The notes: a model not told the origin generated them from the sequence alone. Positions 1 to 64,000 are shown, numbered from the stretch's first letter. The stretch is DNA of 64,000 nt from Verrucomicrobiota bacterium (GCA_947454705.1 CANGKZ010000011.1:1-64000); one strand, 5' to 3'. Program-made: numbers and translations.

Positions 1-272
1 ACACCAAAGCGCCGGGCGACGCCGCGTGCCGAGTCGCCGCCCCGGACCATGGAAACCATCTTCCGTCGGAGCGAAGCGGAGAGCTTTTCATCCCGCATCT
101 TGCCACACCAATCACCCGCGACGCATCCGCCAACTGCCCGGCGGGCCGGGCCCCGCTGCGGCCTCGCGTCGCTCGTCCGTCGCTGCGCCCATCACGCCGG
201 AATCCACCTCCACAATCAGTTCTGCCGACCTACTACCCCTGTCACCTGAGTGACCAACTCTCCCTGTCACTT

Positions 273-505
273 GTCTGTTGAAGTGTTGAAGGGGGCTCCG
301 GTACTGGCGCGAGGGTTTTCTCATCCGTTTGGAGTCCCGTCTTCAGACGGTTCTGGGAGGCGCGTCTCGAGGCATGCAACCGGTTGATTTTTAACCTTCC
401 GGTGACCCCGCCTCCGACAGCAGAGCCGCGTAAACGCGGTACTCCATACGCCTGACAGAGACCACGTCTCCCTTTGAACGCTTCAACTTTTCAACCCTTC
501 AACCC
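273..505 (+). repeat. Extragenic palindromic repeat, family 1, copy 1
   Basis: The repeat has two perfect short palindromes, CCGTCTTCAGACGG (337-350) and CCGCGTAAACGCGG (426-439), and ends in a TTCAAC tract. It is closely matched over about 230 bp at 3612-3856. Both copies begin with a GTTGAA-type tract and end with the complementary TTCAAC tract, so the whole unit has inverted ends. Confidence 0.8.
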
Positions 506-563
506 ACTGCTGAAGAGCGTTGAAAGGGGTTGTCTGGGGTTGAATTCACCCCCGTCCGGCGTT

Positions 564-667
564 CGAAAGCGCCAGGGGACTGGCGCACTCCACGACGCTG
601 TCGCGACCTTGTTCCCGGCGCGGCGAGATCCGCCAGGTCTTGGACTGCGGGAGTCCTCTACCGCTTT
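564..667 (+). repeat. Extragenic hairpin repeat, family 2, copy 1
   Basis: A unit of about 104 bp contains two hairpins, GCGCCAG/CTGGCGC and GGACT/AGTCC. It recurs in reverse orientation at 52593-52697, about 52 kb away, with most positions conserved except a central stretch. Confidence 0.8.
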
Positions 668-747
668 GTAGGATCTCAATTTCGACGCCGGGAGAAGTCA
701 CTCCTCCCGGCATCCGAAATGCGAACTGCGAACTACGAAACGGCGGA

Positions 748-1470
748 TCAGGCCAGGGCGGCGTACACGCGGTGCACGTCGTCGTGGTCGTCCAGCTCGT
801 TGAGGAATGCAGCCACTTCGGTGTGGTCGTTGCCGGTCAGCGTCACCGGGTTTTTGCCGATGTAGCGATGCTCGCTCGCGGCGATCTTCCATCCGGCCTT
901 GGTGAGCCACGCGCTGACGGAGGCGAGGTCCTTGGGATCGGTCAGGAAACGGGAACCGATGGAACCTTCGGGGATTTCATCAGCTTCGAGAGGTTCCACG
1001 TTCTGCGCACCGGCCTCGATGGCGTCGCTCTCGGGGTCGTGCGACTTGTCGGTGTGGGTGGCTTCGATCACGCCCCAGCGATCGAAGAAAAAGTTCATGC
1101 TGCCGGGCTGGCCGAGCGCGCCGGTCTTGAACAGACGGCGAATCTCCGGCGCGGTGCGGTTCCGGTTGTCGGTCAGGCATTCCACGATCACTGGCACCTT
1201 GTGCGGGCCGAAGCCTTCGTAGGTGACGGTCTCGAAGGACACCACTTCATCGGTCTGGCCCGTTCCTTTTTTGATCGCGCGCTCGATGGTGTCTCGCGTC
1301 ACGGAGTGTTTCTTCGCCTTTTCCACCGCAGCGGCGAGTCGGGCGTTGAGGTCCGGTTCCCCGCCGCCGAGCTTGGAGGCAACGATGATTTCGCGAACGA
1401 GTTTGCCGTGAACCTGGCCCTTCTTGTGAGCCTCGAGTTCACGTCCTTTTTGTTTCCATTGAGCACCCAT
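748..1470 (-). CDS. yebC: YebC/PmpR-family protein
   Basis: The protein is 240 aa, the normal length for the YebC/TACO1 family. Seen directly: an N-terminal KGQVHGKLVREI block, then GGGEPDLNARL, the ERAIKKGTG segment around residue 65 and the YEGFGP motif near residue 85, all family hallmarks in the expected order. YebC proteins were annotated as transcriptional regulators; later work on the family points to a role in translation of difficult sequences such as polyproline. The ATG at 1470 gives a complete N-terminus, although it starts MGAQWKQKGR rather than the commoner MAGHSKW, which suggests a sub-family variant. The gene stands alone, 81 bp upstream of the stop of the next minus-strand gene. 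The molecular role here is inferred from family only. Confidence 0.93.
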   Translation of the reverse strand: MGAQWKQKGRELEAHKKGQVHGKLVREIIVASKLGGGEPDLNARLAAAVEKAKKHSVTRDTIERAIKKGTGQTDEVVSFETVTYEGFGPHKVPVIVECLTDNRNRTAPEIRRLFKTGALGQPGSMNFFFDRWGVIEATHTDKSHDPESDAIEAGAQNVEPLEADEIPEGSIGSRFLTDPKDLASVSAWLTKAGWKIAASEHRYIGKNPVTLTGNDHTEVAAFLNELDDHDDVHRVYAALA

Positions 1471-1551
1471 GGGTCAGTGAAGATTGCCTGAGAGAGGCGG
1501 TGGATTGAAAGCCCCAAGAACCGGGGAGAGGGAAAGTGGAACGAGGATCCG

Positions 1552-2334
1552 TTACCAGGCGTGGTCGCTGGTGAGGGCTCGGTCCATGTGGGTGTAGCCG
1601 CCGTCCACGTACAGGATCTGTCCGGTGACGTGGGAGGATCGGACCGAGGCGAGCCACAGGATGGCATCGGCCAGTTCCTCGGGCGTGCTCAAGCGCCGGC
1701 CCAGCGGGACGAGGCGTTCCACCTTGGATCGTGCGGCCTGCGGATCGGGCTGGGATTCGAACCAGCGCCGGTATTGATCGGTGTCGCACTCGGCGGGGAC
1801 GACGGTGTTCACCCGCACGCCGTCGGGCGCGAGTGCCACGGCCCACTCGCGGGTGAGGGCGTTGACCGCGCCCTTGGCCGCGGCGTAGCCGGAGGTGCGG
1901 CCCTGTCCGGTCACCGCGACCTTCGAGCTCACGTTGATGACCGCGCCGCGTCGGGCGATCAGATGCGGCCGCGCGAAATGGGTCAGCGCGAAGACGTGAA
2001 AGAGATTCCGCTGGAGCGATGCGGTGAAGTCCGACGGGCTTCCAGTGAGCGGGACGCTGTCGTTCACGCCGGCGTTGTTCACCAACACGTCGAGCCGGCC
2101 GAATTCCCGGACCGCCTGGGCGACGGCGCGTTCGCAATCGGATTCGCGTGTGAGGTCGGCTTCGACGAACAGCGCGCCAGGCAACATGGCGGCAAGGGAA
2201 GTGCCCTGCGCGACGTCGCGATCGACGATCGCCACGCGCGCTCCTTCGGCGGTGAAAGCTCGTGCCGTCGCTGCGCCGATCCCGCGGGCTCCGCCGGAAA
2301 TGAGAACGCCCGCGCCATCCAATTCGAGATTCAT
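1552..2334 (-). CDS. SDR family NAD(P)-dependent oxidoreductase
   Basis: A classical short-chain dehydrogenase/reductase of 260 aa. The cofactor motif GGARGIG lies at residues 14-20, NNAG around 87-90, and the catalytic Ser, Tyr and Lys fall in NVSSKVA and YAAAK around residues 135-157. An Asp at the end of the second strand (VDRD) suggests NAD(H) rather than NADP(H), by family rule. The C-terminal VTGQILYVDGG segment is typical of the family. The gene is not in an obvious operon and the substrate cannot be read from sequence. It is distinct from the FabG at 54503-55246. Confidence 0.9.
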   Translation of the reverse strand: MNLELDGAGVLISGGARGIGAATARAFTAEGARVAIVDRDVAQGTSLAAMLPGALFVEADLTRESDCERAVAQAVREFGRLDVLVNNAGVNDSVPLTGSPSDFTASLQRNLFHVFALTHFARPHLIARRGAVINVSSKVAVTGQGRTSGYAAAKGAVNALTREWAVALAPDGVRVNTVVPAECDTDQYRRWFESQPDPQAARSKVERLVPLGRRLSTPEELADAILWLASVRSSHVTGQILYVDGGYTHMDRALTSDHAW

Positions 2335-2404
2335 GGTGTGAGGCTAGGCTGCCGCCTCGTCACCGAGTCTGGCGAGGCGATTTCTGAAACTATAACCGGC
2401 AGGT

Positions 2405-2551
2405 CAAACCACAGATGAACACAGATTCACACAGATAAACCAGAAGTTGAGAAACTGGATGCACGCTGAACGTGATTACCTTCTGAGTGATTCCTGAATC
2501 CCTTCATTCCCTGAATCTTCATCTGTGTTGATCCGTGTCCATCTGTGGTTG
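2405..2551. repeat. MITE-like element with 10-nt periodic inverted ends, copy 1
   Basis: The left end is three decamers in tandem (CACAGATGAA, CACAGATTCA, CACAGATAAA). The right end carries the complementary series (TTCATCTGTG, TTGATCCGTG, TCCATCTGTG), so the element of about 147 bp is bounded by inverted repeats. A related element of about 145 bp lies at 9276-9420. In both, the right end is followed by a shared TCAA(T/C)TGCCGTTT tract. No coding potential is seen. Confidence 0.7.
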
Positions 2552-2593
2552 CACGGTCCTTCAATTGCCGTTTTCAGGTTGAGCTCAACCGGG

Positions 2594-3502
2594 TCAGTTC
2601 TTGGTCGCGCCGGGAGTTTCGAGCGGCTTCGCGGATTCGAGTTTCTTGGCAGCCTCGGCCGGAACCTCGATCTGCGTCTTGCCCGCGTTCTTGATCTCGA
2701 TGGTGGAGATACGAGTCATTTCCCGTTCCTCTCCGAACATCGACATCGTTCCGCCAGCTTCGATCTCGTACTTGGAAATCACGCCATCCTTAACCCAGAA
2801 CTTGGCCGATCCCTTGGCGTCCTTCACTTGCGGCCCGCCGCCGGGGCCAGGTCCGAAGGAGAGCATCGGCTTCACGACGTCCTCGGGGAGCGTGCCCACA
2901 TAGATTCCAGGTTTGGTGCTCTTCAGGTTTTGCACCTTGTCCACGAGGCCGGCGAGTTCGTCGGTCGGGGTCTTCGCCATTAGGAGGAACCGGGCCATCA
3001 TGGCGCCGAAGCCGCCACCGCCTGGTCCACCCGGTCCGCCGGGAGGGCGTCCGCCGCCCTGCGCGCCGGGGCCACCAGGCCCACCGGGTCCGCCGTCGGC
3101 CTTCGGGCCTCCAGGACCTCCGGGGCCACCTTGCCCGCCAGGACGGGGGCCTCCTCCGCCGGGTCCGCCCGGAGGACGGCCGAATGCGGGGAGTTCATCG
3201 GCTGTTTTCCATCCGTCTGAAAGCTGAACCACGCCCTTGCCGTCCTTCAAAATGGCCACGGTGGTGTTGCCGTCCATGCCTTCCTGACTCAGCCAGGTGG
3301 CGCCGCCCTTGATGGTCTTGCCCTCGGTGGCGGGTGGGGTGAAGGGCATTCCTGGGAGTTCAACCGAGGTAACCCAGCTGTAGTTTGCGGCCGAGGTGAG
3401 GCCTTGGACACCGGCCTTGAGATCCTCGGCGGGAGTTCCGGCAAAGAGGGACACAGTGCATGTCAGCCCGGAAGCGACGAGCAGAGGCAGGATGGATTTC
3501 AT
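2594..3502 (-). CDS. Secreted protein with Gly/Pro-rich low-complexity region
   Basis: A protein of 302 aa with an N-terminal signal peptide (MKSILPLLVASGLTCTVSLFAG). The centre, about residues 107-165, is almost entirely Gly and Pro with occasional Arg, Gln and Ala. Ordered-looking segments flank it: an N-terminal part with WLSQEGMDGNTTVAILKDG and a C-terminal part ending in EVPAEAAKKLESAKPLETP. I do not recognise the family. Export to the periplasm or outside is inferred from the signal peptide. The Gly/Pro block behaves like a flexible linker or disordered spacer. ATG at 3502 is chosen because it begins the signal peptide. Confidence 0.75.
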   Translation of the reverse strand: MKSILPLLVASGLTCTVSLFAGTPAEDLKAGVQGLTSAANYSWVTSVELPGMPFTPPATEGKTIKGGATWLSQEGMDGNTTVAILKDGKGVVQLSDGWKTADELPAFGRPPGGPGGGGPRPGGQGGPGGPGGPKADGGPGGPGGPGAQGGGRPPGGPGGPGGGGFGAMMARFLLMAKTPTDELAGLVDKVQNLKSTKPGIYVGTLPEDVVKPMLSFGPGPGGGPQVKDAKGSAKFWVKDGVISKYEIEAGGTMSMFGEEREMTRISTIEIKNAGKTQIEVPAEAAKKLESAKPLETPGATKN

Positions 3503-3611
3503 AGAGTCGATGGATCGTGCGTGGCGCAGAAACTGGAACAGGTTGCTAATGCGACCGCTGGGGTTGGGGAATGGTTACAGCGCGGATGCGGCAGTTGAAC
3601 CTGGAAACGGC

Positions 3612-3856
3612 AGTTGAAGGGTTGAAAAGTTGAAGCGTTGAAGGGGATTCCGACACTTGCGCGAGGGTTTTCTCCTTCGTTTGGAGTCCCGTCTTCAGAC
3701 GGTTCGGGGAGGCGCGTCTCGCGGGATGCAGCGGGTTGATTTCCAACCGTCCGATGGCCCCGCGTCCAACAGCAGAGCCGCGTAAACGCGGTACTCCATA
3801 CGTGAGAACGGAACCCGTCTTCCCTTTCAACCCTTCAACTTTTCAACCCTTCAACT
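3612..3856 (+). repeat. Extragenic palindromic repeat, family 1, copy 2
   Basis: Second near-complete copy of the repeat at 273-505. It holds the same palindromes at 3689-3702 and 3778-3791 and has inverted GTTGAA/TTCAAC tracts at both ends (3612-3643 and 3824-3856). It fills most of the 366-bp gap between the Gly/Pro-rich protein gene and the desaturase gene. Confidence 0.8.
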
Positions 3857-3868
3857 CGGGTTCCACGC

Positions 3869-4492
3869 TCACCCCCTCCCCATCCCAACCGCGGCGCGCG
3901 GGAGCCAGTCCGGCTTGATCGTGTGGCGGCGATTCGAGGTGTCGATGCGGCGGCGCAGGTGAAACCACCGATAGAGCAGGCACTCCAGGCGCGTCCAGAA
4001 ACGCAGGCGCTCGAGAACCGGGTTGAGGAATTCGGTGATCACGCAGTAGTGGGTGGATTTGGGATCGGTGTGGTGAATCGCATGATGACGCGTGCCCTGG
4101 ATGATTCGCAGGTCCTGCAGAAGCGTGATGAAGGGCCCGTTTTCCTTGCGGCTTCGGTGCGCCCATTTGTGGATCTGATTCGAATTGCCCAGCAGCACGG
4201 CAAACAGACCCACCGGCCAACTGTACCAACCCAGGGCGCATGCAACTGCCACCAGAACGGCGGCGAGCAGAAGCTGGTCCCAGCACGATTGAAACCATGA
4301 GTTCCGGAGAAAATGGCGGGGCTGATGATGATGCAAAATGTTCGGCCTTCCGACCAACCGGCCCAGCACGGGCCATTCTTCACGGACGTAGGCGTCTTCG
4401 ATCCAGTGGACAAACCCCACCACGAAGTCGGCCGCCAGGATGGCAGCGCCGGTTTTGAGAGGAATTGAAACCCATCCAGTCCAGTCGTTCAT
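3869..4492 (-). CDS. CarF/PEDS1-like lipid desaturase (Kua family)
   Basis: A membrane protein of 207 aa with the layout of the Kua/TMEM189/CarF desaturase family. In order: a first hydrophobic segment with HWIEDAY (about residue 29), HHHQPRHF (about 53-60), membrane segments around 70-102, HKWAH (about 108-112), and HHAIHH followed by THYC (about 136-148). The spaced histidines are what the family uses to bind a di-metal centre. Characterised members (bacterial CarF, animal PEDS1) introduce the vinyl-ether double bond of plasmalogens using O2. That reaction is inferred here from family. The gene stands alone on the minus strand. Confidence 0.85.
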   Translation of the reverse strand: MNDWTGWVSIPLKTGAAILAADFVVGFVHWIEDAYVREEWPVLGRLVGRPNILHHHQPRHFLRNSWFQSCWDQLLLAAVLVAVACALGWYSWPVGLFAVLLGNSNQIHKWAHRSRKENGPFITLLQDLRIIQGTRHHAIHHTDPKSTHYCVITEFLNPVLERLRFWTRLECLLYRWFHLRRRIDTSNRRHTIKPDWLPRAAVGMGRG

Positions 4493-4625
4493 AACGCCCC
4501 ACGATGTCGCCGATTTCGAACGCGAGGCGTGAATCGATACGAATGAGCTGTTATCAATGAAATCGATGTTGCCCCGAATGCGCGCGGCTTGGTCTTCCCC
4601 GGTTTCGCGGTATGATGGCGCGGAA

Positions 4626-5333
4626 ATGGGTTCTCACGTCATGCCAGACCTGCTGTTGCGAGCAGCGAATATTCATCACGCGTATCGCGAGCGCGCGGTG
4701 TTGTGCGGCGTCTCGCTTGAGGTGCGCGCGGGCGAGCGCGTGGCGTTGACCGGTCCCTCCGGATCCGGAAAGACCACGCTGCTGAATCTGCTCGGCGGCA
4801 TTGATCGACCCAAGTCCGGCCGCATTGAGTTCGATGGCGTTTCGCTCGGTGATCTCGATGGCGATGGGTTGGCGCGGTTGCGGCGGCAGAGCATTGGAAC
4901 GGTGTTCCAGTTTTTTCACCTGCTCCCCACGTTGACCGCATCGGAGAACGTGGAACTCCCGCTGCAGCTCGTGGGCATCGATGCGTCGGAGCGACGCAGC
5001 CGGGTTGCCGCGCTGCTGGAACGCGTCGGGGTTGCAAACCGCGCCGAGGCCTTGTCGACCGAGCTGTCCGGCGGGGAGATGCAGCGGGTGGCGATTGCGC
5101 GCGCGCTGGTGCATCGCCCGCGTCTGCTGCTGGCCGATGAACCCACGGGAAATCTCGATTCGCGCAACGGCGAACGAATCCTGCAGCTGCTCCGCGAATT
5201 GAGCGATGAAACCGGGACCGCGATGGTGCTGGTGACCCACAGCGCGGAGGCGGCGGCGATTTGCCATCGGGAGATTCGCCTCCGGGACGGCGTCATTGAG
5301 TCGTCCATCCGCAACAGCGATCCGCGGGCATGA
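4626..5333 (+). CDS. ABC transporter ATP-binding protein, LolD/YbbA-like
   Basis: The nucleotide-binding subunit of a FtsX-type ABC system. Motifs: Walker A GPSGSGKTT, signature LSGGEMQR, Walker B LLLADEPTGNLD and the switch His in VTHSAEA. From the ATG at 4626 the protein is about 235 aa, the usual LolD size; 4641 is an equally possible start, while the longer ORF from 4557 adds residues unlike the family. Its stop overlaps the permease start by four bases (ATGA), so the two are translationally coupled. With the next two genes it forms a three-gene unit of the AttFGH/YbbAP kind, acting at the inner membrane on lipid or lipoprotein-like substrates (inference). Confidence 0.92.
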   Translation: MGSHVMPDLLLRAANIHHAYRERAVLCGVSLEVRAGERVALTGPSGSGKTTLLNLLGGIDRPKSGRIEFDGVSLGDLDGDGLARLRRQSIGTVFQFFHLLPTLTASENVELPLQLVGIDASERRSRVAALLERVGVANRAEALSTELSGGEMQRVAIARALVHRPRLLLADEPTGNLDSRNGERILQLLRELSDETGTAMVLVTHSAEAAAICHREIRLRDGVIESSIRNSDPRA

Positions 5334-7993
5334 GCGCGGCGCAAAATCCCGGCGTGCAGCGGCTGCTGTGGTCGCGCGTCACGTGGCGTCACGCCGCAAA
5401 GGCCCCGTGGACCACCGCCTTCCTCGTCCTCACGCTGGCCCTCGGTGTGGCGGTGTTTCTCTCCATCCGACTCGCCAATCGCGCGGCGGTTTCGAGTTTT
5501 CAAAACTTCACCGACATCGTCACGGCGGAGAGCGATGGCATCCTGTCCGCGCCGTCGGGCAGCCTTCCGGAATCGATCCTCGGGGAATTGCGACAAGCCT
5601 TCCCGGGTGCGCCCGTTCATTGGGTGCCGGTGATGGAGAGCACGGCGGTGGAACCGGGCGATTCACGCCAAGGGAAAATCGGTGGCCGTTCGATGTATCA
5701 GATCCTCGGGGTCGACTGGATCGCGATGCAGAATCTTGCCTCGGCCCGGAGGCTTCAGCTTCCTGCGAGCTCGGCGAATGTCGGCAAATCCGCAGACACA
5801 GCGACAAACTCGAACACCGATGGCGGATGGATCCAGCGTCTGGCGGATCCGCGCGCCGTGCTGGTGACTGCGGCGCTGGCGGCGGATCTCAAGCCCGGGG
5901 TCACCTCGTTGCGATTGGTGCTCCAGGACGAGCAGGTGGAGTTGCGCGTGGCCGGGGTGATCCCGGAATTGCCGGACCGCCCGAGGCCGCCACGCTCGTT
6001 TCTCCTGATGGACCTGCCGGCGTTGCAGGCGTTGACCGGTCGGGTTGGCAAATTGGATCGCATTGAATTCGTGGTTCCCGAAGGACCGGACCGCGCCTCG
6101 CGCGTGGAGGAATTGCGTCGCGGGCTTGAGACTCTGGCGCGGGGACGTTGGACGGTGAGCACGCCATCGGATCGACGCGCGAGTGCGTCCACCATGACCC
6201 AGGCGTTTCGACTGAACCTCAGCATCCTGTCGCTGCTGGCCTTGCTCGTGGGGCTGATGCTGGTGTTCCAGGCGCTCGATGGTGCGGTGGTTCGGCGACG
6301 CGAGGAGATCGCGATTCTCCGCTCTCTTGGCATCACCCAGTCCCAGATTCTCCGGGCTTGGTTGTTCGAGGCGCTCGTCCTTGGAATCGCCGGTGGAAGT
6401 CTGGGAATCGTTCTCGGCTGGGCCGGAGCGCAAGGCGCGGTGCGCGGAGTTGCCGAGACGGTCAACTCACTCTACTTCGCCACTGCGGTGCGTTCCGCTT
6501 CGCTGGACCCAATCGAAGCCGCGGTAGCCCTGATGCTGTCAGTGGGTGCGAGCCTGGTCGCCGGATGGTGGCCGGCGCGTCTCGCGGCGGAGACCCTTCC
6601 CGCGCAGATGCTCGGTGCGGGGCGATCCCAGAAGGCCGCGGTGATTCCGCAGTGGGTGCTTCCGGGTTCGGTCGGACTGCTTTTGATCGGAGCCCTTCTC
6701 ACTCAATTTCCCGCGCTGCGGCTTTCGGGCGGATACCGAATTTCTCTCGCTGCGTACGGAACCGCGATCGCATGGCTGCTGGGGTTTGGTCTGCTCGGGG
6801 GCGTGTTGACGCCGCGGATGTTTGGCCGGCTCTCCACCTGGGGCGGGTTCTCCGCGCCGTGGCGGCTTGCGCTCAGTCAGCTCCGACGCCCCACGGGCCG
6901 GCATCGACTCGCCATCGCGGGTCTTGTTTGCGCCGTGTCCATGACCTCGGCCATGGCCATTCTTGTGGGGAGTTTCGACACCACGTTGCGAGGTTGGATT
7001 GAGCGGACCTTCATGGCCGACCTTTATGTGTCGAGCGAGGCCGTGCAGGGCGCGTCGCCGCAGAATCGCATCGCCCCGGAGGTGTGGCGTGCGCTGGCGG
7101 CCCGTCCCGAGGTGGCGGCCATCAATGTGATCCAGACGGCGGAGGTGCAATTGCCCCAGGGATCCACGCTGCTCTTCGGCGCGAGCCTCGCGTTCCAACG
7201 CGATCAGGCGCGCATCGCGTGGCGGCAGGCACCCCTGGATGACGCCGTCTGGGATACCAATCGCAATGCCGGACTGGCGCTGGCCAGTGAGAGTTTCTCC
7301 GAACGGTTCCAGCTGCATCGGGGCGACACGGTGGCTCTTCCCACGCCTTCGGGCCCGCGACGCGTGACGCTCGCCGGCATCTTTTCGGACTACGGAAATG
7401 AGCGTGGATCGATCGTCATCCAGCGCGAGCAGTTCCAGGAATGGTACCATGAAGAACTCGCCAGCAGCCTGATTGCCAAGCTCCACGCCTCGGACACCGC
7501 CTCGACCGTTCGCGAACAGTGGAAGGCCGCGCATCCCGGCCTGGCCGTGTACACGCAGCCGCATCTGCGCGGGGAGGCGTTGAGGATTTTTCGTCAGACC
7601 TTTGCCATCACCGACTCGCTGGAGTTCATCGGGGTGGCGGTATCGATTTTGGGTCTCGGCTTCACTCTCGCCAGCCTGCTGCTGGAGCGGCGCGCGGAAC
7701 TCACCACCCTGCGGTCGCTCGGATTCCGCCGGGGGGAGATCGCGCTGGCCACTGCGATTGAGAGTCTGATGACCGCGCTGGCCGGCGTCGTCGTGGGCGG
7801 GGCATCGAGCGTGGGACTCGGCTGGCTCCTGATTTACCGGGTCAATGTGCAAACCTACGGGTGGACCCTCGAATTCGATCCGCCGTGGCGCTGGATCGCG
7901 GCGCTGAGTGTTGCCGTGGTGGCCATGGCCGTGGCCACCGGATGGGGCGTGGGCCGTTGGGGCGCGGACCTTCCCTCGGAGCGAACCGAATGA
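5330..7993 (+). CDS. FtsX-like ABC permease (YbbP/LolC-E type)
   Basis: A permease of 887 aa with about ten predicted membrane segments. One lies near the N-terminus (about 28-46), a group between about 295 and 545, and three near the C-terminus (about 765-880), separated by large periplasmic domains. It contains two FtsX modules, each with an EEIAILRSLG-like or ELTTLRSLGFRRGEI motif after a membrane segment. Length and layout match the YbbP type rather than the 400-aa LolC/E. It overlaps the ATPase upstream and the lipocalin-like gene downstream by four bases each. Confidence 0.92.
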   Translation: MSAAQNPGVQRLLWSRVTWRHAAKAPWTTAFLVLTLALGVAVFLSIRLANRAAVSSFQNFTDIVTAESDGILSAPSGSLPESILGELRQAFPGAPVHWVPVMESTAVEPGDSRQGKIGGRSMYQILGVDWIAMQNLASARRLQLPASSANVGKSADTATNSNTDGGWIQRLADPRAVLVTAALAADLKPGVTSLRLVLQDEQVELRVAGVIPELPDRPRPPRSFLLMDLPALQALTGRVGKLDRIEFVVPEGPDRASRVEELRRGLETLARGRWTVSTPSDRRASASTMTQAFRLNLSILSLLALLVGLMLVFQALDGAVVRRREEIAILRSLGITQSQILRAWLFEALVLGIAGGSLGIVLGWAGAQGAVRGVAETVNSLYFATAVRSASLDPIEAAVALMLSVGASLVAGWWPARLAAETLPAQMLGAGRSQKAAVIPQWVLPGSVGLLLIGALLTQFPALRLSGGYRISLAAYGTAIAWLLGFGLLGGVLTPRMFGRLSTWGGFSAPWRLALSQLRRPTGRHRLAIAGLVCAVSMTSAMAILVGSFDTTLRGWIERTFMADLYVSSEAVQGASPQNRIAPEVWRALAARPEVAAINVIQTAEVQLPQGSTLLFGASLAFQRDQARIAWRQAPLDDAVWDTNRNAGLALASESFSERFQLHRGDTVALPTPSGPRRVTLAGIFSDYGNERGSIVIQREQFQEWYHEELASSLIAKLHASDTASTVREQWKAAHPGLAVYTQPHLRGEALRIFRQTFAITDSLEFIGVAVSILGLGFTLASLLLERRAELTTLRSLGFRRGEIALATAIESLMTALAGVVVGGASSVGLGWLLIYRVNVQTYGWTLEFDPPWRWIAALSVAVVAMAVATGWGVGRWGADLPSERTE

Positions 7994-9213
7994 ACTTCTT
8001 CTCTCCAACATTCCGAATCGCCGCCTTTGAAACGCTTCGATGGGCTTTGGCCGTGTTCTCGATCTGCCTTTTGGGCGGGTTCATGGCGTCGGCAGAACCG
8101 CCGGGTGTACCAGAAATGAAAACCGCCGACGGCTTTGCCCTGCCGCAGCCGGGGCGGGTCTTTCGGTTTCCGGAAGATCATGGAAGTCATCCCGAGTTCC
8201 GAATCGAGTGGTGGTACGTGACCGGTCACCTGATGGAGGAAGGCGGGAAGCGGCATGGATTCCAGGCCACGTTTTTCCGGCGTGCGGGGGTGGGTGCGGG
8301 CTTCGCGTTGACGAATTCGGTATCGAGCTCGGGCGGCTCCACGAACTTTGCGTCGGATGAATTGTTTCTCGCCCACATGGCATGGCTCGATGCGACGACC
8401 GGGCGGTTCATCCACGAGGAACGGTTGAATCGCCGGGGCTGGGATGCCGGGGCGGCGGTGGGATCACTGCGGGTGCGGAATGGAAACTGGTCGTTGCGTG
8501 ACACCGGGCAATCTGCGCCCGGTGCGTCGGGACCGGTGATGGAACTGGTGGGCGGCGTTCAGGCCGAGGTGGGTTGGACGCTGCGTCTGCAACCGACGAA
8601 ACCCCTCGCGGTGTTCGGGACCAACGGAGTTTCGCGCAAGGCAAAGGAACCCTGGGCGGCGAGCCACTACCTCACGTTTCCCCGGATTGCGGTCACTGGC
8701 ACGTTGCGTCGTGCGGGAGGGGTGAAGGCGGTCACGGGCGAGGCCTGGATGGACCATGAATTCAGCAGCAGCCAGATGGGGCAGGGGCAGGTGGGATGGG
8801 ATTGGGCGAGTGTTCAGTTGCGAGACGGACGCGAACTCATGGTGTATCGGATGCGCCGCGACGACGGGACGACTGATCCGTTCTCCGTGGCCGCGTGGAT
8901 CGATGCGAAGGGGCTGGTGCATTCGTTTGGCGCGGGACGGTTCCAGTGGATTCCGCAGGGGAGTTGGAAGAGTCCCCGATCGGGCGCGGAGTATCCCGGC
9001 GGAGCGGAGATTCGGGTGCCGACTCCGGATGGCATGGGGACGGAGATCCTTCGGTTGAAGCCACTGGCGGCGGATCAGGAATTGTCCGGAGTGCTGGGCG
9101 CGATCCCGTACTGGGAAGGGGCCTGCCGTGTGCTGGATGCGGAAGGTCGGGAAGTGGGAAATGCCTTCCTGGAAATGACCGGCTACGCGGGAGCTCTTCG
9201 AAAAGCGCTTTGA
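7990..9213 (+). CDS. AttH/CrtC-like lipocalin-domain secreted protein
   Basis: The ATG at 7990 overlaps the permease stop (ATGA) and gives 407 aa with an N-terminal signal segment (about residues 14-36); the longer ORF from 7861 lies inside the permease gene. Family hallmarks are FRIEWWYVTGHL early, and WMDHEFSSSQMG followed by WDWASVQL later. Similar proteins are annotated as carotenoid 1,2-hydratase-like or AttH, and those beside LolD/FtsX genes are thought to be periplasmic partners of the transporter. Coupling to this ABC unit favours that role over carotenoid chemistry, for which no other gene is nearby. Confidence 0.88.
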   Translation: MNFFSPTFRIAAFETLRWALAVFSICLLGGFMASAEPPGVPEMKTADGFALPQPGRVFRFPEDHGSHPEFRIEWWYVTGHLMEEGGKRHGFQATFFRRAGVGAGFALTNSVSSSGGSTNFASDELFLAHMAWLDATTGRFIHEERLNRRGWDAGAAVGSLRVRNGNWSLRDTGQSAPGASGPVMELVGGVQAEVGWTLRLQPTKPLAVFGTNGVSRKAKEPWAASHYLTFPRIAVTGTLRRAGGVKAVTGEAWMDHEFSSSQMGQGQVGWDWASVQLRDGRELMVYRMRRDDGTTDPFSVAAWIDAKGLVHSFGAGRFQWIPQGSWKSPRSGAEYPGGAEIRVPTPDGMGTEILRLKPLAADQELSGVLGAIPYWEGACRVLDAEGREVGNAFLEMTGYAGALRKAL

Positions 9214-9275
9214 ATCGCTCGATCAGTTGAGTTTTGGAGAACGGTGGCTGAACCTAAATCCGGCAGTTAAAGAGG

Positions 9276-9420
9276 AGTTCAACCCCAGATGGACACGGAT
9301 GAAACTGCGCGGAACGAAAGCACTCATGGATCACCCAGAAGGTGAAACCCCTTTAGCCCAGTCGAGCTGCCCATCTCCCTCTCTATCTGTGTGAATCTGT
9401 GTCCATCTGGGGGCTCAACT
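9276..9420. repeat. MITE-like element with 10-nt periodic inverted ends, copy 2
   Basis: Related to 2405-2551. The left end reads CCCCAGATGG ACACGGATGA and the right end TGAATCTGTG TCCATCTGGG. The outermost bases pair as AGTT...AACT. It fills part of the 402-bp gap after the AttH-like gene. Internal sequence differs from copy 1, so conservation is concentrated in the ends. Confidence 0.65.
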
Positions 9421-9469
9421 GCCGTTTCCTGGTTGAACGGTTCAAGGACGCGGAAAACCGCCGCGGCGT

Positions 9470-9530
9470 GCTCGCTCACACGGATGGAGTCCCGCGTTCA
9501 CGCGGCTCTGCTGTGGGACGGTGAATTCCT
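9470..9530 (+). repeat. Extragenic palindromic repeat, family 1, partial copy 3
   Basis: This stretch contains CGGATGGAGTCCCG and the palindrome CCGCGTTCACGCGG (9492-9505), followed by CTCTGCTGT. That is one palindrome of family 1 with a changed loop (TTC for TAA) and no second palindrome. Confidence 0.5.
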
Positions 9531-9615
9531 TGGCGGGATCGAATTCATCCCTCTGGTTAAATTCTCCCGCGCCAACCGGCAGTGCTGAAGTTGAAAGACC
9601 GAACCGTCGCCCGTC

Positions 9616-10350
9616 TCAATTTCCCCGGAACACTTTTTTGGTGGAAGTTCCGACAAACACGAACCCGAACTTCGGCGTGCCGAAGATGAAGTATGGTTCA
9701 ATCATTCCCGGATAAACCGGACGGCGAAGGGTCAGGGTCTTATATTCGGAACCGAATCCCGCGTTGCGAAGCAGCGACTCGGCTTCCTCCAGATTCATCT
9801 CCACCGGCCATGGCAGGAGCATGTCTCCCAGCCAGGGCGCCGGGGTGAAATCGATCTGGGGATCGGCCTGTGGATCCGATTGTTGTGCCACGACAGTCCC
9901 ATTTGGGACATGAAGGACCGCGCGTAGGCCCACTCCATCCGGCAATTCGGTCACAGTGGAGGTCAGCAACGGAGACGACTCCAAAAGGGTGGCCTCTGGA
10001 TAGGCTTCACGGACTTTTACGATCAGGCGATCCAGTTGGGCATTGAACCCGGGCGTGTCGTAGGTGCGGATGCGGAAGAATGCCGTGTCCGGTGGAGTAC
10101 CAACGACATTCGTCCACCCCGCCCGTCCCGCCGGGATTGATTGCACGGCCATCACCGACCACGACGGGTTCACCAGCGAAGGAGAAAACTCCCAGACCGC
10201 TCGAAGGGTTTGGGGTGGGGCGTCGGCCTCGAGTCGCCAGCCACCGGGATCCGCCGCGATACGAATCGTGGCGGAACTGTCCTGAGCCTCGGAGCGGCCG
10301 TGGAGGCCTAGCATGAGGATCAGTGCAGCGACGGGGGTTCCGAACTTCAT
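9616..10350 (-). CDS. Hypothetical secreted protein
   Basis: The protein is 244 aa with a clear signal peptide (MKFGTPVAALILMLGLHGRSEAQ). I recognise no domain. The middle (about residues 40-100) has the WEFSPSLVNPSWSVM and FFRIRTYD look of the short beta-rich segments common in Verrucomicrobia secreted proteins. The C-terminal part ends in VYPGMIEPYFIFGTPKFGF. It stands alone on the minus strand, next to the candidate attachment site of the island. Confidence 0.7.
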   Translation of the reverse strand: MKFGTPVAALILMLGLHGRSEAQDSSATIRIAADPGGWRLEADAPPQTLRAVWEFSPSLVNPSWSVMAVQSIPAGRAGWTNVVGTPPDTAFFRIRTYDTPGFNAQLDRLIVKVREAYPEATLLESSPLLTSTVTELPDGVGLRAVLHVPNGTVVAQQSDPQADPQIDFTPAPWLGDMLLPWPVEMNLEEAESLLRNAGFGSEYKTLTLRRPVYPGMIEPYFIFGTPKFGFVFVGTSTKKVFRGN

Positions 10351-10683
10351 GGACGCAGTCTAACCGCAGTCGGTCCCTGTTTTCCACTGGATCAACGGTC
10401 GGTTTTCTTCCAGAAGCTCAAAATTCTTCGGGGCCTCAGTCTTTAAGCCGGCAGCAGAGTTTTGGATCTCGGTGCCCACTCTTGGGTCAGTTCACCTGAA
10501 CCACCCGGAATAATTGAGCGCTGGCATTCACGTCAAAAGTCCGAACGAGCGTCGGATGGTTCACGTGAGCACGGTGCGGCCGTTGATGGTTGGGACTCTA
10601 TTGGCAGACCTCAGCGGCAATTTCGGGGACCCGAAGAGTTGAGACTCAAAACTTGAGAGGATACCTGGGGGAAAAACTACCGA

Positions 10684-10733
10684 GGTGTGGGTAGAGAAGG
10701 GGCAAGTTGGAGCGAGTGAAGGGAATCGAACCC
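10684..10733 (-). repeat. Displaced tRNA-Gly 3' end: candidate attachment site, left
   Basis: Fifty bases match 24300-24350 with one indel and one mismatch. The right half (10708-10733) corresponds to the CCA end, acceptor 3' strand and most of the T arm of tRNA-Gly(GCC); the remaining tRNA sequence is absent. Weaker similarity continues leftward to about 10572. This is the arrangement left when an element integrates at a tRNA 3' end. Confidence 0.75.
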
Positions 10734-10769
10734 ACACGGTCCAACTTGTCGCCCTGATATCAGTTCGAC

Positions 10770-11435
10770 GTAAGGGCTCATGTCAGAAGGAGTTTAGCAA
10801 AAGCGGTATTCCCTTCAAGTTTACATCCACGGGCTAAATAGCCGGAAAGGTTGTCAGGAATTGTCAGGAAAACGAACAGCGCCCCGGCTTGTGGGTTTTC
10901 CTGAAGAGGTTCGCTGACCAGCGACGGAAGGCCATTGAAGCCCTTGCGCATGTCGCAGGGTTCCACCGCCAGAAAGGCCTTCAGGCTCGCGGCGAAACTC
11001 GGCATGACGCAAGCCTCCGAACGAGTTGGATCACTCGCGGGATCTGGGACGAGTGAATGAATTTCAATCGAACTGCTCGGGGGGGCGACAGTCAGCGGCT
11101 CCAGCTTTGAGCTGGGGATCACCGTCTCGATGAAATCAACGGGTTTGGTGTGTGGACGGCGACGCTTCGGTGAGGCACCCGGCTTCAATCGCCGCTGTCG
11201 GAGCCAACCAGCAAAGGTCGGGTACTTCACGCCGATGTGCTTGGCGAACTCCACCCCGCTGGTTCCGCTGCGGTCAAACTCCGCAAGAATCTTAGCCCGC
11301 TTCTCAGCCGAGGTTTGCATCCGCCCCACAGAATCCGACTTCAACAACTGCGTATCCGAAGGCATAAACGTCATAATGAAACCACTATGACCCTTATGCT
11401 CCGCTCCAAACACCGGCGCTATGTGTGACGCTTAC
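10770..11435 (-). mobile_element. Internally deleted IS66-family element
   Basis: On the minus strand the element starts GTAAGCGTCACACATAG at 11435, a typical IS66 terminus. At the other end, reading the plus strand from 10770, is the similar GTAAGGGCTCATG. Between them only TnpA and the first part of TnpB remain and TnpC is missing. The eight bases flanking each side differ (AGTTCGAC and GGTCATGG), so no target duplication is seen. It lies directly inside the left attachment-like site. Confidence 0.6.
10778..11320 (-). pseudogene. IS66 TnpA fused to truncated TnpB
   Basis: Residues after MQTSAEKRAKILAEFDRSG match the TnpA (Orf1) accessory protein with its helix-turn-helix and the YPTFAGWLRQRR segment. 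About residue 120 onward matches the start of TnpB (FLAVEPCDMRKGFNGL). TnpB breaks off after GALFVFL and is followed by an unrelated tail. In an intact element TnpA and TnpB are separate overlapping genes, so both the in-frame fusion and the truncation mark this as non-functional. The ORF runs upstream to 11413, but the IS66 match begins at 11320. Confidence 0.75.
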
Positions 11436-11576
11436 GGTCATGGCTCGCAGCGGCATAACCTTAGCCGAGGCCGGCCGCACCGTCGGGGAGCATCCACAAA
11501 GGGTCTGGACGGTCCTACTCCACCACGTCGCCCACCCCTGAATGCGGGAAGCTAAAACCGTCTGGCAAAACCAACA

Positions 11577-11840
11577 TCACCGACGCCCGAGGAGGCCGGC
11601 CTTGCGGGACTGGTACTCCGCGTCGGAAATCTGCCCGAGATCCCGCATCTCGCGCAGTTTCGTCAGGTGGGTGCGGATGGCTGGGCTGGCATCGGCGGGG
11701 ATGTCATCGACCCGAACCTCCGTCGCGGGTGGCGCCGCCGCGGGCTGCTGAACCGGAGGCGGCGGCGTTTTGCACCCCACACCCAAGGCGAGGCAACCGA
11801 GAAGCAACCCGGTCGCCAACGAAGACTTCGAGATAGTCAT
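11577..11840 (-). CDS. Small SHOCT-like lipoprotein
   Basis: The protein is 87 aa with a lipoprotein signal ending in LALGVGC, so Cys23 would carry the lipid. A Pro/Ala-rich linker (PPPPVQQPAAAPPA) follows. The C-terminal 28 residues (LTKLREMRDLGQISDAEYQSRK) resemble a SHOCT domain, a short oligomerisation-type helix pair found at protein C-termini. It is the last gene of the seven-gene minus-strand envelope cluster, 28 bp after the preceding lipoprotein gene. Confidence 0.7.
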   Translation of the reverse strand: MTISKSSLATGLLLGCLALGVGCKTPPPPVQQPAAAPPATEVRVDDIPADASPAIRTHLTKLREMRDLGQISDAEYQSRKAGLLGRR

Positions 11841-11868
11841 AACAGTTTCTTGGAGGCGCAGCCGTCGC

Positions 11869-12498
11869 CTATTTCGAGACTTGGGAAATCCGTATCCGCC
11901 CCGCCAGCTTCACGCCAGCGGGGACGGGCGCGCAAACGAAGCGGTCAAGAATCACCGACAGCTCCAGTGGATTGCCCGATCCCGCCTCGGCGATCCGGCG
12001 GGCAGCCTGCAACACCGCTTGGTCAATGGCGGCGCCCAGATCTCCATCCGATGCGGAAACCTCAACCGCGGCGTCCGCCTTGACTGCATTCCGCGTCGCA
12101 GGCGGGCGGGCCGCGGTCCAAGGCAGTTCCATCCATACCCAACCGGCCTTAACGGAGCGTGACGGGGGGCCGAGGCCCCGCAGTTCACCGGCTTGATGCG
12201 AAGACTCGTGTAACACCTCGCGCACAGGTTCCAGTTGGAAGCGTTTGATCTCACCCGTCGCGAGCGAAACGAGGCGGAGCAGGCGTAGCTCTGCGGCCAA
12301 GTCGGCGCGTTCCACAGCGGAGGCAGATTGGCTACGAAGGGGCGCCAACCCCACGAGGTTTAGGCTGGGCTCCACGAAGTTGCCCCCAGAGCCATCCTTG
12401 GCAGAACAGCCGGCCAGAAGGCCAAGCATCAGAATCACCACGCCCCTCACTTTGTTTACGAAGGAAGGCACAGAAAACGGTTTTTGAGGCGGTCTCAA
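11869..12498 (-). CDS. Lipoprotein of the envelope cluster, function unknown
   Basis: The ORF gives 209 aa from a TTG at 12498, which overlaps the stop of the upstream gene. A GTG at 12474 gives a neater signal (MPSFVNKVRG VVILMLGLLAGC) and may be the true start. The lipobox LLAGC is clear. The rest has no domain I recognise; it contains a segment with alternating charged and aliphatic residues (ERADLAAELRLLRLVSL) and a C-terminal LAGRIRISQVSK strand. Overlap with the coiled-coil gene upstream implies co-translation. Confidence 0.65.
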   Translation of the reverse strand: MRPPQKPFSVPSFVNKVRGVVILMLGLLAGCSAKDGSGGNFVEPSLNLVGLAPLRSQSASAVERADLAAELRLLRLVSLATGEIKRFQLEPVREVLHESSHQAGELRGLGPPSRSVKAGWVWMELPWTAARPPATRNAVKADAAVEVSASDGDLGAAIDQAVLQAARRIAEAGSGNPLELSVILDRFVCAPVPAGVKLAGRIRISQVSK

Positions 12499-14189
12499 AA
12501 GTCGTCGTCGGACTTTTTCGGCTTGGCGCCCACAGCGCCGTCCAGCGTCTCGGAGCCCTGGCCGCCGCCGGTCTTGGATTTGGCCTTGGAGGCGGCATCT
12601 TTCTTCTTCTGCGCCGCGACGCGGGCCGCGGTCTGCTTATCGAGCGCGTCAGCACCGTCCTGGTGCCCCTGGCCGTACGAGGCTGGGTCGTCTTTGGATG
12701 CCTGCTTTGAGGCTTCCAGCTTATCTTTGCGGCCCTGAAGCCGGGCATTCTCACGGTTGGCGGCAATTGCGGCCGCATAGTTGATCTCCTCGACCGTTCG
12801 GGCCGCCTTGACAGACTCAGGCCCGATGCCACTGATTGTGACGAGCAGCTTGGTGCGCGTGAGGGGATGCTCTACTTCGACCTCGTGAATTCGGCTGAGG
12901 CCGTTGAGGTTCTGCCCCTCCAGCTTCTGGACGATGGTCTTGGACAGGGATTCCAGCGCCTGCTCCCCTTCGCGCCCATCGGCTTTCAGAACGGTCTTGG
13001 CCAGTTGCTCTGCGGTCTTGGCGACCTCCACATCCGCACGGAGGCTCAGGACGGTCATCTGGTCCGCCATCAGGCGTGCAACGTCCCGGTTCTTCTCCAT
13101 TCGGGAGGCCCCTTTCACCACCGCGCGTGCCGCGATGCCGATAAAATAGCGCTGACCACGCTCATCCATGAACGTGCGAGGGCCGACCATGGCGCCAAGA
13201 TCCTGGCCCTCCAACCATTCGGCGAGAGTCAGGCCCTGTTTTGGGGCGTCCAGGGTCACTTCCTGGCCCTGAACGATGGCGCGTGTGGCCTTCTCTAACC
13301 CGACGCTCCAGACTAGGGCGACTACGACCGTATATTTCTCGTCCAAGCTGCTCCAAGCCTCGGTTTGATAAATGCAACTGGAGCCAAAAAGCGGCATCTT
13401 CGCGAGCTTGGTGATCTTGTTGCTGAAGGTGCGCGTGACGGCGCCAGCCTGCTTCCTGATTTCGGCCTCCACTTTCGCCAACTCCTGGGTGGCCTGCTGG
13501 TAGCGTGTCTTGGCGCGTTCGTACCGCGCGCGCTTCTCCTCTTCGATCTTCTCTCTTGAGTAAATGGCATCCAGCCGTTTGATGGCGGCATCCATCAAGG
13601 CATTGACACGATCCCGGGTGGTGGCGCCGCGCAGGGCTTCGGCCCCGGTCTGGTCGAGGTCGGCCAGCAGCAGGGCGACCGCCTGCTGCTGGGCGGCCAA
13701 TTGCCGCTGCAGGCGCTCCTCCTGCTCACCGAAAGCGGCGTTTAGGTCCGTGCCCGGGGTCTGGGCCTGCATCAGGACGTCGAGTTTGGAGTTCGCAAAC
13801 TCCACGATCTGCGACCGGGCGTCCAGCAGCGCTCGTTGCGCCGCGATCTCGCGGTTGACACAAAACGTAGCGGGGTCGATCGACGGATCCTCGGAGTTGA
13901 ACTCGCCCTTGCCCACGGCGATGTAGCGCTGCCTGGCTTCGTCCCAGCCCTCTTGGAAACGGCCTTCTTTGAGCCACTTCTTGATCAAGGTATCCGCGGA
14001 TGCCCCAGCTTGGTAGTGGTTGCCGCCGCCCGCCGCTTGAGTTTGAGCTTGTTGGACCGCCTGCACTCCGCCGTCGCCGCGCACATCGACCGTGGCGGCC
14101 GGACTCACAGGGGCCTGGCCGATGGCCAAGTTTTCCGAAAGGAGGAGTATAAACGCCGCCGCCACACTGACACTCGATTTAGGGTTCAT
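12495..14189 (-). CDS. Secreted coiled-coil protein of the envelope cluster
   Basis: A protein of 564 aa with a signal peptide (about residues 1-24, ending AIGQA). A Gln/Ala-rich stretch follows, then an LPP20-like segment (NREIAAQRALLDARSQIVEF, about 112-131), then long heptad-like helices (about 145-255, EERLQRQLAAQQQAVALLLADL and KIEEEKRARYERAKTRYQQAT). A globular part of about 260-475 contains MPLFGSSCIYQTEAWSSLD and YFIGIAARAVVKG. The last 80 residues are Lys/Ala/Asp-rich, ending KKSDDDF. Function is unknown. It lies 9 bp after the FlgT-like gene and overlaps the next lipoprotein gene. Confidence 0.72.
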   Translation of the reverse strand: MNPKSSVSVAAAFILLLSENLAIGQAPVSPAATVDVRGDGGVQAVQQAQTQAAGGGNHYQAGASADTLIKKWLKEGRFQEGWDEARQRYIAVGKGEFNSEDPSIDPATFCVNREIAAQRALLDARSQIVEFANSKLDVLMQAQTPGTDLNAAFGEQEERLQRQLAAQQQAVALLLADLDQTGAEALRGATTRDRVNALMDAAIKRLDAIYSREKIEEEKRARYERAKTRYQQATQELAKVEAEIRKQAGAVTRTFSNKITKLAKMPLFGSSCIYQTEAWSSLDEKYTVVVALVWSVGLEKATRAIVQGQEVTLDAPKQGLTLAEWLEGQDLGAMVGPRTFMDERGQRYFIGIAARAVVKGASRMEKNRDVARLMADQMTVLSLRADVEVAKTAEQLAKTVLKADGREGEQALESLSKTIVQKLEGQNLNGLSRIHEVEVEHPLTRTKLLVTISGIGPESVKAARTVEEINYAAAIAANRENARLQGRKDKLEASKQASKDDPASYGQGHQDGADALDKQTAARVAAQKKKDAASKAKSKTGGGQGSETLDGAVGAKPKKSDDDF

Positions 14190-14198
14190 AGGGTCGCT

Positions 14199-15437
14199 TT
14201 ACTTGAATAGGTCATCCACTGCGCTTTCGTTACCGTTGGACTGTTTCACACCGGTCGCGGTTGGCTCCGCAGGTCGGCGGCAAATCGAGCCCACAGCGAT
14301 CGTTGCCCCGCCGGCCAGCCGTCTGCCGTACGAGACCTTGGGCAATACCCGCACGATCTCGATACGGCCGACCGACTTCTCTACCGCGCCCAGCTTCTCG
14401 CCCGTGGCGGAGTCCATTATCGTGTCGCCGACCGCGAAGACCTCGAACTGCTGGCCCTCCAAGACGGTCTCCCCACCGCGGTCAATCGCCACCTCTCCGT
14501 CCACCAGTTCCGCCACGCGGATCGGATAGATCGTGTCTAGGATGCGATCCGAGAATTGGCGGCAGACCCAATCCACCAGCGCGAGGTGCGGGGTGGCGCC
14601 CCCGAATTTCACTTTCACGAATTGGTTGAGGAGTTGGTTCACCGCCAGCACAGTCTGGCCCGAGTCCACTCGAATCACGCGAATCGAGACCAATCCCGAG
14701 GGCCGCGTCACGGTCGAAGTCGTAGTCCCAACCTGGACCGTGTTCTGGGCGATGGCAAAGGACTCGCAGGAGCCTACCACCAGATAATCGGCTCTCAACC
14801 GGGAGGCCCGGCGAATTAGCGTTTGGAGTCCGGTTTCGAGGTCCGTATCTGACTCGCCCACGCGGCTCAGTTCACCGGCAAACGTCTCGTCGAGCACTGC
14901 GAACTTGCGGCTCGAAGCGAGATAGGCAACCAAGCCTTGGCGGAAGCCAACCGCGAGGGAGTCGGGGGTTAGTTTGCCGGCCGGGGTGCTGCACTCACCC
15001 ACGACCTGGAAAGGCAGGATAAGGAGGGATTTACGGCCTTCCCGGGGCTCCAGAACGACGGTGGCGATTGTCACGTCCAGTTCGACTCGGTAGAGGCCAT
15101 CTGTGGACCTCCCCTCAGAAGTAACCTCCCAGGATGAGACCAGCCCCTTGGTGGTTTTTTGTACGCGGGAGATGTATTCCTCGCGGCTGCTAAACGAGCT
15201 CTTGCCCTTCTTCGTGATCTCCAGGCTGCCTAGCTCGGTGGCTGTCATCGCGTCGAGCTTTACCCCCGTTACCTTGGAAACCGCCTCCACCAAGGCCGCC
15301 TCGATGGCCTTGGCCCGACCAGGCTCCAGCGCCACGGCTTGCACCGTCCGGGTGGTCACCTCGGCTGCGAAGGTCGACGAGGCGAGGAAGGATAGGAGGA
15401 CGCCCCAAAGTAGCGGGTGGGCACGGGCGAGGATCAT
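14199..15437 (-). CDS. CsgG/FlgT-like secreted protein
   Basis: From ATG 15437 (a GTG five codons earlier is possible) the protein is about 412 aa with a signal peptide ending TFAAEV. Three parts recall FlgT. An N-terminal segment (about 20-120) has the ALVEAVSKVTG repeat-helix look of LPP20/FlgT-N. A middle alpha/beta part (about 125-310: SLLILPFQVVGE, LADYLVVGS-type strand, ILDTIYPIRV) resembles CsgG/TolB-N. A C-terminal SH3-like part (VLEGQQFEVFAVGD, TGEKLG, VGRIEIVRVLPKVSYGR) resembles FlgT-C. FlgT supports the Vibrio flagellar H/T rings and CsgG forms the curli secretion pore. No flagellar or curli genes are present here, so the function is open. Confidence 0.72.
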   Translation of the reverse strand: MILARAHPLLWGVLLSFLASSTFAAEVTTRTVQAVALEPGRAKAIEAALVEAVSKVTGVKLDAMTATELGSLEITKKGKSSFSSREEYISRVQKTTKGLVSSWEVTSEGRSTDGLYRVELDVTIATVVLEPREGRKSLLILPFQVVGECSTPAGKLTPDSLAVGFRQGLVAYLASSRKFAVLDETFAGELSRVGESDTDLETGLQTLIRRASRLRADYLVVGSCESFAIAQNTVQVGTTTSTVTRPSGLVSIRVIRVDSGQTVLAVNQLLNQFVKVKFGGATPHLALVDWVCRQFSDRILDTIYPIRVAELVDGEVAIDRGGETVLEGQQFEVFAVGDTIMDSATGEKLGAVEKSVGRIEIVRVLPKVSYGRRLAGGATIAVGSICRRPAEPTATGVKQSNGNESAVDDLFK

Positions 15438-15522
15438 AGGCGTTCGAGGCACAAAATATTCGCGAACCGACGCGGGCGATTACCGATCTGATTCCTAAGC
15501 TCCGGTCGGAGGCGCGCCTTCC

Positions 15523-16161
15523 TCATTTGGGGGGCTGGAAGTCGTGTTCGTCTCCCGGGGGATTTAGGCCCTTGGCCTTGGCGAGCTTGTAGCCCATGGA
15601 TGCCATCTTGGCGAAGGTGCCCAGATCTTTGGTGCAAGCCAAGCCGAGGTACACCAGTTGCGGCTGGCTAGCCAACGCCGCGGGATTCTTGTCCGTCACA
15701 TTCTTGATGGCCAGGGCGGTCGAGCCGGCCACAACCATGTAATCGGGCCAGGCCTCCTTCACCTTGGCCTGCGCCTTGAGCAATTCCTGACCCTGTTCCT
15801 GAGTCAGTTGCAGCTTCTCCGGATGGTCGGCGTACTTAGCCATTTCCTTCGAAATCACGCCGAGCGTCTTGAACCCCAGGACGGCCTGCCCGTCCTTGGT
15901 CTTCGCGTCCGCCTCCATCTTGTTGATCTTCTCTTGAAGGCCAAACACCACGGCATAATGTTTGGATGCTTGGGTCAGCTTCTCCGAGACCGGTGTAACC
16001 TTTTCGAAGAGGCCTGCGGCGAGGCCTGAGATGTCCCCTGCTGCGTCCCCGCCACCGCCCGTCAGTTTCTTCCCCAAGCCTCCGAATTGGGCCTGGATGG
16101 GCAGGCTGCTAAGCCCCAGCAGCAGGGCGGTGACCGTTAAAACGATTCGACTGAGTTTCAT
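15523..16161 (-). CDS. Secreted protein of the envelope cluster, function unknown
   Basis: The protein is 212 aa with a signal peptide (MKLSRIVLTVTALLLGLSSLPIQAQ). A Gly-rich stretch (about 25-45) is followed by a mostly helical body with many Lys and Ala residues, for example VSEKLTQASKHYAVVFGLQEK and LKAQAKVKEAWPDYMVV. I do not recognise a family. It is the third gene of the cluster by transcription order, starting 55 bp after the stop of the upstream gene; that gap contains one arm of the 48-bp inverted repeat. Confidence 0.7.
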   Translation of the reverse strand: MKLSRIVLTVTALLLGLSSLPIQAQFGGLGKKLTGGGGDAAGDISGLAAGLFEKVTPVSEKLTQASKHYAVVFGLQEKINKMEADAKTKDGQAVLGFKTLGVISKEMAKYADHPEKLQLTQEQGQELLKAQAKVKEAWPDYMVVAGSTALAIKNVTDKNPAALASQPQLVYLGLACTKDLGTFAKMASMGYKLAKAKGLNPPGDEHDFQPPK

Positions 16162-16201
16162 AATAGTGTGGCGGTGCTTAGTTTCTTTTTTTCTGTATTC
16201 G

Positions 16202-16249
16202 TTGTTTACCGAAAGTTCAAAAAACGCCTTTTGCGTTCAACTTGTCAGC
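16202..16249 (+). repeat. 48-bp inverted repeat, left arm
   Basis: TTGTTTACCGAAAGTTC...CTTGTCAGC is the perfect reverse complement of 18473-18520. The arm overlaps the last codons of the minus-strand gene 16217-17332 (DKLNAKGVF and stop). On the minus strand it contains AACGC AAAAG GCGTT followed by T residues, which could act as a weak intrinsic terminator. Confidence 0.92.
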
Positions 16250-17332
16250 GATCATCTTCGCGGCGATTTTCGCGGCTCCCGTCAGCGCCGCGGTCTCCGC
16301 CTCCGTGGCGGATTCCCCGAGGCCCGCATACTGGATGGCCTCCAGCGCCCCGGCTGTCGTCGCGAAATCGTCCCGGCAGTCGATGACCTTCGCATAAACG
16401 ATGATATTAACGCGGGTGCGTCCACTTGCCGGATCGCGTTGGGGCTTCTCGATGGTCAAAGTCCCGTAGCCATAGAAGGGTAGCCGGGGCTTCATTGTGG
16501 AACAGGCCTCCGCCGCGTCTTGGATTAGCTCGGCATCCACATCATTGCCAACTTTGAAGGCCTCTATGAACTTTTCGACCGCAAAGGCCCCGTTACTCCG
16601 CTTCCGGAGTGTCGCCGCTGGTACCATTCTGAAATTCCGTTCCACCAGCGCCCCTTCCATGGCGGTATCCAGCGCGTCCGCCGTGGCCACGTCGTAGAGG
16701 ATCTTTTCGGTGCGCGCGATTTCCGCGCTCTTGCTGACTACGGCGTCGTCGAACTTGGTGGTCACAGCAACTTGGGTTTTGTCTCCCGTTACCTGCTGCA
16801 CGTCCGTCCTGGTGTCCGCTCGAAGCACGGAATTCCCTGTGATCACCTCAGTGCCGAACCGTTTCACCTCAGTCTGGCGGCGAGAGACGAAGATCAGCGA
16901 GATGTAGTTTTTGGCGCCGGACTGCTTCGGCAGCAGCAGATCAACCGATTTTTCGTTCACGTACCCGACCGCCGCCAAGCTGAGTGTTTTAGCCTTAGCA
17001 TCCACCTCAGGCACCCCCACTTGGTCCACGCCGGTCACAATCGTATCCAGGTTTCGGTTAATCGCCTCCGCCGAGGTGGTTATCAGCACCTGCCGCGGGG
17101 CGGAGCACTGCTGGATGTACTTGCGTAGAATCTCCGCCCGGCAGGCGGAAAGGGCGGTAGCTACTTCATCCGGCGCGGGCTTTTTGGCTGTGGACTTCTT
17201 GGTCGGTATGGTCACGTAGACTTGAATTCGGACTTGGTTTGCGTCTTGGGCTAACAACCGCTCGTTGCCAATCCAGCAGAGGAGTAGAGCGAACGTGAGC
17301 ACGAAGGCTCGCGTTGAGTGCAACTTTTTCAT
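16217..17332 (-). CDS. Secreted protein of the envelope cluster (371 aa)
   Basis: The signal peptide is MKKLHSTRAFVLTFALLLCW... ending RLLAQ. The mature part begins with a strand (VRIQVYVTIPTK), followed by EVATALSACRAEILRKYIQQC, the kind of amphipathic helix seen at the start of LPP20-like domains. A VFVSRRQTEVKRFG-like segment lies mid-protein. A C-terminal half contains FYGYGTLTIEKPQRD and ends in helices with ETAALTGAAKIAAKMIADKL. I know no family for the whole protein. It starts 9 bp after gene 17342-18520 and is probably co-translated with it. Its last nine codons lie in the 48-bp inverted repeat. Confidence 0.72.
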   Translation of the reverse strand: MKKLHSTRAFVLTFALLLCWIGNERLLAQDANQVRIQVYVTIPTKKSTAKKPAPDEVATALSACRAEILRKYIQQCSAPRQVLITTSAEAINRNLDTIVTGVDQVGVPEVDAKAKTLSLAAVGYVNEKSVDLLLPKQSGAKNYISLIFVSRRQTEVKRFGTEVITGNSVLRADTRTDVQQVTGDKTQVAVTTKFDDAVVSKSAEIARTEKILYDVATADALDTAMEGALVERNFRMVPAATLRKRSNGAFAVEKFIEAFKVGNDVDAELIQDAAEACSTMKPRLPFYGYGTLTIEKPQRDPASGRTRVNIIVYAKVIDCRDDFATTAGALEAIQYAGLGESATEAETAALTGAAKIAAKMIADKLNAKGVF

Positions 17333-17341
17333 ACGGAATCT

Positions 17342-18520
17342 TCAGTTCTTGATCGTCGCCACGATAGCGAGCCAAGCCTTATCCTTGTCCGCGCCCTGCG
17401 CGAAGCGCTCCTTCAACCCGTCGTCGATGGCGGCACGGTAATACACCCGTAGTACACTGGCATCGATGGTGTCCACATGGTCTGAGGAAAACTGACGTAT
17501 GACCGCGTAAGCCCAGTCCTTGGTGAAGAGGGTACCGCTGTTCGGTTGGAATCGGACGGAGGCCATGCAACCGAAGCGCTTGGCCACTTGGCCGGGCTTG
17601 CTATATTTCTTGTCTACATAGCTAGCCGCCCCATGGAGGTTCAACACCGCGGTCACGGTAGGGGGTTTCATCTGGAGAATCCGCTCCAACGCATTCGTGC
17701 CCGCCGCCGAGAGCCGGGCCTTGTCCGAGAAATTGATGGTGAGGGCGGCGAGGGTGCCATCACCCTCCCCTACAGGCAGGACGTTCACGCCGTACCTCGC
17801 CGCGAGGAGGGAGGCGAGCCGCCCGGCGAAGTAAGCGCCCCATTTGGCCTCGTCGTCTGGGCCGGCGACCCGCAGCGCCGCACAGGTAGCCGAATCCATT
17901 TTGGCCAATTGGATCTGGAGACGACCGAAGTTGGCCTTGGGGCGGATCGGCATTGTCACAAGTTTGGACAAGGCATCGTCACCCAGGCCTCCAATCGCCT
18001 GGCGCACATGTTCGGCGAGGTATTCCGCGTCCGGTTTGGTGGTCCCAGCTCGAATCGGTTGGAACACGCCAACCGGACTACTGGCCACAATGATGGCAGT
18101 CTGAAAATCGAATACCATGACCGTGCCTGCGATTATAAGCTGGCCGAAATAATCACCTTCCAGCTCAGCGACGGCGAGATCCTCCGAATCGATAACGAGG
18201 GTAGCCATCAAGCCGTCCCCACGGCCATAGTTGAAGTCTTGGCCAACCAGCAGGTTCGCGTCAGGATGTTTGAGGGACCGCACCCGCTCCGCGAGGGTGT
18301 CGTTCAGCTGTGAGAGAAAATCCCCACGGGTTGTGAACGGAAAATTCTTTTCTCGGTCGATGGCTTTGCCTCGAAACGAGACTCCACCCCACGCCACTCG
18401 TTCCTTAGAAGCCGCGTGAGCCGCGGACACCAAGCAGAAGAATAGCAGCAAGGAGATACGCGCGCGAAATCTGCTGACAAGTTGAACGCAAAAGGCGTTT
18501 TTTGAACTTTCGGTAAACAA
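17342..18520 (-). CDS. First gene of the envelope cluster, secreted, start unclear
   Basis: The ORF runs from 18661, but residues before the signal-like core (RISLLLFFCLVSAAHAA) come from the 48-bp inverted repeat and sequence beyond it, and no ATG or GTG sits just upstream. A TTG at 18520 is the nearest in-frame candidate, giving about 392 aa, with no good ribosome binding site. The mature part has KLVTMPIRPKANFGRLQIQL and a C-terminal half with FGCMASVRFQPNSGTLFTKDW. I recognise no family. The repeat may have replaced the original 5' end of this gene. Confidence 0.6.
   Translation of the reverse strand: MFTESSKNAFCVQLVSRFRARISLLLFFCLVSAAHAASKERVAWGGVSFRGKAIDREKNFPFTTRGDFLSQLNDTLAERVRSLKHPDANLLVGQDFNYGRGDGLMATLVIDSEDLAVAELEGDYFGQLIIAGTVMVFDFQTAIIVASSPVGVFQPIRAGTTKPDAEYLAEHVRQAIGGLGDDALSKLVTMPIRPKANFGRLQIQLAKMDSATCAALRVAGPDDEAKWGAYFAGRLASLLAARYGVNVLPVGEGDGTLAALTINFSDKARLSAAGTNALERILQMKPPTVTAVLNLHGAASYVDKKYSKPGQVAKRFGCMASVRFQPNSGTLFTKDWAYAVIRQFSSDHVDTIDASVLRVYYRAAIDDGLKERFAQGADKDKAWLAIVATIKN
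18473..18520 (-). repeat. 48-bp inverted repeat, right arm
   Basis: Perfect reverse complement of 16202-16249. This arm lies at the 5' end of gene 17342-18520, where it supplies the residues before the signal peptide. Its sequence is the 3' end of gene 16217-17332 in opposite orientation. Confidence 0.92.
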
Positions 18521-19117
18521 ACCAAAAAAGATTAGACGTTCGATCGGATTGCGGAGGAGCCATCCTTCAGTGTTGGCTAGGATGTTTGGATGAAGTTCTC
18601 GCACTCCGGCGGGTTGTTCTAGGCGCCGGCGCCTTTCATTGTCGTCAGCAGCCCAAGGCAAGCAAACACCACCATGCTATATACTGGTGAATTATCCCTG
18701 TGATAGCTGATTGACGGTAGCTCATTAAATTGTTCCCGGCGTGCGAATAGCTTCAGAGTACTTAAACACAACACCCACCACACCGTCGGCTTTTTTTTTT
18801 CAACCTATCGAATCGCTGGTGAATTCGGTAAGAAGTATATTTTCATAAATATCATCAAAGTGTGTAACAGCTTTTGAAACGCATCGTGGCGACCGATTTT
18901 CAAAGAGGTAGTTGTGCTACAAACAGCAGTTGGAAGACTTGCCGACGTGCTGAAGATGTTGTCCTGATGCGGGATGAGCGGTTTCCCGGCATTTTCTGGG
19001 GCTCACCCTGGGGGTGAAGCGGAACTGCGACGTCCTGCTGGGCAGGCGGCCCCCACGCCGCCGGTGGTGGTCGACACCCAAGGCCGACGCTTCAACGTCG
19101 AGTGGAGTCCCCACGCC
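18521..19117. other. AT-richer intergenic stretch upstream of the envelope cluster
   Basis: No convincing gene. The stretch contains a T11 run near 18789-18801 and an AT-rich tract near 18830-18855 (ATATTTTCATAAATATC), and would have to hold the promoter of the minus-strand cluster. From about 19014 the plus strand encodes VVVDTQGRRFNVEWSP in one frame, which resembles the N-terminus of a transposase type I have seen in related genomes; this match is weak. It ends at the IS-like terminus near 19118. Confidence 0.4.
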
Positions 19118-19349
19118 CAGTACTGTCCGGCTAGATGTAGTTGAAGTTCAGTTGGTTATGGATGTTGCCTTCTTTTCTTTCGAGCGGCACATCTGTAAAT
19201 AGTTCTGCCAGAGTCACTTTCTCGAAAACGTTCACGCTCAGGATCTGTAATATCGTGTGGAGGCTCAATTGCAGGTGCAGCTCCTTCCTGAGGATGGCCA
19301 TCAGGACGTAGATACAGATCGCCACCCACACCTGGGTCTGGACTGTGAG
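19118..19349 (-). pseudogene. IS4-family transposase C-terminal remnant
   Basis: The minus-strand frame reads TVQTQVWVAICIYVLMAILRK...LHTILQILSVNVFEK, the conserved C-terminal helix region of DDE_Tnp_1 (IS4-type) transposases, and stops at 19131. Just beyond the stop is CCGGACAGTACTG, which looks like the terminus of such elements. An in-frame stop near 19350 and the absence of the catalytic domain show that only the last 70 or so residues remain. Confidence 0.75.
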
Positions 19350-19386
19350 GTTGCTTCAATGCGAATCCAGAATTGCAATCCGTACA

Positions 19387-21645
19387 TCAATTACCGGACG
19401 GACTAAGGACCAAACGGAAACCTTGGTCATGATTTGTCGTGTTCGGTTCTCGTTGATTTCGGCGAGCTGCTCTGCAATCCGCAGCAACTCTGACCCAGCT
19501 TCCGCCCCTAAAAACGTGGTGATCACTTGTCGTTGTTCCCTTGGGATCCACAACAAACCCGCCGGGGTAGGCCCCGTACTGATCTGAGCACCACTGCCAG
19601 ACGTTGCCGTACATGTCAAACAGGCCCCATTGATTGGGTTTTCGCTCACCGCTTACGTGTGTAGTACCGCCGCTGTTGGCAACAAACCATGCATACTCGT
19701 TGATTGCAGTTTCAGTGAGATCGTCCCCAAAACTGTACCTCCGAGAGGTGCCAGCACGTGCGGCGTATTCCCATTCTGCCTCGGTAGGCAGCCGGTAGGC
19801 GTAACTTGGTGGAATCTTGCCTGCTGCCAAATCAACAGCTGTGAGTTTTGCGCAGTAGGCTGATGCTTCCTCCCACGTGATGGTATCTACCGGCAGATCA
19901 AGGCTGCCATGAAACCATGAAGGGTTAGTTCCCATGAGTTGGGTGTACTCCTTCTGCGTCACTAAAAATCGGCCCATCCAGAATCCCCGCGTCAACGCGA
20001 CAGTCGTTTGCGGTCCTTCGTCTGCATAACGAGCCAACTCATTCGTCGGACTTCCCATTACGAATTGACCGGGAGGAATCCAAACCCATTTGAGGTAATC
20101 AGGATTTGGATAGGGAGCTGGAACAAGAAGGGTCCGAAGTGGTTTTGCGCCAAGACTCAGCGGCACGGCTGCTGGAGGCGGGGCGATTAAAACAGTTGGT
20201 GCATTTGTGTATGAGCGCCCAGCGTTGGCGACCGTAATGGTTTTGATTGTCCCAGCCTCGACCTGAGCCGTGGCAAGTGCACCTGTCCCCCCTCCTCCAA
20301 CCAGTGAAACTAAGGGGGGCTCCGTGTAACCCAGACCAGAGTCCATCACTGTTATGCTCACAACAAAACCGTTCACCACTTGAGCTGCAGCTAAAGCCCG
20401 AATGGGATTCGCCGGACCTGCCTGAGTTGCTCGGTACAATCGAGCCGTCAATGGAATGACTGGGGGCTCAATGAAGGCCGATCCTTTTCCAGCGAGAATA
20501 AAATTCGTAAAAGGCGTCCAAACGAATGGCCGAACCAGATGATCGCACACATCTACGGAGGTTTGAACACCAGGAACGCCCGAAACACTGATCACAGTCA
20601 GCGTTTCAATGGGAAGCGATGGCCGTGGGGACGCGACCTGCACGGAGGTCGATGCGCTGTAGCCACTGCCAGCGTTTCGGACAACAATTTCTGTCACCAC
20701 TCCATCCACCACACGGGCCACGGCCAGACCACCGATGCCTTGTGCGTCGTTAATGGTGACCTCCGGCGGATCTGAGTATCCGCTTCCGCCATCAACGATC
20801 ACCATGCCTACGATAAATCCGTTGAGAACGACGGGCGTCACAATCGCAGACCGGCTATCCCCACAGTGTTGATGGATGGTTTGTGGAGAGGGTGGCGATG
20901 AAATCATGGCTGTACCGGCGATCTTGCCGTTGTTCCGGTTTCCACTTCTGTCTGCTGACGTCCCGTCGTTGAAACTCCAACTGCCCATCAAACTAGTGTC
21001 CGCAACCGATCCACATTGGTACTCCGCGAGAATCTCAGCGGCAGACAGCGCACGATTCCAGATTCGGAGCTCATCCATCGCACCCGCTGCGGCAATGGCC
21101 GGATCGTTTACCGGGTTTTGATTTCCAAACACCAAAGGTAGGGTCGATTGCCGAATCGCCTGCGAGTTAATCGGATTGCCTCCTGCGTCAACGGTCCGAG
21201 TGGCTGCCAACACCCCGTTGGTGAAGAGCCTCAGTGTGCTGCTCGGCTGGTCATAGGTTGTGGCAAAGTGGGTCCAGGTATTTGAGGCAACGTTCTGAGC
21301 GGCAATGGTTGCCCACGTGCTTGAACCCAGAAACAGCTGAAAACTCAAGGTGCGGCCGGGAATTCCCTGAAGCTTTGACCAACTCAACCAATACGACTGA
21401 TCGCTGAAAGCGTTTTGGCCATCGCCCTTTCCCAGAAACACCTCATTTACGGCACCGTTTTCGACCGGGTACAGCCATCCCTCGATGGTGATACCTGATG
21501 GGTTCTGCAGGCCCGGGGTGCTGGCCACTTGGACGAACCCGCCTGTGTTGAGTAGGAGCGCTTTATTGGGCGTTTGTGCATCCAAGTCCGCTGCGGTAGC
21601 CAGAGCAAAGAGCCAAAGGATGGAGATGCTTACGATTCGACGCAT
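19387..21645 (-). CDS. LamG and FGE-sulfatase domain secreted protein
   Basis: A protein of 752 aa with a signal peptide (MRRIVSISILWLFALATAADLDAQ). Residues of about 30-235 form a LamG/concanavalin-like domain (GITIEGWLYP, WTHFATTYDQ, MDELRIWNRALSAAEI). Residues of about 270-500 hold four diverged repeats built on (D/N)xGxGY(S/T)xPPxV. The C-terminal 240 residues are a formylglycine-generating-enzyme-type (SUMF1) domain: FVMGSP, RLPTEAEWEYAARAGT, GNVWQWCSD, FRGGSW and DQGFRLV. In these phyla such domains are often binding modules rather than enzymes. It is divergent from the sigma factor gene 86-107 bp away, suggesting shared control. Confidence 0.88.
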   Translation of the reverse strand: MRRIVSISILWLFALATAADLDAQTPNKALLLNTGGFVQVASTPGLQNPSGITIEGWLYPVENGAVNEVFLGKGDGQNAFSDQSYWLSWSKLQGIPGRTLSFQLFLGSSTWATIAAQNVASNTWTHFATTYDQPSSTLRLFTNGVLAATRTVDAGGNPINSQAIRQSTLPLVFGNQNPVNDPAIAAAGAMDELRIWNRALSAAEILAEYQCGSVADTSLMGSWSFNDGTSADRSGNRNNGKIAGTAMISSPPSPQTIHQHCGDSRSAIVTPVVLNGFIVGMVIVDGGSGYSDPPEVTINDAQGIGGLAVARVVDGVVTEIVVRNAGSGYSASTSVQVASPRPSLPIETLTVISVSGVPGVQTSVDVCDHLVRPFVWTPFTNFILAGKGSAFIEPPVIPLTARLYRATQAGPANPIRALAAAQVVNGFVVSITVMDSGLGYTEPPLVSLVGGGGTGALATAQVEAGTIKTITVANAGRSYTNAPTVLIAPPPAAVPLSLGAKPLRTLLVPAPYPNPDYLKWVWIPPGQFVMGSPTNELARYADEGPQTTVALTRGFWMGRFLVTQKEYTQLMGTNPSWFHGSLDLPVDTITWEEASAYCAKLTAVDLAAGKIPPSYAYRLPTEAEWEYAARAGTSRRYSFGDDLTETAINEYAWFVANSGGTTHVSGERKPNQWGLFDMYGNVWQWCSDQYGAYPGGFVVDPKGTTTSDHHVFRGGSWVRVAADCRAARRNQREPNTTNHDQGFRLVLSPSGN

Positions 21646-21752
21646 ACCCCTCCCATCGCTGACCCTCTGGTGATCGTTACACCATTATTTAGATTCCTTG
21701 AAACAGTCGCCACAATTGGAGCGATGGGGTAATGGTGACCCTCGTGTTCCCC

Positions 21753-22370
21753 ATGACGGATGATTCTCTGCCCACCCGGGTCAGTTTGTTGAGCAGGCTC
21801 CGGGATTTGGCGGACGATACCTCGTGGAAGGAGTTCTACGAGCGGTATCGGCGCTTTATCTTTCAGGCCGCCCTGCGGAAGGGGCTTAGTTCACAGGACG
21901 CCGAGGAAGTTTTGCAGGACACCGTGGTTTCCGTGGCTCGTGGGATTCCCAATTTCGTCTACAACCCCGCCATTTGCTCGTTCAAGGGGTGGTTGATGAC
22001 CATCACACGCCGCCGCGTGGCGGACCAACTGCGCCGACGCGGTCGCCAAGTACCGTTGGCTGAAACGGCCGGGGACATTCCTGCCGGTGGAATCTTGGTC
22101 GATTCCCCTTTCGAGGCGGCATGGGAGGCCGAGTGGGAGAGCAATCTAATCGAGGCGGCCATCGATCGGCTTCGGTTGACCATTTCCCCGAGGAACTATC
22201 AAATTTTCGACTGGACGTTTCGGATGGGGCGTTCAACGCAGGAGACCGCTGCTGCCTTTGGTATTTCCGCCGGCGTGGTTCGGGTGACCAAGCTCAGAGT
22301 TCGATTGCAGTTGGAAAAGCACCTCCGGCAAATGCGGCGGGAGCCTTGGCCGGAGGGATGCAAACCGTGA
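21753..22370 (+). CDS. ECF-type RNA polymerase sigma factor
   Basis: About 205 aa from ATG 21753 (21732 is possible). The region 2 segment includes FYERYRRFIFQAALRKGLSSQDAEEVLQDT and FKGWLMTITRRRVADQLRRRGR, the -10 recognition helix of ECF sigmas. Region 4 (about 150-200) includes IFDWTFRMGRSTQETAAAFGIS, a helix-turn-helix. No anti-sigma factor of a known class follows. Instead the gene overlaps, by GTGA, a 55-aa ORF that in turn overlaps a Ser/Thr kinase gene. ECF sigma factors associated with kinases are known in Planctomycetes and Verrucomicrobia; control by phosphorylation is inference. Confidence 0.9.
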   Translation: MTDDSLPTRVSLLSRLRDLADDTSWKEFYERYRRFIFQAALRKGLSSQDAEEVLQDTVVSVARGIPNFVYNPAICSFKGWLMTITRRRVADQLRRRGRQVPLAETAGDIPAGGILVDSPFEAAWEAEWESNLIEAAIDRLRLTISPRNYQIFDWTFRMGRSTQETAAAFGISAGVVRVTKLRVRLQLEKHLRQMRREPWPEGCKP

Positions 22371-22534
22371 GCAGGCTGTGGGCATTCCTGCGGCTTGTTT
22401 TGCGCATACCGCTCGATACGACTTCGAAACGGATGCTCCGATCTGAAAAGGAGTTCGATCGCGCCATGGAACGCCGGATTCGGCGGAGCATTGAGCGGCG
22501 ATTGCACGGTCGATCAACTCACGGAACCGCATGA
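22367..22534 (+). CDS. 55-aa protein between sigma factor and kinase
   Basis: The GTG at 22367 lies in GTGA, overlapping the sigma factor stop, and has GGAGG ten bases upstream. Its stop lies in ATGA, overlapping the kinase start. The product is about 55 aa: a short hydrophobic N-terminus (RLWAFLRLVLRIPL) followed by a strongly basic helix (EFDRAMERRIRRSIERRLHGRS). No known domain. Double four-base overlaps support a real, translationally coupled gene. It is absent from the supplied ORF track as such, appearing only as the tail of a longer shadow ORF. A role as linker or anti-sigma-like partner is a guess. Confidence 0.65.
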   Translation: MSRLWAFLRLVLRIPLDTTSKRMLRSEKEFDRAMERRIRRSIERRLHGRSTHGTA

Positions 22535-24138
22535 GTGAACCGCTGCCGACGATTCCAGGGTACGTCTTACTCTCCCCAATTGGCCGGGGTGCGTATGGCG
22601 AGGTGTTCCTCGCGGAAGACGCTGCCGGGCGTCGAGTTGCTCTCAAGGTGGTCAGCCCACGACCCGAGCTCACCGACAAAATGCTTCAACGTGAGCTCGG
22701 GGGCCTGAAGCGCTTTCTCGCCGTGGCAGAGAGCGATCCTCATCTGGTTCGAATCCAAGAATTGATTGAGAATCTGCCCTGCGGTGGCTTTGCCTACGCC
22801 ATGGAGCTGGCCGATTCTGTCCACGGACATGGATTGGCAGATTATGTCCCCCTCACTCTGCGCCATCGCCTCAAAACGGTGGGCCGTTTGCCGGTGGAAG
22901 AAACCCTCCGGATCGCGATCGGATTGTGCGCCGCTTTGGAGCATCTCCACCGCCAGGGGTTGGTCCACCGGGACGTGAAGCCGGCCAATGTGATCTTCGT
23001 TCATGGACAACCCAAGCTCGCGGACCTCGGGCTCGTCAGCGGTGAAAGTGATTCCACGTCATCGGTGGGGACGCAAGGCTACCATGCCCCTGAGGGCGCC
23101 CGTGGCCCCAAGGCGGATCTCTTCAGCCTTGGCAAGGTTCTTTACGAGATGGCAACCGGATGTGACCGGCAGGATTTCCCGGAGCTCCCCCCAGAGTTTC
23201 CAACATTTGAAGATTCATGGCGGCTCCTGGGGATGAATCCTGTTTTTGCCAAGGCCTGCGCTGCCAATCCTGCACGGCGGTACGCCAATGCCGGCCAGTT
23301 TCGGCGGGACTTGTTGCTGCTTCAATCCGGTGGCTCCCTGTATCGGCGACTGTGGATCAAGCGCGTAGGAATTACTTTCCTGTTGATGGCCGGGATTTGG
23401 GGATTGGGCAGGGAATTTTGGAAGCGTGAACAGGAGGAGACTTTTTGGCGGAATCTGCCACCCGTGGAACGAGTGAACCGGGCTTACAGCCGCGAGTACG
23501 CCGACTCGTGGCGGCGTCATTTCATCCCTTCCCGTCCCAATCGATTGGACCCTCGCCAGATTGATCTGACTCCATTTTATAATGGGGCGCTCGCCCAATC
23601 GATCTTTCTAACCCTCAATCCTCGTGAGGCGGTTGAAAATAACTGGGGCACGCTGCCCTCCGGGACCGTTATTTTGGGTGGGGTTCCATTCGACCTCCGA
23701 GGCGTGGTCCAATTGAACGGGCGCAACACTGAGGCTCGGATTGCCGGACTGATCCCGCGATCCGTCGTGATCCCCCTTGATCGCCTGGTTCACCGTCTCC
23801 ACGTGTTGCATGCTGTCCAGTGGGGAGATCCTGCGGGGACGGTGGTGGCCAGATACCGCCTGCATTACGCCGATGGATCGGTCGAGGAACTGCCCATGGA
23901 GTTTGAGCGGGATGTGATGGCTTGGTGGGTCGGTTGGAACCAGCCGCATGGGGATCTGTCGAGGGCTAAGCGTGTCGCAACTGGAAGCAACGCGGCTCTT
24001 CCAGGCGACCAATGGAGTCTCGCCCTTTACCTTCGTAGCTGGGACAACCCGCATCCGGAGCGAAGGGTCACTCGCGTGGAGTTTGAATCGATGATGCAGA
24101 ATTCCGCACCCTTCATTGCTGGACTTACCGTCGAGTAG
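22531..24138 (+). CDS. Transmembrane Ser/Thr protein kinase (PknB-like)
   Basis: A protein of 535 aa. The kinase domain fills residues 1-265: glycine loop GRGAYGEVF (18-26), ATP-binding Lys39 in VALKVV, catalytic HRDVKPANV (about 147), DLG in place of DFG (about 166), and an APE-like HAPEG. One membrane segment lies at about 285-303 (GITFLLMAGIWGLGREFW). The extracytoplasmic part (about 305-535) carries FYNGALAQ, GVPFDLRGVVQL and YRLHYADGSVEELP, a beta-rich module I have seen in Verrucomicrobia proteins but cannot name. It is coupled to the 55-aa gene and sigma factor and is the last gene before the tRNA. Confidence 0.88.
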   Translation: MSEPLPTIPGYVLLSPIGRGAYGEVFLAEDAAGRRVALKVVSPRPELTDKMLQRELGGLKRFLAVAESDPHLVRIQELIENLPCGGFAYAMELADSVHGHGLADYVPLTLRHRLKTVGRLPVEETLRIAIGLCAALEHLHRQGLVHRDVKPANVIFVHGQPKLADLGLVSGESDSTSSVGTQGYHAPEGARGPKADLFSLGKVLYEMATGCDRQDFPELPPEFPTFEDSWRLLGMNPVFAKACAANPARRYANAGQFRRDLLLLQSGGSLYRRLWIKRVGITFLLMAGIWGLGREFWKREQEETFWRNLPPVERVNRAYSREYADSWRRHFIPSRPNRLDPRQIDLTPFYNGALAQSIFLTLNPREAVENNWGTLPSGTVILGGVPFDLRGVVQLNGRNTEARIAGLIPRSVVIPLDRLVHRLHVLHAVQWGDPAGTVVARYRLHYADGSVEELPMEFERDVMAWWVGWNQPHGDLSRAKRVATGSNAALPGDQWSLALYLRSWDNPHPERRVTRVEFESMMQNSAPFIAGLTVE

Positions 24139-24299
24139 GGTCTCGAGCTGGCCTGTTCAAACCCGGTTGCGCTTGAAGTTCGGTGCAGCTGCTGATCGTT
24201 CGGACTGGTTGGGTAAACCTCAGCCGCAAGTTCAGGAATCCAGAGGCTTGAGGCTCTGGACTGGAGAAGGAACCTCAGCTGAGCAGGTAACAACCTGCT

Positions 24300-24350
24300 G
24301 GTGTGGGTAGAGAAGGGGGCAAGTTGGAGCGAGTGAAGGGATTCGAACCC
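24300..24350 (-). repeat. Candidate attachment site, right
   Basis: Fifty-one bases matching 10684-10733 with one indel and one mismatch. The match covers the sequence just downstream of tRNA-Gly, its CCA end, acceptor 3' strand and most of the T arm. Diverged similarity extends further left, to about 24181. Confidence 0.75.
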
Positions 24351-24401
24351 TCGACATTCACCTTGGCAAGGTGACGCTCTACCAGGCTGAGCTACACTCG
24401 C
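24325..24401 (-). tRNA. tRNA-Gly (anticodon GCC)
   Basis: The minus strand folds as a complete tRNA. The acceptor stem is GCGAGTG/CACTCGC and the D arm GCTCAGCCTGGTAGAGC. The anticodon stem-loop is TCACC TTGCCAA GGTGA with anticodon GCC, and the T arm contains GGTTCGAATCC. The CCA is encoded (TCCA, discriminator T). Its 3' end faces the island. Confidence 0.95.
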
Positions 24402-24469
24402 ATCCGAACGGCGGCCGGTGTAATGCGGGAATGGCGGGAAGATTGCAAGCGGACTTTTTAAAATCGTTT

Positions 24470-25249
24470 TCAGATCCACCCGCGAAGTCGGTAGTAGATC
24501 AGTCCGACTTGCTCGTGCATCCAGAACCGCATGAGCTCGAATCCGCGCACCGAAGGAACCACGCGCCAGGAGTCCTTGGGGTCCAAACTGTCGAGGCCGA
24601 GGAACTCCGCGCCCGCCGGAATGACCGTCATGCCCTGCTTCCGAAACAGGGCCTCGGCGCGCCTCAAATGGTACCCCGAGGTCACCAGGACAACCTTGGT
24701 CCACTTCTTTTCCCGCGCCAGACGGATGGCGCGCTCCGATTCCACGCGGGTGTCGGAACACATGCCCAGCGGATAAACCGTTCCGGCAGGCAAATGCCAC
24801 GCCTTGATCCATTCGGTCAGCATTTCGGAATCAGGCCGGCGGACCTCGGAGACTTCGTAAAAGTTTCCCCCAAGCACGAGGGCATTGGCTCCCGTGGATT
24901 TGGAAAGCTCGATGGCCAGCAGGATTCGGTCGGCCGCTTCCCCGACGCCGAAATGGAGCGGTGACCGTGCCGTGTAGCTGTGGGTGCCACCGAGCATCAC
25001 CACCGCGTCGGCGCGCGTGGGCCAGGGCCGGGTCAGGGGATCGTAGGGCCGCTCCAATTCGGCGAGCAGGCGGGCGGGAATGTTGGTTCCCCCAATGACG
25101 TGGATGAACACCGCCAGCAGCGCCGGAAAAAATGCGGCTAGGATCCGTCCGCGGATCAACTGAACCACTGCGGCGATCCACAGCGTCAACCAAAGCAGCC
25201 CGATGGGTTGCAACAGCGCGTCGAGCGAATGCTGAATCGATTCCTGCAC
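24470..25249 (-). CDS. YdcF/ElyC-family (DUF218) membrane protein
   Basis: A protein of 259 aa. Two N-terminal membrane segments (about 13-32 and 36-53) are followed by a DUF218 domain (about 75-245) with VVMLGGTHSY, ANALVLGGNF, DTRVESERAIRLAREKKW and KVVLVTSGYHLRRAEALFRKQG, the conserved blocks of the SanA/YdcF/ElyC family. E. coli members affect envelope barrier function and peptidoglycan or carrier-lipid metabolism. The gene lies upstream of the tRNA and downstream of a lytic transglycosylase gene on the same strand, which fits a cell-wall context. Confidence 0.88.
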   Translation of the reverse strand: MQESIQHSLDALLQPIGLLWLTLWIAAVVQLIRGRILAAFFPALLAVFIHVIGGTNIPARLLAELERPYDPLTRPWPTRADAVVMLGGTHSYTARSPLHFGVGEAADRILLAIELSKSTGANALVLGGNFYEVSEVRRPDSEMLTEWIKAWHLPAGTVYPLGMCSDTRVESERAIRLAREKKWTKVVLVTSGYHLRRAEALFRKQGMTVIPAGAEFLGLDSLDPKDSWRVVPSVRGFELMRFWMHEQVGLIYYRLRGWI

Positions 25250-25281
25250 GCCGGAAGTCTAGCGCGCCTTGGAACGGGGAA

Positions 25282-25830
25282 CTAGCGGAAGTCGGTGCGG
25301 TATTCGGCGTAACGTTGGCGGATCGCATCGACGTACGCACGCGTGGACGGAAATCCAATCTGGGCGCGAAACGCCGCGCTGTTGGTCCGCGCCGGGCCGG
25401 TCATCCACTTCAAGACGTTCCCACGGCCCGCGTTGTAATCGGCAAGCGCGTAGGTGACCGGGTCATCGGTCGTTGAATAACGCCGCATCACTTTCGACAG
25501 GTAGTACGCTCCCGCGAGGGTGTTGGTGCGCGGGTCGAACACGTGTTCGTGCGCGAACCCTGTGAGGTGCATGGATCCGGCCCACTCGTGCGCGGCTTCG
25601 TCCATGAGCTGCATCAGGCCGATCTCGCCCGCCTTGCCCACGGCGTTGGGATCGAAGTCGCTTTCCTTCCAGATCACCGCCTTCACCAACGCCGGAGGAA
25701 GCTGGTACTTCAGCGCCGCTTCACGAATGAGCGGATTGAACCGGCGCTCCTTGTGTTGACGCCAGAACCAGAGCGCCGCGCCGTCGAAGGCGAGCACCAG
25801 CACCAGGATGAAAATCCAGCGTCGAACCAC
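25282..25830 (-). CDS. Lytic transglycosylase (Slt domain)
   Basis: The GTG at 25830 gives about 182 aa with an N-terminal membrane anchor (RRWIFILVLVLAFDGAALWFW). The longer ORF from 25971 would overlap the divergent gene at 25941. The Slt domain (about 40-180) has the catalytic Glu in WKESDF, followed by GEIGLMQLM, the TNTLAGAYYLSKV helix and ALADYNAGRGNVLKW. Such enzymes cleave the glycan strands of peptidoglycan in the periplasm. It precedes the YdcF-family gene by 32 bp, so the two probably form an operon. Confidence 0.88.
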   Translation of the reverse strand: MVRRWIFILVLVLAFDGAALWFWRQHKERRFNPLIREAALKYQLPPALVKAVIWKESDFDPNAVGKAGEIGLMQLMDEAAHEWAGSMHLTGFAHEHVFDPRTNTLAGAYYLSKVMRRYSTTDDPVTYALADYNAGRGNVLKWMTGPARTNSAAFRAQIGFPSTRAYVDAIRQRYAEYRTDFR

Positions 25831-25940
25831 GCCATCACCCTGAGCAGGGTTTCTGAAAATCGCACGCCGGAATGCATCGGTATCGATTCCGAGGCTGACA
25901 ACCGCAACGCCGCTGCTGAGACTCACCGCACCAAACTCCC

Positions 25941-26900
25941 ATGCTCCCCTCCCGACGTTCGTTCCTCGCATCGACCGCAGCGGCAGCGGCTGCGTCCATC
26001 GCCGCCCCTGTGGCCACCCTCACCTCGCACGCCGCCACCGCGCGCAAGCCCAAGGTTCAGCTCGGCATCGCCAGTTACAGCTACTGGCATTTCCGGGATC
26101 CGAAGGTGAGCATCGAAGGCGTGGTGGAACGCGCCGCCGCGTTGGGCGTGGCCGGCGTCGATGTGCTGCACCGCCAGATGGATCTCCCCGAAAAGGAACC
26201 GCTCACTGCCGCGCATCGCGCCTATCTCTCCCGACTTAAACGCCACGCCGCGCGCCACGGAGTGAGCTATTGCTGCCTCAGCATTCACCAGGATTTCGTG
26301 GATCCCGATCCCGCGTTTCTCCGCGCGCAGATTGCCCATACGCACAAATGCATCGAGATTGCATCGGCCCTCGGCATCGGCGTGCTGCGGCTCAACTCGG
26401 GGCGATGGAACACGATCAAAGATTTCGACGACCTCATGAAGGCGCGCGGCATCGAGCCGGTGCTGGCGGGCTATACCGAGGACGATGGATTCAAGTGGTG
26501 CATCGACTGCCTGCAGCAGTGCCTCGACAAGGCGGCTGAACACGGCGTCATCCTTGCGGTGGAAAACCACTGGGGCCTCACCCGCTCGGTCGAAGGGCTC
26601 CTCCGCATCACCGATGCGATCCAATCCCCGTGGCTCGGCATCCTGATGGACACCGGAAACTTCCTCGAAAACCCGTACGACAAACTGGTGCGCATTGCCG
26701 CACGAACCGTTTACGTGCAGGCCAAGACCTACCCGGGCGGGGGCGAATGGTACACGCTCGATCTCGATTACCCGCGCATCGCCGGGATCCTGGCCGATGC
26801 GGGATACTCCGGCTGGATCGCCCTCGAAATGGAGGGCAAAGAGAACCCGGAGATCGCGGTTCCGAAGAGTATTTCGATGCTGCGCAAGGCCTTCCAGTAA
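25941..26900 (+). CDS. Tat-exported sugar phosphate isomerase/epimerase-like protein
   Basis: A protein of 319 aa. The N-terminus has a twin-arginine signal (SRRSFLAS then an Ala-rich core, about residues 4-32). The rest is a xylose-isomerase-like TIM barrel (AP-endonuclease family 2): [13 protein letters not shown], a Glu in [26 protein letters not shown] and WIALEMEG, where the acidic and His residues usually bind metal. Substrate cannot be predicted. Secreted members of this family are common in Planctomycetes and Verrucomicrobia. It is divergent from the lytic transglycosylase gene with about 110 bp between them. Confidence 0.87.
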
Positions 26901-27004
26901 CCTGCAACGATTGCGAAAAACCTTCGCTTGCACTCAAAAAACGCAGGTGTTATTGCTTTGTCATACAGCACGTCACCACTGGGCTAACCCTTTTACCCAC
27001 TGTC

Positions 27005-27847
27005 ATGTCCACCTATCCAAATTCGCAGCGAACCTCGCTTCAGCGGGGCTTCACCCTCATTGAGCTGCTCGTCGTGATCGCGATCATCGCGATTCTCGCC
27101 GGCATGCTCCTTCCCGGTCTCGCCAAGGCCAAGCAGAAGGCCCAAGGCATTCTGTGCATGAGCAACGGCAAGCAAATGGGCCTGTCGTACAATTTGTTCT
27201 GCGGAGACAACCAGGACGTTCTCCCGGGCAACCTGGACGGCGGCACCGGAGCTGCGCAGACGAACCTCACCTGGTGCGTCGGCTGGCTCGACAACACCAC
27301 CTACACCCCGGACAACACCAACACCGCCTTCCTGATGAACTCGCAGCTCGGCCGTTATGCCGGTGCGGTGGGTGTGTACAAGTGCCCGGCGGATCGCAGC
27401 TTGAACCGCGGCAAGACCGGTATTCCCCGCGTTCGTTCGATCTCGATGAACGGTTACCTCGGTGAACGCGGTGGCCCTTACACCGCTGGTTTCACCCAGT
27501 TCAAGAAGCTCGGCGACATCCAGAAGGCCTCCGGCACCTGGGTGTTCATCGACGAGCGCGAAGACGGCATCAACGACGGCTGGTTCGCGGTCAACATGGA
27601 CGGCTATGATCCGATCCGCCCCACCGCCTACACCATCGTCGACTTCCCCGCGAGCTACCACAACGGCGCAGGCGGTCTGTCCTTCGTGGACGGTCACTCC
27701 GAAATCCGCAAGTGGCTCGATCCCCGCACCCGTCCGGTGCTCCGCTTCGGTCAGGCTCTGAGCCTCGGCCAGGCCTCGCCCAACAACCTCGACGTGGCGT
27801 GGCTCCAGGAGCGCACCTCGGTCAAGGTGACCGGTGCCACCCGCTGA
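27005..27847 (+). CDS. Prepilin-type (type II secretion pseudopilin-like) protein 1
   Basis: ATG 27005 gives 280 aa; the long upstream ORF extension overlaps the previous gene and is spurious. The class III signal ([18 protein letters not shown]) lies at residues 14-31, to be cut after Gly by a prepilin peptidase. The body has the [16 protein letters not shown] helix and paired cysteines. Near the C-terminus is H-X9-DG ([12 protein letters not shown]), the marker of the PVC pseudopilin family. A perfect terminator follows. The window has three further members and no secretion ATPase, so these may serve a machinery encoded elsewhere. Confidence 0.9.
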
Positions 27848-27879
27848 TCCGGCTCGCCGGGTCGGTTCAACGACTTCGA

Positions 27880-27909
27880 AATGGTTCGCGGCAACGCGAA
27901 CCATTTTTT
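27880..27909 (+). terminator. Intrinsic terminator after pseudopilin 1
   Basis: AATGGTTCGCG, loop GCAA, CGCGAACCATT, then T residues. A perfect 11-bp stem, 33 bp after the stop codon at 27847. Confidence 0.9.
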
Positions 27910-27996
27910 GTGCCCCGAGGGAAACGGAAGCCGCGCGGTAAATCCCGGGCATCCGGCCCTGAAAACCGGTGCTGGCCAGCGCGGCCGGATCGGCGA

Positions 27997-29466
27997 ATGG
28001 TAACCCCAACTCACATGCCTCCCGTTTCCTCCCCACGAAACCCGCCGACCGCCGGTGCGGGGACGTTTCCTTCGCGGATTCCCCGGTGGCTCATGCTGGC
28101 CGTGGCGGGAACCGTGTTGGCCTTGGGGGTGCAATTGGCGACGCGCCCTCCTGCGCTTCCGGTTGCTCCGCTGGACCATCCCGAGCGGCTCGATTCGATG
28201 GTGCGTGCGCACGTGGAGGAACTGCAGGCCCAGGTTCGAAATCGTCCGCGCTCCGCCGAGACCCGTGCCATTCTGGGAATCGCCTACGCTGCCAACGGAC
28301 TCTGGAAGGAGGCCCGACAAACCTTTCTCGAAACTGCCCGGCAGGATCCCTCCGAGCCGCTCGCCCCAATGTACGCCGCGGTTGCGCTCGAGGAGCAATC
28401 GGACACCCAAGGCGCGTTGCAGGAATTTCGGGCCCTCACCACCCGATTCCCCGGGTTTCCCCAGGGTTGGTACCGGGTGGGCGAGGTGAGTCTCCGGGCC
28501 GGCGAGCTGGACGCTGCGGAAACCGCGTTTCAGCAGCTCGTCCGTCTCGCGCCGAAGGAATGGCGCGGGCCTGCCGGACTCGGCGAAATCCAACTCAAAC
28601 GGGGCCGTGCGGCGGAGGCTGTCCCACTTTTGGAACAGGCGGTTTCCCTCGACCGAACGGCCCGGCCCGCGCTGTACCTGCTCGGGCAGGCGTATCGTCA
28701 GATTGGACGCACGAATGAGGCGCGCATTGCCATTGCTGCGGGAAGCGGGGAATCGCGACAGCCCATGCCCGATCCCTGGGGCGAACAGGCGCCGAATCAT
28801 ATCCGCGCCCTGCAGGAACTATTGCTTCAGGCCAACGCGCTGTCGTCGGAAGGCCGACCCGACCTCGCGGTCCGATTGCTCAAAAAGGCGGTGCCATTTC
28901 ATCCAGGACATCCGGGACTGCTGAATCAGCTCGCCGTCGCGTTGAATCGGTCGGGGCATCCCGCCGAGGCGCTGCCCATTCTCGATCGATTGATTCAGCA
29001 GGATCCCACCGCCACCACGCCGAGGATCACGCGGGTGTACACGCACGACCTCATGGGCAATGCCGCCGCAGGAATGCAGGATGCCCGCGAAGCCATTCGA
29101 CTCTCGCCCCGGCTCGCGCAGGCGCATCTGGCCCTGGCCGATGCCCTCCTGGCCGCCGAGCGCGATGCCGAGGCGGTGGCCGCATTGCAAACCGCCAGCG
29201 AGTGCGATCCGGGCAACGCCGAAATCCACGTGGAAATCGCCGAGATCACCTGGCGAAACCTCGGAAACAAAACCGCGGCCCTCGGGCATCTTCAGCAGTC
29301 GATTGAACTCAACCCGGCGCTCGTTCGCGCGCAGTTTCTTCTGGGCTCGCTCCAGCTTGAACTGGGAGACCGCGACGCCGCACGGAAGACCGTTGCAATC
29401 CTCCGTCGACTCGCCCCCGATTCACGCGAGGTGCTCGATCTGGAGCGTGCGGTTGTGCAGCCATGA
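27997..29466 (+). CDS. Membrane-anchored TPR-repeat protein
   Basis: About 489 aa from ATG 27997 (ATG 28015 is an alternative). One N-terminal membrane segment (RWLMLAVAGTVLALGVQLA) is followed by TPR-type repeats to the end, for example AILGIAYAANGLWKEARQTF, GWYRVGEVSLRAGELDAAETAF and AALGHLQQSIELNPALVRAQ. TPR arrays mediate protein-protein contacts, here probably periplasmic. The stop overlaps the start of the CRTAC1-type gene by four bases (ATGA); such TPR/CRTAC1 pairs recur in these phyla and suggest a complex. Confidence 0.85.
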   Translation: MVTPTHMPPVSSPRNPPTAGAGTFPSRIPRWLMLAVAGTVLALGVQLATRPPALPVAPLDHPERLDSMVRAHVEELQAQVRNRPRSAETRAILGIAYAANGLWKEARQTFLETARQDPSEPLAPMYAAVALEEQSDTQGALQEFRALTTRFPGFPQGWYRVGEVSLRAGELDAAETAFQQLVRLAPKEWRGPAGLGEIQLKRGRAAEAVPLLEQAVSLDRTARPALYLLGQAYRQIGRTNEARIAIAAGSGESRQPMPDPWGEQAPNHIRALQELLLQANALSSEGRPDLAVRLLKKAVPFHPGHPGLLNQLAVALNRSGHPAEALPILDRLIQQDPTATTPRITRVYTHDLMGNAAAGMQDAREAIRLSPRLAQAHLALADALLAAERDAEAVAALQTASECDPGNAEIHVEIAEITWRNLGNKTAALGHLQQSIELNPALVRAQFLLGSLQLELGDRDAARKTVAILRRLAPDSREVLDLERAVVQP

Positions 29467-31259
29467 GTCCGCACGTTTCTCAACAGCGATCGCGCCGCTG
29501 GCTCGCAGCAGCCGGACTCGTTGTCACGGCCGTTGTCTTTTCTGCCTGTCGACAACCGCCTGAATCGGCCGCCCCTCCAGTCGCCGCCAAACAGGTTCCG
29601 TCATCGACCCAGGTGTCGACGGGAACTGGGGCATCGAGGCCGGTGGAGCGTCCATGGTTTACAAATGTAGCCGAAGGGAGCGGTCTCACCTTTCGGCACC
29701 GATCCGGGGCCGCCGGTCGATACTGGTTGCCGGAGATGGAAACCGGCGGCGTGGGGTTGATCGACTACGATGGAGACGGACTGTTGGATGTCGTGTGCAT
29801 CAACGGAGGATCCCTCGATCCGCAGAAGCCGGCGGCACCCGGCCACCGGCTGTACCGCAATCTGGGGAATTGGAAATTTGCAGATGTCACCGCGTCCGCA
29901 GGACTGAACATCGCCAGCGGCTACGGCATGGGATGCGCCGTGGCGGACTACGATGGGGATGGCCGGCCCGATCTCTACATCACCCAGCTCGGTTCCAATT
30001 GGCTGTTTCACAATCGGGGCAACGGAACGTTTGAAGACGTCACCGCAAAAGCCGGTGTCGCGGTGAATTCCTGGAGCACGAGTGCGGCGTTTGTGGATTA
30101 CGACGGCGACGGAAAGCTCGATCTCCTTGTGGTGAACTACGTGAAGTGGTCGCCCGCCGTGGAAATGGAATGCTTCTCGGCGGGCGGACGCCGCGACTAC
30201 TGCTCGCCCAAGAATTACAACGCACCGGCCCCGGCAAACCTGTTTCACAATCGGGGCGATGGAACCTTCGAGGATGTCACCCATGCCGCCGGAATCGATC
30301 GTGCCTACGGAAACGGATTCGGCGTGGCGACCGGGGATTTCAACCGCGACGGGCGGATCGATTTCTTCATCTCCAACGACGCAACGCCGAACCAACTTTG
30401 GTTGAACCAGGGCGGCGGGAAATTTGTGGATGATGCCCCGCTGCGCGGGTGCGCTTTGAACTCGATGGGAGTGCCCCGCGCGGGCATGGGCGTGGTGGCC
30501 TTCGATGTGATGCAGCGCGGTTGGCTGGACCTGTTCATCACGCATCTGGTCGGGGAAGGGAATGGGCTGTTTCTCAATCAGTCCGGTGCGTATCTGGATT
30601 CCGTTTCCGCCGACGGTCCCATGGCGGGAAGTCTGCCGTTCACCGGATTTGGAGTCGGATTTGCGGACTTCAATCTCGATGGGGAACCCGATCTGTACGT
30701 GGCCAACGGACGGGTGCGACTTGGAGGCCGGGACTGGAGTGCGACCGATCCTTACGCCGAGCCGAACTCGTTGCATCGCGGTCTGGGGGGCGGACGCTTC
30801 AAGCTCGTGGAACCTGCCGGCGGAACGGCCGAACCTCTCATTGCCACAAGTCGTGGTCTCGCCATCGGCGATCTCGACAACGACGGCGCGCCGGATCTGG
30901 TGGTGATCAATCGCGACGGACCGGTTCACCTGCTTCGGAACCTGAATGGAGGATCTTCCACTGCGAAGTGGATCGGATTTCAGCCTCTGGATCGCTTTGG
31001 ACGGGAGTGCCGGAACGCCCTGTTCCGATTGGAGGCGGGTGGAAAACTTCAGTGGCGTCAGCATCAACCCAATGAGGGATACTGCTCCAGCCAGGATCCC
31101 CGGGTGCATTTTGGACTGGGTTTGAAGTCAGCCAACGCGCGGCTGTGGGTGCGGTGGGCCGATGGAACCGCAGAGGATTTCGGAGTTCGCGATGCCGGCC
31201 GGGTGTACCAAATTCGGGCAGGAACCGGAAAGCCGGCCCCGGGCATCTTTGGCTGGTAG
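29463..31259 (+). CDS. CRTAC1-family FG-GAP/VCBS and ASPIC/UnbV protein
   Basis: A protein of 598 aa with an N-terminal export signal (about residues 12-28, ending VFSAC, possibly a lipobox). Repeated calcium-binding-like motifs DYDGDGLLD, DYDGDGRPD, DYDGDGKLD, DFNRDGRID and DLDNDGAPD mark FG-GAP/VCBS repeats of a beta-propeller. The C-terminal 110 residues resemble the ASPIC/UnbV domain (HQPNEGYCSSQDPRVHFGLG). Likely extracellular or surface-bound; ligand unknown. It is co-translated with the TPR gene. Confidence 0.9.
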   Translation: MSPHVSQQRSRRWLAAAGLVVTAVVFSACRQPPESAAPPVAAKQVPSSTQVSTGTGASRPVERPWFTNVAEGSGLTFRHRSGAAGRYWLPEMETGGVGLIDYDGDGLLDVVCINGGSLDPQKPAAPGHRLYRNLGNWKFADVTASAGLNIASGYGMGCAVADYDGDGRPDLYITQLGSNWLFHNRGNGTFEDVTAKAGVAVNSWSTSAAFVDYDGDGKLDLLVVNYVKWSPAVEMECFSAGGRRDYCSPKNYNAPAPANLFHNRGDGTFEDVTHAAGIDRAYGNGFGVATGDFNRDGRIDFFISNDATPNQLWLNQGGGKFVDDAPLRGCALNSMGVPRAGMGVVAFDVMQRGWLDLFITHLVGEGNGLFLNQSGAYLDSVSADGPMAGSLPFTGFGVGFADFNLDGEPDLYVANGRVRLGGRDWSATDPYAEPNSLHRGLGGGRFKLVEPAGGTAEPLIATSRGLAIGDLDNDGAPDLVVINRDGPVHLLRNLNGGSSTAKWIGFQPLDRFGRECRNALFRLEAGGKLQWRQHQPNEGYCSSQDPRVHFGLGLKSANARLWVRWADGTAEDFGVRDAGRVYQIRAGTGKPAPGIFGW

Positions 31260-31332
31260 GAGGGGACGGAACCCTGGAAGCGGTGGCTCCATTCGCATTG
31301 ACCAGCGGGCGTCCCTCGGTAGTTTTACGCTC

Positions 31333-31761
31333 ATGCACACGCCCCGTGGTTTTATTTCAGGTACATTGCTGCCCTTGTTGGTCGGCGCACTGTTGATGGG
31401 TTGCGGTTCGAAGGATGAAACCGCGGCCAAGAAGGTGGACGTCGCCGCCCAGGTGTCGCAGCTCAAAGGCAACTCCGATGCCAAGGCTGGCGCGCTCACT
31501 GAGCTGGCCGCCGGCGGGCCGAATTCCGCTGGTGCGGTCAACGACATCATCCCGCTGCTCAAGGACGACGACCACGTGGTTCGCCGTCTTGCCGCCTACG
31601 CGCTCTGCCAAATCGGTCCCGCAGCCAAGGCTGCTCTTCCGGCGCTGAAGGAGCTGATGAACGATCCCGACACCAGCACCGGCACCACTGCGTTGAATGC
31701 AATCAACGCGATTGATCCGGCCAACGCCGGTGCGGTGAAGGTGCTCAACGTGACCCGTTGA
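31333..31761 (+). CDS. Small HEAT-like lipoprotein
   Basis: About 142 aa from ATG 31333. The lipobox is VGALLMGC (lipidated Cys near residue 23). The rest is two or three HEAT-type helical repeats: ALTELAAGGPNSAGAVNDIIPLL, VVRRLAAYALCQIGPAAKAALPAL and TTALNAINAIDPANAGAVKVL. Probably a protein-binding scaffold on a membrane. The pseudopilin gene follows 21 bp downstream, so the two are probably co-transcribed. The ORF track start at 31162 overlaps the previous gene and lacks a signal. Confidence 0.78.
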   Translation: MHTPRGFISGTLLPLLVGALLMGCGSKDETAAKKVDVAAQVSQLKGNSDAKAGALTELAAGGPNSAGAVNDIIPLLKDDDHVVRRLAAYALCQIGPAAKAALPALKELMNDPDTSTGTTALNAINAIDPANAGAVKVLNVTR

Positions 31762-31782
31762 AGCGGCCGACCTTTTCGACCC

Positions 31783-32589
31783 ATGAACCCAACCCAAATG
31801 AAGACCCGCAGACCCGCGGGATTCACCCTGATTGAGCTGCTCGTCGTGATCGCGATCATCGCGATTCTTGCGGGCATGCTCCTCCCCGCACTCGCCAAGG
31901 CAAAGACGAAGGCCCAGGGCATCGCCTGCTTGAACAACACCAAGCAGCTGATGCTCGGCTGGAACCTCTACGCCGGCGATTACAACGATGCCATCTGCCC
32001 CAGCGGCGGTTTGGATCACCTCGTCACCACCGCCCGGGCCGACAAAAATTACGGCAAGGAAAACCAGTGGTGCATGGGCACCATGGATCGTTTTCCGGAT
32101 TGCACCAACACCGTCCTCATTCAGGACTCCCTGCTATACAAGTACATCAACAGTCTCTCGGTGTATAAGTGCCCGGCGGATCGTTCCACGGCCAAGGACA
32201 AGGGCACCAAAAACTCGGCCCCGGTGGTGCGCAGTCTCTCCATGACCTGCTGGATGAATCCTCTGACCCCGTGGTCTGGCGGACGGTTCTTTAAGAAGGT
32301 GGCCGACATCGTTGAGCCCTCCCCGGCCGGTTGCTGGGTGGTGATCGACGAGAACCCTTCGTCGATCAACGACGGTTGGTTCGTGGTGCCCGCCTCTGGC
32401 AATGACTGGGTGGATTACCCGGCCACGTATCACAACAAGGCCGGCGGTCTTTCCTTCGCGGATGGCCACTCCGAAATCCGCAAGTGGCGCGATAAAGTCG
32501 TGCTCGGCTATCCGAAGCTCTCGGGCACCAGCGACAAGGGGGCCGACGACTTCAAGTGGCTCCAGGAACGCAGCACCCGCCCGCTCTGA
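31783..32589 (+). CDS. Prepilin-type protein 2
   Basis: A protein of 268 aa. The class III signal [18 protein letters not shown] is followed by [18 protein letters not shown]9-DG is present ([12 protein letters not shown]) and is followed by HSEIRKW as in protein 1. The DNA encoding the N-terminal helix is almost identical to that of the other copies. A strong terminator follows the gene. Confidence 0.9.
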
Positions 32590-32629
32590 GCGCGGCGTTG
32601 TTTCCGATTCATCTCAATCATTCATTCTC

Positions 32630-32660
32630 ACAGGCCCGCCCCCGCGGCGGGCCTGTTTTG
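32630..32660 (+). terminator. Intrinsic terminator after pseudopilin 2
   Basis: ACAGGCCCGCC, loop CCCGC, GGCGGGCCTGT, then TTTG. An 11-bp GC-rich stem, 40 bp after the stop codon. Confidence 0.88.
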
Positions 32661-32740
32661 TTTTCAGCAGGTTCTCAGGAATCCATCACGTCTCCGATTT
32701 CGTTCATGACGTCGCAGCGCGGCGACGGTATTTCTTCGGG

Positions 32741-33691
32741 ATGCGTTCCCCGTTTTCCAGTTCCGCTTCGACCGGCGTATCGCTCGTTGCCGGCGTCCTG
32801 ACCTTCGCGGCTTCTGTGGTGGCCGTTTCGGCGGCTTCCGCGACCGGCATTACTCATTCGTTCATCGCCTTTGGGGGCGAGACCCGGATGGTCGATGCCA
32901 CCGGAAAGACGGTGTGGACCTATCCCCAGGGCACGCGCGACGGCTACGTGCTTCCGAACGGCAACGTGCTCCTCACGCTTTCGAAGAGCGATACCCACAA
33001 GGGTGGCGCGGTGGTGGAGGTCACGCGGGACGGACGCGAGGTGTTCCACTGGGAAGGGACGCAGTCCGAGGTGAACACCGCCCAGCGGCTCAAGAACGGC
33101 AACACGATGGTGACCGAGGCGGGAGCCAAGCCGCGCATCCTGGAACTCGACAAGTCCGGGCTGGTGAAGGTGGAGGTGGCGCTGCAATGCCAGACCACCA
33201 ATCACCACATGGAGAGCCGCATGACCCGCAAGCTGGCCAACGGCAACTACCTCGTGCCGCAGCTCCTCGACAAGGTGGTTCGCGAGTACAATCCCGCCGG
33301 CAAGATCGTGTGGGAATACCGCACGCCCGATGAACCCGCGGAATCTTGGCCTTTTACGGCGATCCGCCTCTCGAACGGGAACACCGTGATCAATCTCACC
33401 CACGGCAACCACACGGTGGAAGTGAACAAGAAGGGCGAGATTGTCTGGCACCTGACCAACGCCGATCTTCCGCAGCCGTACCTGAAGGATCCGTGCGGCG
33501 CGCAGCGTCTGCCGAACGGCAACGTGGTGATCACCAGCTACGCCGCGGGCGATCAGACCGTGAAACTGCTCGAATTGAACCGCGACAAGAAGATCGTCTG
33601 GACCTACGAGGAGCCGAAGCGCGGAGGCATCCACCATTTCCAAATCCTCGACACCAACGGCAAGCCCATCGCCGGCGAACCGCTGAAATAA
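32741..33691 (+). CDS. Secreted beta-propeller (PQQ/WD-like) protein
   Basis: ATG 32741 gives 316 aa with a signal peptide (SLVAGVLTFAASVVAVSAASA). The mature part is at least five repeats centred on LxNGNxxVT: LPNGNVLLTL, LKNGNTMVTE, LANGNYLVPQ, LSNGNTVINL and LPNGNVVITS, each followed by a strand ending in IVW or VEV. This is a six-bladed-type propeller resembling PQQ-like or arylsulfotransferase-type folds; no catalytic residues can be assigned. It stands alone between a terminator and the convergent DUF1501 gene. Confidence 0.8.
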   Translation: MRSPFSSSASTGVSLVAGVLTFAASVVAVSAASATGITHSFIAFGGETRMVDATGKTVWTYPQGTRDGYVLPNGNVLLTLSKSDTHKGGAVVEVTRDGREVFHWEGTQSEVNTAQRLKNGNTMVTEAGAKPRILELDKSGLVKVEVALQCQTTNHHMESRMTRKLANGNYLVPQLLDKVVREYNPAGKIVWEYRTPDEPAESWPFTAIRLSNGNTVINLTHGNHTVEVNKKGEIVWHLTNADLPQPYLKDPCGAQRLPNGNVVITSYAAGDQTVKLLELNRDKKIVWTYEEPKRGGIHHFQILDTNGKPIAGEPLK

Positions 33692-33792
33692 CGCAGCGCT
33701 GCGCGGTGTTCCGCGCGAAGGGGATTTCAGTCACGCCGCCGTGATCGAAGTCCCAATCTGCCAGCTCCCATCTCCCATCTGCTCCCCGTTTT

Positions 33793-35274
33793 TTAAGCGA
33801 GGAGCTCCTTCACCACGCGGGCTTCCTCCACGCCGGTGAGGCGCATGTCGAGGCCCTGGTACTTCGAGGTCATGCGTTCGTGGTTCACGCCCATCAGGTG
33901 CAGAATCGTGGCGTGGAAGTCGCGGATGTGAACCGGGTCCTTCACGATGTTGTACGAGAAGTCGTCGGTTTCGCCGTAGATCGTTCCGCCCTTCACGCCG
34001 CCACCGGCCATCCACATGGTGAAACAGCGCGGATGATGGTCGCGTCCGTAGTTGTCGTGGCTCAGCCCGCCCTGGCTGTAAATCGTGCGGCCAAATTCGC
34101 CGCCCCAGATGATCAACGTGTCCTCGAACAGGCCGCGTGACTTGAGATCCTGGATCAATCCGTAGGTGGCCTGGTCGATGTCCTTGCACTGCATCGGGAG
34201 TCGACCGGTGAGATTGCCGTGGTGGTCCCAGTTGTTGAGATACACCTGCACGAACCGGACGCCGCGTTCGACCAACCGGCGCGCGAGCAATGCGGTGTAG
34301 GCGAAGCTTCCCGGCTTGCGGGCCTCGGCCCCGTAGAGGTCGTAGGTGGACTGCGGCTCATCCGCCACGTGCGTCAATTCTGGAACACTGGCCTGCATGC
34401 GGAAGGCCATCTCGAATTGCTGGATGCGGGTGTGGGTCTCCGGATCGCCAATGGCCTTGTGGGTCATTTCGTTCAGCTTCCGGAGTCCGTCGAGCTGGGC
34501 GCGTCGCAAGTCGGTGGAAACGCCGGGCGGATTGTTGATGAAGAGAATCGGATCGCCCGCGCTGCGGAACGAGACCCCGGCGTGCTCGCCGGAGAGGAAT
34601 CCGCTCGACCACAGGCGCGCCGAGATGGCCTGGATCTGTTCCTTGTTGGTCGGCTCGGCGACCAGCACGACGAAGGTGGGCAGGTTCGAGTTCATCGAGC
34701 CCAGCCCGTAGCTGACCCAGGAACCAATGCACGGACGGCCGGTCACCTGGCTGCCCGTCTGCATGTTGGAAATGGCCGGCTCGTGGTTGATCGATTCGGT
34801 GTGCATCGACCGGATGAACGCCATGTCATCCACGCACTTCGCGGTCCAGGGGAGGAGTTCGGTCACCCACATGCCGCTCTGTCCGTGGCGGGCGAATTTG
34901 AATTTCGAGGGAGCGATCGGGAAGCGCGACTGACCCGAGGTCATGGTGGTGAGTCGTTGGCCGTTGCGGATCGATTCGGGCAGATCCTTGTCATACCACT
35001 GGCCCATCCCCGGTTTGTAATCGTAGGTGTCCATCTGGGCGGGACCGCCGACCATGTGGAGGTAGATCACGCGTTTGGCCTTGGGCGCGAAATGCGGCGC
35101 GAGCATGGCTGCGGGATGTCCCGCTGGAATCGGCGATGCGGGCTGGCTTTCGCCGATCACGGGCAGCCGGTCGCCCAGCAATTTGGCGAGCGCCGCATAG
35201 CCGAGCACGTTCTTGCCGCGCGTGAAGAATTGCCGGCGGGTTTCGAGCTGCCGGAGTTCGTCGAGAGGATGCAT
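33793..35274 (-). CDS. DUF1501 domain protein, Tat-exported (copy 1)
   Basis: A protein of 493 aa. A twin-arginine-like signal (TRRQFFTRG) precedes the mature domain. DUF1501 hallmarks are HMVGGPAQMDTYDYKP, PSKFKFARHGQSG, WVSYGLGS, GVRFVQVYLNNWDHHGN, IIWGGEFGRT, HHPRCFTMWMAGGGVKGG and ATILHLMG. The family belongs to the alkaline-phosphatase/sulfatase-like fold. It nearly always pairs with a PSCyt/DUF1553 gene, as here (35 bp upstream), so the two form an operon. The substrate is unknown; a role in breaking down complex carbohydrates has been proposed for such pairs. Confidence 0.93.
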   Translation of the reverse strand: MHPLDELRQLETRRQFFTRGKNVLGYAALAKLLGDRLPVIGESQPASPIPAGHPAAMLAPHFAPKAKRVIYLHMVGGPAQMDTYDYKPGMGQWYDKDLPESIRNGQRLTTMTSGQSRFPIAPSKFKFARHGQSGMWVTELLPWTAKCVDDMAFIRSMHTESINHEPAISNMQTGSQVTGRPCIGSWVSYGLGSMNSNLPTFVVLVAEPTNKEQIQAISARLWSSGFLSGEHAGVSFRSAGDPILFINNPPGVSTDLRRAQLDGLRKLNEMTHKAIGDPETHTRIQQFEMAFRMQASVPELTHVADEPQSTYDLYGAEARKPGSFAYTALLARRLVERGVRFVQVYLNNWDHHGNLTGRLPMQCKDIDQATYGLIQDLKSRGLFEDTLIIWGGEFGRTIYSQGGLSHDNYGRDHHPRCFTMWMAGGGVKGGTIYGETDDFSYNIVKDPVHIRDFHATILHLMGVNHERMTSKYQGLDMRLTGVEEARVVKELLA

Positions 35275-35309
35275 GAGGTCGGGCGTTGGGGTTGCGGTGG
35301 CGTGGTGGC

Positions 35310-38300
35310 TTACTTGTTGAGGACCTCGTCGAGGTTCATCAGCTGGTTGGCCACCATCGTCATGGCGGCCAGCGTGGGTTCGGGGAAGGCGCTGGTGAGA
35401 CGGGATTCGCCGATGCTCAGCATTCGCGCGGCCTCGACGGATTCGTTCGTGTAGTGCTCGGTGGCGGTCTTCAGCGTGGATTCCACGACGCTGCGTTCTG
35501 CCGGGGTCAGGGGACGTGCGAGCAGGCGCCGGGCAATTTCATCGAGAGCCGCACCGGGATTGCCGCGGGCGTTCTTGAGCGCCGACTCGGCGAGGTGCCG
35601 CGCCGCCTCGATGAACTGCGGGTCATTCATGGTGACCAGCGCCTGAAGCGGCGTGTCGGTGCGCTCGCGTCGAACGGTGCAGGTTTCCCGGTTGGGCGCA
35701 TTGAAGACTTCCATGCTCGCCGGCGGCGCGGCGCGCTTCCAGAAGGTGTAGAGGCTGCGACGGTACAGGGCATCGCCTGAATCCATCTGGTACCGCTTGG
35801 TGTTGCTCTCGGGCATGGCCACCGGCTCCCACACGCCTTCGGGCTGATACGGCTTCACACTGGGTCCGCCCACTTTTGATACCAGGAGCCCGCTCGCGGC
35901 GAGGGCGTAGTCGCGGACCATTTCGCCATCCATGCGGAAGCGCGGGCCGCGGCTGATCAGGCGGTTCTGCGGATCTTTTTCCAACTTCTCGGGAGTGGTG
36001 GCGGCGCTCTGGCGGTACGTGGCGGAGAGCACCACCTGACGGAAGAAGCGCTTCACGTCCCAGTTGTGTTCGCGGAAATCGACGGCGAGCCAGTCGAGCA
36101 GTTCCTGATTAACCGGGGCTTCGCCCATGATGCCGAAGTCCTCGGCCGATTTGACCAGGCCGATGCCGAACAGTTCCTGCCAGAAGCGGTTCACGGTCAC
36201 GCGGGCCATGAGCGGGTTCTCGGGAGCGACGAGCCATTGCGCCAGGCCAAGCCGGTTGCGCGGGGCGCCGGCGGGCATGGGCGGCAGCGAGCCAAAGGTG
36301 TCGGCCAGCACCACGTCCTTGGGTCGATCGTATTGTCCGCGGGCGAGGATGCGTGCGGTGGGCAGGCCCTGCGGTTTCTCGCGCTGGACGTGGGTGACGG
36401 GGTTGCGCGAGCGGATGAGATCCCGCTCCGCTTCGAGTCCCGCGACCTGACGCTGGAGGTCGAGGTAGGTCTCGTCGTGATGAGCGAGGTAGTAATCAAA
36501 CAGCGCGCGGGTCTGCTCGGGGGAACGCTTGGCGGATTCGATGGCCAGCAGCGCGGTCACGCCGCCTTCGGTGTGAATGCTGCGAACTTCCTCGGCAGCG
36601 AGCCGGCGGTTGAACACGCGGACATCTTGAACGCTTCCGCCGTTGAGCACTTGATCGCGACTGCGCTGACCGACGCGCAGCGGGGTGTCCACGTGGATGT
36701 TGCCCTTGAGCTGATCGACCTCGCTGCGCACCTTGGCTTCGGCACCGTTGATGAAGATCTTCACGCCTCGTGCGGAGCTCGATCCGTCGTAGGTGACGAA
36801 CACGTGCTGCCATTCCCCGGGCTTGAGCGCGTCGCCCGTGGTGACGACCTTCAGCGCATTGTCCGGCCACCGGTTCACGATGTGCACTGCGAATCCGCGG
36901 TCGTGCGCGAAGAGGTCCCATCCGCGGTAATCCTTGTCCTGATCCATGCGCCCGAGCACCGACTCGTAGCGTCCTGCCGAGGGCACGCGGACCCAGGCTC
37001 CGAAGCTGAAGGCCTGGTCGGCTCGGAAATCGCCCACGTTCCCGAGATTGAACGTGGCTCCGGGTTTCAACAGGGCCGCGGGGCCGAGGCGTCCGGCCAC
37101 TTTCCACTCGGGTTTTCCGACGGTCTCAAACGTGGCGGCGGCATCGCCGCGTTTTCCGTGAACCGGCTGGTCGGATCCGTCGTTCAGCGGGGCATGGACC
37201 ACTTGGCCGAGTTCATTCACCGGCGTGGCGGGCGGCGCGGTGGCGGCCTTGGCAGCCCAGGCTTCGAAGGAGGTGAAGGCGTTGGTCCGGCGCAGATCCG
37301 CCTTGGCCTTGGTCAGCTCGAGTTCCGCCGGCAGCGCCTTCCAGCGCGCCTTGTCGGCCTCGGTCTGCGGCACGAGGATGCTTGGGTTGGAATCCTTCAC
37401 GTTGCCATCGAATCCACCCTGCACCGTGTTCCGGAAGAACGCGGCCATGGAGTAGAAGTCGCGCATGCTGACAGGATCAAACTTGTGATCGTGACACGCC
37501 GCGCAGTTGGCGGTGAGGCCGAGGAACACCCACGAGGTGGTGGTGACGCGGTCGTTGGCGTAGATCGCGAGGTTCTCCTCCTCGATGGTGCCGCCTTCGT
37601 TGGTGGTCATGTTGCACCGGTGGAATCCGGTGGCGATGAGCTGATCGTCGGTCGGGTTGGGAAGCAGGTCGCCGGCGATCTGCTCGACTACGAACTGATC
37701 GAAGTGCTGGTTCTGGTTGAACGCGCGGATGACCCAATCCCGGTACGGCCACATCTCGCGGTAGTTGTCGAAATGGTAGCCGTGGGTGTCGGAGTAGCGT
37801 GCGGCATCGAGCCAGTAACGGCCCCGGTGTTCGCCCCATTGCGGGGAGTCGAGCAGGGTGTCTACCAGACGCTCGTACGCGCCGGCGGAGGTGTCGCGCA
37901 CAAAGGCTTCCAGCACCTCGGGCTTCGGGGGGAGACCGGTGAGATCGAGCGAGACGCGACGCGCGAGCGTGCGCCGATCCGCCTCAGGCGCGGGCGTGAG
38001 CCCGTGGGACTCCAGACGCGAGAGAATGAAGGCATCGATCGGGTTCTTCACCCATCCGGCTTTTTTCGGCTTCGGTTCGGGTGCCTTTTCCGGAGCGAGG
38101 AACGACCAGTGCGGCTGCCACGGGGCACCGGCGGCGATCCAGGCCTTGAGCCGCTCACGCTGCTCGGGCTTCAGTGCCTTCCGCGAGTCGGGCGGGGGCA
38201 TCATCAGGTCCTTGTCCGCGGAGCTGACGTGCTTCCACAACGCGCTGGATTCCGGTTTGCCGGGGTCCACCACGGGGCCGTCCTTGCGGGTGGTTCCCAT

Positions 38301-38525
38301 CATGCCTTCGCGGGTGTCGAGGCGCAGACCCGCCTTGCGCGACCCGGGGTCCGGGCCGTGGCATTGAAAGCAGTTGTCGGTGAGGATCGGCCGGATGTCC
38401 CGGTTGAAGAGCAGCGAAGGGCCTCCGGATGAGGCAGTCTGCGGGGTCGCCGCCAGGAGCGGGGCCGACAACACCAGGGCAATGGCTGCGGCAACGGCTG
38501 GATGAGATTTCGCGGAGGGGATCAT
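35310..38525 (-). CDS. PSCyt1/DUF1549/LamG/DUF1553 cytochrome protein (copy 1)
   Basis: About 1071 aa from ATG 38525 (38564 is possible), with a signal peptide ending PLLAATP. The order is: PSCyt1 heme motif CFQCH near residue 50; DUF1549 (about 165-380) with a second CAACH; a LamG/concanavalin-like domain (about 460-655, with GRYESVLGRMDQD and WQHVFVTYDG); and DUF1553 (about 745-1030, with NRLGLAQWLVAPENPLMARVTVNRFWQELFG). The hemes point to periplasmic redox activity. The LamG insertion is a common variant and suggests polysaccharide binding. It is the upstream partner of the DUF1501 gene. Confidence 0.93.
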   Translation of the reverse strand: MIPSAKSHPAVAAAIALVLSAPLLAATPQTASSGGPSLLFNRDIRPILTDNCFQCHGPDPGSRKAGLRLDTREGMMGTTRKDGPVVDPGKPESSALWKHVSSADKDLMMPPPDSRKALKPEQRERLKAWIAAGAPWQPHWSFLAPEKAPEPKPKKAGWVKNPIDAFILSRLESHGLTPAPEADRRTLARRVSLDLTGLPPKPEVLEAFVRDTSAGAYERLVDTLLDSPQWGEHRGRYWLDAARYSDTHGYHFDNYREMWPYRDWVIRAFNQNQHFDQFVVEQIAGDLLPNPTDDQLIATGFHRCNMTTNEGGTIEEENLAIYANDRVTTTSWVFLGLTANCAACHDHKFDPVSMRDFYSMAAFFRNTVQGGFDGNVKDSNPSILVPQTEADKARWKALPAELELTKAKADLRRTNAFTSFEAWAAKAATAPPATPVNELGQVVHAPLNDGSDQPVHGKRGDAAATFETVGKPEWKVAGRLGPAALLKPGATFNLGNVGDFRADQAFSFGAWVRVPSAGRYESVLGRMDQDKDYRGWDLFAHDRGFAVHIVNRWPDNALKVVTTGDALKPGEWQHVFVTYDGSSSARGVKIFINGAEAKVRSEVDQLKGNIHVDTPLRVGQRSRDQVLNGGSVQDVRVFNRRLAAEEVRSIHTEGGVTALLAIESAKRSPEQTRALFDYYLAHHDETYLDLQRQVAGLEAERDLIRSRNPVTHVQREKPQGLPTARILARGQYDRPKDVVLADTFGSLPPMPAGAPRNRLGLAQWLVAPENPLMARVTVNRFWQELFGIGLVKSAEDFGIMGEAPVNQELLDWLAVDFREHNWDVKRFFRQVVLSATYRQSAATTPEKLEKDPQNRLISRGPRFRMDGEMVRDYALAASGLLVSKVGGPSVKPYQPEGVWEPVAMPESNTKRYQMDSGDALYRRSLYTFWKRAAPPASMEVFNAPNRETCTVRRERTDTPLQALVTMNDPQFIEAARHLAESALKNARGNPGAALDEIARRLLARPLTPAERSVVESTLKTATEHYTNESVEAARMLSIGESRLTSAFPEPTLAAMTMVANQLMNLDEVLNK

Positions 38526-38699
38526 CGGAAACATCGGATTCAGACCACGCACCACCGGTTCCAAACTTGGAACAGGCGGGGAACGGCTCGGGTGTCAGAC
38601 GGCAATTTACCGCGGATCTTCAGCAGGCTTATCACCATTTCTTGCCGACTGAAGTGGCTGGATTGGCCTTTGTGCAGGCCGGTCCGGGGACCCAGGTGG

Positions 38700-39647
38700 C
38701 TAGGTGCGGATGCCCCAGCAGAACGGATCGGCCTCGTCGAGAATCAGCCGGGCCTCGGCATTCACGTGCGCGGTGCCGGTGATTTTCGGCGCGACAACTC
38801 CGGCCGCGCGATCGATCCAGTGGTATTCCCCGACGAATCGGCTGCCGAGGATGCTCTCCTGAATCCACGGCGTGCCTTCGGCGAGTTTTCCATCCGCCGC
38901 CAGGCACGCGAGCTTGGCGCTGGTGCCGGTGCCGCAGGGGGAGCGGTCATACGCCTTGCCGGGGCAGAGCACGAAATTTCGGGAGTCGGCATCCTTCGCC
39001 ACGCCCGGACCAAAAAGCTCCACGTGATCCACCTCGGGATAGCCTTGGGAATTCACGGCCTGACGGATCCGCCAGGTGACATCGGTCAACTCTTCCACGC
39101 GGGAGAGTTCCAATTTCCAGGGATGCTCCCCCACGAGGAAAAACCAGTTTCCCGCCCAGGCCACATCGCCCACGACCTGACCCAATCCTGGGACATCGAC
39201 GCGAACCTGCTTCGCCTTCCGGTGGCTGGGGACGTTGGCGACGGTGATGGATCCGTCGGGGTTCAGCGTGGCGGTGACCACACCGACCGGGGTTTCGATC
39301 CGATGGTTGCCGGGTTGGATTCGACCGAGCCGGGCCAGGGTCACGCCGAGGCCGATGGTGCCGTGGCCGCACATGCCGAGGTAGCCGACGTTGTTGAAGA
39401 AGATCACACCCGCGGCGCAGGTGGGGTCCTGCGGCGGCACGAGCAGCGCGCCGACCATCACATCGGATCCGCGCGGTTCGTTCACCACGGCGGAGCGGAA
39501 GGCGTCGAAGTCGCTGCGGAACACCTCCAACTGTTCCGCCACGCTGCCGCCGCCGAGGTCCGGCGCTCCATCAATCACCACCCGCGTGGGCTCGCCACCC
39601 GTGTGGGAGTCCACCACCCGAACCATGCGCGGACGCGTCGTGCTCAT
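38700..39647 (-). CDS. Proline racemase / 4-hydroxyproline epimerase family protein
   Basis: A protein of 315 aa, close to the usual 310-340. Both catalytic cysteines of the family are visible: GMCGHGTIGLG (about residue 92) and RSPCGTGTSAK (about residue 240). Two cysteines indicate racemase or epimerase activity rather than the dehydratase type, which has Thr in the second position. Start ATG 39647 leads directly into MVRVVDSHTGGEPTRV, the family N-terminus. It lies alone between cytochrome genes, with no proline or hydroxyproline catabolic genes in the window. No signal peptide, so cytosolic. Confidence 0.9.
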   Translation of the reverse strand: MSTTRPRMVRVVDSHTGGEPTRVVIDGAPDLGGGSVAEQLEVFRSDFDAFRSAVVNEPRGSDVMVGALLVPPQDPTCAAGVIFFNNVGYLGMCGHGTIGLGVTLARLGRIQPGNHRIETPVGVVTATLNPDGSITVANVPSHRKAKQVRVDVPGLGQVVGDVAWAGNWFFLVGEHPWKLELSRVEELTDVTWRIRQAVNSQGYPEVDHVELFGPGVAKDADSRNFVLCPGKAYDRSPCGTGTSAKLACLAADGKLAEGTPWIQESILGSRFVGEYHWIDRAAGVVAPKITGTAHVNAEARLILDEADPFCWGIRT

Positions 39648-39710
39648 ATCCTGAGTAGAACTGAAGAAGTGAGGGGATGAGTTTGAATCAAATTCGGGAC
39701 ACCCGTGGTT

Positions 39711-42464
39711 TCAATGATCGCGCAGGTAGGCCGCGATGTCGGCGAGGTCCTGCGGGCTGAGGCCGAGTTGATCGGCGCTGAGCATCAGGGAACGGCCCAG
39801 CGGTTTGCGCGAGGCGATGCGCGCCTTGGGAACCGTCTGGGTCAATCCGCCGGCGGATTGCACGATGAGGGGATCGCCCTCCGACAGCACGAGTCCGTCG
39901 ACGGTGAGGCCATCCTTGGTGCGGATCTCGGATCCGGCGAACCCGCTGGCGATGTCCGCGCTGGGGTTGATGACCGAATTGAGGAAGACCTCGGCGGTCT
40001 GACGGCGGGCCCATCCGGTGAGGTTGGGGGCGTATTCCGTCCCCACGTTTCCGGCGCGATGGCAGCTCGCGCAGATCGATTGGAAGCGGTCGCCGCCGCG
40101 CTTGGCATCGCCCTGGAGTTTGAGGGCATCGGCCACGGTGAACTTCGGCGCCTCGGCCGCCGGGACGGTGGCTTCGGTGAGTTCCACGGATTCCGGATCG
40201 TAGATGCCGCGGGACTTCAGCGCTTCATTCACGCCGAATTCCTTCCATGCGGAATCCTTCCGGTTCAACAGCCACCAGAGGGCTTCGGCCTTGATCGCCT
40301 TGTCGGTCTTGGCCGCGACTTCGAGCATGGCGGCCGCGCCGGTTCCGTTTTCGTTGTAGCCAATGGCGGTCGTGGCGGCCTTGCGGTCGGCGTCGGAAAG
40401 CCCCGGAGAAAGGGCCCGCTGCTTGAAGGGCTCCACGCTCGCGACGGGATGCAACCGCCACGCAATGGCGGCAAACGCGGGCCGCCAGAACAGCGGACCG
40501 ACGGTGCCGGAGGTGTCGGTAAGGACGGACTTCACCGCTTCATAGACGTCGGCTTCCTTGCCCGTGGCTCCGGTGCCGAAGGCTTCGAGGTAGGTGCGAT
40601 CCACGCCGTCGAATCCGCGGGCCAATGCGATGAAATGATTCTTGGTCGCGTGGAACGGAAGGTCACGCAGCGAAAGGGCGACTTCACGACGCACCGCGGG
40701 GGAGGGATCCGACGCCATGCGCAGTGACGCTGCGAGGAACCATTCCGGGGTGCCGGGGACCTTCTCCGGGGCGCTGGTGGCGGCGATGTTGCGGTCCTCG
40801 GCCACGCGGCGCAGCGCCCGGAAGGCCACCACGCGCATCGACGCATCGCGGTCCTTGAGCAGCGCTTCAACGGCCTTGGTGCCCTTGGGGAACTGGCCCG
40901 CGAGCAGCCACACGGCGCGGGCGCGAACGTAGGGATTGGAATCCTTGAGGAGCTTGGTGATCGCGGGCAGGGCGTCGTTGCCGAAGCGCTGCAGGGCGTA
41001 GTAGGCCGAGCCGCGGACATTTACCGCCGGGCTCTTGAGCGCGGCGATCGCGCCGTCGATGGTGGAGAGGTCCAACGCAGGGGCCTTCGGATGCGTGCCC
41101 TTGCGGGTGATGCGGTAAATCGTTCCCGAAGTGGATTCATCCCAGTCGGCGTGGCCGCCGACGCGGGCGTCAAACCAGTCGGCCACGTAGATCGCACCGT
41201 CGGCACCGACTCCGACGTCGCTCGGACGGAACATTGTCTTGAGCGTTTTCGCCTCGTTTTTTCCGCCCTTGAAGTCCGTGCCGGCGAATTCGCCCTCGCG
41301 ATTGCTGGTGATGAAATCGAACCGCTTCAGTTCGAATCCCGCGCCTGCCGGTTTCGGGAAATATCCGAACACCACGTTCCGCCCCGGCTCACAGCTGAGA
41401 AGGAGGCCGCGGTATTTTTCACCCAGCGCGCTGTCCTCGACGTAGGTGATGCCGGTCGGTGATCCGCCGCCGTACACATCGCCCGAGGGCATGGTGCCGG
41501 GATCCTCCTGTCGCCATTCTGCGACGGGAATGCTCTGGCCGGGCCGACGGTCGGCGCCCCAGGAACGTTTGCCGTCGAAGGAGCAGAACCCGGCGTTGCC
41601 GAATTCCAGCAGGAAGCTGGTGCGGCACGCGGGGGGATCATCGTTGTCGTTCTGGAAGACATCGCCGTACGAGGTGACGGTCTGCTCGTAGCTGTTGCGG
41701 TAGTTGTGGCCGATGATGTGAACGCGTCCGCCATCGGAATCCATGCGCGCGGTAAAGCCGCCGATCCACACGTGGCCGTCGTCGGATTTCATGCCGGCAA
41801 TCTTGGTGGGCTCCCAGCCGAGGTCGCCCTTGCCGCCGCCGTAGGTGGGATCGTACGCGCTGCCGATTCGAAAGGTCTTGCCCGACTTGTCGGTGAACAT
41901 CGCGCCGGTGTTGCCCGAGTTCCAATACAGCTGGCCGTCCGGTCCCACGGTGACGCTATGAACGGTGTGGTCGTGTTTGCGTCCGTTGAAGCCGGTGAGG
42001 ATCAGCTTCTTCTTGTCCACGGCGGGGTCGAACTTCCCGTCGCGATTGACGTCGATGTACTCGATGATGCTCGGGGCCATCGACACGATCACGCGGTTGT
42101 CGATCACGGCGATGCCCATCGGCGCGCGCAGTTCCGGGTCCTGGACGAACACCGTTTGCTTGTCTGCGACGCCGTCCCCGTCGGTGTCCTGGAGGATGAG
42201 AATGCGGTCGCCCTCGGGCTGGCGGTTGTAGTGGCCGCGGTAATTCACGCCCTCGGCGACCCACACGCGTCCGTCCTTGTCGAAATCAAGATTGGTCGGA
42301 TTGCGAATCCCCGGCGAAGTGGCGAAGACCTTCACCTCCAGATCCGGGTCCGCCAACGTGAGCATGGAGGTCGGCACCAGCGTGTCGGCTGCTTGGGAGG
42401 ACGGGATCGCGCAGGCGCACGCCGCGAGGGCGATGGCAGCCGCGTAGCGAAGGGACGAATTCAC
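39711..42464 (-). CDS. PVC-type heme-binding protein with propeller and HEAT domains
   Basis: The GTG at 42464 gives about 917 aa with a signal peptide (NSSLRYAAAIALAACACAIPSSQAA); the ORF upstream of this is not protein-like. Residues of about 45-430 form a glucose-dehydrogenase-like propeller (NPTNLDFDKDGRVWVAEGVNYRG, DTDGDGVADK, VADWFDARVGGH). About 480-760 are HEAT-type repeats (YALQRFGNDALPAITKLL). The C-terminal 140 residues hold CASCH and the PNLTGWARRQ, VINPSADIASGFA pattern of the PVC heme-binding domain. Probably a periplasmic sugar-type dehydrogenase or redox sensor. Confidence 0.9.
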   Translation of the reverse strand: MNSSLRYAAAIALAACACAIPSSQAADTLVPTSMLTLADPDLEVKVFATSPGIRNPTNLDFDKDGRVWVAEGVNYRGHYNRQPEGDRILILQDTDGDGVADKQTVFVQDPELRAPMGIAVIDNRVIVSMAPSIIEYIDVNRDGKFDPAVDKKKLILTGFNGRKHDHTVHSVTVGPDGQLYWNSGNTGAMFTDKSGKTFRIGSAYDPTYGGGKGDLGWEPTKIAGMKSDDGHVWIGGFTARMDSDGGRVHIIGHNYRNSYEQTVTSYGDVFQNDNDDPPACRTSFLLEFGNAGFCSFDGKRSWGADRRPGQSIPVAEWRQEDPGTMPSGDVYGGGSPTGITYVEDSALGEKYRGLLLSCEPGRNVVFGYFPKPAGAGFELKRFDFITSNREGEFAGTDFKGGKNEAKTLKTMFRPSDVGVGADGAIYVADWFDARVGGHADWDESTSGTIYRITRKGTHPKAPALDLSTIDGAIAALKSPAVNVRGSAYYALQRFGNDALPAITKLLKDSNPYVRARAVWLLAGQFPKGTKAVEALLKDRDASMRVVAFRALRRVAEDRNIAATSAPEKVPGTPEWFLAASLRMASDPSPAVRREVALSLRDLPFHATKNHFIALARGFDGVDRTYLEAFGTGATGKEADVYEAVKSVLTDTSGTVGPLFWRPAFAAIAWRLHPVASVEPFKQRALSPGLSDADRKAATTAIGYNENGTGAAAMLEVAAKTDKAIKAEALWWLLNRKDSAWKEFGVNEALKSRGIYDPESVELTEATVPAAEAPKFTVADALKLQGDAKRGGDRFQSICASCHRAGNVGTEYAPNLTGWARRQTAEVFLNSVINPSADIASGFAGSEIRTKDGLTVDGLVLSEGDPLIVQSAGGLTQTVPKARIASRKPLGRSLMLSADQLGLSPQDLADIAAYLRDH

Positions 42465-42552
42465 GGGGCGAAACACTGCCCAACCACGTCCGGGAGGTAA
42501 ACCGGTTTCCCGAGAAGGACGGGCTTCGTGCAGCGCGTGCCCCAAACTGATC

Positions 42553-42927
42553 CTAACCGCCGTTCGATTCCGGCCACTGACGGAACACGATGCAAACGTG
42601 AGTCCGGTCGAGGAGTGAGAACTCAAGCGCCCCCCACGGACGTTTCGTGATCCGGGGGAGATTCGGGTGAAGCAGATCGGGGCGGCGTTGGGAAATTTCG
42701 CGGTAAAGCGCTTCGATCTGATGGGTCTCGATGGCGATCTCGGGTCGATCCTTCGCCGCGTATTCCGGGCTTTCAACGACATAAGCCTTCACGCCATCCC
42801 GGTCCACCACCGCGAGGTTGCTGTCCTGATACAGCACCGTGAACCCGAGCCCATCGACAAAGAGGTCGAGTCCCTCCTCCATCCGGTTGAAGAACACCTT
42901 GGGGACGAGTCGAATCATCGTTTGCAT
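42553..42927 (-). CDS. VOC-family (glyoxalase-like) protein
   Basis: ATG 42927 gives 124 aa; the ORF extension to 42993 is not needed. The pattern is that of a single vicinal-oxygen-chelate unit: IRLVPKVFFNRMEEGLDLFVDGLGFTVLYQDSNLAVVDRDG at the start, then EIAIETHQIEALYREI, and at the end RPWGALEFSLLDRTHVCIVFRQ. Metal-ligand positions (His, Glu) are only partly apparent, and the substrate cannot be predicted. Cytosolic, stand-alone, 88 bp downstream of and opposite to no coupled gene. Confidence 0.8.
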   Translation of the reverse strand: MQTMIRLVPKVFFNRMEEGLDLFVDGLGFTVLYQDSNLAVVDRDGVKAYVVESPEYAAKDRPEIAIETHQIEALYREISQRRPDLLHPNLPRITKRPWGALEFSLLDRTHVCIVFRQWPESNGG

Positions 42928-43061
42928 GGGCGTTGGGAGACTGACTCGATTGAAACAAGCGTGAACGCCGGTGCAATGCGGAATCACGGACATTCAAGGA
43001 GGGTGATGCCCATCCGCGTTGGCGCGTTGCATTCTCGGGTGGCTCGCGGCAGGTTTTTGCG

Positions 43062-45005
43062 GTGCACCCGCGAATGGTTTCCCGGCTGACCGCGTTCCTC
43101 GCGGGCGTGACCGCCATCGCGGCCGCGCTGCTGACCGGTTGCTCGCCTTCACCGACGCCGCCAACGGCTTCCAACACTCCCGTTTCCCAGCCCGGTGCCG
43201 CGGTGGCTCCCGAACCCGGTTTGGATCCCGCAGTGCTCCCGGTGGTTTCCGCCACGAATGGATATGTGGGGTCGTCGTCGTGCCAGGAATGCCATGCCGA
43301 TCCGTATGAGAGCTGGCACCGGAGCTATCATCGCACGATGACCCAGCTCGCCGATGCCAAGACGGTCAAGGCCCGGTTCGATCACGTGGTGCTGACCAAC
43401 GACGGCACGCGATTCACCCTGAGCACGCGCAGCAACGAGCTTTGGGTGCGCATGGAACGCGCCGCCCAGCGCAACTCCGATGCGGTTAAACCGGAGGCGG
43501 CCGAGGCCCCCATCACATTGGTGACGGGATCTCATCACATGCAGGTGTTCTGGCTGCCCAACGGGATGGGAAATTGTCAGATCGGATTTCCCTTCACCTG
43601 GCTCATTCCCGAGCAGCGGTGGGTGCCGCGAAATTCGACTTTCCTGCGTCCGCCCGATGCGCAACACCGCGCCGAGACATGGAACATCGTCTGCAGCCGC
43701 TGCCACACCACGGCGCCGGAACCGCATTTGAACCGGCAGGAGCGCACCTTTGCCACGCAGGTGGCGGAGTTTGGAATTTCCTGCGAGGCGTGCCACGGAC
43801 CTGCGGAGCGTCACGTGGCCCTGGAGCGGGACCGACGCAAACAGGGGCTCGCGCAGAAGGATCCCAAACTCGATCACGCGATTGTCCATCCGGAGAAGCT
43901 CGATCCGGCGCGGGCCTCGCAAGTCTGCGCGTTCTGCCACTCGATGAAGTGGTACGATCGGAACGAGGGATGGTCGGAGACTGGCTTCCGGTTCCGTCCG
44001 GGCGATGATCTCGAAGCCACCACTCCGGTAATCCGTCCGCGGCATCTCGATCAACAGCCCTGGCTGAACCGGGTGTTGGCGGCGAATCCGGATCTGTTGA
44101 ACGACTACTTCTGGCCCGATGGCATGATCCGGGTGAGTGGACGCGAGTACAACGGCTTGATCGAATCGCCCTGTTTCAAGGGCGGGAAGTTCTCCTGCCT
44201 CTCGTGTCATTCGCTTCACAACAGCGAACCGGACGATCAGCTCGCGCGCAATCGCACCGACAACCGGGCCTGCATCCAGTGTCATCCGAAATACCGCGAG
44301 ACCGCGGCCGTGGCGGCGCACACGCATCACGCTCCGAATTCTTCGGGCAGCGAGTGCTACAACTGCCACATGCCCCACACCACCTACGGGGTGCTCTCGG
44401 CGATCCGGAGTCACGAGGTGAGCAGTCCGCGGGTGGCCGATGCCTTGTCCTCGGGGCGTCCCGATGCGTGCTCGTTGTGCCACCTCGACCGGCCGCTTCA
44501 ATGGACCGCCGGCAAGCTCCAGGAATGGTACAAGCAGCCGGTGCCGGCGGCGCTGCCTTCAGGTGCGGATTCCGTGGCGGAATCGGTCCGCATCGCGCTG
44601 ACCGGAAATGCGGGCCAGCGTGCATTGATCACGTGGCACTACGGATGGGAGCCTGCGCTGCGCGCATCGGGGGTTGCCAAAGGGCCCGGCTGGACGGAGC
44701 CCGTTCTCGGGCAGTTGCTCGATGATCCCTATGCTGCGATCCGCTGTCTGGCCGAGCGTTCGCTCAAGCAATCGGGCGGCACGCCACCGGCTGGCTACGA
44801 TTACACGGTCGGCCTTCAGGCGCGGCCCGGGACGCGGGAGGTGGTGTGGAGCCAGTGGATGCAGCGCATCAAATCGGATACGCCGTCAGCGCTGCCTGAG
44901 GCGGTCGCCAAGCGCACGTTGCTCGATCGTCCCGGGGCGATGGCGGAAGCCTTTGCCCCGTGGTTGCAACGGCGGGACGAGCGGCCGATGCGCCTCCGGG
45001 AGTAG
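43062..45005 (+). CDS. Multiheme c-type cytochrome lipoprotein (eight CxxCH)
   Basis: The protein is 647 aa from GTG 43062; ATG 43074 is an alternative. The lipoprotein signal ends AALLTGC (Cys near residue 28). Eight heme motifs are seen in order: CQECH, CSRCH, CEACH, CAFCH, CLSCH, CIQCH, CYNCH and CSLCH. The spacing, with early SYHRTMTQ and a middle WNIVCSRCH then CEACHGPAERH, recalls the planctomycete multiheme proteins related to cytochrome c554. The last 150 residues are heme-free and partly helical. Probable role: electron transfer outside the inner membrane. Confidence 0.9.
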   Translation: MHPRMVSRLTAFLAGVTAIAAALLTGCSPSPTPPTASNTPVSQPGAAVAPEPGLDPAVLPVVSATNGYVGSSSCQECHADPYESWHRSYHRTMTQLADAKTVKARFDHVVLTNDGTRFTLSTRSNELWVRMERAAQRNSDAVKPEAAEAPITLVTGSHHMQVFWLPNGMGNCQIGFPFTWLIPEQRWVPRNSTFLRPPDAQHRAETWNIVCSRCHTTAPEPHLNRQERTFATQVAEFGISCEACHGPAERHVALERDRRKQGLAQKDPKLDHAIVHPEKLDPARASQVCAFCHSMKWYDRNEGWSETGFRFRPGDDLEATTPVIRPRHLDQQPWLNRVLAANPDLLNDYFWPDGMIRVSGREYNGLIESPCFKGGKFSCLSCHSLHNSEPDDQLARNRTDNRACIQCHPKYRETAAVAAHTHHAPNSSGSECYNCHMPHTTYGVLSAIRSHEVSSPRVADALSSGRPDACSLCHLDRPLQWTAGKLQEWYKQPVPAALPSGADSVAESVRIALTGNAGQRALITWHYGWEPALRASGVAKGPGWTEPVLGQLLDDPYAAIRCLAERSLKQSGGTPPAGYDYTVGLQARPGTREVVWSQWMQRIKSDTPSALPEAVAKRTLLDRPGAMAEAFAPWLQRRDERPMRLRE

Positions 45006-45060
45006 CGGAGCGTCTGCCTCCGCGGAGGCGCACCGTGAAGTGCGTTCTACGCGCTGGGAA

Positions 45061-45399
45061 CTAGCGTCCCGCGCCGAGCTGCGAGAGGGAGCGGAAGGCG
45101 GTCTTCGCGGCTTCGTCGGAACCCGACACCATGCGGAGCTGGGTCATCACCTCGCGGGACAACGCGGTGAACTCGGCTTCCGCAGCAGGGGTGGTCACCT
45201 TCTCCCGGAGCTTCGAAAGGGCTTCAACGCAGGCCTCGTATTGCTTCTTCTCCAGCAGCGCCATCACTTCACCCTTGGAATCCAGAGTGGGCGCGAGCGC
45301 GGAGGTGGGAGCGGCAGTTTCCTCCTTGCCCTTGCAGCCGGTGAGGGCGAGCGCGGCGATCAGGGTGAGAATCAGGCTGAGGGGGCGAAGGGTGGTCAT
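45061..45399 (-). CDS. Small lipoprotein, function unknown
   Basis: ATG 45399 gives 112 aa. The signal MTTLRPLSLILTLIAALALTGC ends in a good lipobox. The mature part is a mixed, largely helical stretch (GEVMALLEKKQYEACVEALSKLREKV, EFTALSREVMTQLRMVSG). It resembles the small lipoprotein preceding pseudopilin 2 in size and position beside a pseudopilin gene, but not in sequence. A terminator for the neighbouring pseudopilin lies between the two. Confidence 0.75.
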   Translation of the reverse strand: MTTLRPLSLILTLIAALALTGCKGKEETAAPTSALAPTLDSKGEVMALLEKKQYEACVEALSKLREKVTTPAAEAEFTALSREVMTQLRMVSGSDEAAKTAFRSLSQLGAGR

Positions 45400-45463
45400 A
45401 AAAGGTTCGTAGTTTGGATGGGGAAAACGGCCTTTCCCTCGCCTGTTCGGGATCGCGTGTCCA

Positions 45464-45499
45464 TAAAAAAACACAGGCCGGGGAAGCCCCGGCCTGTGT
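45464..45499 (-). terminator. Intrinsic terminator of pseudopilin 3
   Basis: On the minus strand ACACAGGCCGGGG, loop CTT, CCCCGGCCTGTGT is followed by a run of T residues (A7 on the plus strand at 45464-45470). It is a perfect 13-bp stem, about 25 bp after the stop of gene 45524-46381. Confidence 0.92.
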
Positions 45500-45523
45500 G
45501 GAGGAAACCGTTTTCAGGTTTCG

Positions 45524-46381
45524 TTAGTTCTTGCGGTAGGCAGGTCCGCAGTAGAGGTCGTTCGGCTTCGGATCCGTCTTGCCGAGCTGCATGTATGCCT
45601 TCCACTTGATGATGCCGGAGGAGCCACCGAAGCGGCCGAGCATAGCGCCACCCCCGAGATCCTTGGTGTTGCTGGTGTAGGCGTTCGCGCCGGCGTGACG
45701 CTGGGAGACGCCTTCAGCGCCGTCCTGCGGGTTGTTGCTGGCGTCGTTGAAGAAGAACGGATTGGTCTCGTCCTGCTCCCAGAGCTGGATGTCGGTGGCG
45801 AGGAAGTCCGAGATCTTGTAGGTCTTTCCGGCGAGGTCGTTCACCGGGTAACCGGCCGTGGTGCCGTTCCAGCAGTAGGAGGTCACCTTCACCGGACGTC
45901 CGAGCCACCAGGCCTTGAACTTGCCGGTGTTGCGGGTGGCGATGTCCTTCGGGCAGTACATCACGTTGACCGTGCTCAGGAAGGGTCCGAGCTGGCCGAC
46001 TTTGAAGAACTGGACCTGATTGGAATACTCCTTGGAATTGATGTCCTTGCCGGCGCAGGAGACCGGAGCCGCGGGTCCGCCCGGGATGCGGTTCTTGTTC
46101 GCCGTGGCGTAGGCCCAGCCATCGGGGCCGGTCAGATCACCACCCCAGGTCGGGTGCGCATTGTAGTCGCTGTTGTCCGCCGCATACATGTGGTTGGACA
46201 GCAGGATCTGTTTCACGTTGTTGATGTCCAACGTGAGCTGGGCGCGATCTTTGGCGCGGCCCAGTGCGGGCAGGAGCATGCCGGCGAGAATCGCGATGAT
46301 CGCGATCACGACGAGCAACTCAATGAGGGTGAATGCCGAAAGTTTCGGCTGCGTCGGTTTGTAGGTTTTGGTGCGAATCAT
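45524..46381 (-). CDS. Prepilin-type protein 3
   Basis: ATG 46381 gives 285 aa. The class III signal is [18 protein letters not shown] with [16 protein letters not shown] after it. Unlike the other three copies it lacks a clean H-X9-DG: the C-terminus has [11 protein letters not shown] and then [11 protein letters not shown]. This is the most diverged member and may belong to another sub-family. It is divergently oriented to the FG-GAP gene at 46572 and has its own terminator. Confidence 0.88.
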
Positions 46382-46571
46382 ACGGCCGGGACTCCTCGAC
46401 ACCAAAAGTGGCGCCGGTACGTGGTGCGGGCTGATTTCGCGACGTTATGAGGGGCATCGGTGAAGTCAATCGTGGATTTTCCAGTGCCCGGTTGCGTCGT
46501 ACCCCGAAGGGATCCCCGCCTCCCGGCTCGACCTCCGGCGGTCTTCTGGCATCCAATGGGCCTGCATCACC

Positions 46572-48932
46572 ATGCGACCCGGACTTCCACGTCTTCTAGC
46601 GCTCGTTGCCGTCCTGATTGGACTGGCCGGATGGGCAATCGTGCGGCGGGACCGCACGCGATCCCCAGCGCCGCGGGCCGTCACGGCCGAGGTGGACCGC
46701 AAACTGGACGAGGCGGCACGGGCCTATCTGGCTCTGGATGCGCGCGAGCAGGCGGCCGATGCGCAATCCTGGGGCGGGGAGCTCGACGCCGAACTTCACG
46801 AGGATGAGCTGAACCGGTTCTGGGACGCCTTGAACGCCTCCCCTGCGCCCTGGCCCGTATTGAAGTTGGTTTCCTCGCAGCTTTCGCGAATGGACCTGCC
46901 GCGATTGCAGACGCTGCCGGGATCGGCCCACGGAATTCAACGTTGGGCTTCCGCGCCCCATCCGCCCGCGACGGATCTGGAATCCTTCGACCCGGCAAAA
47001 TGGGCCGAGCGGCTGGCCCGCTGGGAATCGGAAGGATGGGTGCTCGGCCGAACCCACTGGAAGCTCACCCGCCATGCCCCTGCGACACCCCAGACTGCGG
47101 CGCGATCCCGCATCGAGGCCACCCTCCCGCTGGAGCTTCCGGCGAAACAGCAGCGAATCTGGATTTCTGCGACGGCAGATGTGGAATGGACCCGACCCAA
47201 CCCGGGAACCTCACCGGCGGTGTCGAAGATTCGCGTGGAGTCGATGGAGCTGCTTTCGCGGAGTGGTCCGCTTCCGTTTGTGTCGTGGCTGAATTCAGAA
47301 ATCCCGACCGGGCTGCGCGAGTTCATGGATCCGTTGATCGTCGCCGATTTTGACGGGGATGGATTTGTTGAGCCGGCCATGGTGGGTGCGAACAAGATCT
47401 GGTGGAACCGGCCTGGCGCCGGAGGTCGACGCGAGTTCGTCGCGGAGACCCTCGCGAATCTGACTCCCGATCCCGTGGTGGCGGCGGCCCGGGCGGATGT
47501 GAACGGGGACGGTGCGGCAGATCTCATCCTGGCCAGCGCGCGCGGACTCGAGATGGTTCCGGGCACGGCCGAAGGTCGCACCTCAGGCAGTCCGGTCCTC
47601 GTCTGGTCGGCCCAGACCCCGTGGCGTCATCCCCAAGCCATCGCGGTGGGAGATGTCGATGGAGATGGTGACAACGACGTCTGGGTCTGCCAGTACAAGA
47701 TCCCGTATCAGGGCGGACAATTCCCCACGCCATTTCACGACGCCAACGACGGCTTCCCGGGAACGCTCCTGCTCAATGACGGGAAGGGGCACTTCACCGA
47801 CGCCACCGAATCCTCCGGGCTGGGCTCCCTTCGGAATCGTCGGGCATACAGCGCATCGTTCATTGATGTAAACGGTGACGGGCGGCTGGATCTGGTTCAG
47901 GTGAGCGATTTCGCCGGACTCGATGTCTGGCTCGGGGATGGTGCCGGGCATTTTCGTCGGGAGAGCGATTCACTGGGCGAGCGCCGGCTCGGATTCGGCA
48001 TGGCCCACGCGGTGGCGGATTTGAACGGCGACGGGCGGCCGGATCTGCTCATGCTCGGAATGGATTCGCCGGTGGCCGAACGGATGGACGCTGCCGGATG
48101 GAACCGCACGGACGCGCCCGCACCGGCGAAATTCCGCGGGCCGATGACCTTCGGGAATCGCCTCTTTTTTGGAACAGGTTCGGGACTGGGCCTCGCTCCG
48201 GCCGATGGGGCCATGGCCGATGCGTTGCGTCACACGGGATGGAGCTGGGCGGCGGCGTTTGCGGATTTTGACAACGACCGGCGGCTCGATCTTGCGGTGG
48301 CTGCGGGCCACGAAACCCGCGCCAGCACGCGCGACTACGAACGGCAGTTCTGGCGGCACGATCTCTATGCGGCCGGTTCCACCAATGATGCAGCGGCGGA
48401 GTTGTTCTTCCGCACCGCCGCGGGCCGCCGCAAGGCCGATGGCGCGAGCTACGGAGGATGGCAGATGTCGCAGCTTCGCCTGAACGCCGGCGGAGCGGAT
48501 TTTCCGGAGGTGGCGTGGCTGCTCGGGGTCGCCGTGCCCGAGGATTGCCGGAATCTGGTGGCCGAAGATGTGGATGGCGATGGACGTCTGGATTTGATCC
48601 TCACCACGTCCGCAGGATGGCCGGCGCGCAAGCAGCGTCTGATGGTGTATCACAACGAACTCGCCGCGACCGGACACTGGATCGGATTCCGACTCGACGG
48701 TCATGGTCGCTCGCCCGTGGGCGCGCGCGTGGAGTTGGTCGATTCCGTGGGGCGACAAACGCGCTGGGTGTTGGCCGGGGATTCGTTTCGGAGCCAGTCG
48801 TCCGGCCGGGTCCACTTCGGTCTGGGCGCGGCCCAGCCGGTGTCGGCCGTGGTGCATTGGCCCGGTGGAGGGCAGACGCGATTGGAACGTCCCAAAGTCG
48901 ATACGTGGCACTCCGTGGATCCCACGCCATGA
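46572..48932 (+). CDS. Membrane-anchored FG-GAP/VCBS protein, paralogue A
   Basis: A protein of 786 aa. An N-terminal membrane anchor (LPRLLALVAVLIGLAGWAIV, about 5-24) is followed by a helical segment with KLDEAARAYLALDAREQAADAQ. A beta-rich domain occupies about 130-240. FG-GAP repeats (about 255-670) contain DFDGDGFVE, DVNGDGAAD, DVDGDGDND, DVNGDGRLD, DLNGDGRPD and DVDGDGRLD. The C-terminus resembles ASPIC/UnbV (VGARVELVDSVGRQ, FRSQSSGRVHFGLG). It overlaps its paralogue at 48929 by four bases (ATGA). Confidence 0.88.
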   Translation: MRPGLPRLLALVAVLIGLAGWAIVRRDRTRSPAPRAVTAEVDRKLDEAARAYLALDAREQAADAQSWGGELDAELHEDELNRFWDALNASPAPWPVLKLVSSQLSRMDLPRLQTLPGSAHGIQRWASAPHPPATDLESFDPAKWAERLARWESEGWVLGRTHWKLTRHAPATPQTAARSRIEATLPLELPAKQQRIWISATADVEWTRPNPGTSPAVSKIRVESMELLSRSGPLPFVSWLNSEIPTGLREFMDPLIVADFDGDGFVEPAMVGANKIWWNRPGAGGRREFVAETLANLTPDPVVAAARADVNGDGAADLILASARGLEMVPGTAEGRTSGSPVLVWSAQTPWRHPQAIAVGDVDGDGDNDVWVCQYKIPYQGGQFPTPFHDANDGFPGTLLLNDGKGHFTDATESSGLGSLRNRRAYSASFIDVNGDGRLDLVQVSDFAGLDVWLGDGAGHFRRESDSLGERRLGFGMAHAVADLNGDGRPDLLMLGMDSPVAERMDAAGWNRTDAPAPAKFRGPMTFGNRLFFGTGSGLGLAPADGAMADALRHTGWSWAAAFADFDNDRRLDLAVAAGHETRASTRDYERQFWRHDLYAAGSTNDAAAELFFRTAAGRRKADGASYGGWQMSQLRLNAGGADFPEVAWLLGVAVPEDCRNLVAEDVDGDGRLDLILTTSAGWPARKQRLMVYHNELAATGHWIGFRLDGHGRSPVGARVELVDSVGRQTRWVLAGDSFRSQSSGRVHFGLGAAQPVSAVVHWPGGGQTRLERPKVDTWHSVDPTP

Positions 48933-51274
48933 GCGCTTCGCACCGTCGAGTCTTCGGTGCGATCGCTTCCGTCGCGGTGGCGCTGGGTATTGGCGGCGGA
49001 ATTCTATGGTGGGGCTTGAAACCGGAGCCGGCCGATTCGCCCGCGCCCGCGCCCTCCTCCGCATCGGTTCAGGAGTCCACTTCGCCCCTCGCTCGATTTG
49101 AGGCCGGGCTGAAACACATCGATGACACGGTCTGGTCGCGCGAACTGCTGGCGCAGGAATGCGGACGAACTTTGGAGCTCTTCTGGGATTCGTTGAACCC
49201 ATCATCGAACCGCTGGGCGGTGATCCGCGAGTTTGATCCAGGGCGGGTGACTCTCGGGAGTTGGGCGGGTGAAACCCAAGGCCCGCTGGGAATTCGATCG
49301 CGGGCTTCCCAGCCAGGCGGTCGCGAGTTGGGAGCTGCGGAATGGAAGGAGTGGGTTGCTGGATTTGAACGAGCCGGTTGGACGATCGATGGCATTGAGC
49401 TTCGCCATCGTGCCTTTGATGCAAAGGCCGATGGGTCTCCGGATCGGAGCCGGTGGAGTCTTCGCATCGATGCCACGCACGTCGCACGCGGTGCGCGCGC
49501 GACGGTGCAGGGCGAAGTCGGAGTGGCCTGGGGGGACCGCGATCCGGCCACGGGGCGATGGAGGCTTGCAGGAGTGGATGCGAGCCGACTGCAGCTGACG
49601 TTTCGCGAGGGGCCCGGCGGCTTCGCGCCAGTGTTGTCGGAGGTGATCGAGCCGCTGCGCAAGGGCGGGGCGATTGACCCGATATTGGTGCACGACCTCG
49701 ATGGAGATGGATTTCCCGAAGTGCTGTTGCCTGCGGTGAACCGGGTGTATTCGCGCACGGCATCGGGTGGATATGTTTCGCGTTCGCTCGTGAAAACGCT
49801 CCCCACGGAGTTGTTGGCCGCGGTGATGACGGACCTCGATGCCGATGGCGTTGCCGATCTGATCGGGGCGGATCGCAACGGGTTGTTGATGTGGCGCGGG
49901 CTTCCCGGCGGGGCGTTTGCGGATCCTCCGCGGCGAATTTGGAGCCCATCGTTGCCGATGGTAAATCCGGCGGTCATCGCGGCTGCGGATGTGAATCACG
50001 ACGGCAGGATCGATCTCTTCATCGGGCAATATCGCGTTCCCACGATCGGACAGATTCTCTCCCCGAGTTTTCACGCGGCGAACGACGGGCATCCGGCGTT
50101 TCTCCTGATTCAGGATTCGGAGGGCGGATTTCGCGACGCGACGGATTCCGCCGGGTTGTCGGCGCGGCGGCATCGGCGGGTGTACAGCGCGGTGTTCGGA
50201 GACTTCGGCGGCGGATCCGGTGCAGACCTGGCGCTGGTCAGCGATTTCGCGGGCATCGATTTGTTTTCCAACGACGGAACCGGGCGGTTCACGAATGTCA
50301 CCGCGCGTGCGCTTCCGGAGTCGCACGCCTTTGGAATGGGAACCGCGGTGGCGGACTTCAATGGCGATGGCCGGCTCGACCTGCTGATGATCGGGATGAA
50401 TTCCTCCACGGTGGATCGACTGGATCACCTCGGGCTGCGGCGACCGGACGACGCGACGGATCCGACGCTGAGGGGAAGGATGACCTGGGGAAATCGCATG
50501 TACCTCGCGCAGCCGGACGGACGGTTTGCGGCGGATCCGCACGAGGCGGTGATCGCGCGATCCGGCTGGGCCTGGGGAGTGGCGGCGACGGATTTTGACA
50601 ACGATTCCCGGCCGGATCTTTACATCGTCAACGGCCACGTCAGCGGCCGAACCGTGCAGGATTACGAATCCGAATTCTGGCTGCATGACATCTACATCGA
50701 TCGATCCGTGGATGATCGCACGGCGACCTCGTACTTCATGCGCAAGCACGGGGCGACGCGCGGCGATGGGTGGTCGTATGGCGGCTACGAGCGGAACCGA
50801 TTGTACCTAAATCGGGGCACCGAAGGTTATCTGGAAGCCGGGCATCCCCTCGGGGTGGCGATGCCCGAGGATTGCCGCAATGCGGTGTCGGCGGATTTGG
50901 ACGGGGACGGGCGTGAGGACTTGATCGTGACCACGCTGGAGGTCTGGCCGGTGGTGCAGCAAACGCTGCGGATCTATCGCAACGCGCTCCCGACGACCGG
51001 TCACTGGATCGGGTTCCGATTCGAAAGAACCTCCCGCGGCGTGCCGGTGGAGGGAACGCGGGTGCGCCTCACTGCGGGCGGACGCACGCGGGTTTCGCAG
51101 GTGGTGAACGGCGATTCGTTTCGGAGCCAGCAGCCGTTGGAGCTGCACTTCGGATTGGGGGCGGTGGCGGAAGTCGAATCGGCACAAATCCTCTGGCCGG
51201 ATGGAACGACGCAGACCCTGGCAAAACCGGTTTTGGATCGATGGACCACGGTGCGTGCGCCGGTGGGGAAGTAG
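48929..51274 (+). CDS. Membrane-anchored FG-GAP/VCBS protein, paralogue B
   Basis: ATG 48929 gives 781 aa. The larger ORF from 48458 is an extension inside paralogue A. The anchor is VFGAIASVAVALGIGGGILWW. The architecture repeats that of paralogue A: helical N-part (FEAGLKHIDDTVWSRELLAQE), beta domain, then FG-GAP repeats (DLDGDGFPE, DLDADGVAD, DVNHDGRID, DFNGDGRLD, DFDNDSRPD, DLDGDGRED) and a C-terminal ASPIC/UnbV-like domain (TRVRLTAGGRTRVSQVVNGDSFRSQ, HFGLG). The two are co-translated tandem duplicates and may form a heteromer. Confidence 0.88.
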   Translation: MSASHRRVFGAIASVAVALGIGGGILWWGLKPEPADSPAPAPSSASVQESTSPLARFEAGLKHIDDTVWSRELLAQECGRTLELFWDSLNPSSNRWAVIREFDPGRVTLGSWAGETQGPLGIRSRASQPGGRELGAAEWKEWVAGFERAGWTIDGIELRHRAFDAKADGSPDRSRWSLRIDATHVARGARATVQGEVGVAWGDRDPATGRWRLAGVDASRLQLTFREGPGGFAPVLSEVIEPLRKGGAIDPILVHDLDGDGFPEVLLPAVNRVYSRTASGGYVSRSLVKTLPTELLAAVMTDLDADGVADLIGADRNGLLMWRGLPGGAFADPPRRIWSPSLPMVNPAVIAAADVNHDGRIDLFIGQYRVPTIGQILSPSFHAANDGHPAFLLIQDSEGGFRDATDSAGLSARRHRRVYSAVFGDFGGGSGADLALVSDFAGIDLFSNDGTGRFTNVTARALPESHAFGMGTAVADFNGDGRLDLLMIGMNSSTVDRLDHLGLRRPDDATDPTLRGRMTWGNRMYLAQPDGRFAADPHEAVIARSGWAWGVAATDFDNDSRPDLYIVNGHVSGRTVQDYESEFWLHDIYIDRSVDDRTATSYFMRKHGATRGDGWSYGGYERNRLYLNRGTEGYLEAGHPLGVAMPEDCRNAVSADLDGDGREDLIVTTLEVWPVVQQTLRIYRNALPTTGHWIGFRFERTSRGVPVEGTRVRLTAGGRTRVSQVVNGDSFRSQQPLELHFGLGAVAEVESAQILWPDGTTQTLAKPVLDRWTTVRAPVGK

Positions 51275-51417
51275 TCGAATTCCGCACGCCTCTGCCGTCC
51301 CTGCGGGACTCGAAGCCTCCGTTTCATAAGAACCCAGGCCTGAAGTCATGGGCTATTTTCGTTCCCGTTCGTCGGAGCTTGGGAGCGGCGCCGATTTACG
51401 GCGGCGGCTTAGTTCCG

Positions 51418-51448
51418 CTTCAACGCTTCAACTTTTCAACCCGTCAAC
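51418..51448 (+). repeat. TTCAAC tandem tract in the 314-bp gap before pseudopilin 4
   Basis: The stretch CTTCAACGCTTCAAC TTTTCAACC is almost identical to tracts at 474-503, 3824-3856 and 52735-52768. Just upstream (51390-51405) is a weak palindrome, GCGCCG...CGGCGG. The rest of 51275-51588 holds nothing I can name beyond the upstream region of pseudopilin 4. Confidence 0.7.
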
Positions 51449-51588
51449 CTGCTCCGCCCCTGGAGCCCTCTTTCGTTGCCGGCCCCAAAGCACCTCGGAA
51501 CCGACTGTGCGAGTGCGCCCACTCAGTTGCTTCTTGCCATTTTGCCCAAGATTCCACATAGCATTGCCAGTTCCCAACGATCCCTCAA

Positions 51589-52452
<864 letters not shown>

Positions 52453-52478
52453 GCGCGAACGAGTCGGTTTTCAAAAAC

Positions 52479-52512
52479 ACAAAACCCCGCGGAAAAATCC
52501 GCGGGGTTTTTG
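52479..52512 (+). terminator. Intrinsic terminator after pseudopilin 4
   Basis: AAAACCCCGCGGA, loop AAAA, TCCGCGGGGTTTTT. The stem is GC-rich and flanked by A and T runs, so it may work in both directions. It lies 27 bp after the stop codon. Confidence 0.92.
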
Positions 52513-52592
52513 CTTATCGGAAGGCGGGGATGAATCCGCGTGGCTCTTCGGTTTCCACGACGAAACTCAGGGTGGCGGCATCGGCTCCGTTA

Positions 52593-52697
52593 AAAGCGGT
52601 AGAGGACTACCGCAGTCCAAGACCTGGCGGAGGTTGCAGCGCGGGGAGTGAAGTCGCGACAGCGTCGTGGAGTGCGCCAGTCCTCTGGCGCTTTCGG
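52593..52697 (-). repeat. Extragenic hairpin repeat, family 2, copy 2
   Basis: Reverse-orientation copy of 564-667. It is followed after a short gap by a TTCAAC tract (52735-52768). Together with the terminator these fill the 328-bp gap between pseudopilin 4 and fabF; no gene is seen there. Confidence 0.8.
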
Positions 52698-52734
52698 ATG
52701 CAGGACGCGCCTCCGGGGTTGTCGTCCGCATTCC

Positions 52735-52768
52735 CCTTCAACGCTTCAACTTTTCAACCCTTCAACCG
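52735..52768 (+). repeat. TTCAAC tandem tract
   Basis: TTCAACGCTTCAAC TTTTCAACCCTTCAAC: tandem units of roughly eight bases built on TTCAAC, the same as in the family 1 repeats. It lies immediately downstream of the fabF stop codon. Confidence 0.7.
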
Positions 52769-52780
52769 CGGTCTCCCGCC

Positions 52781-54037
52781 TCAACCCTTGAACCGCTTGC
52801 CGATCAGGATGGCGTTGTGCCCGCCGAAGCCGAAGGAGTTGTTGGTGAAGACGTCGATCTTCCGTTCCTGCGGCGTGTGGGGCACGAAGTTGAGGTCGCA
52901 GCCCGGATCCGGGTTGTCGAGGTTCAACGTGGGAGGAGCGATCTGGGCTTCCACCGCCTTGCAGCAGATGGCCATTTCGATCGCACCGGCGGCGCCGAGC
53001 ATGTGGCCGGTCGCGCCCTTGGTGGAGCTGGCCGCAAGCACCTTGGAGTGATCGCCGAAGACGTTCTTGATCATCTTCGTTTCGCACACGTCGCCCACCG
53101 GCGTGCTGGTGGCGTGGCAGTTGATGTAGTCGACCTGATCCGGATTGAGCTGGGCGTGGCGGAGGGCCATGCGCATGGCGCGGGCGGCGCCTTCGCCTTC
53201 GGGATCGGGGGCGGTCATGTGGTTTGCGTCGGCCGTGTTCCCGTAGCCTACCACTTCGCAATAGATCCGCGCGCCGCGGCGCTTGGCGTGTTCGAGTTCC
53301 TCGAGCACCAGCACGGCAGCGCCTTCACCCATCACAAAGCCGTCGCGGTCGCGGTCGAACGGACGCGAGGACTTCTTCGGTTCGGAATTCCGGGTGCTCA
53401 TCGCCTTCATGGCGGCGAACCCGCCCATGCCGAGGGGAACGACGGTGGCTTCGGTGCCGCCGGCGAACATCACGGAGGCGTCGCCGCGCTTGATCACGGC
53501 CCAGGCTTCGCCGAGGGCGTGGGTGGCGGTGGCGCAGGCGGAGCAGGTGGCGAAGTTGGGTCCGCGGAGCTTGTAGTAGAGCGAGAACAGGCCCGAGGCC
53601 ATGTTCAGGATCAGCATCGGGATCATGAACGGCGACACGCGGCCGGGTCCCTTGGCGAGGAGGATCTTGTGCTGCTCCTCAGTGGTGTACAGGCCGCCGA
53701 TGCCGGAGCCGAGGAACACGCCCACTTCGTCGCGGTTGGTCTTTTCGAGGTCGAGACCGGAGTCCTTGAGCGCGCCCCATCCGGCGAAGACGCCGAAGTG
53801 GGTGAAGCGGTCGGTGCGGCGGACTTCCTTGGGCGACGGGAATGCGGGGATGGGGTCGAAATCGCGCACTTCCGCGGCGATCTGACAGTCATACGCGCTG
53901 ATGTCGAAGGCTTGGACGCGATCGATGCCGCATTGGCCGGCGAGGATGTTATTCCACAGCGTGTTGGCATCGTTGCCCAAGCTGGAGGCACAGCCGATAC
54001 CGGTGACGACGACACGACGTTCAGACCAGGAACTCAT
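52781..54037 (-). CDS. fabF: Beta-ketoacyl-ACP synthase II
   Basis: ATG 54037 gives 418 aa, normal for FabF. It opens with RRVVVTGIGCASSLG. The catalytic Cys is in FATCSACATATHA (about residue 165), the first His in NCHATSTPVGD (about 305), and Lys plus second His in KGATGHMLGAAG (about 340). The end is NNSFGFGGHNAILI. The enzyme elongates acyl-ACP in fatty acid synthesis in the cytosol. It lies third in the order fabG, acpP, fabF, 129 bp after acpP, with a hairpin terminator in that gap, so read-through or a separate promoter is needed. Confidence 0.96.
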   Translation of the reverse strand: MSSWSERRVVVTGIGCASSLGNDANTLWNNILAGQCGIDRVQAFDISAYDCQIAAEVRDFDPIPAFPSPKEVRRTDRFTHFGVFAGWGALKDSGLDLEKTNRDEVGVFLGSGIGGLYTTEEQHKILLAKGPGRVSPFMIPMLILNMASGLFSLYYKLRGPNFATCSACATATHALGEAWAVIKRGDASVMFAGGTEATVVPLGMGGFAAMKAMSTRNSEPKKSSRPFDRDRDGFVMGEGAAVLVLEELEHAKRRGARIYCEVVGYGNTADANHMTAPDPEGEGAARAMRMALRHAQLNPDQVDYINCHATSTPVGDVCETKMIKNVFGDHSKVLAASSTKGATGHMLGAAGAIEMAICCKAVEAQIAPPTLNLDNPDPGCDLNFVPHTPQERKIDVFTNNSFGFGGHNAILIGKRFKG

Positions 54038-54106
54038 ACGGTTTGGGGACGAATTACCCTCGAAAACGGGCGGGAAGCGCAAAGGAAAAATGCGCCACCT
54101 TCCCGG

Positions 54107-54142
54107 GGAAAAAGAAAAGGCAGCCGGAAGAGACCGGCTGCC
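54107..54142 (-). terminator. Terminator or attenuator between acpP and fabF
   Basis: Minus-strand GGCAGCCGG, loop TCTCTT, CCGGCTGCC followed by TTTTCTTTTT. It has a 9-bp stem, beginning about 25 bp after the acpP stop. It probably ends most acpP transcripts before fabF. Confidence 0.85.
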
Positions 54143-54166
54143 TCCGCGGGATCGGGGCGAGTCGAA

Positions 54167-54415
54167 TTACTTCGACTGCAATTCCTCGATGTACTTGTTC
54201 ACGTCGCCGACACTTTGGAGCTTTTCAGCTTCCTCGTCGGGGATCTCCGCGCCGAATTCCTCTTCGAGCGCCATGACGAGTTCGACGGTGTCGAGCGAAT
54301 CAGCTCCAAGATCTTCAATGAACTTGGCCTCAGGGGTTACCTGGTCGGCGTTGACGCCGAGCTGTTCGACGATGATGTCCTTGATGCGTTGCTCGATGGA
54401 TTTTTCAGCAGCCAT
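54167..54415 (-). CDS. acpP: Acyl carrier protein
   Basis: ATG 54415 gives 82 aa; the ORF extension to 54469 is not ACP-like. The phosphopantetheine attachment Ser lies in [19 protein letters not shown] (Ser near residue 41), preceded by IEDLGADSL. The acidic helix pattern is that of a type II ACP. It carries growing acyl chains for FabG and FabF, its neighbours. It is 87 bp downstream of fabG. Confidence 0.96.
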
Positions 54416-54502
54416 AGGGTTGCGTTTGTTTTGCGGGGCCTGTCTAGGGGCGGGGGAGGAAAGCGTCAAGCCCTGTTCCCGGAAAAAATTCTCCCAAAAG
54501 TG

Positions 54503-55246
54503 TCACATGACCATTCCGCCATCGACCGTAAGCACCTGTCCGGTGACGTATCGGCCCCCAGGACCGGCCAAATAAGCGGCGGCTTCGGCGATGTCTTCGG
54601 CTTGTCCCAACGAACCCAGCGGGATCTGTTTCAGAAGCGCTTCCTTGAGGGTGTCGTCGAGCACCGCGGTCATGTCGGTCTGGATGAAACCCGGCGCGAT
54701 GGCGTTGCAGGTCACGCCGCGGGAGCCGAATTCCTTGGCCACCGATTTCGTGAACCCGATCAGGCCGGCCTTGCTTGCCGCGTAGTTGCACTGACCGGCG
54801 TTGCCGATGAGGCCGATGACCGACGCGATGTTGATCACGCGTCCGCTGCGCTGCTTGAGGAAGGCGCGGGTGAATCCCTTGGTGAAGAGGAAGGCTCCGC
54901 GGAGATTGGTGTTCAGCACGGCGTCCCAGTCGGCCTCGCTCATGCGCATGAGCAATCCGTCGCGGGTGACACCGGCGTTGTTCACCAGGATGTCCACGCG
55001 ACCCGCCTGTTCCAAAATCTTGGCGACCGCCGCGGTGACGGCTGCGGAATCCGACACGTCCACCGCCAGCGCCCAAGCCTTGCGTCCGGTGGCGCGGATC
55101 TCGGCGGCGACGCTTTCCGAGTTGGCTTCGGTGCGGGAGACGCACACGACGTCGGCTCCGAGGGATGCGAATTTAAGGGCGATGGCGCGTCCGATGCCGC
55201 GTCCGGCGCCGGTGACGACGGCGATCTGGTTGGTGAGTGTGCTCAT
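54503..55246 (-). CDS. fabG: 3-oxoacyl-ACP reductase
   Basis: An SDR enzyme of 247 aa. Motifs: GAGRGIGRAIA (residues 13-23), NNAGVTRDGLLMRM (about 90), catalytic Ser in NIASVIGLIGNAGQ (about 140), YAASK (about 154-158), and the FabG-type ending VTGQVLTVDGGMVM. It reduces 3-oxoacyl-ACP with NADPH in fatty acid synthesis. Position upstream of acpP and fabF confirms the assignment over a generic SDR. Confidence 0.95.
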   Translation of the reverse strand: MSTLTNQIAVVTGAGRGIGRAIALKFASLGADVVCVSRTEANSESVAAEIRATGRKAWALAVDVSDSAAVTAAVAKILEQAGRVDILVNNAGVTRDGLLMRMSEADWDAVLNTNLRGAFLFTKGFTRAFLKQRSGRVINIASVIGLIGNAGQCNYAASKAGLIGFTKSVAKEFGSRGVTCNAIAPGFIQTDMTAVLDDTLKEALLKQIPLGSLGQAEDIAEAAAYLAGPGGRYVTGQVLTVDGGMVM

Positions 55247-55304
55247 GTATCGGCCCTAAAAGACGGAAAACACCCCGGGCGAGTCAATGGCGGAGACGAG
55301 ACGC

Positions 55305-55395
55305 GAAGTCCAAAGTCCAAAGTCCCAGGTCCAAAGTCGAAAACCCAAAGTCTCGAATCCCCTTTGCCTTTCGCCTTTTACCTTTTGCCTTCGCG
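55305..55395 (+). repeat. Degenerate tandem arrays AAGTCCA and GCCTTTT
   Basis: Two adjacent arrays lie upstream of fabG: (A)AGTCCAA repeated four or five times with drift, then GCCTTTN repeated about five times (CCTTTGCCTTTCGCC TTTTA). Unit length is 7-9 bases. No coding potential is seen. The style resembles the TTCAAC tracts elsewhere but with different units. Confidence 0.6.
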
Positions 55396-55417
55396 CCCGC
55401 GGCTCGGCGCGGGCGCG

Positions 55418-56911
55418 TTACGCGAGGAGGCCGTGGATGATTTCGGCTTCTTGCACGCCGGTGAGCTTTTGCTGGAGTCCGCCGTAGGGGAAGGTGAGCC
55501 GCAGCGGGTCGAGTCCCATCAGGTGCAGCAGCGTGGCGTGGAGGTCGCGAATGTGATGCCGGTTGCCCACCGCGGCGTGACCGAGTTCGTCGGTCTCGCC
55601 ATAGCTCGTTCCCCCCTTGGTCCCGCCACCAGCAAGCCAGTAGGTGAAGCCGAGTGGGTTGTGGTCGCGTCCGCCGTTGCCGCCCTGGCTCACCGCCTGA
55701 CGACCAAACTCGCCGCCCCACACCACCACCGTGGAGTCGAGCAGGCCGCGCCGGTCGAGGTCCTCGAGCAGCGCGGAAATGGGGCGATCAATTTCGGGAC
55801 AGTGAATCTTCAGGTTCTCCTCCACGCCATTGTGCGCGTCCCAGTTCTGCTGCTGGTGTCCGCCGCCGTGGTAGATTTGGATGAACCGGACACCGCGTTC
55901 CACCAGGCGTCGTGCGATCAGGCACTGGCGTCCGAACGGCGCGGGGCCGAGCGCGAGCGGATGGTAGTCGGGCTTGGATTCATGGACGCCGTACATCTCC
56001 AGCGTCTGACGGCTCTCCTGCGAAAGATCGAGCGCTTCGGGGGCTGCGGTCTGGAGTTGGAAGGCCAGTTCGTAACTTGCAATGCGCGCCTGCAATTCGC
56101 TGAAGCCGGGGTGCGTCGCGAGATGCTCGGCGTTGAGCGAGTTCGCGGTGCTGATCAGGTCCCGCTGCATTTCCGGCGTGAGGCCCGATGCAGAATCCAA
56201 ATCGAGCACGGGCTGTCCGGCGGATCGGAACACAGTGCCCTGATACGACGCGGGCATGAATCCGGCGGACCAGTTCGCGGCGCCGCTGATCGGACCGCCG
56301 CGCGGATCGAGCATCACCACGTAGCCGGGCAGATTCTCATTCGGAGATCCCAGCCCGTACGCCAGCCACGAACCCACCGAGGGCCAGCCCTGGATGATCC
56401 GCCCCGAGTTCATCTGCAGCATCGCCGATCCGTGCGCGAAGGAGTCGCAGTACAGCGATTTGATCACGGCCAGCTTGTCGGCATGACGTGACAGCAGGGG
56501 CAGCGCGTCGGAGATCCACTGGCCCGATTGGCCGTGTCGTTTGAATTCGCGTTTCGACCCCAGCAGCGTCCCGGCCTTCACGTCGCGCCGCCGTTGTTCC
56601 AGGTTGGCGGTCTGACCGTGCCGCTTGTTGAGCTCCGGTTTGAAATCGAACAGGTCCATCTGCGACGGACCGCCGTACATGAACAGAAAAATGCAGGCCT
56701 TGGCCTTGCCGCCGAGGTGGGCGGGACGCGGCGCAAGCGGGGCCGTGAACGGAGCGCCGGCGGCCAGGGCCGAGGCTCCGGGGAAGCCGTCGCGCTGCAA
56801 CAGGCTGGCGAGTGCGATGCCGGAGAACCCCTGGCTCAACTGCGCGAGAAACCGTCGGCGGGCCAGCGGACCCATGCCCTGGCCGAAGTGCGGTGGAAGG
56901 GGGGAGTTCAT
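55418..56911 (-). CDS. DUF1501 domain protein, Tat-exported (copy 2)
   Basis: A protein of 497 aa. The twin-arginine motif ARRRFLAQLS is followed by a short hydrophobic core (FSGIALASLL). DUF1501 blocks are FMYGGPSQMDLFDFKP, SKREFKRHGQSGQW, WLAYGLGSPNENLPGYVVM, GVRFIQIYHGGGHQQQNWDAH, VVVWGGEFGRQ, HNPLGFTYWLAGGGTKGG and ATLLHLMGLD. Compared with copy 1 it has the longer GGHQQQNWDAHN form of the middle motif. It is paired with the DUF1553 gene 11 bp upstream. Confidence 0.93.
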   Translation of the reverse strand: MNSPLPPHFGQGMGPLARRRFLAQLSQGFSGIALASLLQRDGFPGASALAAGAPFTAPLAPRPAHLGGKAKACIFLFMYGGPSQMDLFDFKPELNKRHGQTANLEQRRRDVKAGTLLGSKREFKRHGQSGQWISDALPLLSRHADKLAVIKSLYCDSFAHGSAMLQMNSGRIIQGWPSVGSWLAYGLGSPNENLPGYVVMLDPRGGPISGAANWSAGFMPASYQGTVFRSAGQPVLDLDSASGLTPEMQRDLISTANSLNAEHLATHPGFSELQARIASYELAFQLQTAAPEALDLSQESRQTLEMYGVHESKPDYHPLALGPAPFGRQCLIARRLVERGVRFIQIYHGGGHQQQNWDAHNGVEENLKIHCPEIDRPISALLEDLDRRGLLDSTVVVWGGEFGRQAVSQGGNGGRDHNPLGFTYWLAGGGTKGGTSYGETDELGHAAVGNRHHIRDLHATLLHLMGLDPLRLTFPYGGLQQKLTGVQEAEIIHGLLA

Positions 56912-56922
56912 CGGGTTGCGGT

Positions 56923-59900
56923 TCAGTCGGGATAAATCACGTCGTTCAGATTCAGCACCAGCAGGCAGTACGCCTCCAACGCGCGCCTCGCCGCGGGCGT
57001 GCCCCGAACGGCCTCCGCCGCCCGCCAGCGCGGGGCTCCGCCGGACGGCGTCGCTTCGAGATCATCGAGACTCAGCGCCGAGCCCCAGGGACGGACGCCG
57101 ATCCGGTCGCCCGAAGTGAGTGGCGCGAGATCGGTGAGATCGAGCGTCGGCTTGGGTTCGTTGTTCAGCCAGATCTGCATGTGTCCCAAGTTTGATTCAA
57201 CGCGCAGCGGGAAGGCTGCTTGCATGGGAATCGAGGCCATGGCCGATCCCAGCACGCGCACCTCCGGGCCGAGGCGACGCAGGGTAACGCGCTGCTCGCG
57301 CGGATCGAACACGACTTCGTATCCGGTGGGACGATCGCCGTCCGCGCCGCAGTGCAGCAGCAGTCCGCCGCTTTCAAACGCGGTGTGGAGCACCACCCGG
57401 GCGGAGAGAGTCCCCGCGGTGAATCGGGCCGAATCGGATAGGGCGAACGGTCCGTTGCCGCGTTCCACGATGCGATTGCCCTCGTATTGATCCGGCCAGT
57501 GTCCGCGACGCGCGCTCCACCCGCGCGGGGCCTGGATGAAGTCTGCGGGCTTCAGATGATCAAAGAACGTTGTGCTCATGGTGGCCGGCACGTCGGCCTT
57601 GAACGCGAGGCGGGTGGCGATGCGATCAAACGCCGCCTGCTGCCGTTCCAAAAACTTCAGGCCGGTCTGCACTTCGCGCTCCGACGGTTCCCGGTTGAGG
57701 GCAATGCGGTAGGCCTGCGCGATTCGCGACGTGTCGGATTCCGGCGCCTCGCGGAGCAGCCGGTTTGCGAAGGCGGCGGACTGCTCGCGCATGAAGTCGT
57801 CGTTCAACATCAGCAGCGCCTGCGGGGCCACGGTGGTGATGGGACGCTCGGTGAGCGGGGAGAACGTGTTCGCGTAATCCAGCGATTCCAAAAATGGAAC
57901 AGGCGAGGTGCGTCGCACGTAGGCGTACACGCTGCGGCGGCTTTGCTCGGCGGGCGGGGAGATTTCCCAATCGGTGCCGGGACGCGATCCGCCGGCCAGC
58001 ACCTCGCCGCCGAGGTGGGGGAAGAAGCCGCGTCCGCCGGGGCGCAGGTTCAACTCGCCGCTGATGGCGAGCACGGTGTCGCGAATGGATTCGGCCTCGA
58101 GCCGGCGCAGGTTCCATCGCCACAGTTTATCGTTGGCCGGATCGGCAGCCGCCGCAGCCGGTGAGTCGGCGGAGGAGCGGCGGTAGGTCTCGGACAGCAG
58201 GAGGGTCTTGTGCAGATGCTTCAGGGACCAGCCGTGGTCCATGAAGTCGGCCGCGAGCCAGTCCAGCAGCGCCGGATGCGTGGGCGGAGTGCCGGCCTTG
58301 CCGAAGTCGCCGACGGTGCGGGCGATGCCGCGTCCGAAGTGATGATGCCAGGCGCGATTGACCATCACGCGCGCCGTGAGCGGATTGTTCCGGTTGGCGA
58401 TCCAGTCGGCCAGGACGGTCCGGCGGCCGGAGGACGGAGCATTGGTGGGACGCTGCGGGACCGGGGCGGGTCCGCGGTGCAGCACGCTGAGGAAGGCGGG
58501 TTGAACGGCATCGCCCGGGGTGCGGGCATTGCCTCGACGCAGCACGCGCGTTTCCTCGGGCTGGCCGCCGGTTTCGCGCATCGACAGTGCCTTCTCAAAC
58601 GGCGGAGCCTCCTCGCGAACGCGCTTCAGCTTCGCCTCGATTTTGGAACGTTCCGACGGCGCTGCCGATTTTAGCTCCTGTTCCAGCGTGTGAATGCGTC
58701 CGGTTCGTCCGGCTTCCCAGGAGGCCAATTCCTCGGGCGAGGCGAGGGGACGTTGCGATGCGGACTGTCCGGGGCCTACGGCGCGGAAGAAGGACAACAG
58801 GCGGTAGTAGTCCTCGTGCGGGATGGGATCAAACTTGTGCTCGTGGCACCGGGCGCAGCCGATGGAAAGGCCGAGGAACGCGGTGCCTGTGGTGGACACC
58901 ATGTCATCCAGCTCGTCGTAGCGGGCGGTGAGGGCGTCGTCCGGTTCGTCGTCCATCACGCCCAGGCGGGCGAATCCGGTGGCGATGATGCCGTCGGTGG
59001 AGAAGGGCTCCAGCTCATCGCCCGCGATGTGTTCGCGGATGAACTGGTCGTACGGCTTGTCGGCGTTCAGCGCGCGAATGACGTAATCGCGATACCGCCA
59101 CGCGTTCGCCTTTTCGCCGTCGCGCTCGTAGCCGTTGCTCTGGGCGAAGCGCATCACGTCGAGCCAGTGACGGCCCCAGCGTTCGCCGTAGAGGGGCGAT
59201 GCGAGCATGCGGTCCACGACGCGTTCCCAGGCATCGGGGCGGGAATCGCGTTCGAACGCGGCCACTTCCTCCGGGGTGGGAGGAATGCCGAGCAGATCAA
59301 AACTGACACGCCGGATGAGTTGTCGCCGGTCGGCGCGGGGATTGGGCGAAATCCCGGCCTGACGCAGCGAATCGAGGATGAAGGCATCCACCGGCAGGGT
59401 CCCCGGGGCCGCCGCAGGGGGCTGGGCGCGCCGGATCGGCTGGAACGCCCACCAAGACTTCCCAGCGGCAAGACGCGCCTCCGTGGCTGCTGGGCCGCTG
59501 GACGGGGTGTTCGTTGCGTCGGCTGAGGACGCTGCGGACGCCGGCCATTTGGCTCCGGAGCGCACCCAGTCGGTGAGCAGCTTCACTTCGGTCGAAGTGA
59601 GCGGCTTCTTGGGCGGCATTTGGAAGTCGGGATCGGTGCGGCGGATCCCGGTGATGAGCCGGCTTTCGTCCGGGTTTCCGGGATCGACCACCGCGCCGTG
59701 TTCGCCGCCCTTGTGGAAGGCCTCGGCGGAATCCAGTCGCAGCCCGCCCTTCTGTTTCTCGGGTCCGTGGCAATCCACGCACCGATCGATCAGCAGGGGA
59801 CGGATCTTCGATTCGAAGAAGACCGCCGCAGGATCGGAAGGGGATTCCGCCCGGAGTTCCTGTCGGCCGGGAATCGCAGCAAGCGCGACGCTGCCGGCCA

Positions 59901-59949
59901 GCCACAAGGCCTTGGCGGCGGCTCGCCGGCGGGCGGCGAGCGCGGGCAT
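56923..59949 (-). CDS. PSCyt1/DUF1549/DUF1553 cytochrome protein (copy 2)
   Basis: ATG 59949 gives about 1008 aa with a signal peptide (ALWLAGSVALAAIPG). It has PSCyt1 with CVDCH near residue 60, DUF1549 (about 160-390) with CARCH, DUF1553 (about 500-780, with RTVLADWIANRNNPLTARVMVNRAWHHHFG), and a C-terminal concanavalin-like segment (about 840-990, TAGTLSARVVLHTAFESGGLLLH). In copy 1 the lectin-like domain sits between DUF1549 and DUF1553; here it is at the C-terminus, so the two pairs are not simple recent duplicates. It forms an operon with the DUF1501 gene. Confidence 0.92.
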   Translation of the reverse strand: MPALAARRRAAAKALWLAGSVALAAIPGRQELRAESPSDPAAVFFESKIRPLLIDRCVDCHGPEKQKGGLRLDSAEAFHKGGEHGAVVDPGNPDESRLITGIRRTDPDFQMPPKKPLTSTEVKLLTDWVRSGAKWPASAASSADATNTPSSGPAATEARLAAGKSWWAFQPIRRAQPPAAAPGTLPVDAFILDSLRQAGISPNPRADRRQLIRRVSFDLLGIPPTPEEVAAFERDSRPDAWERVVDRMLASPLYGERWGRHWLDVMRFAQSNGYERDGEKANAWRYRDYVIRALNADKPYDQFIREHIAGDELEPFSTDGIIATGFARLGVMDDEPDDALTARYDELDDMVSTTGTAFLGLSIGCARCHEHKFDPIPHEDYYRLLSFFRAVGPGQSASQRPLASPEELASWEAGRTGRIHTLEQELKSAAPSERSKIEAKLKRVREEAPPFEKALSMRETGGQPEETRVLRRGNARTPGDAVQPAFLSVLHRGPAPVPQRPTNAPSSGRRTVLADWIANRNNPLTARVMVNRAWHHHFGRGIARTVGDFGKAGTPPTHPALLDWLAADFMDHGWSLKHLHKTLLLSETYRRSSADSPAAAAADPANDKLWRWNLRRLEAESIRDTVLAISGELNLRPGGRGFFPHLGGEVLAGGSRPGTDWEISPPAEQSRRSVYAYVRRTSPVPFLESLDYANTFSPLTERPITTVAPQALLMLNDDFMREQSAAFANRLLREAPESDTSRIAQAYRIALNREPSEREVQTGLKFLERQQAAFDRIATRLAFKADVPATMSTTFFDHLKPADFIQAPRGWSARRGHWPDQYEGNRIVERGNGPFALSDSARFTAGTLSARVVLHTAFESGGLLLHCGADGDRPTGYEVVFDPREQRVTLRRLGPEVRVLGSAMASIPMQAAFPLRVESNLGHMQIWLNNEPKPTLDLTDLAPLTSGDRIGVRPWGSALSLDDLEATPSGGAPRWRAAEAVRGTPAARRALEAYCLLVLNLNDVIYPD

Positions 59950-60143
59950 GGGGTGCGTTGGGTGCTGGGTGGGCACGGGCGTTGCGACCGCGTTCGACCG
60001 CGGTCGGGTTTTGGAAATTCGACCCGATTCTGCCGGGCGAATTCCATCCCGACGAGTGTCAAAATCGATCAGGATTTCCGGGTGGGCCAGATCTCCTGAC
60101 GCTGGCAGTCTCGTGGGCATCGAACGGGCGAAACGATCCGCGC

Positions 60144-60773
60144 ATGAGCATTGAAGCGAGCTACAACCAATGGTCGGCCGTGTACGACACCAACCGGAAC
60201 CGGACCCGCGATCTCGACGCGCAGGTGATGAGGAACCGTTTTTCACCGCATCGATTTCGAAACGTGGTCGAACTGGGATGCGGCACCGGGAAGAACACCG
60301 CGCTCCTTGCCCAAATTGCAGACGCGGTTCACGCCTTTGATTTTTCCGAGGGCATGCTCGCCCGGGCGCGCTCGCGGGTGACCTCGCCGCTGGTGAACTT
60401 CGCCCGGCTGGATCTGAATCAGGAGCAATGGCCGATCCCCGACGGATCCGCTGATTTGGCCACGTTTAATTTGGTTCTCGAGCACATCCAGTCTCTGGCG
60501 CCGGTGCTGTCCCGCGCCGCCGCGTGCCTGTCGTCAGGAGGGATTCTGCACGTGAGCGAGCTGCATCCGTTCCGTCAGTACGAGGGCACCCAGGCCCGCT
60601 TTGAGGGCGCGAACGGGTCGGAGGTAAAGGTGGAAGCGTTCACCCATCACGTTTCCGAATTCATCGACGCGGGGCAACGCGCCGGATTGCGTCTGGTGAA
60701 GCTGAACGAGTGGTGGCACGACGAGGACGCGGGCCGTCCGCCGCGGCTGTTGACGCTGGAGTTTGTTCGATAG
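60144..60773 (+). CDS. Class I SAM-dependent methyltransferase
   Basis: ATG 60144 gives 209 aa; the ORF track start at 59958 adds low-complexity residues. Motif I VVELGCGTGKN is near residue 41, followed by the acidic VHAFDFSEGML, LDLNQEQWPIPDGSADLATFNLVLEHI and GGILHVSELHPFRQYEG. This is the UbiE/COQ5-like or methyltransf_11 pattern. The substrate is not predictable. It stands alone between convergent minus-strand genes. Confidence 0.88.
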   Translation: MSIEASYNQWSAVYDTNRNRTRDLDAQVMRNRFSPHRFRNVVELGCGTGKNTALLAQIADAVHAFDFSEGMLARARSRVTSPLVNFARLDLNQEQWPIPDGSADLATFNLVLEHIQSLAPVLSRAAACLSSGGILHVSELHPFRQYEGTQARFEGANGSEVKVEAFTHHVSEFIDAGQRAGLRLVKLNEWWHDEDAGRPPRLLTLEFVR

Positions 60774-60829
60774 CCGCCGGGGGGCGAAGCAGCTGGGAGA
60801 TGGGAGATGGCAGATGGGGTCAGCGGGGC

Positions 60830-63385
<2,556 letters not shown>

Positions 63386-63464
63386 GGCGGAGGGGAGTCT
63401 GCGAAGTCGCGCGGCAAAGTCGTGCCAAATGTTTCAGGCTGGGAACTTCGGGGCGGGCTGTGTC

Positions 63465-64000
63465 ATGGAAATGGGCATGGCATTTCCCCGATTGTTTGGA
63501 AGCCGTGCCGCGGTCTGGTTCGCGGGCGCGTGGATGGCGATGTTGGCCATGTGCCTGGATCCTCTGCGGTCCCTCGCGGCGGAGTTCCGCGTGGAGGCGC
63601 CGCTCGACTATCAGGTGGTTCAACGCGCCACGCCCCAGGCCGGGTCAGTGACGGTTCGCGGCACGACTCCTTTGCCGGGACCGGTTTCGATCCGCATTCA
63701 GGGCGAGGGCCTGTCGGGTCCGTATGATTCCGCCTGGGTGCAGACGGAGTCGGTCGGGTCGGAGCCGCGGTTTTCCTCGGTGTTCACGCTGCCCGCGGGC
63801 GGATGGTATGCGGTGACGGTTCGGTATGGGGCCGCCGGTCCCGAGCGACGCGAGATCCGCGTGGAGCATTTGGGCATCGGCGAGGTGTTTGTCGGCGCCG
63901 GGCAATCGAACTCCACCAACTACGGTGAGGAGCGTCAAAAGCTCGAGACTGGAAAGGTGAGCACGTTTGACGGGACCTCGTGGCGGATCGCGAATGATCC
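63465..64000 (+). CDS. Sialate O-acetylesterase-like SGNH protein, truncated by window end
   Basis: The ORF is open to the end of the window (about 178 codons). Starts at 63465, 63471 and 63477 are in frame; each leads into a hydrophobic signal segment (AVWFAGAWMAMLAMCL). A beta-rich N-terminal domain follows, then EVFVGAGQSNSTNYGEE, the nucleophile block of the sialate O-acetylesterase/SASA family (GQSN). The remainder of the catalytic domain lies outside the window. It is divergent from the S9 peptidase gene with about 80 bp between the two start codons. Confidence 0.75.
   Translation, partial: MEMGMAFPRLFGSRAAVWFAGAWMAMLAMCLDPLRSLAAEFRVEAPLDYQVVQRATPQAGSVTVRGTTPLPGPVSIRIQGEGLSGPYDSAWVQTESVGSEPRFSSVFTLPAGGWYAVTVRYGAAGPERREIRVEHLGIGEVFVGAGQSNSTNYGEERQKLETGKVSTFDGTSWRIAND

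Follow-up and report, generated by a model that had tools for sequence, protein, structure and literature searches.

Seven co-directional ORFs, named here A to G, occupy positions 11577-18520 on the minus strand of the window, i.e. the whole 64,000-nucleotide stretch of a Verrucomicrobiota genome that we analysed (GCA_947454705.1 CANGKZ010000011.1:1-64000). The spacers between them, from A to G in turn, are 9, 55, 70, 9, -4 and 28 nt; the sole overlap is the 4 nt shared by E and F and the remaining spacers measure 9-70 nt, a spacing that argues for one operon. Sec-type signal peptides were read by eye at the N-termini of A to E, as were lipobox-like ends in F (LAGC) and G (GVGC), and all seven products are predicted to be exported. 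Homologues of these ORFs, with about 15-60% identity over most of their length, lie in the same order elsewhere, hence we consider them real genes. Searches of Pfam, NCBIfam and PADLOC with the single window proteins gave almost nothing, and the informative comparisons were those using family profiles and structures. Regarding anti-phage defence, the sole match to a PADLOC profile was at chance level (0.044) and fell on the coiled-coil part of E.

Domains of the seven products

Gene D (14199-15452, minus strand) encodes a 417-aa FlgT-like protein, with a FlgT-N-like domain, a CsgG-like middle and a FlgT-C/TsaP-like C-terminus. When its AlphaFold model (pLDDT 79) was compared with the PDB using Foldseek, FlgT (3w1e) came first, with an E-value of 1.6e-18 over 399 columns, followed by the Vibrio LPHT ring (1.7e-16), CsgG (1.4e-6) and PelC. 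As modelled, D has the whole three-domain FlgT fold. Its sequence profile gave TsaP as the best PDB match, in the FlgT-C-like region (6ve2, 1.6e-13; 3jc8, 4.7e-6). Window D matched no Pfam FlgT domain, and one homologue reached FlgT_C with E=0.48. Several D homologues exceed the Pfam CsgG cut-off, and weak Pfam LpoB matches fall within the CsgG-like domain of D homologues; Pfam CsgG was found neither in window D nor anywhere in its own genome.

The exported product of gene B (16217-17332, minus strand; 371 aa) gave, as the top PDB match of its AlphaFold model (pLDDT 78), a chain of the Vibrio LPHT ring (8z5n, E=8e-6), followed in order by CT253, CsgG, GNA1162 and TolB. The model suggests a FlgT/CsgG-like fold, as a similarity of domains. 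Whole-chain TM-scores of B and D were low (0.25-0.32) though the alignments span most of the chains, probably due to differing domain orientations, so we claim the likeness domain by domain only. Gene A (17342-18520, minus strand) encodes an exported protein of 392 aa, with homologues at 15 or more loci and without significant matches in Pfam or NCBIfam. Aligning family A with family D by hhalign pointed to a CsgG/FlgT-middle-like domain, through a weak match to the CsgG-like part of D (E=1.1e-4, 154 columns, probability 57%). Gene C (15523-16161, minus strand) encodes a small exported protein (212 aa) of no known family, with no match in Pfam or NCBIfam, and its homologues, most of them flanked by B and D, were found at no fewer than a dozen loci. 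PDB profile searches with A, B and C returned nothing credible, and a glutamate-receptor-type match of A (0.015) was dismissed as chance. A 457-482 aa protein lying beside the module at three loci (L051, L063 and L064) was compared with C as a possible stand-in, without support.

The N-terminus of A is uncertain, since its start codon (TTG) lies inside an inverted repeat whose other copy is at the 3' end of B. This repeat is perfect, 48 nt long (16202-16249 and 18473-18520), and brackets A and B exactly. The copy at the 3' end of B is native, and the LNAKGVF ending of B is conserved; the other copy, upstream of A, seems to have taken the place of A's normal start. An alternative start, also a TTG, lies upstream of 18520, at 18661. 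Absent from 16 homologous loci, the repeat could be a local rearrangement, an invertible segment or an assembly artefact; inversion of the A-B segment through it was weighed, and no homologous locus carries the repeat.

Gene E (12495-14189, minus strand) encodes a DUF6844-like protein of 564 aa made of two tandem halves that are mutually homologous (hhalign 3.3e-10), with a coiled-coil-like insert within the first. The E profile matched the solved F. tularensis protein FTT_1539c (4qvr) over nearly its whole length (1.6e-64), and E homologues in two relatives (G022 and G028) exceed the Pfam cut-off for DUF6844 (PF20891); window E alone gave no Pfam DUF6844 match. Judged by sequence, E belongs with the DUF6844/FTT_1539c family, for which our literature search found nothing under the name DUF6844. 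Gene F (11869-12498, minus strand) encodes a small lipoprotein (209 aa) without a family, whose homologues lie immediately after E at five loci (L025, L027, L047, L048 and L050) and were found in Verrucomicrobiota only. Comparing F with LPP20 proteins and with E by hhalign gave no clear support for an LPP20 label, which we do not use. No relatives of C or F were found outside the module. Finally, gene G (11577-11840, minus strand) encodes a small proline-rich lipoprotein (87 aa) with a C-terminal SHOCT domain, scored at 1.3e-5 and 25.2 bits, slightly under the Pfam value of 27, and above the cut-off in the L047 homologue (2.6e-7). G homologues follow F at L047, L048 and L050, and lie downstream at L026.

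An earlier, sequence-only reading had described this locus as seven neighbouring minus-strand genes for exported proteins, and the ORF coordinates, the spacing and the signals read by eye agree with that description. The three-part FlgT layout it had seen is borne out for D by structure (Foldseek against 3w1e, E=1.6e-18), and so is the SHOCT-like tail, now placed in G by both the window protein and its L047 homologue. Its impression of LPP20-like helices stood in part: E resembles DUF6844 and its two halves are homologous to each other, and Pfam LPP20 itself was matched by none of the cluster proteins.

Recurrence and genomic setting

Using tblastn over 96 relatives, we found D and E clusters in three genomes (G083, G022 and G035) and D in a fourth (G028), and the ORFs around these matches correspond to the window genes and keep their order. 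Further loci came from a contig scan with the D alignment and then from iterative HMMs for each family. The complete A-G set, in the same order, is present in two other Verrucomicrobiota: the Verrucomicrobiales MAG F1-140-MAGs024 (L047, the same contig as in G401) and an Umea1 MAG (L048; G486). Sets of A-B-C-D, some without E but usually with it, were found at L025, L028, L065, L121 and L126, and in Duodenibacillus (L056), Kordiimonadaceae (L057), Opitutae (L060) and Oxalobacteraceae (L061). Five loci (L051, L062, L063, L064 and L065) have rearranged or reduced sets, and an acidobacterial one (L055) has B-D-E. Loci added later were L121, L124, L126, on the megaplasmid of Cupriavidus metallidurans CH34, and L127, on a plasmid of Caballeronia sp. 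SBC2, where the module lies a few kb from site-specific integrases. In CH34, A-D span 6845-11179 of L126, or about 2457096-2461430 of the megaplasmid (NC_007974). At L064, it sits between a gene for a TrpG-type glutamine amidotransferase and trpD- and trpC-type genes. In some betaproteobacteria E is short or missing; in this group, D is followed by a short protein with no more than a weak resemblance to the second half of E (best hhalign 6.7e-5). In the Opitutae locus (L060, 10900-15845), the module is followed by a Band-7/GYF protein and by an ORF that looks integrase-like by eye.

Among 320 genomes of the order, B was present in 11 and E in 10, with both in 9, B only in 2 and E only in 1 (Fisher 6e-15, uncorrected for relatedness). 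Genomes with both carry them on one contig, with the exception of G352, in which each is on a short contig of its own. Neither B nor E was found in any of seven congeners (0/7). The module is therefore a sporadic accessory one.

The flank with a sigma factor and a kinase (21.7-24.1 kb) has counterparts of 70-78% identity in G002, with homology stopping at 21642. Counterparts of the CrtC/FtsX flank (4.6-9.2 kb) exist in both G001 and G002; nothing of the 9.3-21.6 kb segment was found on the matching stretches of these two genomes. This break in flank homology, together with a G+C dip at 17-22 kb and an IS66 remnant, fits an accessory segment. The remnant is probably what a single ORF at 10778-11413 represents, in which an IS66 TnpA-like part is fused to a TnpB-like part; the genome has another stretch of 82% identity to it (L118, 2672-3116). 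On the other side, at 19387-24135, a LamG and FGE-sulfatase gene diverges from the genes for a sigma-70-family factor and a protein kinase, and another contig (C1, L118) carries a paralogue of the sigma-kinase pair together with a divergent gene that is similar in part.

Co-occurrence of the cluster genes in other genomes, which had been put forward as a check, is seen as the same genes in the same order, complete at L047 and L048, and as B with E in nine genomes. The suggestion of a complex carried on an island was right as to the accessory, island-like setting, while the new kind of complex that it proposed stays conjectural. Gene order and content are repeated well beyond one island, in Pseudomonadota and Acidobacteriota and, reduced to E-D, in Campylobacterota, so the module is widespread and uncharacterised, not a one-off.

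Flagellar genes and LpoB

The source organism is probably flagellate, given that another contig of its genome (C51) carries genes for FlhA, FlgI, a FlgE/F/G-type rod protein and a flagellin-like protein. These are the nearest flagellar genes found, and none was seen beside the module among the neighbours read; nor did the window neighbours scanned with Pfam include a curlin subunit, CsgE or CsgF, in line with the earlier claim that no curli or flagellar gene lies nearby. Genes for a secretion ATPase, a curlin-like protein, a polysaccharide synthase or an inner-membrane transporter did not recur among the neighbours read. In the order, FlhA (FHIPEP) is present in 8/11 module genomes and in 124/309 others, a weak association (one-sided p=0.03, two-sided 0.056, uncorrected for relatedness). 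FHIPEP is missing from three module genomes of the order and from others outside it, and those with the module and no FlhA match include G035 (91% complete), G253 (98%), G292 and G296. According to these results, the module is not an obligate part of the flagellum.

Where E and D occur without A to C, an LpoB gene precedes E (L054, L066, L067 and plasmid p1 of Azospirillum sp. TSH100), with LpoB scores of 1.2e-41, 1.8e-36 and 1.2e-13 at L054, L066 and L067, respectively; L125 is among the loci with lpoB beside E-D. The order at L054, from Sulfurimonas, is LPP20, a conserved 489-aa protein, DUF1425/YcfL, LpoB, E and D, and the annotated one on the Azospirillum plasmid is a 441-aa protein, YcfL, LpoB, DUF6844 and D. 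This protein of 441-517 aa is one family across L054, L058, L067, L125 and L033. The LpoB-YcfL lipoprotein operon, with LpoB as an activator of PBP1B, thus adjoins E-D in several phyla; D has roughly double the length of LpoB, and the window operon has neither lpoB nor a DUF1425 gene by Pfam. The sequence-only reading had seen no known partner system, a claim that calls for correction, as E-D lies elsewhere directly behind lpoB, often with ycfL, and E has a solved relative in FTT_1539c.

That relative has a comparable setting. FTT_1540c is annotated as LpoB (PMC8149597) and FTT1537c-FTT1540c form one predicted operon (PMC4696196), so the Francisella operon would start with LpoB-E if it is transcribed as the 'c' numbering implies. 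It comprises LpoB, the DUF6844 protein FTT_1539c, a full-length relative of E, and two hypothetical proteins, with the same lpoB-E start as in Azospirillum, Sulfurimonas and L066. In contrast, the window operon lacks lpoB and has A, B, C, F and G. FTT_1539c is immunoreactive after immunisation with outer-membrane vesicles (PMC10963506).

Candidate function and alternatives

We tentatively favour, at somewhat under an even chance, a scaffold of the outer membrane and periplasm that would act at the peptidoglycan, independently of the flagellum, and be made from the one seven-gene operon. The operon would encode an outer-membrane-associated periplasmic complex with a core of D (FlgT fold), B and A (CsgG/FlgT-type domains) and the two-domain DUF6844 protein E, while the lipoproteins F and G would sit at a membrane. 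A ring or collar beneath the outer membrane may be formed by D and probably B, as the analogy with FlgT, CsgG and PelC suggests. The recurrent lpoB-E-D operon of other phyla suggests that such a collar acts at the interface between outer membrane and peptidoglycan, a presumed location and link in which it might serve to position or regulate the LpoB-type activation of peptidoglycan synthesis, or some other machine that spans the envelope. In the window, A and B, whose CsgG-like domains belong to a broad class including LpoB, may take the place of LpoB. Against this scaffold reading stand the lack of lpoB in the window operon itself, the lack of informative relatives for A, C and F, the low whole-chain TM-scores of B and D, and the higher frequency of FlhA in module genomes of the order (8/11 vs 124/309).

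Hence, one could argue that the module is a flagellar accessory, equivalent to the H/T-ring of Vibrio (FlgO, FlgP and FlgT) or to a basal disk around the flagellar bushing. D has the complete FlgT fold in its model, B resembles the LPHT-ring chain, and the organism's own genome carries flagellar genes on C51, including flgI, rod, flagellin-like and flhA genes. The Vibrio H-ring is built by FlgT with FlgO and FlgP (PMC7990780), whereas the partners of D are the DUF6844 protein, A, B and C; D lies outside any flagellar operon and its sequence stays under the Pfam FlgT thresholds. Besides, at the loci read the module never lies beside flagellar genes, it is absent from 7/7 congeners, five of which have FlhA, and it is present in genomes without an FlhA match, such as G035, G253, G292 and G296. 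An E homologue also exists in Francisella, which is non-flagellate. We consider a flagellar accessory unlikely, and equally so an exporter of an outer-membrane polymer (curli-, Pel- or Fap-like), in which D, B and A would be a CsgG- or PelC-like pore or funnel. CsgG and PelC are both structural matches of D, and several D homologues exceed the CsgG cut-off, but the likeness to CsgG is limited to the middle domain of a three-domain FlgT chain, flanked by FlgT-N- and FlgT-C-like domains, FlgT itself is not a pore, there are no curli or Pel genes, and among the neighbours read none expected of an exporter recurs.

The TsaP matches of the D profile (6ve2 and 3jc8) would suit a collar for the secretin of a type IV pilus or type II secretion system, TsaP being the type IV pilus secretin-associated protein. 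The likeness is confined to the C-terminal region of D, which shows by Pfam no LysM domain such as TsaP has, and neither pilus nor secretin genes were seen among the neighbours read, which leaves this reading improbable. Least credible of all, to the point of being nearly negligible, is that unrelated envelope genes lie side by side by chance. It is true that gene content varies outside A-E, that F and G are limited to Verrucomicrobiota and that some betaproteobacteria have E short or missing; however, the order is repeated in several phyla with near-complete co-occurrence, and for A-E synteny refutes it.

Taken individually, the parts of the module belong to known fold classes, and what they make up is a FlgT/CsgG-type envelope module without a flagellum. 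A bolder proposal, which we regard as rather doubtful although less so than the alternatives above, is that of an undescribed, horizontally spread outer-membrane ring machine of FlgT type, independent of the flagellum and present across phyla, with the flagellar H-ring as one specialised branch. The known role of FlgT is in a ring of the flagellum, and a conserved operon of a FlgT fold with DUF6844, plus LpoB elsewhere, would place such rings outside flagella. The module would also put DUF6844, and with it the unexplained Francisella vesicle antigen FTT_1539c, in a setting open to experiment, for which harmless laboratory hosts exist, such as Cupriavidus metallidurans CH34.

Two related arrangements were seen during the search. 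At L068-L073, a second type of operon has DUF6844 preceded by a protein that shares with D the N-terminal domain only, with a CsgG-like lipoprotein (by eye) before them and a TPR or LPP20-like protein after. At L029, L031, L032 and L033, D-like CsgG proteins occur without E; their neighbours are members of a conserved family of lipoproteins (about 470 aa) and genes that look YcfL-like and LpoB-like by eye.
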